Program-made: the position numbers and the translations under genes
Part shown: piece by piece, positions 1 through 58,684 of the stretch
How positions within the stretch are numbered: position 1 is the stretch's first letter
Layout of the letters: each line of letters opens with the position of its first letter
Notes under the pieces: model-generated
Seen by the model: the letters and a program-made list of their open reading frames with translations, nothing else
Databases searched by the model: none
What the model was told of the DNA's origin: nothing
Assembly: GCA_900314525.1 (NCBI GenBank)
Contig: OMVN01000026.1
Location: 1-58,684, forward strand
Direction: 5' to 3'
DNA: 58,684 nt
Source of the DNA: an uncultured Eubacteriales bacterium
GTDB taxonomy: Bacteria; Bacillota; Clostridia; Lachnospirales; Lachnospiraceae

Positions 1-92
1 GCGTTAGTCTGCCACAACATAAACTATTTACAGATTTTCGACGTTTTAAAGTATCAGTTTTTATGTTTTTTTTTTTCATACATCACTTGACA

Positions 93-359
93 CTATCTAA
101 ATAATGTCTTTTTCTTGCCATTACAATACGTGCTGAAAATTGGCAAAAATGTGGCTGTAAATATTGCCAGGTTTGAAATTATACCTATTATGGCACAAAT
201 AATTCCAAGTACCTTCTTCCCCATACTTCCATTGCTGCCTGCATCATACTGTACTGAATTTAAATCCTCTGGATTAACACTATTGTTCACAATTGGTTCC
301 CCTGTATAAGGATCAAAATTCATTTTCGGCTGGTTTCCTTGATTTTCCTGTAACTCCAT
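93..359 (-). CDS. Small single-pass membrane protein, unknown
   Basis: Encodes 88 residues from an ATG at 357-359 preceded by a GGAAG-type ribosome site. A longer frame exists from a TTG at 450-452 directly after the upstream stop, but it has no ribosome site, so I prefer the ATG. The first half is rich in Asn, Gln and Pro and contains an FDPYTGEPI stretch of a kind I associate with small Lachnospiraceae membrane proteins. One hydrophobic helix (about residues 50-75) is followed by a short basic tail. It lies just downstream of the SipL-like gene on the same strand and may be cotranscribed. I do not recognise a function. Confidence 0.6.
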   Translation of the reverse strand: MELQENQGNQPKMNFDPYTGEPIVNNSVNPEDLNSVQYDAGSNGSMGKKVLGIICAIIGIISNLAIFTATFLPIFSTYCNGKKKTLFR

Positions 360-452
360 AATTTTCTTCCGCTTTCTTTTGTTTTCTGTCTGCGGCTTCA
401 CACCGCAGACAACCCTTTTAATTATCTTATCAATTATTTTTTGCCCGGTCAA

Positions 453-2012
453 TTACATTTTTTTTGCCACAACAATCATCTGATCTTTTGCAACTTCCCC
501 TTTAATATCATTGATTTCTTTTATACTGTCTGCAGTTGAGTAGAATTTCTTTGCTATAGACCAGAGTGTATCCCCATCTTTGCACACATAGGCTACAATT
601 CCAGGCATTTTTGCTATTTTGTCATAATCATAATCTTTTTCCTCTATGTCCTGTACCACGTCTGCACTTAATTTTTCAAATGCAATGCAGTCAAGACTTA
701 CTGTTGCTTTTACCTCAACTTCATCTGTTCCTGACATATTAGAATTTATCTGTTCCGGTGTGGCATTTATCTGATAAACACAGTCTGGATTCATTCCGTT
801 AATATCAATTTTTTGAGAAAATGGTATACTGTCGCTCAGACAACAAATGGGACTAGAATCATCAGAGCAGATATATAGGACATTTACATCAATTGCTCCC
901 TCTACTCCTATTCCATCCTCCTCAATCCTGGTTTCATCTATCTTAATGTCCCCAGTACAATTACAGATCTGCATCACATGGCTGTCATCTATCTTGTTAT
1001 CCTGTTTTATTTTTTCACTTACCCTGCATTTTACTATATTTTTCATTAATATATTTTCAAAATCTGTCTTTTTGGTATCAAGCACAAGGTCCTTATCTCT
1101 GGAATATGCATCCTTTACAATTTCAAACTGCTGCTCCTCATATAATTTTACATCCACACTTATTATTCCATCAAAGGAAAGAATTCTTGGTTCTCCATCA
1201 TAGTCTGGTTTTGCCTCTATCTGGCAGCTATTTAATTTCAGTGATATATTAGGAATCATTTCCTCAGTGCATCCCTCTACTGCAATATCTCCATTAAATG
1301 GAACAGTTGCATTTGTCCACTGAAGTGGTCCATCATCAGATGAATAAAGCACAAAAACTGCGATTTCTCCACTTATATTTATCTTGTCATCCGATAATTT
1401 TACGTTACTCTGCGTGAGAGTTTTGGTACTCCATATTATTTCATTGATGTTTAATTTTCCAGAAACAAGATTAATATCTTCTTTTACCCTGAGCAGATCT
1501 TTTTTCTTTACTGCAATCTGGGTGAGACTTATTGTGTCCTTTATGTACATCACATCATCGTTATTAATTCCAGTACTAAAATCCTCATCCCTAATATTTT
1601 CTGCTATTGCAATAGCATCTATAAGTGCTTTTACACTTATTTTTCTCGAATTCACAACGGTGATGCTCAGATCATCAATTTTTAAATCCACACCCACGCT
1701 GTCCCCTTCTTCGATTCCGTCCATATTAATTATCTCATCAAAATTAATAGTACCGTCCAGTTTCTGAACGGAAACAGCATTCTCCTTGTCAGATTCCGCC
1801 TTGTACATAATACTGAAATTCAATTTTCCTTTTACGTTAATCTTGTTCTTTGATATCTTCACAGTATCTATCTCTATATTTCCACTCTTAGTAATGAGAG
1901 TGTTAATATCTGGATACTTATCTGGAACATTGACATCATCATCCAGTGTTATCTGACTCTCCGATTTTCCCCTCATATTATTAATGTGAACGCTTTTTTT
2001 GATTAAATCCAT
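453..2012 (-). CDS. sipL: SipL-like SPOCS (DUF3794) / LysM protein
   Basis: The 519-residue product has repeated SPOCS-type (DUF3794) beta-rich segments over most of its length, and a C-terminal LysM domain (about residues 470-517, containing GDTLWSIAKKFY). This architecture and length match SipL, the clostridial partner of SpoIVA that anchors the spore coat, where the LysM domain contacts SpoIVA. The start is the ATG at 2010-2012, with GAGAGG seven bases upstream; an in-frame GTG just before it is less well placed. No other coat gene is visible here, so a sporulation role is inferred from family membership. The organism may or may not make spores. Confidence 0.8.
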   Translation of the reverse strand: MDLIKKSVHINNMRGKSESQITLDDDVNVPDKYPDINTLITKSGNIEIDTVKISKNKINVKGKLNFSIMYKAESDKENAVSVQKLDGTINFDEIINMDGIEEGDSVGVDLKIDDLSITVVNSRKISVKALIDAIAIAENIRDEDFSTGINNDDVMYIKDTISLTQIAVKKKDLLRVKEDINLVSGKLNINEIIWSTKTLTQSNVKLSDDKINISGEIAVFVLYSSDDGPLQWTNATVPFNGDIAVEGCTEEMIPNISLKLNSCQIEAKPDYDGEPRILSFDGIISVDVKLYEEQQFEIVKDAYSRDKDLVLDTKKTDFENILMKNIVKCRVSEKIKQDNKIDDSHVMQICNCTGDIKIDETRIEEDGIGVEGAIDVNVLYICSDDSSPICCLSDSIPFSQKIDINGMNPDCVYQINATPEQINSNMSGTDEVEVKATVSLDCIAFEKLSADVVQDIEEKDYDYDKIAKMPGIVAYVCKDGDTLWSIAKKFYSTADSIKEINDIKGEVAKDQMIVVAKKM

Positions 2013-2031
2013 CACTATACCTCTCCCTGGC

Positions 2032-2445
2032 TTATTCTTTAAATTTTACTGGTTTTCCCGTCTTCTTCAATTTAATTACTATATACGGATATGTGTAGCC
2101 GGCAGTGATTTCCTCTTCCTTTGATGGACCCATAAAATCAAATTTTGCCACTATGCATTTTTCCGTCTCATATAGTTTTGTCACACCTATGCTATATCCC
2201 CCGGTTGTTACTGTTCCGTACCCCTTTACGATATAAAGATCATCTCCCTCTTCAAATGTTGTCTCAAAAGGCTCATTCTTTCTGCTGTCTATGAGATTCT
2301 TTAATTCTCCGCTTATATTTTCTTCCTCAACAACAGTAAAATCTAAGTCTTTTAATTTTTTTCCGTCTGCATCTGTTTTCAGAGAACATGACGTCAGAAA
2401 TACGCACAGGCTTATGCACACAAAAAGCTTTACATAAATCTTCAT
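2032..2445 (-). CDS. Lipoprotein with PrcB-like C-terminal domain
   Basis: Encodes 137 residues from an ATG at 2443-2445 with AAGAGG seven bases upstream. The frame is open further upstream, but that part overlaps a terminator of the next gene, so it is rejected. A basic, hydrophobic signal peptide ends in a lipobox (LTSC), so the product is probably lipid-anchored outside the membrane. The C-terminal half (GGYSIGVTKLYE and a PYIVIKL-type strand) resembles the PrcB C-terminal domain of secreted proteins. The substrate or partner is unknown. It lies 19 bp upstream of sipL on the same strand, so the two may be cotranscribed. Confidence 0.65.
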   Translation of the reverse strand: MKIYVKLFVCISLCVFLTSCSLKTDADGKKLKDLDFTVVEEENISGELKNLIDSRKNEPFETTFEEGDDLYIVKGYGTVTTGGYSIGVTKLYETEKCIVAKFDFMGPSKEEEITAGYTYPYIVIKLKKTGKPVKFKE

Positions 2446-2502
2446 ATATTGCCTCTTATATATGCTTATAAATATATATGTTTGGATTTTATATTTTATG
2501 CA

Positions 2503-2536
2503 ATAAAAAAAGAGCAATGATTTCTCATTACTCTTT
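2503..2536 (-). terminator. Rho-independent terminator
   Basis: A 12-bp stem (2509-2520 with 2525-2536, one G-T type mismatch) closes a TTTC loop and is followed on the minus strand by six Ts. It ends the transcript of the SH3-domain gene at 2603-3115. Confidence 0.8.
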
Positions 2537-2602
2537 AATTCAAAGTTTGCTGGTGAGTCTTTCTCGTCTTATTCAAATCTGTGCACGCATATATTTTTCT
2601 AA

Positions 2603-3115
2603 TTACTGTTCTTTCACATATGATCTGCCGACATAAGCTGTACTTCCATCAGATCTCTTAATCGCTACCCACTCATCATTACTGAGTTCTGGGTCATAGC
2701 TGTAGGTTTCACCTTTACTTGCTCTTCCCACTTTTTCACTGTCAGTATCAGCCTTTGCTCTTATATTACAGTCACTTGTCATATATACTTTCTTCGAATC
2801 AGATGGTGCCTCTGTCGTCTGTACTTCTGTAGTTGTCTCTTCTCTTACAGTCTCACCTGTTGTAGTCTCCTCTGGTGTTGTTTCCTCTTGTGACTCTTCC
2901 TGACTTTCTTCTGGAGATGTTGTCTCTTCTATTTCTACTTGAGACTGATTGCTTGGTCTTTTACTATCAACGCTCTCTAATATCTCTAACTGCTCTTTAT
3001 TTGACTGACTGCTCTTATCACTATCATCTTTTGAGACAAAAGAAACAAGACATAACGTTATGCAGATAGTAAGATTAACAATCATTGCTGTTATTATAAA
3101 ATTATTTTTCCTCAT
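2603..3115 (-). CDS. Membrane-anchored SH3-domain protein
   Basis: The 170-residue product starts at an ATG with GGAGGAAATC upstream. An uncleaved signal anchor occupies residues 7-27. It is followed by a Glu/Thr/Ser-rich, probably disordered linker (about 35-105). A bacterial SH3 (SH3b) domain at 110-168 carries the typical NIRAKADTDSEKVG start. Such domains bind peptidoglycan or proteins at the wall, so this is probably an extracellular wall-associated protein. The gene directly follows the 357-residue membrane protein on the same strand (14-bp gap) and is closed by its own terminator. Confidence 0.7.
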   Translation of the reverse strand: MRKNNFIITAMIVNLTICITLCLVSFVSKDDSDKSSQSNKEQLEILESVDSKRPSNQSQVEIEETTSPEESQEESQEETTPEETTTGETVREETTTEVQTTEAPSDSKKVYMTSDCNIRAKADTDSEKVGRASKGETYSYDPELSNDEWVAIKRSDGSTAYVGRSYVKEQ

Positions 3116-3129
3116 GATTTCCTCCGATT

Positions 3130-4203
3130 TTAATCCTCATCGTGGTATTCTATTTTCTCACCACGTTTATAAACTCTCATATTTCCTACGCCTTCTTCTC
3201 CAACTATTCCGTCTCCTAAATCACCTTCTAATCCGTCAGTAGCGTAATTTTTCTCAAATTCAGGATTAAATTCTGTCTTGAAATCAGGTACAAATTTCTG
3301 TTTTGTTCTGTTCTTTCTTGGTTTTCTGGCTGTTTTAACAGTTTCCTCTGGAACCACTGTATTCTGTATATTTTCACTTTCCACCATTGCTGCTGGTGCT
3401 GCTTTGACTTCAGAAACATTCTCAGGTTGTGATACCTTTGTCTGTAGTTTTGTACTTTGTGTATTTTGAGTCTGTGTTTTAGTTCTCTTTATATTTTCAC
3501 TCTGTGTATCAGCACTCTGTGAAACTGTACTCTGTGTTACTGTACTCTGAGGATTAACATGTGTACTTTCTTTTGTCTTTACTCGCTGAACCTGTCTTGA
3601 TCTTCTCTTTGCATCCTTTGATGCACTTGTTCTGTCCGAACTGCCTGATTTTACTGTTTTATTTCCAAGAGTATTTGCCATATTTCCAGATTGAATTGCA
3701 TTTTCTTTTGCAACTCTTGCAATCTGCTCCGTCTGTTTTGCTGCTTCCATCGCTTTCTTCTTAGCTGTGGCAATTGTTACATGACTTCTCTCGTTTTGCT
3801 TTGTCTCCTGATAGTTCTTGACAAAGCTTGTATTTATTCCATCATCAGTTATTTCAAAATCAATATTATCATAATCAGAAAGTCTACTCTGTATATAGGC
3901 ATTTCCGCTGGCAGATCTGGTTTTTTCAGGCTCTCCCTTTTTCTTTTTACCGATTTTCTCAATAGATGGTTTGTTATCTATCTCCGTTTTGCCCGACTCA
4001 ATTCTTCTCTTTAATCTTCCAATCTCAACCTCCGAATCCGCTATAATTAAATAGACTATAAGCAGCACAAATACTGCCGAGAGGCAAAGGCATATCAGAG
4101 CCAGATTTCCATTATTATTTATTATATTAATACCTGTAAATGTATAAGATAATATTAATAGTACTGAAATTAATATTTCTTTATGTGTGATTTTAGAATC
4201 CAT
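3130..4203 (-). CDS. Two-TM protein with long disordered Thr/Gln/Ser tail
   Basis: The start is the ATG at 4201-4203, preceded by GGAGGACATC; an in-frame TTG four codons upstream overlaps this ribosome site. The 357-residue product has two hydrophobic helices near residues 8-55 and an Ala/Lys-rich helical stretch around 150-185. Around residues 215-260 comes a low-complexity region with near-repeats of TQST/TQSA/TQSE. The last quarter is charged and Gly/Glu-rich. It probably sits in the membrane with a long cytoplasmic tail. I recognise no family. It may form an operon with the SH3 gene downstream. Confidence 0.6.
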   Translation of the reverse strand: MDSKITHKEILISVLLILSYTFTGINIINNNGNLALICLCLSAVFVLLIVYLIIADSEVEIGRLKRRIESGKTEIDNKPSIEKIGKKKKGEPEKTRSASGNAYIQSRLSDYDNIDFEITDDGINTSFVKNYQETKQNERSHVTIATAKKKAMEAAKQTEQIARVAKENAIQSGNMANTLGNKTVKSGSSDRTSASKDAKRRSRQVQRVKTKESTHVNPQSTVTQSTVSQSADTQSENIKRTKTQTQNTQSTKLQTKVSQPENVSEVKAAPAAMVESENIQNTVVPEETVKTARKPRKNRTKQKFVPDFKTEFNPEFEKNYATDGLEGDLGDGIVGEEGVGNMRVYKRGEKIEYHDED

Positions 4204-4270
4204 GATGTCCTCCAAAAATGTATTTTTTCATATAACCTATATTATAATTTAAATTATTACCTTTATCAAC

Positions 4271-4322
4271 AAAAAAAATCCCCCAGAGCTCACAAAATAT
4301 ATGATTTTGCGGCACTAGGGAA
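4271..4322 (-). terminator. Terminator of the atp operon
   Basis: On the minus strand an imperfect long stem (arms around 4280-4300 and 4302-4322, centred on a GCAAAAT/ATTTTG helix) is followed by eight Ts. It lies just after the atpC stop codon. Confidence 0.75.
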
Positions 4323-4345
4323 TTTTACATGCTCTGATTATTTGT

Positions 4346-4750
4346 TTATTTATTTTTTACCGAAAGTCTAACAAGTGCTCTCTTCAGTGCTAATTCCGCT
4401 CTGTCTAAATCCACACCGTCTGCATCTTCATCAATACGTCTCTGTGCTCGGATTCTAGCTTCTTCAGCCCTGTTCTTATCTATTTCATCAGGCCACTCTG
4501 CTATCTCTGCCAAAATTCTGATTCTATCCTTTAGAATCTCCACAAATCCTGCATGAATTACTGCAACTTTAGGTTCTGCTGTATGGTTTTCATCTTCATA
4601 CAGTCTTACAACTCCTGGAGCAAGTATGCATGTTGTAGGTACATGATTTTCATAGACACCTATCTCACCTTCTGTAGTGGCCATCTCTATGAAAGAGACC
4701 TTGCCTGTATAAAATGATCTGTCCGGAGTAATTATCTCTACGTCTATCAT
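4346..4750 (-). CDS. atpC: ATP synthase epsilon subunit
   Basis: The 134-residue product has the N-terminal beta-sandwich (ITPDRSFYTGKV start, then GEIGVYENHVPT) and a C-terminal helical hairpin rich in Arg, Ala and Glu (about residues 88-134). This is the usual size of the F1 epsilon subunit, which couples the rotor to F1 and can inhibit ATP hydrolysis. The ATG at 4748-4750 has a strong AGGAGGAG site; an upstream in-frame GTG would overlap that site. It is the last gene of the atp operon, 24 bp after atpD, and is followed by a terminator. Confidence 0.95.
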   Translation of the reverse strand: MIDVEIITPDRSFYTGKVSFIEMATTEGEIGVYENHVPTTCILAPGVVRLYEDENHTAEPKVAVIHAGFVEILKDRIRILAEIAEWPDEIDKNRAEEARIRAQRRIDEDADGVDLDRAELALKRALVRLSVKNK

Positions 4751-4774
4751 TTCTCCTCCTGTCCGCACCTGTTA

Positions 4775-6190
<1,416 letters not shown>

Positions 6191-6204
6191 CTACCTCCCT
6201 GTGT

Positions 6205-7065
6205 TTAACTAATAGCTTCTGCGCCTGCTATAATCTCTGTTAATTCCTGTGTTATAGAGCTCTGTCTCGCTCTGTTGTAAAGAAGACCTAAGTCCTTTAT
6301 CATCTCATCTGCATTATTTGTAGCTGAATCCATAGCCGACATTCTCGCACCATTTTCACTGGCGACTGCCTCTATAATTCCTCCATAGATAATACTTGTT
6401 ACGTATTTTGGAATAATGAGCGACAGTGCATCATCTTCATTTGGCTCATAATTCATAATTGCCAGTTTGTCTTCGCCTGATACCTGCCCTTCATCCTTTG
6501 ATACAGGAATTATTTTTAACAGTGTCGGGATATGAGATACTGTATTCTTAAAAACCGTATACGCAATATAGAGTTCTCCAAACTCTCCGTTCTCATAATC
6601 CGTCAAAACCCTCTCACTTAAGCTCATAGCATCTCTGTAGAGTGGTTCATTCATCACTTCTGAATCATCGTATTTTATTTCGTAACCAAATCTCTGCAGA
6701 ATTTCTTTTCCCTTCTTGCCAAGATTATAAACAACAACATCTTCAGGTTTAAAATTGTTGTCTTTTGTCAGAAGTTTAGTAATATTTGTATTATATCCTC
6801 CTGCAAGACCCCTGTTTCCAGTAATTACAATTACTGCTTTTTTTGTACTACCATTTTCTTTAAGATATTTATTATTTATATTTCCTGATCTCTGTAAAAT
6901 GGATGAAACTGTTTCATACATTTTATCAAAATAAGGTTTTGACTCTTCTGCTCTCTGCCTTGCTTTCTGAAGCTTTACAGTGGCTACTAATTTCATGGCT
7001 TTGGTGATCTGTTCTGTGCTCTCTACACTGACTTTTCGTCTCTTTATATCTCTCATAGATGACAT
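6205..7065 (-). CDS. atpG: ATP synthase gamma subunit
   Basis: The 286-residue product has the conserved N-terminal coiled-coil helix (MRDIKRRKVSVESTEQITKA) and its C-terminal partner (NADEMIKDLGLLYNRARQSS with ITQELTEIIAGAEAI). Between them is the Rossmann-like globular part with ITGNRGLAGGYN near residues 80-92. It is the central rotor shaft that couples F1 catalysis to the c-ring. It is in operon order between atpA and atpD. Confidence 0.97.
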   Translation of the reverse strand: MSSMRDIKRRKVSVESTEQITKAMKLVATVKLQKARQRAEESKPYFDKMYETVSSILQRSGNINNKYLKENGSTKKAVIVITGNRGLAGGYNTNITKLLTKDNNFKPEDVVVYNLGKKGKEILQRFGYEIKYDDSEVMNEPLYRDAMSLSERVLTDYENGEFGELYIAYTVFKNTVSHIPTLLKIIPVSKDEGQVSGEDKLAIMNYEPNEDDALSLIIPKYVTSIIYGGIIEAVASENGARMSAMDSATNNADEMIKDLGLLYNRARQSSITQELTEIIAGAEAIS

Positions 7066-7082
7066 CTGTAAATCACCTCCGC

Positions 7083-8609
<1,527 letters not shown>

Positions 8610-8615
8610 TCAAAT

Positions 8616-9161
8616 TTATACCTGCACATCACTTAACTGCTTTGACAGTTTTTCTAACTTTGTGCGAATTGTACTGTCCACAACTCTGTCGCCAATCTTA
8701 ATAATCATTCCACCAATTACATCTTCATCTACAGTATAATTCATCTCTAATGACTCGTAATCAGTAGTCGACAACAGCTTGTTTTCTATTTTATCTTTGT
8801 TTTCTTTGTTTAATTCAATTGCAGTTGTGACATATACAACCCCAATTTTCTTATATTCTTTTGCCCTGGCAATAAAATAATCCAATATGCCATCTATATA
8901 TTTCTGTCTATCCTTGGTAATAATAATATTTAAAAATCCTAATATTTCCTCGGATGCCCTGCCACCAAATATATTTTCAACAATCTGAATTTTCTCATTT
9001 TTTTCAATTCTTGGATTGGTAAGTAATTTCAAAAGGTCTGGATTTTCACCAAAAATCTCTCTTAATTCCACAGCCTCCTGAAACAGGGTATCTGTTTTAC
9101 CCTCAGAAACTGCAAGGTCAAACAAGGCATCTCCATATGTCTTATTTACTAACTTAGCCAT
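8616..9161 (-). CDS. atpH: ATP synthase delta subunit
   Basis: The 181-residue product has the OSCP/delta pattern: an N-terminal helical bundle starting YGDALFDLAVSEGK and a C-terminal part with GGMIIKIGDRVVDSTIRTKL. It links the stator b subunits to the top of F1. The start codon lies inside the end of atpF (13-bp overlap), which suggests translational coupling. Confidence 0.95.
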   Translation of the reverse strand: MAKLVNKTYGDALFDLAVSEGKTDTLFQEAVELREIFGENPDLLKLLTNPRIEKNEKIQIVENIFGGRASEEILGFLNIIITKDRQKYIDGILDYFIARAKEYKKIGVVYVTTAIELNKENKDKIENKLLSTTDYESLEMNYTVDEDVIGGMIIKIGDRVVDSTIRTKLEKLSKQLSDVQV

Positions 9162-9670
9162 GTATCCTCACCCATTTCTTTAAGTGTCTCTTCGATGAGT
9201 TCATTCTGTTTTGCCTCATCTACTGACGCCTGTGCTACTTTACCAGCCATGACAGTTGCAACACCAATTATTTCCTTTTTGACGTCATCTGCAACTTTCT
9301 TCTTCTCAAGCTCTCCATCATGTTTTGCATGAGCTATAATTCTGCCAGCCTCTGCCCTTGCCTCTTCTTCTATTCGGCTCTGATTCTTTAGAGCTTTAGC
9401 TCTGGCACTGCTAAGAATTTCTTCTGCTTCTTTATCTATATTTTTCAGTCTGCTCTCATATTCTTCTCTGAGTTTTGCTGCTTCTTCTTTGTCCCTACCT
9501 GCCTGCTCTCTCTCCTCTGTTATCTTGTCTTTTCTCTTTTTCATAAAATCCCTTACAGGATTAAACAGAAAATATGATAAGAAGAAGAACAAAACAAACA
9601 TGGTTATCAGCAGCACTCCTGCATCAAACAAAATCTGTGCATCCAGACCAAACAGTCTTTCACCAAACAA
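9149..9670 (-). CDS. atpF: ATP synthase b subunit
   Basis: The 173-residue product has one N-terminal membrane helix (about residues 14-36, LFDAGVLLITMFVLFFFLSY) followed by a long charged coiled coil, as in the F0 peripheral stalk. The only start that keeps the membrane helix is a TTG at 9668-9670, with GGGGG seven bases upstream. A less efficient TTG start on this subunit could help set stoichiometry, but that is inference. It overlaps atpH by 13 bp. Confidence 0.94.
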   Translation of the reverse strand: MFGERLFGLDAQILFDAGVLLITMFVLFFFLSYFLFNPVRDFMKKRKDKITEEREQAGRDKEEAAKLREEYESRLKNIDKEAEEILSSARAKALKNQSRIEEEARAEAGRIIAHAKHDGELEKKKVADDVKKEIIGVATVMAGKVAQASVDEAKQNELIEETLKEMGEDTWLS

Positions 9671-9733
9671 TGTCTTGCCCCCTTTCTATATTCTGAATAT
9701 TTATCCCTGCTATTTATGCAGTGAATTATTATC

Positions 9734-10024
<291 letters not shown>

Positions 10025-10027
10025 TTA

Positions 10028-10795
10028 TTAATCTCCAATTTTATCATTTATATAAACCATTGTGAGCATACAAATTACATACGCCTGTATACATCCTGAA
10101 AATACATCAAAATATACATGCAGCACTGCCGGCCATCCAACTGCAAATGGTCTTAACAACTCGTATATAAGTCCCATAAGCACTGTTCCTGACATAACAT
10201 TACCAAACAGACGAAGTGAAAGTGATAATGGCACTGCAAATTCTCCAATAAGATTTATTGGAAACAAAAACCATAATGGTTTAAATAAATCTGTAAAATG
10301 TCTTGTTTTATTGACTTTAATTCCGTTGTACTGAATAAGTGCGAACGTAATAAGTCCAAGTGGAAGTGTTATTCCATAATCTGCTGTCGGTGGTCTGAGA
10401 CCAAACAGTCCTGACACATTGCTCAGTAATACAAATATGAACAATACGCCTATATAATTATGAAATTTTTTGGCGTTTGAACCCATTATGCTGTATACCA
10501 TCCTGTCTATGGTCTCAACTAAGAGTTCTGCTACATTTAAGATTCCCTTTGGGGTATCATTAATGTCTGCGTGTTTTAGCTTATGATTTACAACAAGTGC
10601 AAATATCATAAGAGTAATTGCGACAATAAAAAGACTCACATGTGTGGATGTTATATACACCGTTGTTTTACCAATCTTAATCTCCTTTAGGAGCTGAATC
10701 ATAAATCCGCCACTGCTCTCTTTAGTGTCTGCCGACGCCTCTAATAGAGTAAAATTTGTATTATTCACAATACTACAGGCTATTCCATTTCCCAC
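10028..10795 (-). CDS. atpB: ATP synthase a subunit
   Basis: The 255-residue membrane protein carries the stator half-channels. The essential arginine is Arg195 in the LSLRLFGN motif of the fourth helix, and the last helices have the expected polar residues (YFDVFSGCIQAYVICML). I used the GTG at 10793-10795 with AAGGTGAG upstream; the ATG 31 codons later (MIQLLKEIK) is an alternative that would leave a more usual short N terminus. It is the first structural gene of the F0 part, after atpI. Confidence 0.95.
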   Translation of the reverse strand: MGNGIACSIVNNTNFTLLEASADTKESSGGFMIQLLKEIKIGKTTVYITSTHVSLFIVAITLMIFALVVNHKLKHADINDTPKGILNVAELLVETIDRMVYSIMGSNAKKFHNYIGVLFIFVLLSNVSGLFGLRPPTADYGITLPLGLITFALIQYNGIKVNKTRHFTDLFKPLWFLFPINLIGEFAVPLSLSLRLFGNVMSGTVLMGLIYELLRPFAVGWPAVLHVYFDVFSGCIQAYVICMLTMVYINDKIGD

Positions 10796-10864
10796 AGTCT
10801 CACCTTCTTTTCTTCAAAATTGACTACTGGTCATTTTCTAGATTATCATATTTTAATTTTCTGG

Positions 10865-11269
10865 TCAATGTCTTATTTTTTTAATAATTTTATCTGTAAA
10901 TGGACAGATATACGCTGAAAATTTCAGAGCCATTAACCCAAATAACGAAGCTACTATATTCCCAATTTCTGTAATTCCCACAATTATCAATACTGCTGCC
11001 ACTACAAAATATCTTATTATCTCACTTATTCTTATATGATTCTCTGCTTCCCTCTGCTTATATCGTATGGCTTTTTCAACTGAAATACTCATACTTAGAG
11101 TCATAAAAACCGATAGCAGAAATCCCAATAAGAATCCTATGGATATATGAAGCTTATTATTCATAAATAATAAAATAACCATCTCACCTATTATATAATA
11201 AACTATATCACCAATCAACAGTCCTATTCCTGTTTCATTAATTTTTATCCCGTTTTTTTGTAGCCTCAT
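10865..11269 (-). CDS. atpI: ATP synthase I-like membrane protein
   Basis: The 134-residue product has four predicted membrane helices and sits just upstream of atpB, where AtpI (assembly factor of the c-ring) is encoded. The family match is by layout and topology rather than by strong motifs. The ATG at 11267-11269 has AGAGG seven bases upstream; a TTG two codons earlier is less likely. It overlaps the end of atpZ by 32 bp, suggesting coupled translation. Confidence 0.8.
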   Translation of the reverse strand: MRLQKNGIKINETGIGLLIGDIVYYIIGEMVILLFMNNKLHISIGFLLGFLLSVFMTLSMSISVEKAIRYKQREAENHIRISEIIRYFVVAAVLIIVGITEIGNIVASLFGLMALKFSAYICPFTDKIIKKIRH

Positions 11270-11525
11270 CCACAATCCTCTTCTCTTTTAATATTCTTTC
11301 CTGATTATCAGATTCCGAATTTGCTTTCATTCCAAGTACATACATATTCCTAAAACCTGCTGCCATGCCCAATACAAGAAATGGGACTGCAGTGAACAGT
11401 CCCGTCTTATTTTCTATAAAAAGCCCAATTGCAAGCATCAGAAAAGTAGGGACAAGCATTGTCACTCCAAATTGCACAATAAGTGCAAAATTCATATAAA
11501 CATGTCTGCCGTACTTTTTCTTCAT
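11238..11525 (-). CDS. atpZ: AtpZ/AtpI-family small membrane protein
   Basis: A 95-residue protein with two membrane helices separated by a short loop (IGLFIENKTGLFTAVPF) and a charged C-terminal tail. It fits the AtpZ family of small proteins found before atpI/atpB, proposed to act in ion handling or assembly of F0. Its start overlaps the dCMP deaminase stop by 4 bp, so the atp genes are translationally linked to the upstream housekeeping genes. Confidence 0.75.
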   Translation of the reverse strand: MKKKYGRHVYMNFALIVQFGVTMLVPTFLMLAIGLFIENKTGLFTAVPFLVLGMAAGFRNMYVLGMKANSESDNQERILKEKRIVDEATKKRDKN

Positions 11526-12007
11526 AGATCTATCACTACTTTTCTGCCTGAAGGCTCATACTTCTTGATAATTATCCCCGCTGACTTAAGCATCTTTTTA
11601 GATGCTATAACAGAGGGAGTATCTGCATACTTATCGCTGTCATAGACTATTTCCTTTATTCCTGACTGAATAATTGCTTTGGCACACTCATTACATGGGA
11701 ACAATGTAACATACATCTTGGAATTTTCAAGACTTCCTCCCCTGTAGTTGAGTATCGCATTTAATTCGCTGTGAGTGGCGTATAAATATTTGCTCTCCAG
11801 CTCATTTTCAGATTTTCCCCATGGATAATCTTCATCTGAGCAACCATTTGGGAATCCATTATAGCCCATAGACATAATCTTATTCTCGCTGCTGACTATG
11901 CATGCGCCAACCTGTGTATGGGGATCCTTTGATCTCATAGCAGATAAATGAGCTATTCCCATAAAGTATTCATCCCAGCTTAAATAATCTTCTCGTTTAT
12001 CACTCAT
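11522..12007 (-). CDS. dCMP deaminase (ComEB-like)
   Basis: The 161-residue product is a zinc cytidine/deoxycytidylate deaminase. It has the ligand and catalytic pair His79-x-Glu81 (THSELNAI) and the PCNECA motif with Cys105 and Cys108. Residues 28-60 (DPHTQVGACIV, MGYNGFPNGCSD) match dCMP deaminases, which make dUMP for thymidylate synthesis. It lies between rpiB and atpZ in an operon. ComEB-type proteins share the fold, so I leave the symbol empty. Confidence 0.9.
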   Translation of the reverse strand: MSDKREDYLSWDEYFMGIAHLSAMRSKDPHTQVGACIVSSENKIMSMGYNGFPNGCSDEDYPWGKSENELESKYLYATHSELNAILNYRGGSLENSKMYVTLFPCNECAKAIIQSGIKEIVYDSDKYADTPSVIASKKMLKSAGIIIKKYEPSGRKVVIDL

Positions 12008-12025
12008 AGAACCCCTCCTTTTGCA

Positions 12026-12454
12026 CTAATCCTCTATCATTGCAATTCTTCTCTTGTGTCTTTCTTCATCTGAAAACTCTGTATCAAGGAATGTATCAAC
12101 AATCTTCAATGCAAGTCCCATTCCCACAACTCTTCCTCCAAGTGCAAGAATATTTGCATCATTGTGAAGTCTTGTAGCTTCTGCCATAAAACAGTCTGTG
12201 CAAAGGGCAGCTCTTATTCCCTTAACCTTATTGGCTGTAATAGAAATACCTATTCCTGTTCCACAGATTAATATTCCTCTCTCACATTCTCCATCCGCTA
12301 CAGCATGAGCTACTTTTTTTCCATATTCAGGATAATCTACTGAATCCGTACTGTTACATCCGTAATCCTTGTACTCTAATCCTCTTTCTTCTAAATGTTT
12401 CTTTATTTCCTCTTTTAATTCAAATCCGCCATGGTCGCATCCTATTGCTATCAT
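12026..12454 (-). CDS. rpiB: Ribose 5-phosphate isomerase B
   Basis: The 142-residue product begins IAIGCDHGGFELKEEI and contains the ILICGTGIGISITANK phosphate/active-site loop with its catalytic Cys, and the RLHNDANILALGGR segment, all hallmarks of RpiB. It interconverts ribose 5-phosphate and ribulose 5-phosphate. The position after a YwlE-like gene and sua5 and before the atp genes matches the Bacillus ywlC-ywlE-ywlF-atp order. Confidence 0.96.
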   Translation of the reverse strand: MIAIGCDHGGFELKEEIKKHLEERGLEYKDYGCNSTDSVDYPEYGKKVAHAVADGECERGILICGTGIGISITANKVKGIRAALCTDCFMAEATRLHNDANILALGGRVVGMGLALKIVDTFLDTEFSDEERHKRRIAMIED

Positions 12455-12474
12455 ATTGTTAATCCTCCGTTATT

Positions 12475-12933
12475 CTATATTTCTTCTTCACCTTTTAAAA
12501 TAAGGTCCAGTTTCACAACAAGTTTTTCAAGATATTCATATCCCTGTCCGTAATCCACCAGTTCTCCTCCAAATGGGCTTTCCACATCTATCGCCTCATT
12601 GGTGAACTCCCTAATAGAGTATACGTTAAGTGCATTTGAAAACTTCTCATACACCTGTTTCTTCAGCATATCTGTCATAACTATTATAATAGTGTCATCC
12701 CCAAAATCCTCCGAAACCAGGGCTTGTGATTTTTCATCACCAATTTCTATTCCTTTACTCTTGGCAATTGCTACAGCCTTTGGATTAACTGGTTCATTAA
12801 AGAGAACCACAAATCCTCTTGCTCCTGCCTCTAATTTATTGTCTCCCGGGATATTATTATAAATAGCTTTCGCAAGTATACTTCTGCAAGTACCACCAGT
12901 ACTCACAAAAATCAATTTGTTATATCTGTCCAT
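12475..12933 (-). CDS. LMW protein phosphatase homologue lacking the nucleophile
   Basis: The 152-residue product is a low-molecular-weight phosphatase (YwlE/arsenate reductase fold) homologue. The P-loop reads FVSTGGTCRS (residues 9-18): the nucleophilic cysteine expected at position 11 is Ser (codon AGT), and the usual Asn is Gly14. The general-acid motif D-P-F-G-G reads S-P-F-G-G, with Ser119 in place of Asp. Both catalytic residues are therefore missing although the frame is intact and the loop Arg17 is kept. The neighbours are sua5 and rpiB, exactly where YwlE (protein-arginine phosphatase) is found. It may bind phosphoproteins without hydrolysis. Confidence 0.85.
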   Translation of the reverse strand: MDRYNKLIFVSTGGTCRSILAKAIYNNIPGDNKLEAGARGFVVLFNEPVNPKAVAIAKSKGIEIGDEKSQALVSEDFGDDTIIIVMTDMLKKQVYEKFSNALNVYSIREFTNEAIDVESPFGGELVDYGQGYEYLEKLVVKLDLILKGEEEI

Positions 12934-12945
12934 AAAAACGCCTCA

Positions 12946-13998
12946 CTAAGTATGTATTACCTGATATCCTGCGGCCTTTAGCATTCTGTTCATTATTGCT
13001 GGTCCCAGTTCATCACTTTCAAAACTTTCTCCAAGTATATAGTCAACCTTCATATCGTCAAAACTTCTGAGTACTTTGTATAAACTCTTAGAAATACTCA
13101 GTTCATCTGCCCTGCTTCCTATGGATACAACTTCTCCATAATGATATTTATCCACACTCTCATCGCTGGCTATTATACCCACCTTATATCCTTTATTTAT
13201 ATACTCTCTGGCAATTTCATTAATTTTCTCTGCTACGCTGTCTTTATCCCCTTCGTAAATTGTAAAATCCGCCTTTGGCGCATAGTGTTTATACTTCATT
13301 CCAGGTGCCTTAGGCTTCAATGCTGGGTCTGGTCTTCCAATTATGGCTTTATCCACCTCAACGTGACCAATGACTTCCTCTAACATTCTCTTGTTTATAA
13401 ATCCAGGTCTTAAAATAGTTGGTATATCGGATGTTACATCCACAATCGTAGACTCAATTCCTATTCCAACTTCTCCACCATCTATTACCATGGAAATTTT
13501 TCCATTCAAATCATCCATAACATGTTTTGCAGTAGTAGGACTAGGTCTTCCCGAGGTATTTGCACTAGGTGCAGCAATTAAAACATCTGAATACTCTATA
13601 AGTGTTCTTGCAACCTCATGACTTGGCATTCTGACAGCTACTGTATTAAGTCCTCCAGTTGTTCCATTTGGTACAACATCAGCTTTGTTAAAGATTATTG
13701 TGAGTGGTCCTGGCCAAAACGCATCCATAAGTTTTTTCGCGGCTTCAGGAATTTCCTTCACCACCCTCTTAACCTGCTCAGTATTGCTAACGTGAACTAT
13801 AAGCGGATTATCTGATGGCCTGCCCTTTGCTGCATATATTTTTCTAGACGCATCCTCATTAAGTGCATCTGCTCCAAGTCCATATACTGTCTCTGTAGGA
13901 AAAGCAACCATATCTCCTCTTTTAAGTATTTTGCTTGCTTCTTCTATGACACTCATGTCAATTTCCTGTGGATTAATTTTTCTGTATATTGTTTCCAT
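12946..13998 (-). CDS. sua5: L-threonylcarbamoyladenylate synthase (Sua5)
   Basis: The 350-residue product has the YrdC domain (FPTETVYGLGADAL near residue 37, KGRPSDNPLIVHV, SANTSGRPSPT) and the C-terminal Sua5 domain reached through the PGMKYKHYAP linker. It makes threonylcarbamoyl-AMP for the t6A modification of ANN-decoding tRNAs. It is the first gene of the long operon that runs into atp. An extended -10 promoter lies about 40 bp upstream. Confidence 0.96.
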   Translation of the reverse strand: METIYRKINPQEIDMSVIEEASKILKRGDMVAFPTETVYGLGADALNEDASRKIYAAKGRPSDNPLIVHVSNTEQVKRVVKEIPEAAKKLMDAFWPGPLTIIFNKADVVPNGTTGGLNTVAVRMPSHEVARTLIEYSDVLIAAPSANTSGRPSPTTAKHVMDDLNGKISMVIDGGEVGIGIESTIVDVTSDIPTILRPGFINKRMLEEVIGHVEVDKAIIGRPDPALKPKAPGMKYKHYAPKADFTIYEGDKDSVAEKINEIAREYINKGYKVGIIASDESVDKYHYGEVVSIGSRADELSISKSLYKVLRSFDDMKVDYILGESFESDELGPAIMNRMLKAAGYQVIHT

Positions 13999-14034
13999 TT
14001 CACTTTACCTGACTTTTCATAATATCAAGAAAAC

Positions 14035-14040
14035 ATTATA
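14035..14040 (-). promoter_or_regulatory. Extended -10 promoter before sua5
   Basis: On the minus strand TGTTATAAT (consensus TATAAT with the TG extension) lies 35-40 bases upstream of the sua5 start. No good -35 hexamer is seen 17 bases further, as is common for extended -10 promoters. It is the best visible promoter for the sua5-to-atpC operon. Confidence 0.5.
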
Positions 14041-14078
14041 ACATTACTTATACCAAATTCATATTAAATATTTGTTAA

Positions 14079-14813
14079 TCACTTGTTATATTTGTTTAAA
14101 TTTTGTCCATCAAAATACTTTAATATTCCCTTTAATATTACTTTTGCCATCCTTTCCTGATAAAATTCATCCTTTAAGTTGTTTGCCTCGTTCCAATTTG
14201 ACAAAAATCCGCATTCCACAATAACTGTAGGGCAATTAGATTTTTTTAATATGTAATAAGAGCTGTTCTCCTTGGAGATTCTCTTATTTGTTGTGTCTAA
14301 TTCTTCTTTTATTTCATTCTGAATTATATTCGCCAAGTTTTTCCCTTGTTCTGATGAAGAATGATAAAAAACCTGAGCTCCATGTATATCTCCACCATTG
14401 TAACTATTCTGATGTATACTTACACATATGTCTGCATCCGATTCATTAATAATACTAGCTCTGTTATACATATCTGTTTTCTTTTTGTTTCCTGTATTTC
14501 CACCCGAAAGATCTGTATCTGTATCCCTTGTCATAACGATTTTAATCCCTTTTTTTTCACATTCTTTCTTAAGTTTCAATGCAATCTTAAGGTTAATGTC
14601 CTTTTCATTTTCTTTATTTATCCCTATTTTTCCAGGATCAAATCCTCCATGTCCCGGATCAATTACAATCACCTTGTCCTTATACTGATTTTTTGTGCTT
14701 TCATTACTTGCAGAAGCCAGAATATTATAAATAGAAAAATTGTAACATACACTGATGATTATTATCATGACTATCAATATTATTCCCATTATTTTTTCTA
14801 TTTTCTGTTTCAA
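14079..14813 (-). CDS. cwlD: N-acetylmuramoyl-L-alanine amidase, CwlD-like
   Basis: The 244-residue product has a signal anchor (residues 9-33) and an Amidase_3 domain. The VIVIDPGHGGFDPG zinc-site strand is at about 48-61, an acidic ligand follows in the NEKDINL helix, and SIHQNS and the VIVECGFLSN motif with its catalytic Glu come later. Size and single-domain build match CwlD, which cleaves peptides off cortex muramic acid during spore formation; a vegetative wall amidase is the alternative. The catalytic and zinc residues appear intact. Confidence 0.85.
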   Translation of the reverse strand: MKQKIEKIMGIILIVMIIIISVCYNFSIYNILASASNESTKNQYKDKVIVIDPGHGGFDPGKIGINKENEKDINLKIALKLKKECEKKGIKIVMTRDTDTDLSGGNTGNKKKTDMYNRASIINESDADICVSIHQNSYNGGDIHGAQVFYHSSSEQGKNLANIIQNEIKEELDTTNKRISKENSSYYILKKSNCPTVIVECGFLSNWNEANNLKDEFYQERMAKVILKGILKYFDGQNLNKYNK

Positions 14814-14902
14814 ACAATACCGCCTATGCCTTTTTATAGTATACTATGTTCAGCCAAGCCTTATATATGTATATTTTAGTATTTTCTCGGTTTATATATA
14901 AT

Positions 14903-14966
14903 TAACCCCAAATTACTCAGACTTTTCCAATTATATTCAGGGGGATTGTCTTTGTTATTTGGGGTT
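14903..14966. repeat. Inverted repeat between cwlD and the GH18 gene
   Basis: A perfect 10-bp arm (AACCCCAAAT, about 14903-14912) pairs with its complement at 14957-14966; AT-rich flanks extend the pairing. Within the 44-bp loop there is a second weaker pair (CAAT...ATTG). There is no T-tract, so it is not a typical terminator, though it follows the GH18 stop codon on the minus strand. Confidence 0.5.
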
Positions 14967-14973
14967 ATATAAT

Positions 14974-16695
14974 TTAATTTACATATTTAATAATTGTATT
15001 CCATATATCCTTGTTCTCGTATCCCAGTCTCCATGCTGCGACTCCTGCAAGGTTATCCTGTCCAATCAGTTCAAGCTTTTTCTCAATAGACATTGAATCT
15101 TCAAGCCAAATTCTCACTGTTTCGCCAGCGCCATTAGTGTATTCTCCATAATTCTGTCCGCATTCATCTACCCACCAAGGTGTTACTCCATTTGATGCAA
15201 GTGTCTTTGATGCTGTGTCCATATCAATTGTCTGGCTATCTGTCACATTTCCATCCACATTCTCTTTAAATAACCTGGTATAGAATGGAATACCAAGTAC
15301 TACCTTTGTCGAATCCACACTCTCAATTACAGTCTGCATTCCACTTGTAACCCATGGAAGTGATGCTACAGAGCCTGCACCGGACGCTACTCCCCAGTGC
15401 TCATCATATGCCATTATAATAACATAATCTACTGTCTCTCCCTGAGCTTTCAAATTGTAATACAAGTTGCCTGGAACAGGTATTTTGTCATCTACTGATA
15501 AAATAATTCCATTAATTCTGCATTTTACTGACAATTCCCTGATAAATTCTATATAATCATCAGCTATCTCTGGTTTTATATACTCAAAGTCTACATTAAT
15601 TCCATCTATATCATACTGGATGGCATCAGCTATAAGCTGGTTAATTATCTTCTCTCTCTTAGATGTATATGTGAATATCTGTGTATTGTCTGATGTATCA
15701 GACTGATCATCTATAGCTGCCCAAACCTGTAATCCAATAAGGTGTGCCCTCTGAATGTAGGCAGAATCTGCATAACATGACATATTTCCGTCATTATCTG
15801 TTATTCTATACCACTGTGGTGATACAACATTTAATCCTCTAGTATTAGTCACAAGATCAACCAGCTGATTGTTTGCCACAGTATTATTCACTGCCTGCCA
15901 TGCCAAGTTTACCTTACCCGGAAGCCTCTTGCTTGTATATTCAGGTTCTTTGAATGTACTCTGCAATTTCTTTGTTGTTCTACCCTTAAGAGAAGAATTC
16001 TCTACATATCCAAAATGTCCGTCATCTGTATATACATATGACCATTTCCCCTTGCTCTCAGTAATTGTTACATCATGTTTCTTAACTGAGGTATATAAAA
16101 TATCTGCTTTGATATTTGCTTTCTTTCTGAGTTTAACTGATTTTGAAATCTTTGCCACATCTACGTCTGTATTCCATTTATTTGTAATGCATACCCTCGA
16201 TGGATTCTTATAATATGCACACTTTATGTTAGAATACTGACTTACAAAATCCATTGCTATATATACTTTATTGCCATTAGTTTTTACTATCTGGTAATCA
16301 ACAGTATTCTCTGTCTTAGTTACCTCATACACATTGCTTCCAACGGAAACTTTTACTATATCTGTTGGCAGTGTATATAGCAATAAATTCTCATTATTGT
16401 CCCAGTAAAATCTGTCATTAAGTTCATCTTTGACAAAGTTATACTCTAAATATACTACTCCGTCCTCTACCATAGCCCTACTGTCTGAGAGCTTATTCTG
16501 TAGAAGTATTGCCGCCTGTTTATCCTTATCTATATCGCTTTCATTTTCAAATCCATATATCTTCATAAGTTCTGCAGCTGTAACAAACTTCTTGGAAGGT
16601 GTATATTTACTAATATAAATCGCTGCCACTATTGCCAATACTAATAATACTACTATTACCGCAGCATATGGAAAAGAACTCTTACGTTTCTTCAT
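14974..16695 (-). CDS. GH18-family glycosidase with SH3 domain, membrane anchored
   Basis: The 573-residue product has a signal anchor (residues 9-29), then a beta-rich stalk resembling copper-amine-oxidase-N-type domains (about 40-175). An SH3b domain follows (about 182-240, VKLRKKANIKADILYTS), and then a GH18 domain (about 260-573). The GH18 motif is DGINVDFE (364-371) with catalytic Glu371, the form found in YaaH/SleL-type spore and wall hydrolases. It probably cleaves N-acetylglucosaminyl linkages of peptidoglycan outside the cell. It has an AAGGAGG ribosome site and its own promoter at 16725-16753. Confidence 0.88.
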   Translation of the reverse strand: MKKRKSSFPYAAVIVVLLVLAIVAAIYISKYTPSKKFVTAAELMKIYGFENESDIDKDKQAAILLQNKLSDSRAMVEDGVVYLEYNFVKDELNDRFYWDNNENLLLYTLPTDIVKVSVGSNVYEVTKTENTVDYQIVKTNGNKVYIAMDFVSQYSNIKCAYYKNPSRVCITNKWNTDVDVAKISKSVKLRKKANIKADILYTSVKKHDVTITESKGKWSYVYTDDGHFGYVENSSLKGRTTKKLQSTFKEPEYTSKRLPGKVNLAWQAVNNTVANNQLVDLVTNTRGLNVVSPQWYRITDNDGNMSCYADSAYIQRAHLIGLQVWAAIDDQSDTSDNTQIFTYTSKREKIINQLIADAIQYDIDGINVDFEYIKPEIADDYIEFIRELSVKCRINGIILSVDDKIPVPGNLYYNLKAQGETVDYVIIMAYDEHWGVASGAGSVASLPWVTSGMQTVIESVDSTKVVLGIPFYTRLFKENVDGNVTDSQTIDMDTASKTLASNGVTPWWVDECGQNYGEYTNGAGETVRIWLEDSMSIEKKLELIGQDNLAGVAAWRLGYENKDIWNTIIKYVN

Positions 16696-16724
16696 GGTTT
16701 GTTCCTCCTTAGTGATAATAGATT

Positions 16725-16753
16725 ATTATAACATCAAAAGTCACAGTAGTCAT
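16725..16753 (-). promoter_or_regulatory. Sigma-A-type promoter of the GH18 gene
   Basis: On the minus strand ATGACT (16748-16753) and TATAAT (16725-16730) are separated by 17 bases, 30-60 bp upstream of the GH18 start. The -35 is 4/6 and the -10 perfect. Confidence 0.55.
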
Positions 16754-16764
16754 CTTTTTTTTAT

Positions 16765-17049
16765 ATGACCTGGAAGTTGTTCTGATAAATCTCAAATAGT
16801 AGTGTTTTTTATCTTTCCTCAGATTATTACTCCCAGGCCATCCCCTGTCTGTGATATATTATATGCCTTCAATGCCTGATGACCCATATAATATTTTATA
16901 CTCCTTGCGATATCTCCATGTGTGTATTAAGGTAATGGCCACCACAGCCCGGCAGAGCCTTTAATGCATCACAAAATAACAATCCCCTTATTAATTCGGC
17001 CCACGCCTTACCCTCACAGATATATACTCACCCCTCCTTTTCATATCGT
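16765..17049 (-). ncRNA. Candidate structured RNA, family not identified
   Basis: The 530-bp gap between the GH18 gene and mecA holds a comparatively GC-rich block that starts just after a near-perfect promoter and has no ORF or ribosome-site context. Hairpins on the minus strand: an 11-bp helix of 16829-16839 with 16767-16777; a perfect 10-bp helix 16885-16894 with 16856-16865 enclosing a 19-nt loop; a 7-bp helix 17014-17020 with 16848-16854 that encloses the middle; and a TTAAAGG/CCTTAA pair near 16930-16965. Size about 285 nt is an estimate; the 3' end has no clear terminator. It is too long for an SD-type riboswitch of the GH18 gene. 6S RNA or raiA-motif RNA are possible, but I see no signature that decides. 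Confidence 0.5.
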
Positions 17050-17055
17050 ATGAAA

Positions 17056-17084
17056 ATTATAATTCATATTTTATTTTTAGTCAA
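17056..17084 (-). promoter_or_regulatory. Strong promoter of the candidate RNA
   Basis: On the minus strand TTGACT (17079-17084), a 17-base spacer and a perfect TATAAT (17056-17061). Predicted transcription starts near 17049. It is divergent from the mecA promoter. Confidence 0.8.
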
Positions 17085-17164
17085 CATCTTTTTAATATTT
17101 ATTGCAACTTTTTATTTTTGTTGTTGTCTGTAATATATTACCTGTATATTTATAATATTTTAAC

Positions 17165-17194
17165 TTTACATTATGAATACGAATAAGTTATACT
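17165..17194 (+). promoter_or_regulatory. Promoter of mecA
   Basis: TTTACA (17165-17170), an 18-base spacer and TATACT (17189-17194), each 5/6 to consensus, 35 bases before the mecA start. Confidence 0.65.
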
Positions 17195-17229
17195 ATCACT
17201 ACTAATTTAGTTTCCAAGGAGATGTTACG

Positions 17230-17991
17230 ATGAATTACGAAAAATCAAATGATCATCAGATTCGATTTTTCCTTGATAAGAGCGATTTAATCAATAGAAA
17301 AATCGATATCTCAAATCTTACATATGGCTCTGATCAGGCCAGAAAATTATTTGATGAAATATCTGCAATTGCGGATAGCGAGTTTAATTTCGACACAGCA
17401 AACAGTGCTGTTTCCATAGAGGCCATACCTGTTTCCGAAGATTCTCTTGTTGTTATACTTTCCAAAGAACCTGAACCAGATCAAATTGACACAAGGTTCT
17501 CAAAATTCACACCTACTAAGGAAGATATCGAGGAGGCCACCGGAGAATTTTCTGACAAATCATTAAAATCGGCAAACGATATTCTCAATCTTTTGTCCTC
17601 CTTTAAGGACACACTGTCAAGCATCAGAGATGAGTCGGATAATAGTACTCAAAACAAGGAGGAAGTTCCCGATATTACTGTTCCTTCAAAGGATACCAAA
17701 AAGAATATTTATATTGTCTTCAAATTTGACAACATGGACAAATTAATTGATTTATCACATATTATTGTAAGCAAATACAAAGGTACTAGCAGTGTGTACG
17801 AAAAAGATAATGCATTTTATCTTATCATCAACAATAAATCAGTTGATGATATCACATTTAATCAGATATGTAACATATCGTGTGAATTCGGCGAAAACGC
17901 CTCATCAAGTACATATTCTGTTAATTTTATAACTGAATATTTTAATCCAGTTATAAAGAGGGGTGCCATAAAGGATCTGGCATCAATATAA
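17230..17991 (+). CDS. mecA: Adaptor protein MecA
   Basis: The 253-residue product matches MecA in both halves. The N-terminal domain has QIRFFLDKSDL, the LTYGSDQARKLFDEI helix and the SIEAIPVSEDSLVVILSK strand followed by DTRFSKFTP. After an acidic linker, the C-terminal domain (about residues 155-253) has YIVFKFDNMDKLIDLS. MecA recruits substrates to ClpC for degradation. The AAGGAGATG ribosome site and upstream promoter support the start. It stands alone, divergent from the candidate RNA, and is followed by tandem hairpins. Confidence 0.93.
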   Translation: MNYEKSNDHQIRFFLDKSDLINRKIDISNLTYGSDQARKLFDEISAIADSEFNFDTANSAVSIEAIPVSEDSLVVILSKEPEPDQIDTRFSKFTPTKEDIEEATGEFSDKSLKSANDILNLLSSFKDTLSSIRDESDNSTQNKEEVPDITVPSKDTKKNIYIVFKFDNMDKLIDLSHIIVSKYKGTSSVYEKDNAFYLIINNKSVDDITFNQICNISCEFGENASSSTYSVNFITEYFNPVIKRGAIKDLASI

Positions 17992-18089
17992 AACTTTCTT
18001 AATAGCAAAATCAAACTGATATTTATTTTAATTTTTATAGTCTTGCTTATTCCTCTTAATGTATTTTATTAAGGATAACTTAAACCTCT

Positions 18090-18132
18090 ACCTCCAATTT
18101 AGCCATTTTCGCTATTTGGAGGTATATTTTTT
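18090..18132 (+). terminator. Hairpin 1 of a tandem pair, terminator of mecA
   Basis: An 8-bp ACCTCCAA/TTGGAGGT stem (18090-18097 with 18116-18123), extended by AGC/GCT inside, is followed by TATATTTTTT. It is about 100 bp after the mecA stop. Confidence 0.65.
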
Positions 18133-18153
18133 AGATACATGATTTAGTCTCTA

Positions 18154-18185
18154 CCTCCAAATTAGCTATTTTCACTATTTGGAGG
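18154..18185. repeat. Hairpin 2, near-copy of hairpin 1
   Basis: CCTCCAAAT (18154-18162) pairs with ATTTGGAGG (18177-18185). It differs from hairpin 1 at only a few bases, including a compensating position, and so is a tandem duplication about 63 bp apart. It has no T-tract on the plus strand. Confidence 0.7.
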
Positions 18186-18230
18186 CAAAAAAACAGACTT
18201 GCATCGAAAATTGCCAATGCAAGTCTGTTT
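18184..18230 (-). terminator. Terminator of the DUF1858 gene
   Basis: A perfect 14-bp stem (18191-18204 with 18217-18230) is followed on the minus strand by a run of seven Ts. It lies about 85 bp after the stop of the DUF1858 gene. The stem is also followed by seven Ts a little further on the plus strand, so it may work both ways. Confidence 0.85.
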
Positions 18231-18315
18231 ATAACGATTTTTTTAACCCATTTCAGGGACTTATTCAATATCAGTATTTTATTTGCGGGTATCTGTGCTA
18301 CCCATTGTTTTAAAA

Positions 18316-18519
18316 TTATTTATCAGCAAGGAAATCATTTATCTGAACTAATAATTCATCAGGATTGATTCCATGTACTAAAGCTGCCTCTTCAATGCTC
18401 TCACCCTGTGAAGCTGGGCAACCTACGCAGTGCATTCCTGCTTCCATAAGAATTGGTATAACACCTGCATTTATCTGTATTAAATCGCCAATAAGTATAT
18501 CTTTCTCAACTTTTGCCAT
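18316..18519 (-). CDS. DUF1858 protein (redox-disulfide type)
   Basis: A 67-residue protein of the DUF1858 family, recognisable from VEKDILIGDLIQINAGVIPIL, the HCVGCPAS motif with a CxxC pair (Cys31, Cys34) and the EAALVHGI segment. Such proteins are often linked to hybrid-cluster or other redox proteins; the exact role is unknown. A ferredoxin gene is encoded divergently about 200 bp away, consistent with redox function but not proof. The promoter side faces the ferredoxin promoter. Confidence 0.88.
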   Translation of the reverse strand: MAKVEKDILIGDLIQINAGVIPILMEAGMHCVGCPASQGESIEEAALVHGINPDELLVQINDFLADK

Positions 18520-18654
18520 TATTTTTATTCCTCCAATGTTAAATTTGTTTAGTAATTATATAACAGCAATTTATATATTGCAAGTTATGTAAATTAACTT
18601 TATTGTTTTTTATAGTTTTTCCACAAATTACACCATTTGTTTAGACAAAACCAC

Positions 18655-18683
18655 TTGAATAGTTTACCCATTTGTATTAGAAT
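18655..18683 (+). promoter_or_regulatory. Promoter of the ferredoxin gene
   Basis: TTGAAT (18655-18660), a 17-base spacer and TAGAAT (18678-18683). The ribosome site AAAAGGAGG follows about 22 bases later. Confidence 0.7.
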
Positions 18684-18717
18684 ATATTTACGATTAAGAT
18701 AAAAGGAGGATTTTACT

Positions 18718-18888
18718 ATGGCACGTGTTATTAACGATGGTTGTTTATTATGCGGAGCTTGTGCAGGTGTTTGCCCAGTAGGAGCTATCTCTGAAGGTCC
18801 TGACAAGTATGTTATCGATGCTGATTCTTGTATCGATTGTGGCGCATGTGAAGGTGGATGCCCAGCAGGCGTTATCTCAGAAGAATAA
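18718..18888 (+). CDS. 2[4Fe-4S] clostridial-type ferredoxin
   Basis: A 56-residue protein with two Cys-x2-Cys-x2-Cys-x3-Cys-Pro motifs: Cys9, 12, 15, 19 and Cys38, 41, 44, 48. Each half ends in a Pro after the last Cys, and the halves are related by duplication, as in clostridial ferredoxins. It carries electrons at low potential between enzymes such as pyruvate:ferredoxin oxidoreductase, Rnf and hydrogenases. The AAAAGGAGG site is 8 bases before the ATG. Codon use is notably higher in GC than its surroundings, as expected for a highly expressed gene. A strong terminator follows. Confidence 0.97.
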   Translation: MARVINDGCLLCGACAGVCPVGAISEGPDKYVIDADSCIDCGACEGGCPAGVISEE

Positions 18889-18906
18889 TCTTTTCGATAC
18901 ATATGG

Positions 18907-18938
18907 CCCGGCTTATAATAGCCGGGTCTTTATTTTTT
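18907..18938 (+). terminator. Terminator of the ferredoxin gene
   Basis: A GC-rich 7-bp stem CCCGGCT/AGCCGGG (18907-18913 with 18920-18926) with a 6-base loop is followed by TCTTTATTTTTT. The right arm lies within the last codons of the convergent MerR-like gene. Confidence 0.92.
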
Positions 18939-19602
18939 CCACAAAACCTCTGGATTTCTGATTTTTCTCCCTGTTTAATGCCTGGTAATTTCTTATTGTC
19001 TCATCCAGCTTTTTATATCTCTCTTCATCTTTTTGTTCTCTCATCTGCATCAGGTAATCCATTTCCTTTATCAAATTATCTGATACTTTGTCCCCAACTT
19101 CCTGACCTAACAGCCTGTTGTTTTCCTTAAGTGCGTTTGCCACAACATCTGAAAGTATTCTCTGAAACTGCTCTAGCTTGCTCTCCTTGGAATTTATACC
19201 TATTTCTGTATTTTCCCTGGCAGGCTCACTTACTCTCTGTAAAAGTTCCTGTTTCAGAACTTCACTGCTATTTGACTTTAATTCTTTTTGATTAACATCG
19301 CCTGATTCCCTGCTATCTTCCAATTTATCTTCCCTGTTTTCTGATTGCCTGTCCGAATTTATTTCCATAAGTTCCGGAAGAAGCATTTTAATCGCCTTTA
19401 GCTGAAAACCGCTTTCTTTTAAATCTTTTATTTTTTTAAAAAGTTCTACATAGTAATCTGTATAATAACGGTGTCCCAACTCGTTTCTAGGTATTTCAAT
19501 TTCTAATTCTTCTTCCCAGTATCTTAGAACGTGAGATTCCACGTCAATTATCTTAGCCGCATCTGAAATTATGTATCTTTTTTCACCCAAATTAATATTC
19601 AT
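18913..19602 (-). CDS. MerR-type DNA-binding protein
   Basis: The 229-residue product starts at the ATG at 19600-19602 with GGAGG five bases upstream. The N-terminal domain (about residues 8-75) is a MerR-type winged helix: YIISDAAKIIDVESHVLRYWEEE, then RYYTDYYVELFKKIKDLKESGFQLKAI. The rest is a charged, mostly helical region likely to form a coiled coil, ending RGFVEKIKTRLL. There are no ligand-binding cysteines. A domain layout like RacA or MerR-like chromosome proteins is possible. The gene ends inside the ferredoxin terminator on the opposite strand. Confidence 0.75.
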   Translation of the reverse strand: MNINLGEKRYIISDAAKIIDVESHVLRYWEEELEIEIPRNELGHRYYTDYYVELFKKIKDLKESGFQLKAIKMLLPELMEINSDRQSENREDKLEDSRESGDVNQKELKSNSSEVLKQELLQRVSEPARENTEIGINSKESKLEQFQRILSDVVANALKENNRLLGQEVGDKVSDNLIKEMDYLMQMREQKDEERYKKLDETIRNYQALNREKNQKSRGFVEKIKTRLL

Positions 19603-19662
19603 AACTGCCTCCATTTAATTATTTTCCCTAGAACCAAATAGATTGGCTCATCCTATAAGCAC

Positions 19663-19701
19663 AAAAATACCACATTAATATCAATGCATCAATGTGGTAT
19701 T
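19663..19701 (-). terminator. Terminator of dnaB
   Basis: An 11-bp stem (19666-19676 with 19691-19701) is followed by about five Ts on the minus strand. It directly follows the dnaB stop codon. Confidence 0.75.
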
Positions 19702-19709
19702 CCATAATT

Positions 19710-21047
19710 TTATTCTTTTTTTCTCTCAAGATTGGCGAATTTTGTATATTTTGGTATCCAAGCCAATTCTATTGTTCCAATTGGGCCGTTACGCTGTTTA
19801 GCAATAATGACTTCTGCTATTCCTTTTTTTTCACTTTCTTTGTTGTAATAATCATCCCTGTAAAGGAACATTACCATATCTGCATCCTGCTCTATGGCTC
19901 CGGATTCTCGAAGATCCGAAAGCATTGGTCTCTTATCTGGTCTTGACTCAACTGCACGTCCCAGCTGCGACAGAGCAATTATTGGAACATTCAGTTCCCT
20001 TGCAAGGGATTTTAACGATCTTGATATTTCAGAAATTTCCTGCTGCCTACTCTCTGATCTGCCAGTTGTAGTCATAAGCTGAAGGTAATCAATTATTACT
20101 ATTCCAAGATCAAACTCCCTCTTATATCTTCTACATTTTGATTTCAGCTCGCTAATTGATATGCTGGCTGTATCATCTATTATCATATGTGATTTTGCAA
20201 TTGTATTGGCACCTTCTATCAACTTCTCCCAATCGCCGTCATCAACATCTCCAGTTCTTATTTTCTGTGAATCCACACTAGATTCCAAGGCCAGCAGTCG
20301 ATTTACCAGCTGTTCCTTTGACATTTCCAAACTAAATATCGCAACTGTAGCATTTTTTCTAAATGCCATATATTCTGCAATATTTAACTCAAATGCTGTT
20401 TTTCCCATGGCAGGTCTTGCTGCAATAATAACAAGATCTGATTTCTGAAATCCCGATGTCTTATAATCTAAATCTGTATACCCCGATGGAAGTCCTGTTA
20501 CAGTTCCTCTTATCTTGGAAACTGTTTCTATTCTCTCCATTGCATTTAATACAACTTTATCAATGGAAACGTATTCTGACTCACCTCTGTTCTGAACTAT
20601 GCTAAATACTTTTTTTTCAGTCTCATCAAGTATTTCGTCTAATTCTTCTTTTCCGCTATAACATGTGTTTGCTATATGTTCTGATGTTTTTATCAGCTGT
20701 CTAAGCACCGATTTTTCTCTTACAATACCTGCATAATACTTTGCATTAGCCGATGTTGGTACTGAATCTAACAGTTCTTTCAGAAAATTTATGTCAGACA
20801 GTTCAGGCATTGCATCCATGTGGTCTAACTTGTCTTTTAATGTCATCAGATCCACCGCAACTCCGGAAGTATACATCTCAACCATAGCCTTAAACAAAAG
20901 CCCATACTGTCTGCCGTAGAAATCATCTTCCGTGAGAATTTCATGAGCTGCCGCTACAGCTTCACTATTCATCATCATTGATCCTATGACTGACCTCTCA
21001 GCTTCTATACTGTGAGGCATTGTCCTCTTGATTACTTGTTCTTCCAC
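19710..21047 (-). CDS. dnaB: Replicative DNA helicase
   Basis: The 445-residue product has the DnaB N-terminal helical domain (PHSIEAERSVIGSMM...) and a RecA-like core. Walker A is IIAARPAMGKTAF (about residue 207), the Walker B region is GIVIIDYLQLM, and the EISRSLKSLARELNVPIIALSQL and SDLRESGAIEQDADMV stretches follow. It unwinds DNA at the replication fork as a hexamer. It starts at a GTG five bases after AGGAGG. Gene order gdpP-rplI-dnaB is conserved in Firmicutes, and the three are probably one operon. Confidence 0.97.
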   Translation of the reverse strand: MEEQVIKRTMPHSIEAERSVIGSMMMNSEAVAAAHEILTEDDFYGRQYGLLFKAMVEMYTSGVAVDLMTLKDKLDHMDAMPELSDINFLKELLDSVPTSANAKYYAGIVREKSVLRQLIKTSEHIANTCYSGKEELDEILDETEKKVFSIVQNRGESEYVSIDKVVLNAMERIETVSKIRGTVTGLPSGYTDLDYKTSGFQKSDLVIIAARPAMGKTAFELNIAEYMAFRKNATVAIFSLEMSKEQLVNRLLALESSVDSQKIRTGDVDDGDWEKLIEGANTIAKSHMIIDDTASISISELKSKCRRYKREFDLGIVIIDYLQLMTTTGRSESRQQEISEISRSLKSLARELNVPIIALSQLGRAVESRPDKRPMLSDLRESGAIEQDADMVMFLYRDDYYNKESEKKGIAEVIIAKQRNGPIGTIELAWIPKYTKFANLERKKE

Positions 21048-21062
21048 TGCATCCTCCTGATA

Positions 21063-21509
21063 TTATTCTTCCGAAACTTTAACTGTAAGTTCTGCAGTAA
21101 CCTGTGGATGTAATTTGACCTTTACACTGTGTGTACCAATTGATTTAATTGAATCCTTTAAAACCAATTTTTTCTTGTCTAATTCAAGATTGAGCTGTTT
21201 TTTTGCAGCCTCAGCAATTTCCTTTGCCGAAATTGATCCAAATACTCTTCCATTCTCACCTGTTTTTATCTTGAGGTTTACACTTAATTTCTCAATTTCC
21301 TCAGCAAGTTTCTTTGCATTATCTAATTTTTCTTTAGCAATTTTTTCGTCATTTGCATTCTGAAGTTTAAGGTCATTCAAATTTGCCTTTGTTGCCTCTA
21401 TACCAAGTTTTTTCTTTAAAATAAAATTTCTAGCATATCCTTCGCTTAATTTTACAACATCACCTTTTTTACCAACTGATTTTACATCCTCTAATAATAT
21501 AACTTCCAT
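21063..21509 (-). CDS. rplI: 50S ribosomal protein L9
   Basis: The 148-residue product has the L9 signature VGKKGDVVKLSEGYARNFILKKKLG near the N terminus, the long connecting helix, and the C-terminal domain with GENGRVFGSISAKEIAEA. It binds 23S rRNA domain V at the base of the L1 stalk. It lies between gdpP and dnaB with 14-15 bp spacers. Confidence 0.97.
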   Translation of the reverse strand: MEVILLEDVKSVGKKGDVVKLSEGYARNFILKKKLGIEATKANLNDLKLQNANDEKIAKEKLDNAKKLAEEIEKLSVNLKIKTGENGRVFGSISAKEIAEAAKKQLNLELDKKKLVLKDSIKSIGTHSVKVKLHPQVTAELTVKVSEE

Positions 21510-21523
21510 TTATTTTATGCCTC

Positions 21524-23689
21524 CTATATTTCCTTTTCTTCAAGCATTGTATTTACTGTGTTCTTGACGATTTCCTTGGCTTCACTCATTGATACATTTT
21601 CAAGTTGTGCGCCCGCTGTATCAAGATGTCCCCCACCGCCTAATTTTTCCATTATAAGCTGAACATTGATATCACCCATAGATCTGGCACTGACATATAT
21701 CCTTCCATTGTACTCGGTAAGAACAAATGAAGCTTTTATTCCGCTTATATTTAGGAGTTCATTAGCAGCCTGAGCTCCAACAACTGTAGGACTTTCAATT
21801 CCCTCAGAAGGGCAAACCGACACTGCAAATTTATCTCCAAACGCCTCTGCAGAAGATATTGTTCTTGCCTTTGCCTTATAATCATCCATTGAGTCCCTGA
21901 AGAGCTGTTTTACATGGGCAACATCTACACCATTTTTCTTCAGGAATGCTGCCGCCTCAAAAGTCCTGACTCCCGTATTTTTTGTAAAATTATTTGTATC
22001 AATCATTATTCCTGCATACATTGCCTCAGCCTCATATGATGCAAGTTTTATTCCATCATAGAAATACTGAAGTATCTCCGCTACCATTTCCGATGCAGAT
22101 GATGCCGATGGCTCTATGTATGAGAGCGATGCGTTTTCAATTACCTCACTGCTTCTTCTGTGATGGTCCAGAATAACTACATCTTTTGTCATGGTCAATA
22201 TCTGTGGACACTCCACATAGCTTGGTCTGCTGACATCTACAACCACAACTGCTGTATTCTTATCAACAATTTCAATTGCATCTTCACTGTTAATGAAAAC
22301 ATCTTCAAAGTCCATCTGGCTTGAGAGCAATTCAAGCATAGGTCTTATAGATGATGTTATCTCGTTTATAACAATATATGCCTTTTTGTCTATGAGTTTT
22401 GCTGCTCTGTAAATACCCACAGCAGATCCTAATGAATCAATATCACCTATCTTATGTCCCATAATAACAACAGTATCTTTTGTCTCTAGAAGTTCTCTAA
22501 GTGCATGTGCCTTAACTCTGGCCTTTACTCTTGTGTTTTTCTCAACCTGTTTTGACTTGCCTCCGTAGAAATAAATCTTTTCTCCATCTTTTACAACCGC
22601 CTGGTCTCCGCCTCTTCCAAGAGCAAGATCAATAGCTACTCTTGCGTATTCACTGCTCTGAGTGTATTCATCTCCGTTTACACCAAATCCAAGACTTATT
22701 GTGACCGCCATAGAGTTTCCTATATTTACATTCTTTACTTCATCTAGTATGGAGAATTTGTTACTCTGCATTGCAGAAACATGTTTTTGTTTTATTGCAA
22801 CAAAATATTTGTCTTTTTCTAACTTCTTAACAACTGCATTGTACTGTGCAAAATATTTATTTATGCATCTATCAATAAGTGCCATGAGGAGGGATTTCTT
22901 AACATCCTCAATACTTGCCAGCGCGTCCTCATAGTTATCCATATATACAAATCCAGTAACCAACCTCTGGTCTGTATTCTCTTTCTTTAATCTCTTTACC
23001 TCTGTCTCGTCAAATAAATACAGCGCAATCAGATACTCTTCATTTTGATCTGACTCTTCTGAATCTTCTGAATTCTCACTGTTTTTGGCTATAAGTCCCT
23101 TCTTCTCAATTTCATCAGCCGCACTTACAAACTGATTTTCCATTGGCAGTTTTACAAAATCTACTCTGTAAAATTTCGAATCAACATTTATATATGTTGA
23201 TGGTCTGCCATTTTTTTCTTCAAAATCAATGATTTCCAGCTTAATATCCGGAAATACTTCAGATATATTCTTTAACTCAGGATTTTTAATAAGAGAATTC
23301 ATAGTCTGATTACACCAGAGTATCATTCCATCCTGGTCAATCAACCCATATGGAAGTTCAATTCCCTTGATAATTTTCTTCTGAATCTGAGAATAGTCCG
23401 ATGCAAATTCCACCAATTCCCTGACATATTTATTTTTTTCATAAAAATAAAGGCTTATAGTAAGTATCAGATACATTGCAAAACACACACATACAGATAT
23501 GAACACCTGTCTGCCTTCATACCATGCCCACAATATGACAGGAATAAATAACAAAGAAAAATAAATCGGGATTTTTAAATATAACGCAGTATGACCCCTA
23601 AGTCTGCTATGGAACAGGCTGTAACTTGTACTGTTATTTTTTACTTTCCTAGATTTTTCTTTATCTGTTTTTTCTTCTATTTCAGACAT
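21524..23689 (-). CDS. gdpP: Cyclic-di-AMP phosphodiesterase GdpP
   Basis: The 721-residue product has two N-terminal membrane helices (about residues 35-85) and a PAS-like segment (GLIDQDGMILWCNQTMNSLI). A degenerate GGDEF domain follows, and then DHH (GHKIGDIDSLGSA, VVDVSRPS, ILDHHRRS) and DHHA1 (GGGGHLDTAGAQ) domains. This is the GdpP architecture that hydrolyses c-di-AMP to pApA. The GGDEF motif itself is not recognisable, as is usual for the family. The start is the ATG at 23687-23689; an in-frame GTG four codons before it overlaps the ribosome site. Confidence 0.95.
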   Translation of the reverse strand: MSEIEEKTDKEKSRKVKNNSTSYSLFHSRLRGHTALYLKIPIYFSLLFIPVILWAWYEGRQVFISVCVCFAMYLILTISLYFYEKNKYVRELVEFASDYSQIQKKIIKGIELPYGLIDQDGMILWCNQTMNSLIKNPELKNISEVFPDIKLEIIDFEEKNGRPSTYINVDSKFYRVDFVKLPMENQFVSAADEIEKKGLIAKNSENSEDSEESDQNEEYLIALYLFDETEVKRLKKENTDQRLVTGFVYMDNYEDALASIEDVKKSLLMALIDRCINKYFAQYNAVVKKLEKDKYFVAIKQKHVSAMQSNKFSILDEVKNVNIGNSMAVTISLGFGVNGDEYTQSSEYARVAIDLALGRGGDQAVVKDGEKIYFYGGKSKQVEKNTRVKARVKAHALRELLETKDTVVIMGHKIGDIDSLGSAVGIYRAAKLIDKKAYIVINEITSSIRPMLELLSSQMDFEDVFINSEDAIEIVDKNTAVVVVDVSRPSYVECPQILTMTKDVVILDHHRRSSEVIENASLSYIEPSASSASEMVAEILQYFYDGIKLASYEAEAMYAGIMIDTNNFTKNTGVRTFEAAAFLKKNGVDVAHVKQLFRDSMDDYKAKARTISSAEAFGDKFAVSVCPSEGIESPTVVGAQAANELLNISGIKASFVLTEYNGRIYVSARSMGDINVQLIMEKLGGGGHLDTAGAQLENVSMSEAKEIVKNTVNTMLEEKEI

Positions 23690-23814
23690 TTTAATTCCCA
23701 CTTTCTAGCTCTATCAAAACACTGCTTTGGATTAATTATAACATAAATTATTTTTATTATCAATGCGTTGCAAATTGCCATGATTTTATGGAAATCTAAC
23801 ATGTAAGTTATTCA

Positions 23815-23857
23815 AAAAAATAAAAGCTGTATCTCAGTTTTTTCTGAGACACAGCTT
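23815..23857 (-). terminator. Terminator of mscL
   Basis: A 14-bp stem (23824-23837 with 23844-23857, one mismatch) closes a T6/A6 loop and is followed by a T-rich tail on the minus strand. Confidence 0.85.
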
Positions 23858-23866
23858 AAAAATATA

Positions 23867-24343
23867 CTATTTTTTTAAATCGCTAGTACAATTTGGACAT
23901 TTAACTGCCTTTATTGAAATCTTGCTCATGCAGTATGGGCATTCCTTTGTATCAGGAGCCTTTTCTTCTTCTTTCTTTCCAATAGCTAATAATCTGTTCA
24001 TTCCCTTAACAAGAAGGAATACTATAAATGCCATTATAAGGAAATTAATTACATCTGCTAAAAATGTACCGAACGCAAGTGTCTGTCCATTAATCTTTAC
24101 TGATAATCCTGCTGTTCCTTCATTAACATTTCCAACGCAGTTGATAAGAGGATTGATAATGTTATTTGTAAGTGATGTAACTACTCCTGAGAACGCACCA
24201 CCGATTAACACACCGACTGCCATAGACATTACATTTCCCTTGAGGGCAAATTCTTTAAATTCTCCGAAGAATCCACCTACTTTTTTCCCATGTTTCTTGG
24301 CATTTTCTCTTGCTTTACTCATATTTTCTTTTGTTTTACTCAT
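23867..24343 (-). CDS. mscL: Large-conductance mechanosensitive channel with zinc ribbon
   Basis: The 158-residue product has a basic N-terminal extension and the MscL core: GFFGEFKEFALKGNVMSMAVGVLIGGAFSGVV (TM1 with its Gly/Ala pore face), a periplasmic-side loop, and TM2 (ADVINFLIMAFIVFLLVKGMN). It opens under membrane tension to release solutes. Unlike typical MscL, the C terminus has two CxxC pairs (CPYC and CPNC, residues about 136-153) forming a probable zinc ribbon in place of the usual helical bundle. It is a single gene with its own terminator. Confidence 0.93.
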   Translation of the reverse strand: MSKTKENMSKARENAKKHGKKVGGFFGEFKEFALKGNVMSMAVGVLIGGAFSGVVTSLTNNIINPLINCVGNVNEGTAGLSVKINGQTLAFGTFLADVINFLIMAFIVFLLVKGMNRLLAIGKKEEEKAPDTKECPYCMSKISIKAVKCPNCTSDLKK

Positions 24344-24411
24344 AATCTCACCATTCCATTCATGATATTTATTTTGTTACTTAAACATTATCATATATTT
24401 CCCCATTTTAC

Positions 24412-24448
24412 AAGAAAAAAAGCGTCCGCACATAACAATGCGAACGCT
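24412..24448 (-). terminator. Terminator of rpsF-ssb-rpsR
   Basis: A 10-bp stem AGCGTCCGCA/TGCGAACGCT (24421-24430 with 24439-24448, one mismatch) is followed on the minus strand by a T-rich run (TTTTTTTCTT). Confidence 0.88.
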
Positions 24449-24463
24449 ATTAAAATCAAGATA

Positions 24464-24736
24464 TTAATCTAATGTGTATGGCATTAATGCGATATGTCTT
24501 GCACGTTTGATTGCTCCTGTAAGAGCTCTCTGATGTTTAGCACAGTTTCCTGTAATTCTTCTAGGGAGAATCTTACCTCTCTCTGATACGTATCTCTTTA
24601 ATTTAGCTACATCTTTGTAATCTATTTCGTTATTTTCTTTGCCACAGAATACGCAAACTTTCTTTCTTCTGCGTGTGCCTCTTCTCTTCATTGGAGAATC
24701 ACTTCTGTCGCCTTTTTCATTCTTATTGTATGGCAT
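24464..24736 (-). CDS. rpsR: 30S ribosomal protein S18
   Basis: The 90-residue product has the S18 core [51 protein letters not shown] CxxC pair (VCVFCGKE) plus further Cys suggests the zinc-containing form of S18. It pairs with S6 on the 30S platform. It is the last gene of rpsF-ssb-rpsR. Confidence 0.97.
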
Positions 24737-24757
24737 TTCAGGCCCTCCTTTTATAAA

Positions 24758-25204
24758 TTAAAATGGTAATCCCTCATCTTCAAGACCATCTGCAACATTC
24801 ATAAATCCATCACCAGGTGCACCTGCAGGTTTCTCATTAGCAGCCCCTTCAAAACCGCCATTTGAGTAATTTGCTGCAGTAGCTTTACTCTCAGCGAACT
24901 CAACGTTTTCTGCAACTACATCTGTAGTATAAACTTTGACTCCGTCTTTGTTTGTATAGCTTCCTGTCTGAATTCTTCCCTCAAGTACAAGTTTTGTACC
25001 CTTATGAACATATTTCTCGATGAATTCTGCCGTTTTGCCAAAAGCAACACAGCTAATGAAATCTGCGCTCTGATTGTCTCCATCTCTCTTGAACCTTCTG
25101 TCAACAGCAAGACTAAATCTTGCGATTGCCATAGACTGTTCACCCTGTGAGTATCTGACATCAGGATCACGTGTCAATCTTCCCACTAATATTACTTTAT
25201 TCAT
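24758..25204 (-). CDS. ssb: Single-stranded DNA-binding protein
   Basis: The 148-residue product has an OB fold from MNKVILVGRLTRDPDVRYSQ to about residue 105, a Gly/Ala/Asn-rich linker and an acidic tail ending GLEDEGLPF, which recruits partner proteins. It coats single-stranded DNA. Its place between rpsF and rpsR is the standard one. Confidence 0.96.
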   Translation of the reverse strand: MNKVILVGRLTRDPDVRYSQGEQSMAIARFSLAVDRRFKRDGDNQSADFISCVAFGKTAEFIEKYVHKGTKLVLEGRIQTGSYTNKDGVKVYTTDVVAENVEFAESKATAANYSNGGFEGAANEKPAGAPGDGFMNVADGLEDEGLPF

Positions 25205-25252
25205 ACTATCGCCTCTTTCTCTTTAAATTATCTTTAGTAATCAGTTTACCTA

Positions 25253-25543
25253 TTATTCAGCGTCATCTCTTACACATAAGAATCTGATAACTGGCTCCAT
25301 AATACGAACCTGCTGCTCAACCTGTGCTGGGCATGCTGAATCTGACTCAAATTTAATGAAATAGTAATAAGCTTCTCTCATTTTCTGAATTTCGTAAGCT
25401 AATCTCTTCTTGCCCTGTTCGTCAACTGCTGTAACTGTACCACCGAAACGAGTAATATACTCTTTTACCTTTTCAAGTGCAGCTGCTCTTTCTTCGTCTT
25501 CAAGTTTTACGCTTAATACTACTGCTAATTCATATTTGTTCAT
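25253..25543 (-). CDS. rpsF: 30S ribosomal protein S6
   Basis: The 96-residue product has the S6 pattern MNKYELAVVLSVKLEDEERAA, the KRLAYEIQKMREAYYYFIKFE strand pair and a VRFLCVRDD-type end. It forms a heterodimer with S18. The minus-strand leader (25544-25600) contains a 7-bp hairpin GTTTCTC/GGGAGAC just before the AAAGGAGG site. In other Firmicutes an S6:S18-binding leader lies here; I cannot confirm its motif by eye. Confidence 0.96.
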   Translation of the reverse strand: MNKYELAVVLSVKLEDEERAAALEKVKEYITRFGGTVTAVDEQGKKRLAYEIQKMREAYYYFIKFESDSACPAQVEQQVRIMEPVIRFLCVRDDAE

Positions 25544-25662
25544 GCGTTCTTTACCTCCTTTTGGTCTCTGGTCTCCCGTCTAGCGAGAAACAAGGATAAT
25601 TGTAATAATATATCACAGATGACAAGTCTATCATATTTAATAAAGTATTTCAAGTATAAAAA

Positions 25663-25845
25663 TTATATTTTTTCTCTTTTTCCCTTAAAATTCTTTTCAA
25701 CTGTTTTCCTTGGAACCATAATCTGATGTCCGCATCCAACACATTTCAATCTAAAATCCGCACCAACTCTCAGAATTTCCCACTCATAGCTTCCACACGG
25801 ATGTTTTTTCTTAAGTTTTACTATTTCTCCTACCAGAAATTCCAT
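25663..25845 (-). CDS. DUF951 family protein
   Basis: A 60-residue protein matching DUF951: VGEIVKLKKKHPCGSYEWEILRVGADFRLKCVGCGHQIMVPR. Three Cys (Cys17, Cys35, Cys38) and a nearby His suggest a metal site. The role is unknown. It is encoded about 120 bp after rpsF start on the upstream side, on the same strand, so it may be cotranscribed with the ribosomal genes. Confidence 0.9.
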   Translation of the reverse strand: MEFLVGEIVKLKKKHPCGSYEWEILRVGADFRLKCVGCGHQIMVPRKTVEKNFKGKREKI

Positions 25846-25877
25846 TCCTCACACCTCCAATTATGCTAATTCTAACA

Positions 25878-25917
25878 TAAAGAAAACCACACTGCAATTA
25901 ATTTACAGTGTGGTTTT
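25878..25917 (-). terminator. Terminator of the repeat-protein/MMPL operon
   Basis: A perfect 12-bp stem (25883-25894 with 25906-25917) starts in A4 and ends in T4, followed by CTTT on the minus strand. It is 19 bp after the stop codon of the repeat protein. Confidence 0.85.
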
Positions 25918-25935
25918 GATTCTAATATATTCTAA

Positions 25936-28833
25936 TTAATCTTCATCATTTGAGATTTCTTCTGTCTCATATATGAATTTTACACTAGTACTCTTATTGT
26001 CTGCTGCTGCAGTAAATATTGTATAATCATTTGCTGCCTCTACTGTTGCCTCTACTCTGCCTATAACTTCTGAGAGATCATTGTCTGCAAAATCTTTTAA
26101 TTTTCCTACTGCTTTGTCTTTATATTCTGCCATTCCATCATCAAGAGTAACTGAACCATCATATAACTTATTTATTCCGTCTGTAACCTGAGATGTACCT
26201 GCATTTAATTCGTCTCCACCTGCTGCTGCCTGCTTTGTTCCTGCATATAACTGCTCAATTCCTGCCTTAAATGCAAGACCACCTTCATTAAGTTTTACTA
26301 CACCAGTTCTTAACTGTGTATTTAATCCATCAGATAATGTCTGCATTCCTGTGCTTAGCTGTCCTGCTCCCTGGGCTAATGCTGATGTTCCTGGTTTTAA
26401 CTGGTTATTTAATGCTCCTGATAATGTCTGCATTCCTGTGCTTAGCTGTCCTGCTCCCTGAGACAATGCTGATGTTCCTGGTTTTAACTGGTTATTTAAC
26501 GCTCCTGATAATGTCTGCATTCCTGTGCTTAGCTGTCCTGCTCCCTGAGATAATGCTGATGTTCCTGGTTTTAACTGTGTATTTAATGCTCCTGATAATG
26601 TCTGCATTCCTGTACTCAGCTGTCCTGCTCCCTGAGATAATGCTGATGTTCCTGGTTTTAACTGTGTATTTAATACTCCTGATAATGTCTGCATTCCTGT
26701 GCTCAACTTGCCTGCACCTGCACTTACCTGACCTGTTCCAGCCTTTAACTGTTCAACACCTGCTATTAATTCAGGTACTTTGCTGTCTAACTGATTTAAT
26801 CCATTAGCAACTGGTGTTGCAGCCTGTTCACGTAACTGTGAGATTCCTGCTGAAACCTGTTTTGTTCCGTCTGCTACATTTTTTGCACCCTGTGTAAGAG
26901 CATTTACTTTCTGTGTCATTACTGCCTGCTGTTCTTCACTTGGAAGCTGTGACTGAATCTGCTGAATTACTGATGTAAGTGCTGCATTAGCTCCGCTTAA
27001 CTGCTGAATGTTTGCTATATATGTCTGAATTTCTGTTTCTGTAAGTGCCTGACCTGTTGCAGGACTTATTCCACCCTGTAATACTGCCTGACACTGTGCA
27101 ATTTTTGTATTGTTATCTGTAATTGTCTGGCTCAATGCTGCAACTGATGTCTTTAAGCTATTTACTGTTGACTGCAACTGTGATGCAAGTTCATTTACAC
27201 CATCTGAAACTGCCTGAGATCCGCTTGTAAGTCCAGGAGTTCCATCTGCTCTATCATTATATGCTGCCTGTACATTTGCAAGTCCATTATCTATTGCAGC
27301 TGCTCCATTTGCAAGCTGATCAACTGATGTCTTAAGTTCATTGCTTGAATCTGCTAACTGTTTTGCACCTGCATCTACTGCTGCAGCTCCATCTGCTAAC
27401 TGTTTTGATCCGCTTACTGCTCCATTTTCTCCATCTACCTGTGATATTATCTGGTTAACACCTGCATCTACTGCTGCTGCTCCGTCTGCTAACTGTTTTG
27501 ATCCGTTAACTGCTCCGTTTTCTCCGTCTACCTGAGATATCATCTGGCCTACGCCTGCATCTACTGCTGCTGCTCCATCTGCTTTTGATCCGCTTACGGC
27601 TCCATTTTCTCCGTCTACCTGAGATATCATCTGGCCTACGCCTGCATCTACTGCTGCTGCTCCATCTGCTAACTGTTTTGATCCGCTTACGGCTCCGTTT
27701 TCTCCGTCTACACTTGAGATGATTTTGTCAACACCTCCAAGAAGTGTTGAAATGCCATCTGTAAGAGCTGGTACATTTCCACTTAACTGTGATGCCCCTG
27801 TGTTTAACTGTTTAACTCCAGATACAAGCGAATTAACACCGTTTCCATATTTTACAAAACTTGTATTTAATGTTAATAAACCGTCTTTCAGCTGAGATGT
27901 TCCATCTTTAATTTTGTCTGTTGCTGATACGAGTTCATTTAATTTGTCTTTAACATCATCAAGACTGTCTGATGTAGAATCAAGATTTACCTGTGATAAT
28001 AAATCTGCACTTCCCATTGTAAGTGTAAGTCCAAGTGAAAAATCTTTTACATCTGCATTTACTTCTACATAATTAGGAAAATCTACATCTTTATCAAGGT
28101 CCTTAGAAAACTTTGCAAGATTTAAATTTTCTTCAAGTCCTGGGAATGCAAGACCTATTACAACACTCTTGTCGCCATCTGTAACAACTTTTCCTGAACT
28201 AACTGTTACATTTGAAAATTTAGTGTTATCAAGAACCATTCCCGAAACCATTGTAAATGGCACATATACTTCATAGTTCTTTCCTTTTTCTGTATATGTC
28301 TTTTTCTGATTGTTTGTATAATCAAATCTTATTTTAACTTTTCCGCTTTTTCCTGCAAGTTCTTCTGGTTTAATTTCTTTGTTATCAAGATAATATGTTA
28401 CTTTAACATCTACAGGTGCCTTCTTATCTGTTGTTCCCTGATAATAAACATCCTCTCCGTCTGCTTTCCATGTTATTTCGCCATCTTTACCTTTTTCAAA
28501 ATCAGCATCAGATTTTACATTTTCGATATTCTGTAAGTCTGATTTATCTTCAAGTTTATCACTGCCATCTTTATTCTTTAACCAGTCACTAACAACAGTT
28601 TTCTTTACCTGTCCATTTGCATCTGATATGAAGTAAACAGTTTCTTCTTTATCCTCTCCTGTAGTTGATAATGTTACGTTATCTTCTATTGTATTCTCTA
28701 TTGTCTCTTTATCCTTTGTATTATCAGCCTTTGCTGTTTTCTCATTTCCTGTGAATGACTGATAACCGATTGCAGAAACCGCAACTAAAGCTGCTGTTGT
28801 AAGAGAAACTACATTTCTTAATTTTCTACGCAT
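25936..28833 (-). CDS. Exported repeat-rich protein partnered with MMPL transporter
   Basis: The 965-residue product starts at the second of two in-frame ATGs (28831-28833), which has AAAGGA eight bases upstream. It has a signal peptide (about residues 5-32), a beta-rich region (about 60-285), and then about 600 residues of helical repeats of the LxxGxxxLxxG type seen in YhgE/Pip-family and MMPL-associated proteins. Two sets of tandem repeats are nearly identical: 31-residue units (DGAAAVDAGVGQMISQ core) and 29-residue units (LSTGMQTLSGALN core). It lies 19 bp after the MMPL gene in the same operon and probably forms an extracellular stalk for it. No C-terminal membrane helix is seen. Confidence 0.8.
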   Translation of the reverse strand: MRRKLRNVVSLTTAALVAVSAIGYQSFTGNEKTAKADNTKDKETIENTIEDNVTLSTTGEDKEETVYFISDANGQVKKTVVSDWLKNKDGSDKLEDKSDLQNIENVKSDADFEKGKDGEITWKADGEDVYYQGTTDKKAPVDVKVTYYLDNKEIKPEELAGKSGKVKIRFDYTNNQKKTYTEKGKNYEVYVPFTMVSGMVLDNTKFSNVTVSSGKVVTDGDKSVVIGLAFPGLEENLNLAKFSKDLDKDVDFPNYVEVNADVKDFSLGLTLTMGSADLLSQVNLDSTSDSLDDVKDKLNELVSATDKIKDGTSQLKDGLLTLNTSFVKYGNGVNSLVSGVKQLNTGASQLSGNVPALTDGISTLLGGVDKIISSVDGENGAVSGSKQLADGAAAVDAGVGQMISQVDGENGAVSGSKADGAAAVDAGVGQMISQVDGENGAVNGSKQLADGAAAVDAGVNQIISQVDGENGAVSGSKQLADGAAAVDAGAKQLADSSNELKTSVDQLANGAAAIDNGLANVQAAYNDRADGTPGLTSGSQAVSDGVNELASQLQSTVNSLKTSVAALSQTITDNNTKIAQCQAVLQGGISPATGQALTETEIQTYIANIQQLSGANAALTSVIQQIQSQLPSEEQQAVMTQKVNALTQGAKNVADGTKQVSAGISQLREQAATPVANGLNQLDSKVPELIAGVEQLKAGTGQVSAGAGKLSTGMQTLSGVLNTQLKPGTSALSQGAGQLSTGMQTLSGALNTQLKPGTSALSQGAGQLSTGMQTLSGALNNQLKPGTSALSQGAGQLSTGMQTLSGALNNQLKPGTSALAQGAGQLSTGMQTLSDGLNTQLRTGVVKLNEGGLAFKAGIEQLYAGTKQAAAGGDELNAGTSQVTDGINKLYDGSVTLDDGMAEYKDKAVGKLKDFADNDLSEVIGRVEATVEAANDYTIFTAAADNKSTSVKFIYETEEISNDED
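26300..26715 (-). repeat. Tandem 87-bp coding repeats, five copies
   Basis: Copies begin 87 bp apart at 26341, 26428, 26515, 26602 and 26689 (plus-strand positions of one conserved 15-mer). They encode 29-residue units with core LSTGMQTLSGALN. Copies differ at only a few bases, so copy number may vary by recombination. Confidence 0.92.
27340..27735 (-). repeat. Tandem 93-bp coding repeats, four copies
   Basis: A conserved TTTTGATC word recurs at 27403, 27496, 27583 and 27676. Steps are 93, 87 and 93 bp: one unit has lost 6 bp (codons for Gln-Leu) and stays in frame. The units encode 31 residues with core DGAAAVDAGVGQMISQVDGE. Confidence 0.92.
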
Positions 28834-28852
28834 ATGAATCATCCTTTCTATA

Positions 28853-30937
28853 TTATTCCCTAACCTTTTTTGGCTTAAATCCTAAACTTGTGTTAATAAT
28901 TACTTTATCAAATATCATAAAGAATGCAGGCAGTATAAATGAAACCATTATGAAACTTATTATTGCACCTCTTGCAAGCAAGATACACAGTGAACTAATC
29001 ATATCTATACTAGAATAAATACCTACACCAAATGTTGCTGCAAAGAAACTCATTGCACTTACAAATATTGACTGTACCGAACCATTAAGTGCACCTATTA
29101 TTGCTTCTTTCTTTTCTGCTCCATTATATCTTAATTTCTTATATTTATTACTCATGAGAATAGCATAATCTACAGTTGCACCTAACTGAATTGTTCCAAT
29201 AACGATAGATGCTATAAAAGGAAGTGTTGTATGTGTGTATGCTGGAATTCCCATATTTATAAATATTGCAGACTCAATTACAACTACCAAAATAACTGGT
29301 AAAGAAATTGATTTAAGCGAAATTGCAATTATCAAGAATACAAGAAGAATTGATACTGTACTAACTGTCTTGAAATCCTTATCAGTTATTGTAATCAGAT
29401 CCTTTGTACAAGGAGCCTCTCCAATTAACATTCCCTTGTCATCATATTTCTTAACGATACTCTTAATTTCTGATACCTGATTATTTACTTCATCTGATGC
29501 TGTCTTGTATTTTGACATTACCATTATTAGTTTGTACTTTCCACTGTCTAAAACTTTCTTATATTTTTCAGGAATAATATCTTTTGGAACTGCAGGTCCA
29601 ACAATGTTATCTAATCCTGCCACAGTCTTAACTCCGTCAACCTTCTCAACTTCTTTTATCATCTGTGCTGTCTGTTTTGATGATAACTCGCTGCTTGAAA
29701 GTATCATATGAGTTGCTCCAGTATTGAAGTCTTTCTCAAGTTTTGTATTTGCCTTAACACTCTCAAGTTTTTTTGGAAGTGTTCCTGCAAGATCGTAATA
29801 AACATCTGTGTGATTATATCCATATACCGCTGGTACCATAACAACTACAAATACGATTATAAATGCGATATATTTATTTGCTACGAATTTTCCAATCTTG
29901 CCCAGATCAGGCATTATAACTTTATGTCTTGTCTTCTCAATTGCGTTATCGAAAACAAGAATTAATGAAGGGAGAATTGTTACGCAAGATAAAACTCCAA
30001 AAATAACACCTTTCGCCATAACAATACCAAGGTCAAGACCAAGAGTAAATGTCATAAAGCACATTGCAATAAATCCTGCAATTGTTGTTGTTGAACTTCC
30101 TGCAACCGAACCAATTGTATTAGAAATGGCATGCCCCATTGCCCTTCCAGGTTCATTAGGGTATTTCTCTCTGTAATCCTGGTAGCTGTGCCACAGGAAA
30201 ATCGAGTAATCCAGTGTTGTTGCAAGCTGTAGAACTGCTGCAAGCGCCTGAGTAATAAATGAAATCTCTCCTCCAATAAAATTGGTACCCAGGTTATAGA
30301 TAATTGCCATTCCTATACTTAATAAGAAGAATACTGGTATAAGGAAGGAATCCATCGTAAGTGTAAGAATTACAGCTGTAAGAAGTGCTGCTATTCCTAC
30401 ATATACTACAGCCTCAGTCTTGCTTATCTCAGCTATATCATATACTACTGAAGACATTCCACTTAAGAAACACTGTCCTTTGGCTATTGATCTAATTTTT
30501 TCAATGCCTTTTAATGTCTCATCTGCTGATGATGAAGTATCAAACAAAACCATAAATATCTGGCTGTTATCCTTCTCATTCACAATTGCATTTTTAATTT
30601 TCTTAGGAACTGCATCCATTGGTATTGATAATTCCTTAAATGAATCATAACCAAGAACTGCTTTTACATGATCTACCTTTCCAATCTTTTCTTCTAACTT
30701 GGCAAGATCACTCTCCTTCATATTATCCACAACTACTACCGAAAATGCTCCCGTTCCGAATTCATCCACAAGAATATCCTGACCCTTCATTGTGTCGATA
30801 TTCTTTGGAAGATAAGAAAGTATATCGTAATTAATTCTTGTATTTAAATACGATATGCCGCAAGGAATCAGTAATAGAAAACTTAGTATTAAAATTGGTA
30901 TACGCAACTTAACAATTGTCTTTCCCAGCTTTAACAT
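28853..30937 (-). CDS. MMPL-family RND-type transporter
   Basis: The 694-residue product has the duplicated RND/MMPL layout: TM1 (residues 9-29), an extracellular domain (about 30-165), a six-helix block, a second extracellular domain (about 375-510) and a second helix block. MMPL-type motifs are seen in LATTLDYSIFLWHSYQDYR and LGATVDYAILMSNKYKKLR, with the Asp-Tyr pair of TM4 and TM10 that carries protons. It exports lipids or hydrophobic compounds in related systems; the substrate here is unknown. TetR-type operators overlap its promoter. Confidence 0.92.
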   Translation of the reverse strand: MLKLGKTIVKLRIPILILSFLLLIPCGISYLNTRINYDILSYLPKNIDTMKGQDILVDEFGTGAFSVVVVDNMKESDLAKLEEKIGKVDHVKAVLGYDSFKELSIPMDAVPKKIKNAIVNEKDNSQIFMVLFDTSSSADETLKGIEKIRSIAKGQCFLSGMSSVVYDIAEISKTEAVVYVGIAALLTAVILTLTMDSFLIPVFFLLSIGMAIIYNLGTNFIGGEISFITQALAAVLQLATTLDYSIFLWHSYQDYREKYPNEPGRAMGHAISNTIGSVAGSSTTTIAGFIAMCFMTFTLGLDLGIVMAKGVIFGVLSCVTILPSLILVFDNAIEKTRHKVIMPDLGKIGKFVANKYIAFIIVFVVVMVPAVYGYNHTDVYYDLAGTLPKKLESVKANTKLEKDFNTGATHMILSSSELSSKQTAQMIKEVEKVDGVKTVAGLDNIVGPAVPKDIIPEKYKKVLDSGKYKLIMVMSKYKTASDEVNNQVSEIKSIVKKYDDKGMLIGEAPCTKDLITITDKDFKTVSTVSILLVFLIIAISLKSISLPVILVVVIESAIFINMGIPAYTHTTLPFIASIVIGTIQLGATVDYAILMSNKYKKLRYNGAEKKEAIIGALNGSVQSIFVSAMSFFAATFGVGIYSSIDMISSLCILLARGAIISFIMVSFILPAFFMIFDKVIINTSLGFKPKKVRE

Positions 30938-30961
30938 ATTCTCACTCCTTTTTATTTTTTA

Positions 30962-30990
30962 TTGACCAATGGTCATTTTCTTGATACAAT
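30962..30990 (+). promoter_or_regulatory. Promoter of the TetR gene
   Basis: TTGACC (30962-30967), a 17-base spacer and TACAAT (30985-30990). Its -35 overlaps operator 1. Confidence 0.7.
30963..30975. promoter_or_regulatory. TetR operator 1
   Basis: A perfect 13-bp palindrome TGACCAATGGTCA centred at 30969. It covers the -35 region of the tetR promoter and the start region of the MMPL transcript. Confidence 0.85.
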
Positions 30991-31018
30991 ATATAACACA
31001 AAACTGACCACTGGTCAA
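30990..31018 (-). promoter_or_regulatory. Promoter of the MMPL operon
   Basis: On the minus strand TTGACC (31013-31018), a 17-base spacer and TATATA (30990-30995). Its -35 overlaps operator 2, and its -10 shares a base with the -10 of the opposing promoter. Confidence 0.65.
31005..31017. promoter_or_regulatory. TetR operator 2
   Basis: A second 13-bp palindrome TGACCACTGGTCA centred at 31011, 42 bp (four helical turns) from operator 1, differing only at the central base and its neighbour. Confidence 0.85.
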
Positions 31019-31086
31019 TAGCATTTTTGTTATTTATTATTATTTTATTTTATTGTATTATTAGTATTTATTAGATATGAAAGGAA

Positions 31087-31695
31087 ATGGTTTTTGTGAA
31101 TAAACTAGAACTTAATAAGAAGATAAAGAGGGATTCCCTTTTAGAATCTGCTTTTTCATTATTTACTTCAAAAGGAATAAATAAAACTTCTATTTCTGAT
31201 ATCGTGCAGCAATCAGGTATTGCAAAAGGCACGTTTTACCTTTATTTTAAGGATAAATATGATTTAAGAAATATGCTTATTGCAAAAAAGGCCTGCCAGC
31301 TTTTTAGAAAAGCTGATGATGAACTGTTAAAAACTGACATAGACAATATTTTTGATGAAGTTATTTTTATAGTAAACAGTTTAATAAACCAGTTATGCGC
31401 TAATCCCTCACTACTTGCATTCATATCCAAAAATTTAAGCTGGGGAGTTTTCAAGACTTCACTTATTAATCCTGTAGATGATGATGAACTTTATTTCTAT
31501 AATATATATACAAGAGTAACCAACCGTGTGGATGTAAAATTTAAAGATCCAGAAATCATGCTATTTATGATAACTGAACTTGTGAGTAGCACATGCTACA
31601 GTTCAATCTTATATTCTGAACCCGTAGATATTGAATCCCTAAAACCTTACCTTTTTGATTCGGTTAGAGGTATTATGAAAAGGCACCAGATTTAA
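31087..31695 (+). CDS. TetR-family repressor of the MMPL operon
   Basis: The 202-residue product has an N-terminal TetR helix-turn-helix: LLESAFSLFTSKGINKTSISDIVQQSGIAKGTFYLYFKDKYDL. The C-terminal ligand domain is divergent. Divergent placement and the paired palindromes suggest it represses itself and the MMPL genes until a ligand binds. The start could be this ATG or the GTG three codons later (31096), which has a better spacing to AAAGGA. Confidence 0.93.
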   Translation: MVFVNKLELNKKIKRDSLLESAFSLFTSKGINKTSISDIVQQSGIAKGTFYLYFKDKYDLRNMLIAKKACQLFRKADDELLKTDIDNIFDEVIFIVNSLINQLCANPSLLAFISKNLSWGVFKTSLINPVDDDELYFYNIYTRVTNRVDVKFKDPEIMLFMITELVSSTCYSSILYSEPVDIESLKPYLFDSVRGIMKRHQI

Positions 31696-31699
31696 AACT

Positions 31700-31737
31700 A
31701 TCCATATCACTCTCGAAACTGTGATATGGATTTTTTT
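31700..31737 (+). terminator. Terminator of the TetR gene
   Basis: A perfect 11-bp stem (31700-31710 with 31721-31731) is followed by seven Ts. Confidence 0.92.
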
Positions 31738-31891
31738 GTCATTTTTTTCGCAATATTAGTTATTAATTCTTTGTTCTTGCTAATATTCAGTTAAAATATG
31801 AGCAAAGGCCATACATTTATGACATATTATTCATCTTTCTTTATTTAAAGTATAATTTCTTTATAATATTAATAAGGAAAGAGGTTATATT

Positions 31892-32218
31892 ATGATTTTA
31901 CCAATTGAAGAAATCCCCTCAAGGATAAAGTATTTATATAGGAAGAACTTTAAAAATCTCAGTGATTTTGCCAAAGCCTGTGGTATTCCATACACCACGT
32001 TAGACTGCATAATAAAAAGAGGGTCTATACCCTCCCTAAAAAATCTTTATAAAATATGTGCTTGTTTAAACATTGAAATGGCTGATTTTCTAAAAAGCTA
32101 TGAACCTCATGTTTTTGTACTAGACGAGACCTCAAGGGAGATTATAAAAATGTACGACCTGCTCCCTGAGAGAAAGAAAGAATTATTAGTTTCATATCTA
32201 CGTGGACTTTTAGAATAA
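31892..32218 (+). CDS. XRE-type helix-turn-helix protein
   Basis: A 108-residue protein with an N-terminal Cro/C1-type HTH (about residues 9-65: NLSDFAKACGIPYTTLDCIIKRGSIPSLKNLYKICACLNIEMADF). A short C-terminal helix pair (MYDLLPERKKELLVSYLRGLLE) is probably for dimerisation, as in phage-type regulators. The ATG has AAAGAGG upstream. It stands alone, so its targets are unknown. Confidence 0.85.
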   Translation: MILPIEEIPSRIKYLYRKNFKNLSDFAKACGIPYTTLDCIIKRGSIPSLKNLYKICACLNIEMADFLKSYEPHVFVLDETSREIIKMYDLLPERKKELLVSYLRGLLE

Positions 32219-32243
32219 AAAAAGGACCAAATCTTTGGTCCTT
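32215..32243 (-). terminator. Terminator of the tRNA-Cys transcript
   Basis: The stem AAGGACCAAA/TTTGGTCCTT (about 32222-32243) is followed by seven Ts on the minus strand, directly after the tRNA 3' end. It also overlaps the stop of the convergent XRE gene. Confidence 0.88.
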
Positions 32244-32246
32244 AAA

Positions 32247-32317
32247 AGGCGAGTACCAGATTCGAACTGGTGATGACGGTGTTGCAGACCGGAGCCTTAC
32301 CACTTGGCTAACTCGCC
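32247..32317 (-). tRNA. tRNA-Cys (anticodon GCA)
   Basis: A complete 71-nt cloverleaf: acceptor GGCGAGT/ACTCGCC, anticodon stem-loop with GCA, T-arm ACCAG-TTCGAAT-CTGGT, discriminator T. CCA is not encoded. It is the only tRNA outside the right-hand cluster and has its own promoter and terminator. Confidence 0.97.
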
Positions 32318-32349
32318 ACATCTTGTCAGCAATGACTGACAACGTGTTT

Positions 32350-32378
32350 ATTATAGCAATGTCCTTGTATTTCGTCAA
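32350..32378 (-). promoter_or_regulatory. Promoter of tRNA-Cys
   Basis: On the minus strand TTGACG (32373-32378), a 17-base spacer and TATAAT (32350-32355). A 7-bp hairpin (32323-32329 with 32336-32342) lies between it and the tRNA 5' end. Confidence 0.85.
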
Positions 32379-32386
32379 GCTTTTTT

Positions 32387-33073
32387 TTATTTTAGTCTTA
32401 AATTCCATAATATATTATTATTATATATAAAACTAAGGATTTTATTACTATTAATTGCGGCTAAAATTTCTCTGCCTGTATGTGTACTTGTGAATGCTGT
32501 GAGGAGTATGCAGAGTACCCATATAATTACTATTCCCTCTAATAATCCAACACATCCACCTGTAATCTTATTCACATCTTTTATTACAGGAAGCCTGCTT
32601 ATTACATTAAGCATTTCCGAAATAACTTTGAGTCCAATAGTGAGTATTATAAATATTATAACAAATGAAATTGCCTTTATTAGCATATCTGTAAGAGCTC
32701 TAGCAATATAGTCATTAAAGTTTGATGCTTCCATCTGTGATTTAACCAAATCCGTATTGTTTTTCTTTAGGCTCTTTTTAATACTCTTTGGAAGCGAAAG
32801 TTTATCTATTGCCTGATCCTGCAAATCTTTTGTTATTGTCTCTTCATGAATGTTCTGATCCACATATTTTACCATCTTTTTGTGAATATTTTCATATATA
32901 TTTGTGTTATGCTTTATAAAATATCTGGTGGGACCTGACAAAAAAACTCCGCCGGAAAATGATACCACAGTAATTGCTACTGATAGGATTATTTTCATAA
33001 TACCTTTTTTATATCCCATCATAAATGTTGTATAAAGTATAAGTGCCACTATAATTAATAATGCTATTTCCAT
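32387..33073 (-). CDS. CvpA-family membrane protein
   Basis: The 228-residue product has four hydrophobic helices in the CvpA arrangement: two near the N terminus (residues 3-50), then a charged loop with an amphipathic region (about 55-135), then two more (about 135-200). It carries the GYKKGIMKIILS and GGCVGLLEGIVIIWVLC patterns of the family. Members act in colicin V production or cell-envelope stress; the role here is unknown. It is 16 bp downstream of the DUF5711 gene. Confidence 0.8.
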   Translation of the reverse strand: MEIALLIIVALILYTTFMMGYKKGIMKIILSVAITVVSFSGGVFLSGPTRYFIKHNTNIYENIHKKMVKYVDQNIHEETITKDLQDQAIDKLSLPKSIKKSLKKNNTDLVKSQMEASNFNDYIARALTDMLIKAISFVIIFIILTIGLKVISEMLNVISRLPVIKDVNKITGGCVGLLEGIVIIWVLCILLTAFTSTHTGREILAAINSNKILSFIYNNNILWNLRLK

Positions 33074-33089
33074 ATTACTCCTGTCTATC

Positions 33090-34229
33090 CTATTTCAGTT
33101 TTATCTTCTCGTATTTATTTTCATGAACTACATAATACACATTGTCCTCTACAGGCTCTACATCCGCGATATCTGTTCCGATTTCTTTATTAAATCTCTG
33201 TTTTCCTGAGAAAGAATACATCATGCATCTTGTTTTGTCATTCATAACCACATTCTCATCTGCAAATTTTATTCCCGAAAAGTCAAAATTAATTTTTATT
33301 GCACACTCTTCATTTCCTTTTAAATCATACACTTTAAGCAAATGATTGTATTTCTGGCTGTTGCTTTTAAATACTATTCCTATATTTTTTTCATTATGAA
33401 ATACTGATTCTATCTCTTCTTTTAATTTAGTTTCATATACAAGTTTTGGTTTTTCATCAATATCATATATCGAAAATCTGTTATCACCAAATGCAGCCAC
33501 AGTATTATTATCAATAAATTTAACCTTAGGTACAAGTGTGTCATCGTACTGATTAAATCCGCCAACTATTCTGTCTACTTCATTTTTTCCAACTGATGAG
33601 TAATTGTAAAATACGACTTTAGAGTGAGCCTGTCCCTCTGATATTGACAGATATGAAGCAACAAGTTTGTTTGAATCGTCCGATATTGATATAGATACAG
33701 GATATCCATCCCCCTCTACGACAGTTCTTCCGCTTACTAATCTATCTCCGTTCTTATCATAAAGTTCTATATAATTTGCTGTTCCATCGTCTAGGATTGC
33801 GGCAACAACTCCTTTTTTTGAAACTGTTACTCCCACAACAGCACAAGTTGCTGTGATGTCATAACCTTTTCCTGATCCATTTATGAGACATATATTAGTA
33901 GTATTTCTGTCTGCCACAACAATATAAGTGCCTCTTACATCAAGAATCGGAGAAGACATCTGGAATGCTTTGTTAAATACTTCTTTTCCATCACGGTAAA
34001 AAGACAGGCCATCTCCGTCATATCTAATAATTCCATCTTTAAAACTCTCGTATCTCGCCGATGATATACTCTCGAATTTTTTTTCTGATATTATCTCGTA
34101 TTTCTTATATACCTTATTTTTCTCCCTGTTAATAATAATAATGCAGGTAACTGCAAATACAATTATAAGCAGAACAGGTATTATTATTCTCTTTTTTCTC
34201 CATATATAAAAGAATATATTATTTTGCAT
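33090..34229 (-). CDS. DUF5711-type membrane-anchored beta-propeller-like protein
   Basis: The 379-residue product has an N-terminal anchor (about residues 13-34) and then an extracellular domain of repeated beta strands that looks like a propeller (repeats such as DGDGLSFYRDGKEVF, KNGDRLVSGRTVVEGDGYPVSISISDDSNKLVASY). The length and N terminus fit DUF5711. No catalytic motif is visible. It is followed by CvpA and preceded by the MPN-LysM protein on the same strand, which suggests a shared envelope function. Confidence 0.65.
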   Translation of the reverse strand: MQNNIFFYIWRKKRIIIPVLLIIVFAVTCIIIINREKNKVYKKYEIISEKKFESISSARYESFKDGIIRYDGDGLSFYRDGKEVFNKAFQMSSPILDVRGTYIVVADRNTTNICLINGSGKGYDITATCAVVGVTVSKKGVVAAILDDGTANYIELYDKNGDRLVSGRTVVEGDGYPVSISISDDSNKLVASYLSISEGQAHSKVVFYNYSSVGKNEVDRIVGGFNQYDDTLVPKVKFIDNNTVAAFGDNRFSIYDIDEKPKLVYETKLKEEIESVFHNEKNIGIVFKSNSQKYNHLLKVYDLKGNEECAIKINFDFSGIKFADENVVMNDKTRCMMYSFSGKQRFNKEIGTDIADVEPVEDNVYYVVHENKYEKIKLK

Positions 34230-34286
34230 TATCCTTTTCCTTTCGTATTCAGATGAATAGCTTAAAGTATATCACACTATCATTTT

Positions 34287-35525
34287 TTATGGAAGTATAA
34301 GTATATCTCCCTCTGTTATTTTATCATCATTTTCACCCATATGATTTTCCTGTCTGATTCGGCCTATCATATCAATATTTCCGTAAATATGCTTGCTTAT
34401 TGAATATAGCGAATCTCCGGCTTTTACTTCATATGTTCTTTTCTGAGGCTCTATCTGTGCTACTGGCTTAAACTCTGTCTGTGTTTCCACCTGTGTCTGT
34501 GTTTCTGCATTTTGTGTCTCAACTGCCTGTGTTTCATCTTCATTCCCAGACACTGCCACTTGCGTAAGTTCCTCCTGCTCCCAGAGTGCGGTTTCATCAG
34601 TCTCCTTTTCTGCAATTGTGGAGGTTTCTGGTATTATCTCTGATTCAGATATATTTCCAGAAGTAGTAACTGCCTTGGTATTGCTCTCCTTTTCGTCGGA
34701 TATGGCAGCATTTACTGCTCTTGTAAATCTTCCTTCTAAGTCATTTAATTTTCCCTTTGTGTGCATAAGTGCAACTGCAAGTGTTAATACCGCCACAACC
34801 AAAACAGTAGAAGCCGAATAATTAAATACCGGGATTTTCTTTATTTTGGTGTTACTTTCACTTTTAGGTTCCAGTTCTTTTTCAGGTTTTTTGTATAAAA
34901 TTTTATGTACCTTGGCATTTATGGTTTTTCTTCCTTCAACGGTTTCCTCTGCTTTATCCTCATTCATAATCATATATGACTGCATGTCCCCGTTTTTCTC
35001 ATAATAAATGTAGTGCCCACCGCATTTTTTTAATTCTCCGTTTTCATAAGCAAAAAATGTATCTTCGCATTCGGCTCTGTCAATTAGAAAACACACCTTA
35101 TTATTTCCAGCAAAATGATCTAGATGAATTTTTGTAATCATCGCCATGTCGTTTGCAATAATTCCAGGTGTAGATAAAAACCATCCAACAACCTCTACAT
35201 TTTCAAAATATGTCTTTATGTCTTCGTAAATCCCAGTCCACACATCCTCATCAAATAATACTTCATTATCTATGGCTGGTTTAGCAAGAACTGCACCTTC
35301 TATGAATAAATATGTATTTTCTCCCTTTCTGCCGAAATTTCCAAGCAGAACTCCATATTTGTAATCCTTGCAATTAAAATGTTTTACGAAAGACATTACA
35401 AAATCTTCTACATAAATTTTTCTCTTATCTTCTGTGGCATCCCCTATCTGCCTGACATTTTTTGGCAACCTGATTTCCCCTGATGTTTCTTCGTCATCAT
35501 GTCCCTGATAAATTACTTCGATCAC
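34287..35525 (-). CDS. MPN-like domain, TM helix and LysM protein
   Basis: The 412-residue product has an N-terminal domain (about residues 35-190) that resembles the MPN/JAB fold: a YGVLLGNFGRKGENTYLFIEGAV strand pair and a VEVVGWFLSTPGIIANDMAM segment. The JAMM ligands (HxHP...SxxD) are not kept: GWFLSTPG (114-121) has Leu and Thr for the two His. A membrane helix at about 237-256 separates it from a Glu/Thr-rich linker and a C-terminal LysM domain (about 365-412, AGDSLYSISKHIYGN). The first half is therefore cytoplasmic and the LysM outside. It starts at GTG with AAAGGGGAG upstream. Confidence 0.7.
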   Translation of the reverse strand: MIEVIYQGHDDEETSGEIRLPKNVRQIGDATEDKRKIYVEDFVMSFVKHFNCKDYKYGVLLGNFGRKGENTYLFIEGAVLAKPAIDNEVLFDEDVWTGIYEDIKTYFENVEVVGWFLSTPGIIANDMAMITKIHLDHFAGNNKVCFLIDRAECEDTFFAYENGELKKCGGHYIYYEKNGDMQSYMIMNEDKAEETVEGRKTINAKVHKILYKKPEKELEPKSESNTKIKKIPVFNYSASTVLVVAVLTLAVALMHTKGKLNDLEGRFTRAVNAAISDEKESNTKAVTTSGNISESEIIPETSTIAEKETDETALWEQEELTQVAVSGNEDETQAVETQNAETQTQVETQTEFKPVAQIEPQKRTYEVKAGDSLYSISKHIYGNIDMIGRIRQENHMGENDDKITEGDILILP

Positions 35526-35632
35526 TTATTAGCTCCCCTTTCGCTATTAATTTCGTATATATATTAGCATAAGGCGAGCACAAAAAATGTCGAATCATAT
35601 TTGATTATTACAAAAACTTTTCTACAAAAAAA

Positions 35633-36712
35633 CTATTTTTTTGCAAGTTCAATTGCTTCTTTTATATCTTTTGCCTGTCCTTCATTTATTGAAGTTATGA
35701 GTTTTTTGATTCCATCACAAGTTAATATATTCTCAGGAATAAATTCTCCATATTCTGCAATTATTTTATCAGAAGCTGTAATTTCTTCATTTTTCTTCTC
35801 AAGTTCTGTCTTATTTTTTTCTATATCATCATTATTGCTGCTTATTATAGGTTCGTATTTTTCACTGACTGATTTGAGAATATCCTCTTTTTTCTCATTT
35901 TCAAATTCTTCTGATTTTCTATCTCTCTCTTCATGAAGCCTCTCAAGTTCATCTGATTTCTTCTGAATTTCGTCATCAAAACTATCAAGATTATACTTGC
36001 TTTCGTCGTTGTCTAATTTAATATTTTTCTTTATAGCTTTGATCTTCTCTGAATTATCAGATATCTTGTCCCTGTACTCTCGCATTGCTTCTAATGTTCC
36101 ATTGTCTTTATCCTTGGTAAGGAGCAGTATGGTAATAAATACTGTAATAACGATTACATCAATTGCAATGAATAGAAGAATTTCAAAGAACCAGAAAACA
36201 TCTGTACATTTAACAATTATTAATGGAATTATAATTAAAGTGAAAATAAATACAGCCATCTTTATCAATACCTGTTTCATTCCCTGAGTACAGTACATGG
36301 TATAAAACCACGAAGAATCACAATATGATGGAAGATCATTTTCTTTTAATGTTTTCCTTATTGTCCTATGATATTCTCTGTTTTCATTAACAAGATCTTT
36401 AGTTTCATTAGTAATCCTGTCCTTGATTCCCCTCTGTTTAGCCTTGTTTCTGTTGCTCTTTATTTTTTTTATCTCCGACTCTGTCTGTCCTATTTTGGTA
36501 ACTTCCTCAGAAATATATTCTTCTTTTGCTTTTGCAACATCATCAATTTTAGCCTTTTCATATTCTTTTTTGCTATCCTCTAATGTTCTTTCTAATTTTT
36601 TTCCATTTGAAGAAATCTCTTTTAATTCCTTTTTTAGTGCTTCTCTTTTATTCAATTCGTCAAGTATTTCATTTAATTTTTCAGTTCCCTGATTTAGTAT
36701 TTCTTCTCCCAT
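35633..36712 (-). CDS. Coiled coil - two TM - coiled coil protein
   Basis: The 359-residue product has a Lys/Glu-rich coiled coil (about residues 1-120), two adjacent membrane helices (about 147-168 and 172-195), and a second Glu/Lys-rich coiled coil (about 205-330). Both coils would be on the cytoplasmic side. I know no family with this symmetric layout. The ATG has AAGGAGGACAC upstream, and it follows the EIIC gene by 11 bp. Confidence 0.65.
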   Translation of the reverse strand: MGEEILNQGTEKLNEILDELNKREALKKELKEISSNGKKLERTLEDSKKEYEKAKIDDVAKAKEEYISEEVTKIGQTESEIKKIKSNRNKAKQRGIKDRITNETKDLVNENREYHRTIRKTLKENDLPSYCDSSWFYTMYCTQGMKQVLIKMAVFIFTLIIIPLIIVKCTDVFWFFEILLFIAIDVIVITVFITILLLTKDKDNGTLEAMREYRDKISDNSEKIKAIKKNIKLDNDESKYNLDSFDDEIQKKSDELERLHEERDRKSEEFENEKKEDILKSVSEKYEPIISSNNDDIEKNKTELEKKNEEITASDKIIAEYGEFIPENILTCDGIKKLITSINEGQAKDIKEAIELAKK

Positions 36713-36723
36713 GTGTCCTCCTT

Positions 36724-37767
36724 CTATGATGTCTGTATATACATATCCCCGTCTTTTATCAGTTGTAAGTGTTTAAATCCCTTTGTTATAAAGAAAGTAA
36801 TCAGACCCGGCAAAACAAAATGCATTAATATAATCTCTATTACTGCAACTGTATTTGATACGTTATTGGCAGTCATTGCGCTGTATGTATTTAACTGTCC
36901 AATAATTCCAAGACTCCCTACACCTACGTAAGATGGTTTACATACCATCTTAAGTACCCCGCTGGATATTGGGCCAAGAATGGCACTTGCAATAATCGGT
37001 GGAAGCCATATTAATGGTCTCTTCATTATATTAGGAAGCTGTAACATTGAAGTTCCTAAGCCCTGTGCTATAAGTCCCTCAAATTTGTTGTCGTTGTAAC
37101 TTGCAACTGCAAATCCAACCATCTGACAACAGCAGCCCACAGTAGCAGCCCCTAGAGCCAGTCCCGAAATGTTGAATGACATCAGTATAGCTGCAGAGCT
37201 AAATGGAAGAGTTATCAACATTCCCATAAATACTGATACAATAATTCCACCAATTATTGGACTATTGTCCACATTTATTGTTATAAGATTTCCAAGCCAT
37301 CTTGTAAATTTTGTTATGTACTGACCAAGGAATACTCCCATAACTCCACCTGTTAATATTGACAAAACTGGAGTTATCAAAATACCTGCCTTTGTTCTTT
37401 CAAATATGAGATGTCCTACCTCTATTGCAATATACGCAGCAATAAATGCACTAAGTGGCTCCCCTGGATTTCCAAAAACAAAAGCTGATGTTTTATACAT
37501 CTCCGGAAATGCACCAATCATTCCTGTAAGCGCTGCCGCTATCGTAACAAAAGGTGATTCTTTTAATTTTGAGGCAACCCCCACTCCTATTCCTGCACCT
37601 GTAATTGTCTTTGCAATATTAGCTGCAAAATTTAAATAGCTGCTCAAGTCTCCCTTTGCCCAAATAGAAAGCTGTCCTAAAATTGTTCCAAGAATTAACG
37701 TGCAGAATATTCCAAGGCTCATTCCCCCAAGCCCATCTATAAAAAATCTTTTTAAATATTTTTTCAA
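36724..37767 (-). CDS. PTS EIIC-type membrane protein (PfoR family)
   Basis: The 347-residue product has about ten membrane helices rich in Gly and Ser and matches the PTS_EIIC_2/PfoR-type family, with ITGAGIGVGVASKLKESPFVTIAA, PVLSILTGGVMGVFLG and ALGAATVGCCCQMVGFAV. No EIIA or EIIB domain or gene is nearby, so either it uses others or it has a regulatory role like PfoR. The TTG start has GGAG six bases upstream. Confidence 0.75.
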   Translation of the reverse strand: MKKYLKRFFIDGLGGMSLGIFCTLILGTILGQLSIWAKGDLSSYLNFAANIAKTITGAGIGVGVASKLKESPFVTIAAALTGMIGAFPEMYKTSAFVFGNPGEPLSAFIAAYIAIEVGHLIFERTKAGILITPVLSILTGGVMGVFLGQYITKFTRWLGNLITINVDNSPIIGGIIVSVFMGMLITLPFSSAAILMSFNISGLALGAATVGCCCQMVGFAVASYNDNKFEGLIAQGLGTSMLQLPNIMKRPLIWLPPIIASAILGPISSGVLKMVCKPSYVGVGSLGIIGQLNTYSAMTANNVSNTVAVIEIILMHFVLPGLITFFITKGFKHLQLIKDGDMYIQTS

Positions 37768-37788
37768 TGTTGTCTCCGTTTCCTCTCG

Positions 37789-38517
37789 TTAAATATCCAT
37801 GCAATATCCAAGTACTTTTCCTATGCTGTCGTTAATTACCAAACTGCAGTTTTCATCCATAGGTGTTTTCTGTTTATTAATAAGCACTAGATTTTTGCCA
37901 TTAAAATATCTGATTAGACCTGCTGCCGGATAAACCGCAAGAGATGTTCCTCCAATTATCAATGTATCTGCATTGGCAATATGGTTAATTGCACCGGTCA
38001 CAGTTTTATCGTCAAGACCCTCTTCATAAAGTACAACATCAGGCTTGATTATACCTCCGCATTTACATCTTGGAACGAGTTCATTATTTTCTACCTGTTC
38101 CAAATCGTAGAATTTTCCACACTTCATGCAGTAATTTCTGTGCACACTCCCATGCAGTTCATAAACTGCTTTACTTCCTGCTTTCTGATGAAGTCCATCT
38201 ATATTCTGGGTAACTACAGCTTTTAGTATTCCAAGCTTCTCCATTTTTGCAAGGCTCAGGTGAGCCTTATTTGGCTCAATATTATGAATTAAAAGCTTAT
38301 CTCTGTAAAACTTGTAAAACTCTTCTGTTTTTCTCATAAAAAAAGTGTGACTGAGTATTGTCTCAGGTGGATAATCATATTTTTGATTATACAGACCATC
38401 AACACTTCTGAAATCTGGAACTCCGCTCTCCGTGGATACTCCGGCGCCGCCAAAAAAGACAAGATATTTACTGTTATTGATTATTTCTTTTAATTTTTCC
38501 AATTTTTCATCTGACAT
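37789..38517 (-). CDS. Sir2-family NAD-dependent protein deacylase
   Basis: The 242-residue product has the sirtuin motifs GAGVSTESGVPDFRS (about residues 20-34), TQNIDGLHQKAG with Asn/Asp for NAD, the catalytic His in ELHGSVH, a four-Cys zinc site (CMKC and CKCGG) and GTSLAVYPAAG. It removes acyl groups from lysines using NAD. It is next to the EIIC gene with a 21-bp gap. Confidence 0.94.
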   Translation of the reverse strand: MSDEKLEKLKEIINNSKYLVFFGGAGVSTESGVPDFRSVDGLYNQKYDYPPETILSHTFFMRKTEEFYKFYRDKLLIHNIEPNKAHLSLAKMEKLGILKAVVTQNIDGLHQKAGSKAVYELHGSVHRNYCMKCGKFYDLEQVENNELVPRCKCGGIIKPDVVLYEEGLDDKTVTGAINHIANADTLIIGGTSLAVYPAAGLIRYFNGKNLVLINKQKTPMDENCSLVINDSIGKVLGYCMDI

Positions 38518-38554
38518 AGCTATCCCTCCCTAATTCCTTTTAAATGCAGAAACC

Positions 38555-38575
38555 CATCAGATTAAAAATCTGATG
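38555..38575. terminator. Hairpin between pgi and the sirtuin gene
   Basis: A perfect 9-bp stem CATCAGATT/AATCTGATG with a 3-base loop. It lacks a long T-tract (GGGTTT follows on the minus strand), so termination may be partial. Confidence 0.45.
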
Positions 38576-38647
38576 AGCCTCTTCACATTGCACGATATTA
38601 AAAAAGTCAAGATTCAATCAGCGTCAAAAAACCCCAACCTTATTTGA

Positions 38648-39994
38648 TTATAATCTCTTTAATAATTCTTCTCTTTCTTTCTCGTATCCAGGTCTGCCAA
38701 GTAAAGCAAACATGTTCTTCTTATAACTTTCAACACCTGGCTGGTTAAATGGATTTACTCCTGAAATATAACCACTTACACCACATGCGAATTCGAAGAA
38801 ATAGAATAACTGTCCGAGATAGAATTCATTCTGCTCTGGAACTGTAACCATTAAGTTTGGAACATTTCCATCTGTATGTGCGAGAATTGTACCATTCATT
38901 GCACTCTTATTGATGAAATCAACTGTCTTTCCTGCAAGGTAGTTAAGACCATCTAAGTCTACAGGCTCTTCTTCAATTTCAAATGAACATTTTGGTGTTT
39001 CGATATTAACTACAGTCTCAAACATAATTCTAGATCCATCCTGAATGAACTGTCCCATTGAATGTAAGTCTGTTGTAAGATCTACAGATGCTGGGAAAAT
39101 ACCCTTCTGATCTTTTCCTTCACTCTCACCGAATAACTGTTTCCACCACTCTGATACATAATGTACACTTGGCTCATAGTTTGCTAAAATCTCTACTGCC
39201 TTGCCTTTTCTGTGGAGAATATTTCTGATTGCTGCATATTTTAATGCATCATTATCTGCATATGCACTGTTAAGTGCTAATTCTCTTCCTGATGCTGCAC
39301 CTTCCATAAGTTTGTCAATATCTGATCCGCTAACTGCGATTGGAAGAAGTCCTACTGCAGTGAGAACTGAGAAACGTCCTCCAACATCATCTGGAACTAC
39401 GAATGTCTCATATCCTTCTTCATTTGAAAGGTTCTTTAATGATCCCTTTGCCTTATCTGTTGTAGCATAAATTCTCTTTGCTGCTTCTTCTTTTCCATAT
39501 TTTTCTTCAAGAATCTTCTTAAATACTCTGAAAGCAATTGCAGGTTCTGTTGTTGTTCCTGACTTAGAAATCATATTGATTGAGAAATCTTTTCCCTCAA
39601 CTACATCCATAAGATGTTTGATATATGTGCTGCTGATGCTGTTACCTACATAATAAATCTCAGGAGTCTTTCTCTGCCCCTTAGAGAGATTGTTGTAGAA
39701 GCTGTGTCCTAAAAACTCTATTGCAGCTCTTGCTCCTAAATAAGAACCACCAATTCCGATTACTAATAATACATCTGAATCGCTCTGAATCTTCTTAGCT
39801 GCTTCCTTAATTCTTGCGAACTCTTCTTTATCGTAATTAACAGGTAAATCAATCCATCCAAGGAAATCATTTCCTGCTCCTGTCTTTGATACTAATGTCT
39901 CTTTAGCATTATTAACTATGCTTTCCATACTGGCTACTTCACTTGCAGATATAAATTTGTCTGCTTTCGAATAATCAAATGTAACCTTTGCCAT
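38648..39994 (-). CDS. pgi: Glucose-6-phosphate isomerase
   Basis: The 448-residue product has [19 protein letters not shown], the phosphate loop [14 protein letters not shown], the [16 protein letters not shown] stretch and the C-terminal [16 protein letters not shown] with the catalytic Lys and Gln. The length fits the shorter Firmicute PGI. It interconverts glucose and fructose 6-phosphates in glycolysis. Its own promoter lies 50-78 bp upstream. Confidence 0.97.
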
Positions 39995-40043
39995 TTTTTA
40001 TACACGCTCCTTTGTTCATTCCTATTTAAAATTACTCGCTATA

Positions 40044-40072
40044 ATTATAGTACCTTAAATATGATTTGGCAA
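40044..40072 (-). promoter_or_regulatory. Promoter of pgi
   Basis: On the minus strand TTGCCA (40067-40072), a 17-base spacer and TATAAT (40044-40049). Confidence 0.8.
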
Positions 40073-40089
40073 GCAAATGTTTGTTCACA

Positions 40090-40740
40090 TCAGGCTAGAA
40101 ATTCTTCTAAAACCTGATAGATAACCTGCTCATTTGTGATCTTTTTTTCTTCCGATAAACTGCTATTTTCATGAACTTCTTCACTCACATTTAAACTCTC
40201 CTTCTTTAATCCCGGAATAGCAAAATTTAACTCATTCTCTATATGGTTAGCGATTGTATCTGTGAGAACATTTTGTTTTCCATAATCATCCACAATCATT
40301 GAGACAATTTTTAAAATCAGAAGATATATGATACCTGCTGCTAAATACTTGCATGAGGACAAGATGTCAAGATACATATTTTCTGCTCCCCCTGTATCCC
40401 TTCCATAAACCAAAATAAGAACAACTGTAACAACACTTACAAGAAGGCATAAATAACCGCATATCAAGTGAAAATCTATGCTGAAGAATTTTTTATTTAT
40501 TTTGTTTTTTACATAAGAATAAATATTAACTCTAGTTCCCTTTTTACATTCTTCTATAAATTCTGAAAGTATTTTTTCAGTAAGCCCCTTTTCGGATTTA
40601 TTGTTACATTCTGCATTTTTTAGTTCTTTTTCATATATAATGTATCTGTATATTCCACAAATTATCCCCGCAATAAATATTATTGTCATAAAAATTAATG
40701 AAATATCATTATTAATAATACTAGCTATTATTTTTTCCAA
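40090..40740 (-). CDS. Membrane protein, unknown
   Basis: I chose the TTG at 40738-40740, which has AAAGGGG seven bases upstream; the ATG six codons earlier has no ribosome site. The 216-residue product has a membrane helix near residues 12-32, a charged stretch, two more helices (about 90-110 and 128-150) and an acidic C-terminal tail of about 55 residues. No family is recognised. Confidence 0.6.
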   Translation of the reverse strand: MEKIIASIINNDISLIFMTIIFIAGIICGIYRYIIYEKELKNAECNNKSEKGLTEKILSEFIEECKKGTRVNIYSYVKNKINKKFFSIDFHLICGYLCLLVSVVTVVLILVYGRDTGGAENMYLDILSSCKYLAAGIIYLLILKIVSMIVDDYGKQNVLTDTIANHIENELNFAIPGLKKESLNVSEEVHENSSLSEEKKITNEQVIYQVLEEFLA

Positions 40741-40871
40741 ATATATTACCCCTTTCATTTATATAATAGCTGTCAAATCATATCTTTATTTCTTTGTAAA
40801 CATTTTTATAATATCATAGTTATCTTTATTAAGGAAAAACTTTCGTACTTCAAATTTTGACATTTTATTCA

Positions 40872-40899
40872 TTTACATATTTTTTTTATATAGTATAAT
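40872..40899 (+). promoter_or_regulatory. Promoter of the TSCPD-murG region
   Basis: TTTACA (40872-40877), a 16-base spacer and TATAAT (40894-40899). It gives a leader of about 95 nt before the TSCPD gene. Confidence 0.75.
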
Positions 40900-40945
40900 A
40901 CGCTTAGATACTTTATAAACTAAAAAATAGGAGGATAAGTCATAA

Positions 40946-40990
40946 ATGTCTGATATACTTGATATTGGGCATAAAGGAGGGACCCTATAG
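40946..40990 (+). CDS. Possible 14-residue leader peptide
   Basis: An ATG with AGGAGG eleven bases upstream opens a frame encoding MSDILDIGHKGGTL and then TAG. It lies in the leader of the TSCPD gene. Its last codons are within a hairpin, and the leader can pair GTCATAA (40939-40945) with TTATGAC (41000-41006), which includes the TSCPD start codon. Translation of the small ORF could open or close that start. No conserved family is known to me. Confidence 0.4.
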   Translation: MSDILDIGHKGGTL

Positions 40991-41002
40991 GGAAGATGCC
41001 TT

Positions 41003-41269
41003 ATGACTAAAAAATACATGAAATTCAAAACAAAAGGTACATGTTCAAGAGAAATACATATAGAAACAGATGGAGATATAATCAAAAATGTAGAATTTGT
41101 TGGCGGATGTAATGGTAATACTCAGGGTATTGCGAGTCTGGTAAAAGGAATGAGGATTCAGGATGTAATTGATAAAACTGAAGGTATAAGCTGCAATGGA
41201 AGAGGTACATCTTGTCCTGACCAGCTTTCTAAAGCACTTAAGGAACTTTTAGCTTCTAAAAACGTATAA
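41003..41269 (+). CDS. TSCPD-domain protein (TIGR03905 type)
   Basis: The 88-residue product has the TSCPD pattern: VEFVGGCNGNTQGIASLVKGMRIQDVIDKTEGISCNGRGTSCPDQLSKAL, with three Cys that could bind metal. Related domains are found at the C terminus of some ribonucleotide reductases, but the free-standing form has no assigned function. The ATG lies in a leader hairpin. murG starts 15 bp after its stop, so the two are probably cotranscribed. Confidence 0.88.
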   Translation: MTKKYMKFKTKGTCSREIHIETDGDIIKNVEFVGGCNGNTQGIASLVKGMRIQDVIDKTEGISCNGRGTSCPDQLSKALKELLASKNV

Positions 41270-41284
41270 TGAAAGGCGATAAAA

Positions 41285-42352
41285 ATGTCAAAAAAAATAA
41301 TACTGACAGGCGGTGGTACTGCCGGCCATGTTACACCTAATATGGCTTTAATTCCTGAATTAAAGAAAAAGGGCTACGAAATCAAATATGTAGGTTCATA
41401 CACAGGAATTGAAAAAAAATTGATTGAAGAAATGGGAGTTGAATATCAGGGTATATCTTCAGGAAAATTAAGAAGATATTTTTCTATGAAAAATTTCTCC
41501 GACCCATTCAGAGTATTAAAAGGATTTAAAGAAGCCAAGAAAATAATGAAGGACTACAACCCATCAATTGTTTTCTCAAAAGGCGGTTTTGTATCAGTTC
41601 CAGTTGTTCTGGCTGCAAAAAAATATAAGATTCCTGTAATAATACACGAATCCGACATGACTCCTGGTCTTGCTAACAGAATTGCCATGAAAGGTGCCAG
41701 TGTCATCTGCCACAATTTCCCAGAAACAGCTGCATCACTTCCTGATGGAAAAGCTGTATTAACTGGTTCTCCAATCAGAGAAGAATTAAGACACGGCGAT
41801 AAAGCTGCAGGACTTAAATCTTTAGACTTTACCCCTGACAAACCTGTAATCATGGTAATGGGTGGAAGCTTAGGCGCAGTTGCAGTTAACAATGCCATAA
41901 GAGGTGCCCTCGATGAACTCTTGGATAAATATCAGATTATACATCTATGTGGAAAAGGCAAGTTAGACGAATCCCTGAAAAACATCCCTGGCTACAAACA
42001 GTTTGAATATGTAAAATCAGAACTCACAAACTATTTCGCTGCTGCTGATTTACTTGTATCAAGAGCAGGTGCAAATGCTATCTGCGAAATAGCTGCTCTT
42101 CAGAAACCAAACATATTAATTCCACTTTCAAGAAAAGCAAGCAGAGGCGACCAGATTTTAAATGCTAATTCATTTAAAAAACAGGGCTTTAGTGAAGTAA
42201 TTGAAGAAGAGGATGTTACCAAAGAGTCACTTGTAAATATGATCAACCAGGTATATGACAACAGAGAAAAATATATCGATGCTATGGCTAAATCAAACAA
42301 CAATGACGCTATCACTACAATTCTAGATCTTATCGAAAAAAATGCTAAATAA
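41285..42352 (+). CDS. murG: Lipid II synthase MurG (UDP-GlcNAc transferase)
   Basis: The 355-residue product has the MurG glycine loop GGGTAGHVTPNMAL (about residues 7-20), HESDMTPGLANRIA, MVMGGSLGAVAVNNAI and the UDP-GlcNAc site VSRAGANAICEIAAL. It adds GlcNAc to lipid I on the inner face of the membrane. The length is normal. It is isolated from other mur/fts genes and is second after the TSCPD gene. Confidence 0.96.
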   Translation: MSKKIILTGGGTAGHVTPNMALIPELKKKGYEIKYVGSYTGIEKKLIEEMGVEYQGISSGKLRRYFSMKNFSDPFRVLKGFKEAKKIMKDYNPSIVFSKGGFVSVPVVLAAKKYKIPVIIHESDMTPGLANRIAMKGASVICHNFPETAASLPDGKAVLTGSPIREELRHGDKAAGLKSLDFTPDKPVIMVMGGSLGAVAVNNAIRGALDELLDKYQIIHLCGKGKLDESLKNIPGYKQFEYVKSELTNYFAAADLLVSRAGANAICEIAALQKPNILIPLSRKASRGDQILNANSFKKQGFSEVIEEEDVTKESLVNMINQVYDNREKYIDAMAKSNNNDAITTILDLIEKNAK

Positions 42353-42441
42353 ATAAAGGCTGTATCACAGCTTTAAATACAATTCGCCTCTGATTTAAAG
42401 ACCAAAATTCTAGACACATATTTTTTAAACTCGGCGTATAC

Positions 42442-42484
42442 ATGGATGCTATACTGTATTTTACAGGTAGCATCCATTTTTTTA
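42442..42484 (+). terminator. Terminator of murG
   Basis: A 9-bp stem (42442-42450 with 42469-42477), extended inside by ACTGTA/TACAG pairing, is followed by eight Ts. A weaker GGCTGT/ACAGC hairpin lies nearer the stop at 42357-42374. Confidence 0.9.
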
Positions 42485-42497
42485 TAAGTTTTTGGGC

Positions 42498-42525
42498 AAA
42501 AAAATCACCGGAGTTTATCCGGTGA
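42498..42525 (-). terminator. Terminator of the HIT gene
   Basis: An 8-bp stem TCACCGGA/TCCGGTGA (42505-42512 with 42518-42525) is followed by seven Ts on the minus strand. With the murG terminator it separates the convergent genes. Confidence 0.9.
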
Positions 42526-42566
42526 AAAAACACACATGTTGAATAATATAAAGCTTTGTAAATCAT

Positions 42567-42980
42567 TTATAGATTCTCTTGAACCTTTTTAACAAGTTCC
42601 TTTAATTCTGCATCATCTGCCTGGCCTGCCTTCCAGAATTCAATTGCATTATCATCCTTGTATCTAGGTATGAGATGCATATGGAAATGGAAAACAGTCT
42701 GACCTGCGCATTCTCCATTATTCTGAATAATGTTAAATCCATCACTGTCAAATGCCTTTGTCATTGCTGCTGCCATCTTCTTAGCAAGCACGAATGCTTT
42801 TGCTGCTGTATCATCATCAATTTTATAGATATTTTCAAAATGTTTCTTAGGTAAAATAAGTGCATGACCCTTTGTTGCAGGTCCCAAATCAAATATTACT
42901 CTGAAATCATCATCTTCAAATAATGTGTTAGATGGTATAATGCCATTTGCTATTTTACAAAAAATACAATCTTCATTCAT
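42567..42980 (-). CDS. HIT-family nucleotide hydrolase/transferase
   Basis: The 137-residue product starts at the ATG at 42978-42980 with AAAGAGG upstream; a longer frame lacks a ribosome site. It has the N-terminal CIFC half zinc site, the GHALILPKKH strand and the catalytic triad HFHMHLIPR (HxHxH). Proteins of this type cleave nucleoside phosphoramidates or related nucleotides. Confidence 0.94.
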   Translation of the reverse strand: MNEDCIFCKIANGIIPSNTLFEDDDFRVIFDLGPATKGHALILPKKHFENIYKIDDDTAAKAFVLAKKMAAAMTKAFDSDGFNIIQNNGECAGQTVFHFHMHLIPRYKDDNAIEFWKAGQADDAELKELVKKVQENL

Positions 42981-43047
42981 TCTATGCCTCTTTCCGTGTC
43001 CCACAAGACACTATATAAATTTGTCGAATATTGTTTTTTGATTTTAA

Positions 43048-43076
43048 TTGACAATTAACAATAATTTTTTTAGACT
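43048..43076 (+). promoter_or_regulatory. Promoter of the orphan histidine kinase
   Basis: A perfect TTGACA (43048-43053), a 17-base spacer and TAGACT (43071-43076), 36 bases before the start codon. Confidence 0.75.
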
Positions 43077-43111
43077 ATTGTATGTCAAAAAAGTCATATT
43101 AGGAGAACAAA

Positions 43112-43843
43112 ATGTTTAGTGATATCTTATCAAATCCGGAATATAAAGAACTGATAGATTCCAACCCCAAAACTCAACAACTACTCGAATTATTACAAGA
43201 CGATTATACCATGACAATGCGAAAAATTACACATGAAATTAGAAACTCTCTCACTATGATTAACAGTTCTCTCCAGATTATAGAATCCAGTCATATTGAA
43301 GTAAAAGATTTTAAATACTGGAGTTCCACTATGGAGGATGTAAAGTATTTAATTGATTTTATGTCTGAAATATCTGTATTAAATAATTCTGGTCGACTAA
43401 ACATCTCTAGTTTTGATATATATGACATGTTGTATTCCCTAAAAAAATCTTTTTCTACCCTTAATCAGAAAATAAATATTTCTATAATGTGCGATGATAA
43501 CATCCCACCAATTAAAGGTGATATCACAAAACTCCGTCAAGTATTTATTAATCTCTTAAAAAATGCAACAGAGGCTCTTGCTAACACAAAAGCCCCTGCT
43601 ATATATATTAATATTTCTCTAAATAACAGCCACTTAATAATTAAAATTCTAGATAACGGACCTGGCATCCCAAAAGAAAATATTTCCCAGATATTTAATC
43701 CTATGGTTTCATTTAAAAACGGCGGTACAGGTCTCGGTCTGGCAATTTCCAAAAATATCATAGATGCACACAAAGGAACAATCAGTGTAGAGTCAACTGT
43801 AAATGAAGGTGCTCTATTCACTGTAAAACTACCCGTAAATTAA
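43112..43843 (+). CDS. Soluble orphan histidine kinase
   Basis: The 243-residue product has a short N-terminal helical region, an H-box (ITHEIRNSLTMINSSLQII, His about residue 41) and the HATPase motifs: N-box FINLLKNATEA, G1 DNGPGIP and G2 GGTGLGLAI. It has no membrane segment or recognisable sensor domain, and no response regulator is nearby. The layout is like the core of sporulation kinases that feed a phosphorelay; that role is inference. Its end overlaps the convergent rhomboid gene by 4 bp. Confidence 0.88.
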   Translation: MFSDILSNPEYKELIDSNPKTQQLLELLQDDYTMTMRKITHEIRNSLTMINSSLQIIESSHIEVKDFKYWSSTMEDVKYLIDFMSEISVLNNSGRLNISSFDIYDMLYSLKKSFSTLNQKINISIMCDDNIPPIKGDITKLRQVFINLLKNATEALANTKAPAIYINISLNNSHLIIKILDNGPGIPKENISQIFNPMVSFKNGGTGLGLAISKNIIDAHKGTISVESTVNEGALFTVKLPVN

Positions 43844-44922
43844 AATCTAACTGCGCTATTTTTTATTTTATCATTTTTCATCTTTAATAAAAGTAAGTGT
43901 ACCAGTCCAAATATCATTCCTGCCACCATTCCTGAAAAATGGGCTATGTAATCAATACTGCTTCCCTGCATCGAACCACCTGATCTTCCTGCATAAACCA
44001 GCATAATTACTACTATCAAGACATTTAAAGCCTTGGAATTTTTATCTTTATTTTGTCCAAGTATTAAAATTATTATTCCACCTAAAATTCCATAGATAGC
44101 ACCTGACGCTCCTACTGAGATTATCCTATTTCCATAGTGGATCCATGCTGAAACAAAACTTGATAACAGTCCTGTCACCAAATACATAATCAAATAGTTA
44201 AATCTTCCATATAACTTTTCTGCGCTCATTCCAAGCAAAAATAGTGCCACCATATTCCCAAATATATGCGATATTCCTGAATGAAGGAACATACAGGTAA
44301 ATAGTCTGTAGTACTCTCCAGAATCAAATATTAACGATGAATATGATGCCCCATGATCGACCATAAACATTATTTTTTGTGTTTCAGACATACCAATAGT
44401 CGATAACCATGTAATAATAAATATAAAAATGTTTATGCCCATTAACATAATTGTTACATATGGAACAAAATCCGATTTAGGAGCTCTTGTTCTCGCTCTT
44501 CTATTTCGAGAATTTCCGTAACTATAATTGTCTGAATTCAGTATATCATACTTTATACTGTCAAAATCATCTGGCTGATTCTCAAATACTATCAGTCTGT
44601 CTCCAATTTTATCAATAAGCCAGAAGTTAAATATATTATTATTATATACTTTATCCTTCTCTATATTATCACTAAAAATAATAAAAATTGTATCCACATT
44701 TTTATTTTCCACAAGAACAAATCTCTGCTGTATTCTGTTATAAACCGCATTAATCTGTTCAACAGATGGTGCATTTTGTGAACTTGAATCTGTAATTCCT
44801 ATTACTTTTACGGAATTACCATCTGGAAGATATCTGATATAAAATTCAATATTGATTACATTAGAAAATAAATTTGAATAACCTTTTCTCTTAAGTGTCG
44901 AAATAATACTGTCATGTGTCAA
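43840..44922 (-). CDS. Rhomboid-family intramembrane serine protease
   Basis: The 360-residue product has a cytoplasmic N-terminal domain of about 150 residues, then seven membrane helices. The catalytic Ser is in GASGAIYG, and the catalytic His is in DYIAHFSGMVAGMIFG. A HSGISHIFGNMVALFLLG stretch gives the conserved His/Asn of TM2. It cleaves transmembrane substrates, unknown here. The TTG start has AAGGGTGA seven bases upstream. Confidence 0.92.
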   Translation of the reverse strand: MTHDSIISTLKRKGYSNLFSNVINIEFYIRYLPDGNSVKVIGITDSSSQNAPSVEQINAVYNRIQQRFVLVENKNVDTIFIIFSDNIEKDKVYNNNIFNFWLIDKIGDRLIVFENQPDDFDSIKYDILNSDNYSYGNSRNRRARTRAPKSDFVPYVTIMLMGINIFIFIITWLSTIGMSETQKIMFMVDHGASYSSLIFDSGEYYRLFTCMFLHSGISHIFGNMVALFLLGMSAEKLYGRFNYLIMYLVTGLLSSFVSAWIHYGNRIISVGASGAIYGILGGIIILILGQNKDKNSKALNVLIVVIMLVYAGRSGGSMQGSSIDYIAHFSGMVAGMIFGLVHLLLLKMKNDKIKNSAVRF

Positions 44923-44946
44923 TTATACTTCACCCTTTCAAATGTT

Positions 44947-46119
44947 TTATCCAGCAAACATTTGTGACCAATAGTATACTCCTGAAACATTGACTGCCCC
45001 TACTCCTATTCTTGTATATGATGATTTAAGAATATTCTCTCTATGTCCTTCTGAATTCATCCAAGCATTAACTACTTCTTCCGGTGTTCTCTGTCCATAG
45101 GCAATATTTTCACCACATGTTCTATAAGATATTCCATTTTCACTTAATACTGTAAAACAATTTTTTCCATTTGGTCTAGTGTGTGAAAAATTAGAAACGA
45201 TCTCATTTGCCCTAATCTCTGCAACATTACATAACGATGAATCCTTTACCAATGATGGAAGATTATATTTAGCTCTCTCAACATTTACCAATCTGATTAC
45301 CTCATCAACATAACTGGTATTAGACTGCTTATTGTCTTCTTTTATGTCATTATTGTCTTCACTAACTTCCTTTTCAACAATCTGAACAGAATCATTGTTA
45401 TTATTTGATATTATATTATTACCTGGACACAAATAAATATATTTTCTAACACCATTACATGAGTTGTTAATAATACTATTTGAATTGTCACAATTGTTTC
45501 TAGAGATTATAGCATTATTTCCAAAGATAGTACAAGTATTTGTTTCACTCTCCTTTATTTTAATATTATTATTTTTAGTTTCAGCTTTATTACCTGTGTC
45601 ATTACTTATATTGTCATTACATTTATATTCAGCATTTTGCTCATTAATATTTGCAGTTTCTGAATCATGAATCTGAATATTCTGGGCATTACATTTATTG
45701 TCGTTCTTAACATCAATTTGTGTATTTGTAGTCTCCTCACTTAATGTATCATCCTCATTTTTTATCTGTTCTGTCTCTTTTGTGTCTGTTATGCAATTGT
45801 TTTCATTTGACAAAATAGACTCTTCCGAAGCCTTTTCTTCAGTCTTATTCGCTGCTTCATTTTTTATCTCAGTATTGTATGGATTTTTTTCTGTTTCACA
45901 GGTTACTGTTTCCTCTGGAACAGCTATTACCTGATTATTTCTGTCACAATTTGATTTATCAATAACTACTCCACAATTTTTGTCAGCATTATTATTTACT
46001 GGTTTTATAAATCCAAAATCACATGCCATACATACTGTAGAAACAAGCAGTACCCCGCTCAATCCTGCCACAACGATATAACGTTTCTTATTCTTAAACA
46101 GATTTTTTAATATACTCAT
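44947..46119 (-). CDS. CAP-domain (SCP-like) exported protein
   Basis: The 390-residue product starts at the ATG at 46117-46119 (GGAAGGAG upstream). A signal anchor (about residues 13-33) is followed by a long low-complexity Asn/Glu/Thr/Lys-rich linker with scattered Cys (about 40-265). A C-terminal CAP domain follows (about 268-390: LVNVERAKYNLPSL, FSHTRPNGKNCFTV, GENIAYGQRTPEEVVNAWMNSEGHRENIL, GVYYWSQMF). The domain binds lipids or acts in wall biology in other bacteria. The linker has many N-x-[DS] motifs and is likely exposed outside. It is the last gene of the tad block on this strand. Confidence 0.88.
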   Translation of the reverse strand: MSILKNLFKNKKRYIVVAGLSGVLLVSTVCMACDFGFIKPVNNNADKNCGVVIDKSNCDRNNQVIAVPEETVTCETEKNPYNTEIKNEAANKTEEKASEESILSNENNCITDTKETEQIKNEDDTLSEETTNTQIDVKNDNKCNAQNIQIHDSETANINEQNAEYKCNDNISNDTGNKAETKNNNIKIKESETNTCTIFGNNAIISRNNCDNSNSIINNSCNGVRKYIYLCPGNNIISNNNNDSVQIVEKEVSEDNNDIKEDNKQSNTSYVDEVIRLVNVERAKYNLPSLVKDSSLCNVAEIRANEIVSNFSHTRPNGKNCFTVLSENGISYRTCGENIAYGQRTPEEVVNAWMNSEGHRENILKSSYTRIGVGAVNVSGVYYWSQMFAG

Positions 46120-46238
46120 AAATATGTTTCTCCTTCCCATGTATAAAGTTTTGATATGTCCTCTACACTCAGAGTTTAACATTTCTATATGTATAAATAA
46201 TAGCTGTAAATACTGGATTTTTTTCATAATAATGTTAA

Positions 46239-46958
46239 TTAAAAGCCTCTCAGAACTCTTGTCATTTTATTGAAGAAATTAGGTTTTTCATTTTCTTTTG
46301 AATCAGTTATATCACACTCCATATCACTATATATATTTTCATTTTCAGATACTTTCTCAAACTCTTCGTATTCTAAATCATAATTTTTTTCTGTTACATC
46401 AGAATCACTATATTCCTCTGTCCCCTTTAATTCCAGATTGCTTAAAACATCTTCTATCTGATCTATATAATAGTCATCACTATCACAAACATTTAAGACT
46501 CCATATATCAATTCTACGGCTTTCCTATCTGTATGATCAGTAATCAATATTATTTCCTGAATTAATTTTCGTATATCACTATGAGCATCTCTACCATCAT
46601 CAGGATAATAACAAAAATATATCTCATCATCCAAACTGTCATAGAATATATATTCCATATCAAATATAATATCATCAGATTTTAACAAAAATTTTTTTAC
46701 TCTGCTGCATATTCCTGTTATACTTTTAATTATCTTATTTATTTCCTTATATCCTGCCTTTTTATTTTTATATAACTCCTGCAGACTATGTTTTGACATT
46801 ACTTCATATGATATATCTGCATTTCCATCAACCAGACTGATATACAAATTTAGAAGTCCCTTGATTTGGTTTTTAATTATCATATTTATTCTATAGTCAT
46901 TAGCACACAAAGAATTCTGTCTCATTGTAATATATTTTTCATTTTGTAATACCTCCAC
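46239..46958 (-). CDS. DUF6382-type protein of the tad locus, no FHA domain
   Basis: The 239-residue product starts at a GTG with GGGGGTG seven bases upstream. The N-terminal 190 residues resemble the DUF6382 domain found in tad loci of Lachnospiraceae (YITMRQNSL, INMIIKNQIKGLLNLYISLVDG, YIFYDSLDDEIYFCYYP). There it is normally fused to a C-terminal FHA domain. Here the acidic tail ends FFNKMTRVLRGF with no FHA, so it is a shortened form. The domain assignment is by memory of the family and moderately sure. Confidence 0.6.
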   Translation of the reverse strand: MEVLQNEKYITMRQNSLCANDYRINMIIKNQIKGLLNLYISLVDGNADISYEVMSKHSLQELYKNKKAGYKEINKIIKSITGICSRVKKFLLKSDDIIFDMEYIFYDSLDDEIYFCYYPDDGRDAHSDIRKLIQEIILITDHTDRKAVELIYGVLNVCDSDDYYIDQIEDVLSNLELKGTEEYSDSDVTEKNYDLEYEEFEKVSENENIYSDMECDITDSKENEKPNFFNKMTRVLRGF

Positions 46959-46974
46959 TTATTTACACCCCCAA

Positions 46975-47382
46975 TTATTTTTCCTTTATTCTAATTATTG
47001 TATCTGCCACAACTTTTTCCTTAATTATAAATTTGTGATTATCTAGTTGATATTTTTTTACTTTAATAACATCATCTCTTGATATATTAAAAAAACCTTG
47101 GCTATATCCTATCTTAGCTATAATTTCACACTCTTCTTCGCCATTACCTACAACAACATCCCTTGGTTTTGCTACAATTACACTGCTGCAGATTTCATTA
47201 TAAATTTCATTTTTTATTTCATCTGTTCCCTTTCCATAAATATCATATTTATATAAAACTGCTCTTATGGATACTAAATCAGATAGATAAAATGAACACA
47301 TAATCATTGTGGCTATTATGACTATTATTATTGGAAAAATTAGTGACATTTCTATTGTTATATTTCCCTCATACTTTTTTAT
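46975..47382 (-). CDS. TadE-like pseudopilin (AUA start suspected)
   Basis: About 135 residues: a short basic leader and a type IVb-pilin-like helix (YEGNITIEMSLIFPIIIVIIATMI), with Glu at position +5 after the Gly. The rest is a small extracellular domain. The frame has an ATG far upstream (47520), but that lies deep in the peptidase gene. At the natural place the only good initiation signal is AAAAGGGG seven bases before an ATA at 47380-47382, giving M-K-K-Y. An in-frame TTG at 47400 has no ribosome site. It follows the prepilin peptidase. Confidence 0.75.
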   Translation of the reverse strand: MKKYEGNITIEMSLIFPIIIVIIATMIMCSFYLSDLVSIRAVLYKYDIYGKGTDEIKNEIYNEICSSVIVAKPRDVVVGNGEEECEIIAKIGYSQGFFNISRDDVIKVKKYQLDNHKFIIKEKVVADTIIRIKEK

Positions 47383-47420
47383 ATCAATTCCCCTTTTCAA
47401 CAAATATCTAAAACAGGATA

Positions 47421-47843
47421 TTAAACAAATTTTATTATGATAAATGACAGTAAAATAAATGGTACAAAAGGCAATCTGGTCTTTAAACTTTTTCTTAATA
47501 TAATTAATATAGGCGTGCATATCACCAAAACAAGAATGAAAGCAATCAATAGTATTCTTGTTACTTTCAAAATACCTACCATAGTACCAATAACTGCTAT
47601 AATTATTCCGTCTCCTTTTCCTATCTGTCCATTAAATAAAATACTTGATAGATATATTAAAGCCCCTGGTATAAGCCCCAAAATAATATATAGAAAATTA
47701 AATCGATTTAGAAATATTAAAATAAAAATATATATCAATTCGGTTACTATACATACAAAAAAATTTATATGTCTTGTTCTTAAATCTTCATAACTGCATA
47801 TAAATAAAAAAAGCAGCAAAATCAAATCTTCTATTATATCCAT
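47421..47843 (-). CDS. Prepilin peptidase, TadV/CpaA-like
   Basis: The 140-residue product starts at the ATG at 47841-47843 with GGAGG six bases upstream. It is an A24-type prepilin peptidase in short (TadV) form, with about five membrane helices. The two catalytic aspartates are in SYEDLRTRHI (about residue 18) and the GKGDG motif (about residue 75). It trims the leaders of Flp and pseudopilins in this locus. Confidence 0.88.
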   Translation of the reverse strand: MDIIEDLILLLFLFICSYEDLRTRHINFFVCIVTELIYIFILIFLNRFNFLYIILGLIPGALIYLSSILFNGQIGKGDGIIIAVIGTMVGILKVTRILLIAFILVLVICTPILIILRKSLKTRLPFVPFILLSFIIIKFV

Positions 47844-47845
47844 TA

Positions 47846-48655
47846 TTATCCTCCACACTTACTACATTTGGTCCTGTCCCCAACATCCCTTATATCTATA
47901 CCAATAATATTACGCTCTAATTTATTACAATCTATGTTTCCATGATACCTCCTTCCATCTTTAGTAATATATACATACTCATTCTCGTCTTTCTGCCCGC
48001 TTATGCATGATTCACATGGATAGTATTTTGCCCCGCTATTATTCCTATATCTGTCTATTTCTCCAAAAGATACACTTTCTATATTTCTTTTTATATATGT
48101 GCAATTCTTATCTAAATGGTAAACTTTTCCTGTTCTTGTAATATAAACAGTTTGTCTCTTGCTTTTTGATGATTCTTTAAGACTCTCTCCAACCCAGGAT
48201 TTAAAATAACTCCTATTTGCCATATTCATTGGATATTTATATCCAAAAAAATTATAAAGTGCAATATATGAAACTTTAATATCATTTACTCCTTCTCCAT
48301 TTTTATCAATTACTGATTCTAAGATATTTAAAACAGGAGAATTGACTTGTGATTCTTTCATGCACTTATTAACCTCATTATCCTGTATATTCTTGAGTAC
48401 ATATGCAATTGTAATCCCGCTAGTTAATATTTCCTTGTCCTGCTCACCTACAAGATTCTCAAATTCCTGAGACTTGAATTTCTCAACTATGTACTGATAC
48501 CTTGAAACTTTTTGAGATGCAAAAAATATTTTATCCTGAATAACATTGTTACAATTTATCAGAATAAATAATTTTAACAGACATAATATTGCCATAGTAA
48601 ATATTGGCAAAATAAGCGATGCCTCTAATGTAATTACTGCTTCATCCCTTTTTAT
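47846..48655 (-). CDS. TadE-like pseudopilin with tandem Cys-motif C terminus (AUA start suspected)
   Basis: With the ATA at 48653-48655 as start (GGGAG eight bases upstream) the product has 269 residues: K-R-D-E-A-V-I-T-L-E-A-S then a hydrophobic helix (pilin-like), an extracellular domain, and two tandem copies of a Cys module at the C terminus. These are VYITRTGKVYHLDKNCTY...YPCESC and YVYITKDGRRYHGNIDCN...TKCSKC. Each keeps YH, one Cys and a CxxC and could bind zinc. The frame is open up to an ATG at 48757 that has its own ribosome-like site, but this ATG lies inside a long inverted repeat. Confidence 0.75.
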   Translation of the reverse strand: MKRDEAVITLEASLILPIFTMAILCLLKLFILINCNNVIQDKIFFASQKVSRYQYIVEKFKSQEFENLVGEQDKEILTSGITIAYVLKNIQDNEVNKCMKESQVNSPVLNILESVIDKNGEGVNDIKVSYIALYNFFGYKYPMNMANRSYFKSWVGESLKESSKSKRQTVYITRTGKVYHLDKNCTYIKRNIESVSFGEIDRYRNNSGAKYYPCESCISGQKDENEYVYITKDGRRYHGNIDCNKLERNIIGIDIRDVGDRTKCSKCGG

Positions 48656-48672
48656 ACTAATCGCTCCCTTTT

Positions 48673-48774
48673 CATGGAAGATCGTTAAAATGTACCATAA
48701 AATGTCAGGCTTGCAAACTATCGGGAGAAGAATAAGCTTATTTGTAATATGGTACATTTTAATGATCCCCCATG
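48673..48774. repeat. 27-bp inverted repeat (MITE-like hairpin)
   Basis: Arms 48673-48699 and 48748-48774 are complementary at 24 of 27 positions and enclose 48 bp. The core 20-bp arms (48680-48699 and 48748-48767) have one mismatch. It sits between two tad genes, 18 bp before the start region of the downstream gene. There is no T-tract on the minus strand. Confidence 0.85.
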
Positions 48775-48779
48775 CTTTT

Positions 48780-50849
48780 CTAGTATTTGAAATTGTCTAT
48801 AACTTTAAAATCGAAATTGTCTTCCTTGAAAAAAATAATATTTTTAACAAATCCCAGTCCTGAAAATATTCTCTTACTTTCAAAATGTGATTCAACTGAT
48901 ATTCCCAAAATACAATCTTTTATATTAAAATTACTGTTATATTTTTTCTGCATATCTATCTGTATTAAATCAAGTATTCTATATACTGTTTCCTGTCTGC
49001 TATTCATTAGCAATAAACATCTCAAGTAATTTTCATAATTCAAACCCGGTCTGTCTTTTTTTGACTCCTCATCTCCTGATTTTAGCCCTGATGCATTTTC
49101 GAGAGACAGATTCCAATTTTCTTCAGTTTTCATTACCTGAACCTTATATCCATCTAATAAATCTTTCACATCAACAACTGACTCTGCAAATGCCCATGCA
49201 CCCATAATAAGAAGCCATGTTACTCTTATTACCACGGGTAATCCTGTAAATCCCGTTGTAAGTAATGCAAGATCATATGCTTCCTGTCTCTTTGCATTAT
49301 CACCTAATAGAAATAAAAGATTAAGTCCTTCCCTTATTAACAACAATTTATCAATTATCACATCTTCGTTTTCTCTATCTGAATACTTTCCGCTTATTAT
49401 GTACTCCAATTGATATTTTAGACTATCTAAACCATCATCGGTGTATGAATCAAATTTATCTAATACATACTGTGAAATAAGAACTTTTCTCTTAAGAATA
49501 GTAGTTTCATCATATTGTGTCCAATCTGCCCCACCGTTCAATGATTTATCTCCTGATGGCAATGAATTTATATCTTCAATTTTTCCATCAGATAGTCCTC
49601 CCGATACTATATAATTTATTATGCCATCTTTTCTTATCTTGTCAGTAAAGTCAATAATATCTACAGTATTATTATTTTCTTCATCTTCCTGTGTTGAAAA
49701 AGAATTATATAGTTTATTAATATCAAAATTCATAATACTAATATTTGCCTTATTTACACAGTTTTCCATTCTTTCAAAAAATTGACCTGTATCATCATAA
49801 ACAGACAATGCATATGCAAATTGCGCAATATCCTCCATATCTTTTCTTATGTCACTCATATCTGCTGAAACTTGTGAAATGATCATTTTCTGATTATTTA
49901 ATTCTTCCCTATTTTCACTTATGTGGAATAAATTTCCATCCAAACCGCTAATTTCATTATTCATATCTTCAATTTCTGCTGCAATTGCATTATAGCTCTC
50001 AGGAACCATTTCACTTTTTTTCTGATCTAATTTGATTTTAACGCTATTTATTTTCTCTTTTGCACTTTCTATATTTTTTTCATAATTTTGAATGTTATCC
50101 AGCGAATCATCATAATATCTCTGAATTTTTAAAGTATATTCTATATAATTTTTATATTCTACTTTAAATTCATCAAATTTTTTATCTTTTTCTTCAATAC
50201 TATTTTCATCATATGATTTTATCTCATTTATAATTCCAGTCATATTATTTAATATATCCCTGGGATTATATTGATAATTCTTTATTCCATCTATATTCGT
50301 CTTTAATTCCGTTGCATTATTATTTGCATCAATTATATTTTTTCTGCACTCACTTAATTCTTCATCAAAATTATCTACATCTTTTCCTGAATTAACTGCT
50401 TTATATTCATCTATTATTTTGTTAATAACATCATCAGCTATTTCATATTTCATATATTCACAGATTTGCTTTTCTATTAATTCACCCTCATAATCGAGTG
50501 CACATGTTTTATATAAAATTGATGTTCCTGTATATTTTAATGACATGAAATCCGCAACAGGAAGTCTAAAACCCCCCTTTAAATCACAATTATTTTTAGC
50601 ATAGTTGTCATACAGATCCATAAATTCATTATCATCTTTCCACAGTAGCATTATCCCATAATCATCAAAGACCTCTCTTGCATATGATGCAAAACATGAA
50701 TCAATGGATAGCTTTGATATCTGACTGGATCTGTATGATAAACTATAACTCCTTGCATATTCTAAAGATGTAAGTACTATTGAAAAAACCAGAATAATAA
50801 TTAATGTAAGAAAAACTGTAATAACGCCCTGACTGTTTTTTGTTTTTAT
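48780..50849 (-). CDS. DUF5702-type large pseudopilin (AUA start suspected)
   Basis: The largest tad protein, 689 residues from an ATA at 50847-50849. N terminus: K-T-K-N-S-Q-G-V-I-T-V-F then a membrane helix (LTLIIILVFSIVLTSLEYA), as in TadE/TadG-type minor pilins. A long helical extracellular region follows (many Asp/Asn/Glu, coiled-coil stretches at about 150-330), then a hydrophobic segment with AFAESVVDVKDLLDGY near residue 585, and a C-terminal NYLRCLLLMNS region typical of DUF5702. The in-frame stop at 50865-50867 leaves only TGT-GAG-GTA-ATA-AAA-ATA before it, so no ATG/GTG/TTG start exists before the helix. GAGG is 8 bases before the chosen ATA. The first ATG (50651) would remove the pilin helix. 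Confidence 0.8.
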   Translation of the reverse strand: MKTKNSQGVITVFLTLIIILVFSIVLTSLEYARSYSLSYRSSQISKLSIDSCFASYAREVFDDYGIMLLWKDDNEFMDLYDNYAKNNCDLKGGFRLPVADFMSLKYTGTSILYKTCALDYEGELIEKQICEYMKYEIADDVINKIIDEYKAVNSGKDVDNFDEELSECRKNIIDANNNATELKTNIDGIKNYQYNPRDILNNMTGIINEIKSYDENSIEEKDKKFDEFKVEYKNYIEYTLKIQRYYDDSLDNIQNYEKNIESAKEKINSVKIKLDQKKSEMVPESYNAIAAEIEDMNNEISGLDGNLFHISENREELNNQKMIISQVSADMSDIRKDMEDIAQFAYALSVYDDTGQFFERMENCVNKANISIMNFDINKLYNSFSTQEDEENNNTVDIIDFTDKIRKDGIINYIVSGGLSDGKIEDINSLPSGDKSLNGGADWTQYDETTILKRKVLISQYVLDKFDSYTDDGLDSLKYQLEYIISGKYSDRENEDVIIDKLLLIREGLNLLFLLGDNAKRQEAYDLALLTTGFTGLPVVIRVTWLLIMGAWAFAESVVDVKDLLDGYKVQVMKTEENWNLSLENASGLKSGDEESKKDRPGLNYENYLRCLLLMNSRQETVYRILDLIQIDMQKKYNSNFNIKDCILGISVESHFESKRIFSGLGFVKNIIFFKEDNFDFKVIDNFKY

Positions 50850-50864
50850 TTTTATTACCTCACA

Positions 50865-51080
50865 TTAAAATGTACTTATTTTTGATGCCAATTTGACAAA
50901 TACATTATTTACAATTGTCGTAATCTGCGTTCTAAAAATCATAACAAGTCCAACCAGTACAACTATTATAAGAATAACTTCAATTACTCCCATTCCCCTG
51001 TTGTCTTCAGCCAAATTACTAGTTATAATCTTCCCTTTAATTTTGTTGATTAAATCCTTTACTCTATTTACAATCCCCAT
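50865..51080 (-). CDS. Flp-type type IVb pilin
   Basis: The 71-residue product has a basic leader (about residues 1-30) ending in GMG and the mature N terminus VIEVILIIVVLVGLVMIF, with the conserved Glu. This is the major pilin of the tad machine. The ATG has GGAAAGGGG upstream. Its stop codon is followed in the same frame by the DUF5702 gene. Confidence 0.88.
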   Translation of the reverse strand: MGIVNRVKDLINKIKGKIITSNLAEDNRGMGVIEVILIIVVLVGLVMIFRTQITTIVNNVFVKLASKISTF

Positions 51081-51133
51081 ATTATCCCCTTTCCTTTCAT
51101 TAAATAATTTGATTGATTATAAAAATTATTAAT

Positions 51134-52570
51134 CTATAAGTTGAATGATAAAATAGCTGGAACCATAATTATTATCATAGAAATTACAAGCATAATTATC
51201 ATCGGAATTAATAACTTTGTTCCTGCTTTATCTCCCCTTTTTCTTGCTGTTTTCTTTCTGATTTCAAATGCTTCCTTTATTTCGTCATCAAGCACATTTT
51301 TTAATCCCTTTGTTCCCTTTTTTATATTTTGTTCTAGCAAATTTGAAAATTTAATATATGTATGTAGTCCACATCTTCTGCCAAATTCCAAATATGCTTG
51401 TCCTTCTGAGTACCCCATTTTCATCTTTTGTCTGGCATATTTCATCTCTTCATACAATATACTATTATCTGTATTTTTCTTTTCAAAATCCCTAATTATC
51501 TTATCCCACGCGCTTAAAATGCTCATACCAGAATTTTGTAAAATTGTAATTTTATATACAAGACCTGCATATTCTGCTTCTAATATTTCCCTTCTTTTTT
51601 CTATTTTTTCATCTGTCTTCTTTCCAATTAAAATAAATATAATAATGCCTGTTACAAATGCAAATATTATAAAAATCCAAGACTTATTTTCATTTTTTAT
51701 ATAAAAATTTACTTTATATTTTTTAGAAATATCATTTAAATTGACCTCTTCTCTCTGACTATCTGTATTATTTTTTTTATTTACTATATCAAGAATATTT
51801 TTATAGTAATCCCTTTTTTCCTTGTTTAAAATCAAATCAAATTCAATTTCCTTTTTATAACCTGAAAGTAGTAAAATTGCCCTGACCTTTACTTCCTTAT
51901 TTTCATCAATTTCTTCCCAGTTTATTTTTCCTGAATAATTAATACACTGACTATCACAATTCCACTCAACTGATACTCCATTCTCAAGCGAACTCACTAG
52001 ATTTATATCATCTGTTATATTATCTAAACTCTTATTTTTCCCTAGAATCAACTTATTTAGCTTTCTTTCGCTCTCACCAAATATCTTTTCTGCCTCTTCT
52101 TTTGTATAGTCCTTTTCTTTTATATCAATATTTACATTTTCTGATTTATTTCCGTGCTTAATTATTAGATCATAATTTTTGCTTATACTTCCACTTTCTG
52201 GCCTTTTTAAACTGCTTATCTTCTTGTTATCTGTCAGTAGTTCTTTTATACAATTTAAGTATCCTATAAATAAAATTAATAGAAATATCAGTAAGGAAAA
52301 AGACAATCTTCTAATCAGGTATAAATATGCTTGATTTCTGTTTATACTGCCTAATTTTAACTGATTCAATTTATTTATAATGTTTTCATATCTAATTTTA
52401 TGAATTGTATTATCTATAAAATCTAATATTCTGGCACTGGGAGAATATAAAAATTTCAGTCTGTGATTCTTAAAATCTAATTTGCTGAAATTATTTTTTT
52501 TGTATTTTCTAGTTAAAATCAGAACTATTATGGTTATCAAAACTATAATTGTATATATTGTAAAAAACAA
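51134..52570 (-). CDS. tadC: TadC-like inner-membrane platform protein
   Basis: The 478-residue product has an N-terminal membrane helix, another around residues 90-105, an extended charged domain (about 120-300), and a C-terminal T2SSF domain (about 330-478: QNSGMSILSAWDKIIRDF, EMKYARQKMKMGYSEGQAY, and the last two helices). The pair with the TadB-like gene upstream is the standard platform of a tad pilus. The large middle domain is longer than in typical TadC. The TTG start has GGGGG upstream. Confidence 0.82.
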   Translation of the reverse strand: MFFTIYTIIVLITIIVLILTRKYKKNNFSKLDFKNHRLKFLYSPSARILDFIDNTIHKIRYENIINKLNQLKLGSINRNQAYLYLIRRLSFSLLIFLLILFIGYLNCIKELLTDNKKISSLKRPESGSISKNYDLIIKHGNKSENVNIDIKEKDYTKEEAEKIFGESERKLNKLILGKNKSLDNITDDINLVSSLENGVSVEWNCDSQCINYSGKINWEEIDENKEVKVRAILLLSGYKKEIEFDLILNKEKRDYYKNILDIVNKKNNTDSQREEVNLNDISKKYKVNFYIKNENKSWIFIIFAFVTGIIIFILIGKKTDEKIEKRREILEAEYAGLVYKITILQNSGMSILSAWDKIIRDFEKKNTDNSILYEEMKYARQKMKMGYSEGQAYLEFGRRCGLHTYIKFSNLLEQNIKKGTKGLKNVLDDEIKEAFEIRKKTARKRGDKAGTKLLIPMIIMLVISMIIIMVPAILSFNL

Positions 52571-52582
52571 TTATCATCCCCC

Positions 52583-53329
52583 TTATACACTAATATTTGT
52601 AATTTTTTCCCCAATAATGAAGGCAACTGTATATAATAATAAACATATTGTCATTATTAATTTTCCAATCAGTGTATTATACATAACGCTCATCATATTC
52701 CCTGAAGTAAAATTAACATATAATATCATTATTAGTGGAACAATATCCATAATTCTCTGCTCATATTTTTTTGAATTAATTATTGTTTCTATTTCTCTTT
52801 CCACTTCTATTTTCTGACATATTGAATCTGCTGCATTCTTTACAATTTCAATGATATTTCCACCACTTCTCTTTGCAATATTAATTACATCAGAAAATAA
52901 TATGATTTCCTCAATCTGACACCGGTTTCCAAAATCTTCAAAACAGTTTTCAATATTCATATTCAGTTTGATTCGCTTGCAGATTATCATTAATTCTCTG
53001 CAAATATCTGAATCTTTATCATATAATTTAACCATTTCTTTGTAACATTCACCAATTGAATTCTCTAATGAATAACCAGCCAATAATTGAGAACATAAGG
53101 ACAAACAAAATTCCTTAAATTGTATTTTCAGCATTTTTATTCTACTTTTTATAATCATATTTTTTATAATACGAAAATATATTTTTACTGGTATTATAAA
53201 TATAATAAAAGCTATTATGCTTTTGAAAAAAGTATATGAAAAAGCAATATCAATAATTAAAATATAAAATGCGTATTTTACATATTCATATCTGCTAAAT
53301 CTATACTCACTATATTTTATTGTTTCCGT
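52583..53329 (-). CDS. tadB: TadB-like platform protein (ACG start suspected)
   Basis: The T2SSF core (about residues 60-190: FKEFCLSLCSQLLAGYSLENSIGECYKEMVKLY, IAKRSGGNIIEIVKNAADSI) and C-terminal helices are clear. The frame extends upstream of the first ATG (53158) through an expected N-terminal membrane segment (Y-V-K-Y-A-F-Y-I-L-I-I-D-I-A-F...). There is no ATG/GTG/TTG before it. A perfect AGGAGG lies nine bases before ACG (53327-53329), so the product has 248 residues if ACG initiates. It overlaps the end of tadA by 20 bp. Confidence 0.8.
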   Translation of the reverse strand, partial: TETIKYSEYRFSRYEYVKYAFYILIIDIAFSYTFFKSIIAFIIFIIPVKIYFRIIKNMIIKSRIKMLKIQFKEFCLSLCSQLLAGYSLENSIGECYKEMVKLYDKDSDICRELMIICKRIKLNMNIENCFEDFGNRCQIEEIILFSDVINIAKRSGGNIIEIVKNAADSICQKIEVEREIETIINSKKYEQRIMDIVPLIMILYVNFTSGNMMSVMYNTLIGKLIMTICLLLYTVAFIIGEKITNISV

Positions 53330-54551
53330 AAATTTCTGCCTCCTTAAACAACCCGTTATTAATTAATTTCTGAGTATTCCTAAGACCATTTTTTGTCCAG
53401 GTAAGTTTTCCGTTGACCTTTATGTTTTCACATCCTTTTTCTTCATCAAATTCATATAACTTGTTAAGAATAAAATCATCATTTTGTATCCCTATAATTT
53501 CAACTATCTCTATAACTTTCCTTGTCCTATCTCTAAGTCTTCCCAGTTGCACAAGGATATCAATTCCTGATGCAATTTGACTTCTAACTGCAGAAATTGG
53601 AATTTCCATTCCCATTAATATCATTGTTTCAAGTCTTGACAACATATCTCTTGGACTGTTTGCATGACCTGTACTAAGGCTTCCATCATGTCCTGTATTC
53701 ATAGCCTGTAGCATATCTATTGCTTCAGGTCCTCTGACCTCACCTACAACTATTCTGTCTGGTCTCATTCTAAGGCTGGATTTTATTAAATCCCTTATCG
53801 TTACCGCATTTTCCCCTTCAATATTCGCTTCCCTTGCCTCTAATTTGACTATATTTTCAATATTTTGTAGTTGTAATTCCGCAGAATCTTCAATTGTTAT
53901 TATTCTCTCCGTGTTTGGAATAAAATTTGACAATGCATTTAAAAATGTTGTTTTTCCTGATCCTGTGCCCCCACTAATAAATATATTGTAACCAGAAACC
54001 ACCAGTACTCTTAAAAACTCTGCAGCTTCTTTTGTTATAGAATTTATCTCTATTAGTTTATCAATTGTAATTCTTTCTTTTGGAAATCTCCTTATTGTAA
54101 GTATAGGACCATTAATTGCAACTGGTTTTAATACAACATTTACTCTAGATCCATCTTTTAATCTGCTGTCGACAATTGGTGTTGATTCATTTACCCTCCT
54201 ATTTACAAATGACACAATCTGCTGTATTACATCTTCAAGTCTTTCAAGTGATGAGAATTTTCCATCATATTTACATATAATCCCCTGCTTCTCATAAAAA
54301 ATATTGTCTGGACCATTAATCATTATTTCAGTAATATCTGCATCTGAAATAATTTCCTCCAAAATATCCAGACCCCTTATTGAATCAAATATTTCCCTTC
54401 TAAGTTTATTTTTTTTGTTAATTGAAAATATTTTATATTTTGTGTACTCTAAAATTTCTTCATCAATAATTTCATAAATACTGCTATCTTCAATATCATC
54501 ATTGAGATTTATTCTGTTAATTACTTTTTCTCTTAGTTCTCTAACACAATA
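53310..54551 (-). CDS. tadA: TadA-like secretion ATPase, start undefined
   Basis: The ORF encodes a CpaF/TadA ATPase with Walker A SGGTGSGKTTFLNA, the TIEDSAELQL Asp box, RMRPDRIVVGEVRGPEAIDML (Walker B) and GHDGSLSTGHANSPRDML (His box). Translated from the first TTG (54362) it lacks the conserved N-terminal domain, which is nevertheless present in the same frame (R-E-K-V-I-N-R-I-N-L and R-R-E-I-F-D-S-I-R-G-L-D). The frame runs directly from the tadZ stop codon (54552-54554) with no ATG/GTG/TTG. One missing A after GTGTTA (54545) would restore a GTG start. I give the whole open frame. Confidence 0.85.
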   Translation of the reverse strand, partial: YCVRELREKVINRINLNDDIEDSSIYEIIDEEILEYTKYKIFSINKKNKLRREIFDSIRGLDILEEIISDADITEIMINGPDNIFYEKQGIICKYDGKFSSLERLEDVIQQIVSFVNRRVNESTPIVDSRLKDGSRVNVVLKPVAINGPILTIRRFPKERITIDKLIEINSITKEAAEFLRVLVVSGYNIFISGGTGSGKTTFLNALSNFIPNTERIITIEDSAELQLQNIENIVKLEAREANIEGENAVTIRDLIKSSLRMRPDRIVVGEVRGPEAIDMLQAMNTGHDGSLSTGHANSPRDMLSRLETMILMGMEIPISAVRSQIASGIDILVQLGRLRDRTRKVIEIVEIIGIQNDDFILNKLYEFDEEKGCENIKVNGKLTWTKNGLRNTQKLINNGLFKEAEIYGNNKI

Positions 54552-55541
54552 TTAATCACCCCTTATTTTAGAATCTAATTCATCTGTAATAAAAGATAAA
54601 TTCTCTCCTTCTTCCATATCTGAGTTTTCAATTAAATACTCCCTAATATTATCTATTTCATATTCGGACTGATTGCTTATATAGTTTATAAGCTTATCCT
54701 TTTTTATCTTCCAGTACTTATCATTTTCATAGGGGATTATTGATTCAAATGATTCAGCAATTATCCTTAAATAATCCTGAACTATACTGGACAGACTGAT
54801 AATTATAACATTGTAATTTCTCATTTCACCAATCTTTTTAATTAATCTTATAATATACTCTGTATCAATATTTCTCAAATCACTTCCACATTTTACAGCT
54901 GGAATATATTCCAATCCATTGTAATATCCTATTATGGATTCTATTTTTAATGAAAGTGCTTCATTCTGAGTCATAGATAAATAAATAATATCTGAAAAAT
55001 TTCCAGAAGTATTTCCCATTATATAATTGTCAAGAACAGAAAATTCCTTCAAATCAATATACAATATTCTATATCCTTTTTTAGCCAAACAAACCCCCAT
55101 TTTCACTGGCCATATTTCTGTCCTCAGGCTATCTATCGGTGTAAAAATACTAATTATCCTAGTTTCATTTTTTCTTATATACCTTAATTTCTTATTAACT
55201 AATATACTTCTGTTAATACATTCCTCGATAATTTGATTTATCAATTCTTCTACCTGCTGATATCTATATACTGATTTTACTCCTGAAATACTATCAACAT
55301 TTTCCTCATCAGTCATAACCATGATTTTATTTAATCCATATCTATTTATAAAATCACAAGACAAAAGATTCTCTCCAATTACAATCATGTCTGTATCTTC
55401 ACTGTTTTCATAAAATGTCTCTAATGATGAGAAGAAATATATGATATATTCTTCTTTTCTCTTTCCTAATAGATAATCTCTGAAATTTTCAATATAATAA
55501 TTATCGTCATATATCAGTGCAATATTAAGTCGTTTTTTCAT
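54552..55541 (-). CDS. TadZ/CpaE-like atypical ATPase
   Basis: The 329-residue product has an N-terminal receiver-like domain (about residues 1-110: IALIYDDNYYIENFRDYLLGK, DMIVIGENLL) and a MinD-like half. The deviant Walker A is degenerate: the strand ISIFTPIDSLRTEIW has no GKT, and the VIIISLSSIVQDYLRII part aligns with the Walker B region. TadZ/CpaE proteins place the pilus machine at the pole or a focus. The ATG has AGGAG upstream. Probably the first gene of the tad operon. Confidence 0.75.
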   Translation of the reverse strand: MKKRLNIALIYDDNYYIENFRDYLLGKRKEEYIIYFFSSLETFYENSEDTDMIVIGENLLSCDFINRYGLNKIMVMTDEENVDSISGVKSVYRYQQVEELINQIIEECINRSILVNKKLRYIRKNETRIISIFTPIDSLRTEIWPVKMGVCLAKKGYRILYIDLKEFSVLDNYIMGNTSGNFSDIIYLSMTQNEALSLKIESIIGYYNGLEYIPAVKCGSDLRNIDTEYIIRLIKKIGEMRNYNVIIISLSSIVQDYLRIIAESFESIIPYENDKYWKIKKDKLINYISNQSEYEIDNIREYLIENSDMEEGENLSFITDELDSKIRGD

Positions 55542-55704
55542 TCATATTATATTTCTCCTTTCTTTACTTTTTGTTTTTGTGATGTTACATCAGTATATAA
55601 CATGAGATTCAATTTGTAAAGTACTTTTTGGAATAAAATTACAGATTTCTGTTTATACTTAATATGAATACATTTTTTCATAATTAGCATATGAGGTGAT
55701 TTAT

Positions 55705-55947
55705 TTGTTTAAAAAAAAGAATAAACTTTCTAATAGGGAATTATTAGAGGATTTTCGATGCTATCTTTCAGAGGAAGAACTGCTAAGGCTGGAAATAGAG
55801 GAAACTAAACTTGCTTTAGATGCGGCTTATTCTGTATGGCAGAACATAACTGAACCAGAACTTATTGACAGTGTAATTTATGAATTAAATTCCATTCAGT
55901 CAAAATATACTTTTCTGACAAAAAAATACAGAGAAATATCAGCGTAA
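55705..55947 (+). CDS. DUF2508 (YaaL-like) protein
   Basis: The 80-residue product starts at a TTG with GAGG eight bases upstream; the in-frame GTG three codons earlier overlaps that site. It has the DUF2508 pattern of a helical, charged protein: EEELLRLEIEETKLALDAAYSVWQN and an end like YTFLTKKYREI. In Bacillus the family member YaaL is near recR and bofA; here it is alone between the tad operon and the GH13-like gene. Confidence 0.75.
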   Translation: MFKKKNKLSNRELLEDFRCYLSEEELLRLEIEETKLALDAAYSVWQNITEPELIDSVIYELNSIQSKYTFLTKKYREISA

Positions 55948-55948
55948 A

Positions 55949-56045
55949 AAAATGACATCATCTGAAATGTAAATAATATGTTGTATCATTACTGGATATA
56001 TCCAGTAATGATGATGCATACATAACACTCAGATGATGTCATTTT
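55949..56045. terminator. Nested bidirectional hairpin
   Basis: The outer 17-bp stem is 55949-55965 with 56029-56045 (A4 at one end, T5 at the other). A separate inner 11-bp stem is 55986-55996 with 56001-56011. The outer stem begins directly at both stop codons, so it can end both convergent transcripts. Confidence 0.75.
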
Positions 56046-57739
56046 TATATTTCCTTCAAATAATAAAATCCTCTTCCAGGGACGACCGTCTTATTTATAT
56101 CTATCTTATTTCCCGTCATGAGATCTTCATATTCACTTTTGTTTTTTAATAACATAACTTTTTTATCATGTTCACTAAAGTTAAATAATCCTATAATCGT
56201 CTTCTCATTATATTTTCTCTCAATACCTATTATACTGTTATCACATGTATCAATTGTTTTAAAATCTGCAATATAATCAAATTCTTTATTGTTTCCCCTT
56301 ATATTTATTAGTTTTGCAAAATTTCTCATTAATTTTCCTTCAATTGTATTTTCATCAACAGCAAAAAATCTATCATTTTCTTTACTAATTTCGCCATTGT
56401 AATTATTAATTTTACCTATTTCATCACCACTTTTAATACATGGAACCCCTTTTAAAATAAATAAAAATGCATATAACATAGTAATGAAATCAACAGATTT
56501 TTCTATTTCACATTCATTCATTTCATTTATAGCCTTTTCCAATCCGCACATTGAAGAAGTAGTGCTTATTGTCCCGAAATTTCCATCATTTAGTTCTATG
56601 CTGCGTGCTCTGCTGTTACTGTATCCAGTTTTACCTTCAAAATATCTTTTCAGATAAATTTTATGCAGTTCTTCATTTATTCCATATTTTTTTAAAAAAC
56701 TATAATTCAATTTCCAGATTACTGGATTATTATCTAATATATAATTGAAAGCTGATATTTCTTTTTTACGTTCTATCTCATTTCTTAAAAGTTTTATATT
56801 TCTTGTGGCAACTGCATTCCAAATCACTTGTGTAAAATTATTATTTAACTGTATGTCGCACTCTTTTGTTTGTTTATCGTAATTACAGTAATCTGATTTA
56901 TTCTTTACTAATAAAATAACAGATGGAGCAGCAATTTCCAAAATTATTTTTATCATTCTCAGTATTCTATGGTAATCTGAATTAGTTTTATTTATTTCGA
57001 TTTCTTCTGGATTTTTTAAAATAATTCCATCTATTCCAAAATTTACGATATTAAGAATATCCGATATAATTCTATTAAACACCCTCGGATTATTATAGTT
57101 AAGTTCCCACATATTCTTATCAGGAGCAGTTCTTACATAGTTATTTTCATCTAACTTTAAATACGTTTTATGTATTTTACTAATTGAAATGTTATTATCA
57201 ATGATTTTGTCTTCATCATAGAAATAATACATATTTCTATATTCATTATCTCCTTGCCTTGCTCTATACGCACTTTCACTATTAGAATCGTCGTACTTTA
57301 TCTCATATTCAGTTAATATACTGATACCCTTTTTTTGATATTCTGATAATAAATTTTCCAGTCTATTATTTTTCAATGGTTGATATGAATGTATCTTATT
57401 ACTGTCTTTATAAAAATATTTCATATCAATTTTTGTTATTATCATATTAATATTTAAATTTAAAATATACTCATTTAACTCTTCTAATTCTTCATATTCT
57501 GTACTATCAAAAATAATTCCAATATTTTCTTTGTTTAGGAACCAATCGGGATTTATTTCTCGTTTTATATCTAGATTAATTAATTCTTTATTCCTATTGT
57601 CATAATAATTTTTTATATTAGAACATAATTCATATAACATTGACTCATTCTGATACAATTCTATATATAACCATTTTAATTCATCAAATTTCTTTTCAAA
57701 TCTTCTGCTGTATATTGCATCATAATACTCCTTATTCAT
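56045..57739 (-). CDS. GH13 amylosucrase-like protein without catalytic residues
   Basis: The 564-residue product follows the GH13_4 (amylosucrase-type) family along its length: the N-terminal FDELKWLYIELYQNE helix, DIKREINPDWF, RAPDKNMWELNYNNPRVFNRI, VIWNAVATRNIKLLRNE, STTSSMCGLEKAINE, and LKGVPCIKSGDEIGK. The catalytic motifs are all lost. Region II GIDGIILKN (235-243) has Ile240 for the Arg and Lys242 for the nucleophile Asp; region III VILLVKNKSDY has Asn280 for the acid Glu; region IV NYILDNNPV has Asn337 and Asn338 for the HD pair; region I also lacks DxxxNH. It is intact and AT-rich, so it is not an obvious decaying pseudogene. The function is unknown. Confidence 0.85.
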   Translation of the reverse strand: MNKEYYDAIYSRRFEKKFDELKWLYIELYQNESMLYELCSNIKNYYDNRNKELINLDIKREINPDWFLNKENIGIIFDSTEYEELEELNEYILNLNINMIITKIDMKYFYKDSNKIHSYQPLKNNRLENLLSEYQKKGISILTEYEIKYDDSNSESAYRARQGDNEYRNMYYFYDEDKIIDNNISISKIHKTYLKLDENNYVRTAPDKNMWELNYNNPRVFNRIISDILNIVNFGIDGIILKNPEEIEINKTNSDYHRILRMIKIILEIAAPSVILLVKNKSDYCNYDKQTKECDIQLNNNFTQVIWNAVATRNIKLLRNEIERKKEISAFNYILDNNPVIWKLNYSFLKKYGINEELHKIYLKRYFEGKTGYSNSRARSIELNDGNFGTISTTSSMCGLEKAINEMNECEIEKSVDFITMLYAFLFILKGVPCIKSGDEIGKINNYNGEISKENDRFFAVDENTIEGKLMRNFAKLINIRGNNKEFDYIADFKTIDTCDNSIIGIERKYNEKTIIGLFNFSEHDKKVMLLKNKSEYEDLMTGNKIDINKTVVPGRGFYYLKEI

Positions 57740-57900
57740 TTATGTGTTAAACCTCCAATATAATGTCATATTTTAGTATTCCATTTATGAGATTTTTTAT
57801 TCTAATAAAAATTATTTTTTATGCTGAAGTAGGAGACATCCTACTTGATTGTTTTCTTTATACATCTTCTCGAATATATTCTCGCTATTTCCTTACACAC
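57740..57900. other. AT-rich intergenic region
   Basis: The span between the GH13-like start and the tRNA terminator shows no ORF. On the minus strand it holds the 5' leader of the GH13-like gene, with GGAGG 12 bases before its ATG. A GTAGGAGACATCCTAC hairpin (about 57826-57841) is the only other structure I see. Confidence 0.4.
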
Positions 57901-57931
57901 AAAAAAAGCTACGATACAAATCGTAGCTTTT
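57901..57931 (-). terminator. Terminator of the rRNA-tRNA operon
   Basis: A perfect 12-bp stem AAAAGCTACGAT/ATCGTAGCTTTT (57904-57915 with 57920-57931) is followed by a T-run on the minus strand, right after the tRNA-Lys 3' end. Confidence 0.92.
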
Positions 57932-57934
57932 AAA

Positions 57935-58007
57935 TGAGACATCGGGGATTCGAACCCCGGACAACTTGATTAAAAGTCAAGTGCTCTACCACCTGAGCTA
58001 ATATCCC
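57935..58007 (-). tRNA. tRNA-Lys (anticodon TTT)
   Basis: Acceptor GGGATAT/ATGTCTC with discriminator A, anticodon loop CTTTTAA, T-arm CCGGG-TTCGAAT-CCCCG. No CCA is encoded. It is last in the cluster. Confidence 0.96.
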
Positions 58008-58033
58008 ATCTGTCTTCTATTTCTAGAAGAAAA

Positions 58034-58106
<73 letters not shown>

Positions 58107-58127
58107 TTATCTAAACCTTTTAGTGAG

Positions 58128-58201
<74 letters not shown>

Positions 58202-58219
58202 ATAATATTAAAACTTAAA

Positions 58220-58301
58220 TGGATGGAGGTGGATTCGAACCACCGAAGCAAGTTGCAGCAGATTTACAGTCTGTCCCCTTTGGCCACTCGGGAATCCATC
58301 C
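58220..58301 (-). tRNA. tRNA-Tyr (anticodon GTA)
   Basis: 82 nt, with a long variable arm. Acceptor GGATGGA/TCCATCC with discriminator A, anticodon loop CTGTAAA. Confidence 0.95.
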
Positions 58302-58306
58302 ATAAA

Positions 58307-58379
58307 AGCCGATGATCGGACTCGAACCGATAACCTGCTGATTACAAATCAGCTGCTCTGCCAATTGAGCCACATCGGC
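58307..58379 (-). tRNA. tRNA-Thr (anticodon TGT)
   Basis: Acceptor GCCGATG/CATCGGC, anticodon stem CTGAT/ATCAG with TGT, T-arm ATCGG-TTCGAGT-CCGAT. Confidence 0.96.
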
Positions 58380-58413
58380 ACATATAATGTACCAAATATA
58401 TTATACTATAAAA

Positions 58414-58486
58414 TGGGACCTACAGGGCTCGAACCTGTGACCCTCTGCTTGTAAGGCAGATGCTCTCCCAGCTGAGCTAAGATCCC
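58414..58486 (-). tRNA. tRNA-Val (anticodon TAC)
   Basis: Acceptor GGGATCT/AGGTCCC with discriminator A, anticodon loop CTTACAA, T-arm ACAGG-TTCGAGC-CCTGT. Confidence 0.96.
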
Positions 58487-58507
58487 ATAATTCATATGTT
58501 TTTTAAG

Positions 58508-58581
58508 CGACCCGAAAGGGGTTCGAACCCTTGACCTCCGCCGTGACAGGGCGGCGCTCTAACCAACTGAGCCACCGGGCC
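58508..58581 (-). tRNA. tRNA-Asp (anticodon GTC)
   Basis: Acceptor GGCCCGG/TCGGGTC with discriminator G, anticodon loop CTGTCAC, T-arm AAGGG-TTCGAAC-CCCTT. It is the tRNA nearest to the 23S rRNA. Confidence 0.96.
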
Positions 58582-58642
58582 ATTATTGTACCTTCAAAAC
58601 TACACATCAAATCATCTTTCAAAACATCTTCCCAAACCGTTA

Positions 58643-58684
58643 TTGGTTAAGCTTTCGACCTATTAGTATTGGTCAGCTGAGTAC
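58643..58684 (-). rRNA. 23S rRNA, 3' end (partial)
   Basis: The minus strand reads GTACTCAGCTGACCAATACT then AATAGGTCGAAAGCTTAACC, the conserved 3' end of 23S rRNA that pairs with its 5' end. The rest lies beyond the window. The 3' end is set at the equivalent of the E. coli end and may be off by a few bases. No 5S rRNA lies between it and tRNA-Asp (about 60 bp). Confidence 0.9.

What the first reader, a model, noticed from the sequence alone, without database searches (positions are those of the whole stretch)
46975..50849. Three pseudopilin genes in the tad locus seem to start at AUA
The TadE-like (47382), TadE-like with Cys modules (48655) and DUF5702 (50849) genes share one pattern: a purine-rich Shine-Dalgarno (AAAAGGGG, GGGAG, GAGG) 7-8 nt before an in-frame ATA-AAA, followed at the expected distance by the pilin-type motif G/A-x-I-T-[LIV]-[EF]. 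For DUF5702 this is forced: only TGT GAG GTA ATA AAA ATA lies between the in-frame stop (50865-50867) and the motif. AUA initiation is very rare in bacteria. Three in one operon suggest deliberate low-level translation of minor pilins, or a change in initiation in this lineage.
Basis: partly seen in the sequence, partly recalled or inferred. Interest (0 to 1): 0.72.

Follow-up and report, generated by a model that had tools for sequence, protein, structure and literature searches.

The report
Pilus operon with weak start codons
In a group of gut and rumen bacteria, several genes for building one kind of pilus seem to begin at codons that ribosomes start from only poorly, as if the bacterium were holding production of the pilus machine down at the first step of translation.

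Summary
DUF5702 has no ATG/GTG/TTG between the upstream stop and its core, so a non-canonical start is forced. TadE1 (ATA after AAAAGGGG) is likely but not forced. TadE2 is doubtful: ATG 48757 has its own Shine-Dalgarno (SD), though both lie in a 27-nt hairpin arm.

cpaF and tadB of the window also lack canonical starts: 3 of 10 tad genes here, 8 of 98 over ten Lachnospiraceae genomes. Of 336 other genes of this genome, 5 remain without a well-placed canonical start; 2 of these are broken genes and 3 unresolved.

The strongest evidence is conservation. tadB has AGGAGG-N9-ACG in six of six clade members, where a synonymous change in overlapping cpaF would give ATG, as in G001. tadZ has an out-of-frame ATG at the best SD distance in all six.

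The initiator tRNA is ordinary and nearly all other genes start canonically, so changed initiation rules are not supported. Most likely: selected weak initiation of the tad machine, possibly IF3-sensitive. Sequence evidence only; where cpaF starts is unresolved.

The parts
54552..55541 (-). tadZ; in-frame ATG at 55541, 12 nt (aligned) from its SD
   Evidence: (weak TadZ receiver hit, E 0.0079, below Pfam's cut-off)
55525..55545 (-). out-of-frame mini-ORF ATG AAT GAA AAA ACG ACT TAA overlapping the tadZ start; its ATG is at the optimal SD distance (8)
   Evidence: out-of-frame ATG at spacing 7-9 in six of six clade genomes
55555..55561 (-). SD AAAGGAG of tadZ / mini-ORF
53310..54551 (-). cpaF open frame (ATPase); no ATG/GTG/TTG in frame before the conserved LREKV
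   Evidence: (T2SSE E 3.2e-58)
54555..54562 (-). extended SD GGGGTGAT before cpaF, dG -15.1
54545..54549 (-). out-of-frame TTG (54549) and GTG (54547) at SD spacing 9 and 11, open for 2 and 4 codons
52583..53329 (-). tadB, best candidate start ACG 53329-53327
53339..53345 (-). SD AAGGAGG of tadB, spacing 9, dG -14.0
51134..52570 (-). tadC, TTG start, SD AAGGGGG spacing 7
   Evidence: (T2SSF E 3.2e-06)
50865..51080 (-). Flp pilin, ATG start
   Evidence: (Flp1_like E 2.3e-19)
48780..50849 (-). DUF5702 pseudopilin-like gene; non-canonical start forced, best candidate ATA 50849-50847
50857..50861 (-). SD GAGGT of DUF5702, spacing 8
48673..48774 (-). 27-nt inverted repeat (89% complementary) that buries ATG 48757 and its SD GGGGG (48771-48767)
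   Evidence: (z -2.38); no second full copy in the genome
47846..48655 (-). TadE-like gene with Cys modules; ATA 48655 (SD AAGGGAG 48670-48664) or ATG 48757
47421..47843 (-). prepilin peptidase (A24), ATG start
   Evidence: (E 3.3e-10)
46975..47382 (-). TadE-like gene; ATA 47382 (SD AAAGGGG 47396-47390), or TTG 47403/47400 without SD
   Evidence: (TadE E 0.063, below cut-off)
46239..46958 (-). DUF6382 gene, GTG start
   Evidence: (E 1.3e-41)
58128..58201 (-). initiator tRNA, ordinary (CAU anticodon, C1:A72, GGG/CCC anticodon stem)
   Evidence: the defining marks of an initiator tRNA are recalled

Best explanation
Several genes of this tad (Flp pilus) operon start translation at near-cognate codons placed 6-9 nt after a strong SD: ACG for tadB, AUA for DUF5702 and probably TadE1, AUU or ACG in relatives. 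tadZ and cpaF carry out-of-frame start codons that compete for the same SD. The SD recruits the 30S subunit, ordinary fMet-tRNA pairs imperfectly with the codon, and IF3 rejects most complexes, so little protein is made. In the window Flp and the prepilin peptidase have AUG. The operon is thus held at low output of assembly parts by selection on initiation. Shown: missing canonical codons, SDs, conservation of tadB ACG and of the tadZ competitor. Inferred: where ribosomes start, how weakly, and IF3 dependence.
For: tadB: AGGAGG-N9-ACG-GA in six of six clade genomes; G004 was looked for after the pattern was seen in the other five. G001, outside the clade, has ATG at that SD distance because the matching Tyr codon of overlapping cpaF is TAT there and TAC in the six; TAC is 8-20% of Tyr codons, product 3.2e-6, or 3.1e-5 without G009 (assumes independence). 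tadZ: out-of-frame ATG at spacing 7-9 in six of six; five of six meet the exact rule used for controls, 0 of 324 controls do. No canonical start before the core: 3 of 10 tad genes in the window, 8 of 98 in ten genomes, against 5 of 336 other genes of this genome (Fisher 0.0009 and 0.0025; against the uncurated 12 of 336, 0.007 and 0.095). infC AUU in ten of ten. Separate cases: cpaF ACG in L144, tadB ATC in L078. Precedent: S. aureus AUA/AUU starts give about 10%, up to 30%, of AUG (PMC13009471, passages).
Against: No expression data. cpaF of the window and of G007 has no AUN, ACG or CUG codon in frame before the core, so this mechanism does not explain it; a TTG at 54362 has an SD (-10.3, spacing 9) but starting there would drop some 60 residues that relatives have. 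In five of the six clade genomes tadB has an in-frame ATG, GTG or TTG further upstream, dG 0 to -7.6. The ACG lies 5-6 codons before the tadB core but the ATG of G001 13 codons before, so the two match by SD and cpaF Tyr, not by the tadB protein. G002 has ACG GAG at the aligned tadB place behind an ATG, so Thr-Glu may partly be a protein motif. The contrast with other genes is moderate, not overwhelming. Some clade members use ATG for genes that are AUA in the window.
Confidence: 0.6

Rival explanations
1. Ribosomes do not start de novo at these codons. Genes are reached by coupling: ribosomes ending the upstream gene or a mini-ORF back up or move on and restart, tolerating odd codons.
For: tadZ mini-ORFs stop within 15 nt past the tadZ start in six of six. 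cpaF has TTG/GTG mini-ORFs in G000, G007 and G009. Genes abut or overlap. E. coli narQ depends on such termination-reinitiation (PMC9841429, passages).
Against: Strong SDs at normal spacing precede the near-cognate codons, which restart near a stop would not need. tadB ACG is conserved exactly relative to the SD.
Confidence: 0.21
2. Relaxed selection: the tad locus is decaying and start codons are being lost.
For: Several start codons gone in one operon; DUF6382 frame is 239 aa here against 388-494 aa in the other members of the genus.
Against: The frames are intact, 2 kb in DUF5702, across genus members 30-41% identical to the window. tadB ACG is kept although the favoured synonymous codon would restore ATG.
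Confidence: 0.08
3. Stop readthrough makes fusions: tadZ-cpaF and Flp-DUF5702 are in the same frame with one stop between them.
For: Both pairs are in frame in the window; tadZ-cpaF also in G007 and G009.
Against: The stop is TAA here and TGA in G007/G009; tadB is in another frame than cpaF; G006 DUF5702 overlaps Flp in another frame (coordinates).
Confidence: 0.05
4. Sequencing or assembly error.
For: The relatives are metagenome or uncultured-genome assemblies by their titles.
Against: Independent genomes show the same codons; tadB ACG in six of six.
Confidence: 0.02

Closest known systems
S. aureus infC (AUA), ccpN (AUA), cvfC1 (AUU), citZ (AUA, only in the NCTC 8325 lineage) (PMC13009471, passages read)
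   Same: near-cognate starts with extended SDs, lowering output to about 10%, up to 30%, of AUG in reporters; cvfC1 and ccpN conserved in relatives
   Different: single genes spread over the genome, mapped by experiment; here several genes of one operon, with ACG as well, no experiment
infC (AUU) and pcnB (AUU) of E. coli (titles in the reference lists of PMC2268962 and PMC13009471)
   Same: non-canonical starts discriminated by IF3; the window's own infC has AUU
   Different: autoregulation or a single enzyme, not a multi-gene machine
Ambiguous start sites: AUGUG/GUGUG in E. coli, narQ, Thermus rnpA-rpmH AUGGAUG (PMC9841429, passages)
   Same: one SD, two overlapping start codons in different frames; tadZ here is ATGNATG in five of six
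   Different: here the competing frame closes after 3-6 codons and the pair heads a pilus operon
tad/Flp pilus loci of Lachnospiraceae
   Same: tadZ, cpaF, tadB, tadC, Flp, DUF5702, TadE-like, A24 peptidase, DUF6382 in order
   Different: loci of other genera nearly always have canonical cpaF, tadB and DUF5702 starts

Membership tests
tad (Flp) pilus locus | CpaF-type ATPase, TadB/TadC platform, Flp pilin, A24 peptidase in one locus | tested here: met
   T2SSE 3.2e-58, T2SSF 3.2e-06, Flp1_like 2.3e-19, Peptidase_A24 3.3e-10; TadB was not scanned with Pfam, named by position and by conservation
TadE family (Pfam PF07811) | score above Pfam's gathering cut-off | tested here: not met
   13.9 bits against 22.9 for TadE1; no TadE hit for TadE2
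near-cognate-start genes (infC/ccpN type) | no canonical start codon in frame before the conserved protein | tested here: met
   met for DUF5702, TadB, CpaF in the window; not met for TadE1 and TadE2
near-cognate-start genes (infC/ccpN type) | strong SD at normal spacing | tested here: met
   dG -9.9 to -14.0, spacing 6-9; infC -15.3, spacing 9
near-cognate-start genes (infC/ccpN type) | near-cognate codon conserved in relatives | tested here: inconclusive
   met for tadB ACG, six of six; not met for DUF5702 AUA: ATA or ACG in G006, but ATG in G005 and G009, GTG in G007, TTG in G004
near-cognate-start genes (infC/ccpN type) | lower output than AUG and IF3 dependence | not testable with these tools
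   needs reporters or ribosome profiling
ambiguous start sites | two overlapping starts in different frames sharing one SD | tested here: met
   tadZ in five of six clade genomes; in G004 the in-frame ATG lies 10 nt on, beyond the SD's reach; 0 of 324 controls
ambiguous start sites | termination-reinitiation or competition shown | not testable with these tools
   no expression data
altered initiator tRNA or initiation rules | changed initiator tRNA or genome-wide non-canonical starts | tested here: not met
   30 of the 43 tRNA hits came as loci for ARAGORN and a few more lay in larger stretches; not all 43 were read. About 375 kb plus the window sampled, not the whole genome

The most novel reading that the evidence does not exclude
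The tad operon is a translational regulon of IF3: weak start codons in tadB, pseudopilin genes and, in relatives, cpaF and tadC, plus competing starts at tadZ and cpaF, make assembly of the whole pilus follow the IF3-to-ribosome ratio, which infC sets through its own AUU start.
Probability: 0.25. Interest if true: 0.82.

Novelty: new variant of a known kind. Interest (0 to 1): 0.6.

Why it matters
Near-cognate starts in bacteria are known gene by gene. A multi-protein machine whose parts are repeatedly given weak or competing starts, with one (ACG) kept across six species although a synonymous change would make AUG, would be a new way of setting the stoichiometry or timing of a pilus. Annotation rules that allow only ATG/GTG/TTG would truncate or miss these genes (inference). 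Simple reporters can test it.

Tried and rejected
Viral contigs with TadC: no relative. Hairpin at 48673-48774 as a repeated element: no second full copy in the genome, only short partial matches, no inverted repeats at the four of them examined; no Rfam family near a cut-off in 44000-56500. Change of genetic code or initiator tRNA: rejected. A-to-I or C-to-U editing of start codons: considered from general knowledge only, not tested. Readthrough fusions: not conserved. Literature: searches listed no paper on non-canonical starts in tad loci; the library is open-access only, I saw listings, and one search listed 15 of 174 papers. Hecht et al. 2017 (E. coli, 64 start codons) is not held and is not used.

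Script errors put right: duplex energies came out as zero, redone with a stacking table; the TadB row used a wrong core column, redone; alignment had the wrong strand for G004, redone.

The fair base is 336 genes. Of the 12 without a canonical codon in the scanned part, six have an ATG with a good SD a little further on, and a seventh is ribosomal protein S20 with a TTG start just before its domain. Five remain: L099:7723 (symporter cut by a stop) and L096:7494 (CotH piece behind an in-frame stop) are broken; L086:2235, L096:8496 and L099:30 (near a contig end) are unresolved. Confidence was lowered from 0.62 to 0.60 for this, and two rivals raised by 0.01. The decoy control does use the 324; it looks 9 nt upstream only, which G004 (10 nt) would not pass.

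Dropped before counts: genes whose 5' end runs off a stretch, and in controls coding scores under 60. The 116 loci include members of the genus and some second loci of one genome.
Full report
Observation. On the minus strand of 46239-55541 lies a tad (Flp pilus) locus: tadZ, cpaF, tadB, tadC, Flp, DUF5702, a TadE-like gene with Cys modules, a prepilin peptidase, a second TadE-like gene and DUF6382. The TadE1 claim is likely but not forced: TTG TTG at 47403/47400 are in frame but have no SD, ATG 47520 has an SD-like stretch but lies inside the peptidase gene, and ATA 47382 follows AAAGGGG. The TadE2 claim is the weakest: ATG 48757 has SD GGGGG at spacing 9, and orthologues have leaders of 15-77 residues before the motif by their best-SD start; but that ATG and its SD form the 5' arm of a 27-nt inverted repeat, so which start is used is open.

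cpaF and tadB also lack canonical starts in the window. tadB has AAGGAGG, nine bases, then ACG (53329). cpaF has the extended SD GGGGTGAT followed by TAT TGT GTT AGA in frame and by TTG and GTG out of frame. A TTG at 54362 has an SD (dG -10.3), but starting there would remove some 60 residues that relatives share.

Is it the whole genome? I sampled 20 stretches (about 375 kb) plus the window: 397 gene calls, 386 with a closed 5' end. Three of the five with the longest coding stretch before a canonical codon are DUF5702, cpaF and tadB. Starts called: 307 ATG, 32 TTG, 25 GTG of 364. As a control I took the 336 non-tad genes with coding score 60 or more and asked for a canonical codon from 15 codons before to 20 after the coding onset. 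Twelve had none. Six of these have an ATG with a good SD shortly after (dG -9.5 to -15.3), and one is ribosomal protein S20 with TTG (dG -16.8) just before its Pfam domain. Five remain: two are broken genes (Na:Ala symporter; CotH), three are unresolved. Against these, 3 of 10 tad genes in the window differ with Fisher p 0.0009 (0.007 against the uncurated 12), and 8 of 98 over ten genomes with 0.0025 (0.095). The two rules are not identical: for tad genes the limit is the conserved core, for controls a coding score. In a G007 sample 6 of 108 genes lacked a canonical codon in the scanned part and by the listed codons one stays unexplained, an EndoU-domain piece near a contig start; in a G006 sample the 1 of 36 is a broken UDP-galactopyranose mutase gene. 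The initiator tRNA is ordinary. infC has ATT nine bases after GGAGG in ten of ten genomes of the genus; in six of them a GTG or TTG also lies in frame further upstream.

Relatives. The genus has ten held genomes, nine with DUF5702. A tree of nine tad proteins, full length and thus including the genes in question, with only part of them for G002, G003 and G004, groups G005, G006, G000, G004, G007 and G009 (bootstrap 96), with G001, G002 and G003 outside. Of 98 tad genes (ten families in nine genus members and the outgroup G023; two not found) eight have no canonical start before the core as aligned: cpaF, tadB and DUF5702 in G000; cpaF in G007; tadC, DUF5702 and TadE2 in G006; cpaF in G003. Best near-cognates there: ATT for G006 tadC and TadE2, ATA or ACG for G006 DUF5702, ATT or ATA for G003 cpaF, none convincing for cpaF of G000 and G007. 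In G004 cpaF an ACG follows AAGGAGG at spacing 7 (dG -14.0); a GTG nine codons upstream scores -6.6 and an ATA further up -14.4.

tadB. All six clade genomes have AGGAGG, nine bases, ACG GA. For G004, whose tadB was on another contig, this was found after the pattern had been seen in the other five. The ACG sits on a Tyr codon TAC of overlapping cpaF; TAT would make ATG, and G001 has that: AGGAGG, nine bases, ATG. TAC is 8-20% of Tyr codons (five genomes counted over tad genes; G004 over its longer minus-strand frames), so six of six by chance is about 3e-6 if independent, 3e-5 without G009, the close relative of G007. Against: five of the six have an in-frame ATG, GTG or TTG further upstream with dG 0 to -7.6, against -14 for ACG; the start is 5-6 codons from the core in the clade and 13 in G001; and G002 has ACG GAG at the aligned place with an ATG before it.

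tadZ. In six of six clade genomes an out-of-frame ATG stands 7-9 bases after the SD and opens 3-6 codons. The in-frame ATG follows 4 bases later in five (aligned spacing 11-13) and 10 later in G004, beyond the SD. None of 324 control genes has an out-of-frame ATG at spacing 5-10 within 9 nt of a start at spacing 11 or more; five of the six tadZ meet that same rule. The control takes for each gene the start with the best SD, which favours well-spaced starts. Among 65 tadZ genes of fetched Lachnospiraceae loci nine have an out-of-frame ATG near the start: four from the clade and five with ATGTGA, an AUG-stop over a GTG. Ambiguous sites are known: narQ in E. coli rises 7-8 fold when the competition is removed, and Thermus rnpA-rpmH has AUGGAUG (PMC9841429, passages).

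Elsewhere in the family (116 loci, some of the genus, some from one genome). cpaF: no canonical start in 2 of 91, namely G007 itself and L144 with GGGAGG, eight bases, ACG. DUF5702: 1 of 85, which is G006. tadB: 2 of 96 (L180, L192, not followed up), and five with a weak canonical but strongly SD-placed near-cognate, four of them the clade's ACG and one ATC in L078. The phenomenon is thus concentrated in this genus, with a few possible separate cases.

Mechanism. A strong SD with a near-cognate codon is the arrangement reported in S. aureus to give about 10%, up to 30%, of AUG output (PMC13009471, passages). High IF3 represses non-canonical starts in E. coli (stated with citations in PMC2268962, passages). 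I infer that tad assembly parts are initiated weakly and may follow IF3 level; Flp and the peptidase, with AUG in the window, are not limited this way. Whether the purpose is stoichiometry or timing is open. cpaF of G000 and G007 remains unexplained: restart after a mini-ORF, slippage or readthrough are possible, none shown.

Novelty. Single near-cognate starts and ambiguous start sites are known. Several in one operon, with a conserved ACG and a conserved competing start at the first gene, I did not find in print (listings of searches, open-access library only).

Noticed in passing
window 48673-48774: 27-nt inverted repeat with a 48-nt loop between DUF5702 and TadE2; stem holds ATG 48757 and its SD; no second full copy in the genome.
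   Followed up: partly
window 46239-46958: DUF6382 frame is 239 aa here but 388-494 aa in the other members of the genus.
   Followed up: no
L204, L173, L205, L208, L210: tadZ of other Lachnospiraceae starts as ATGTGA: an AUG-stop at a good SD distance overlapping an in-frame GTG.
   Followed up: partly
L144: cpaF of a Lachnospiraceae MAG (isolate name Lapin-007) has no canonical start; GGGAGG, eight bases, ACG GAC.
   Followed up: no
L078: tadB with a very strong SD (dG -20.8) followed by ATC GAC TAC where several others have ATG or GTG before GAY TAY.
   Followed up: no
L180, L192: tadB frames without a canonical start before the aligned core in two other Lachnospiraceae.
   Followed up: no
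window 54551-54554 and 50864-50867: tadZ-cpaF and Flp-DUF5702 are each in the same frame, separated by one stop codon.
   Followed up: partly
L099:7411-8421: Na:alanine symporter gene interrupted by an in-frame stop in the window's genome.
   Followed up: no
L232 (G004:C127): cpaF of G004 has a repetitive charged N-terminus (EKLKAEKIKAEELRTEKL...) not seen in the other cpaF printed.
   Followed up: no
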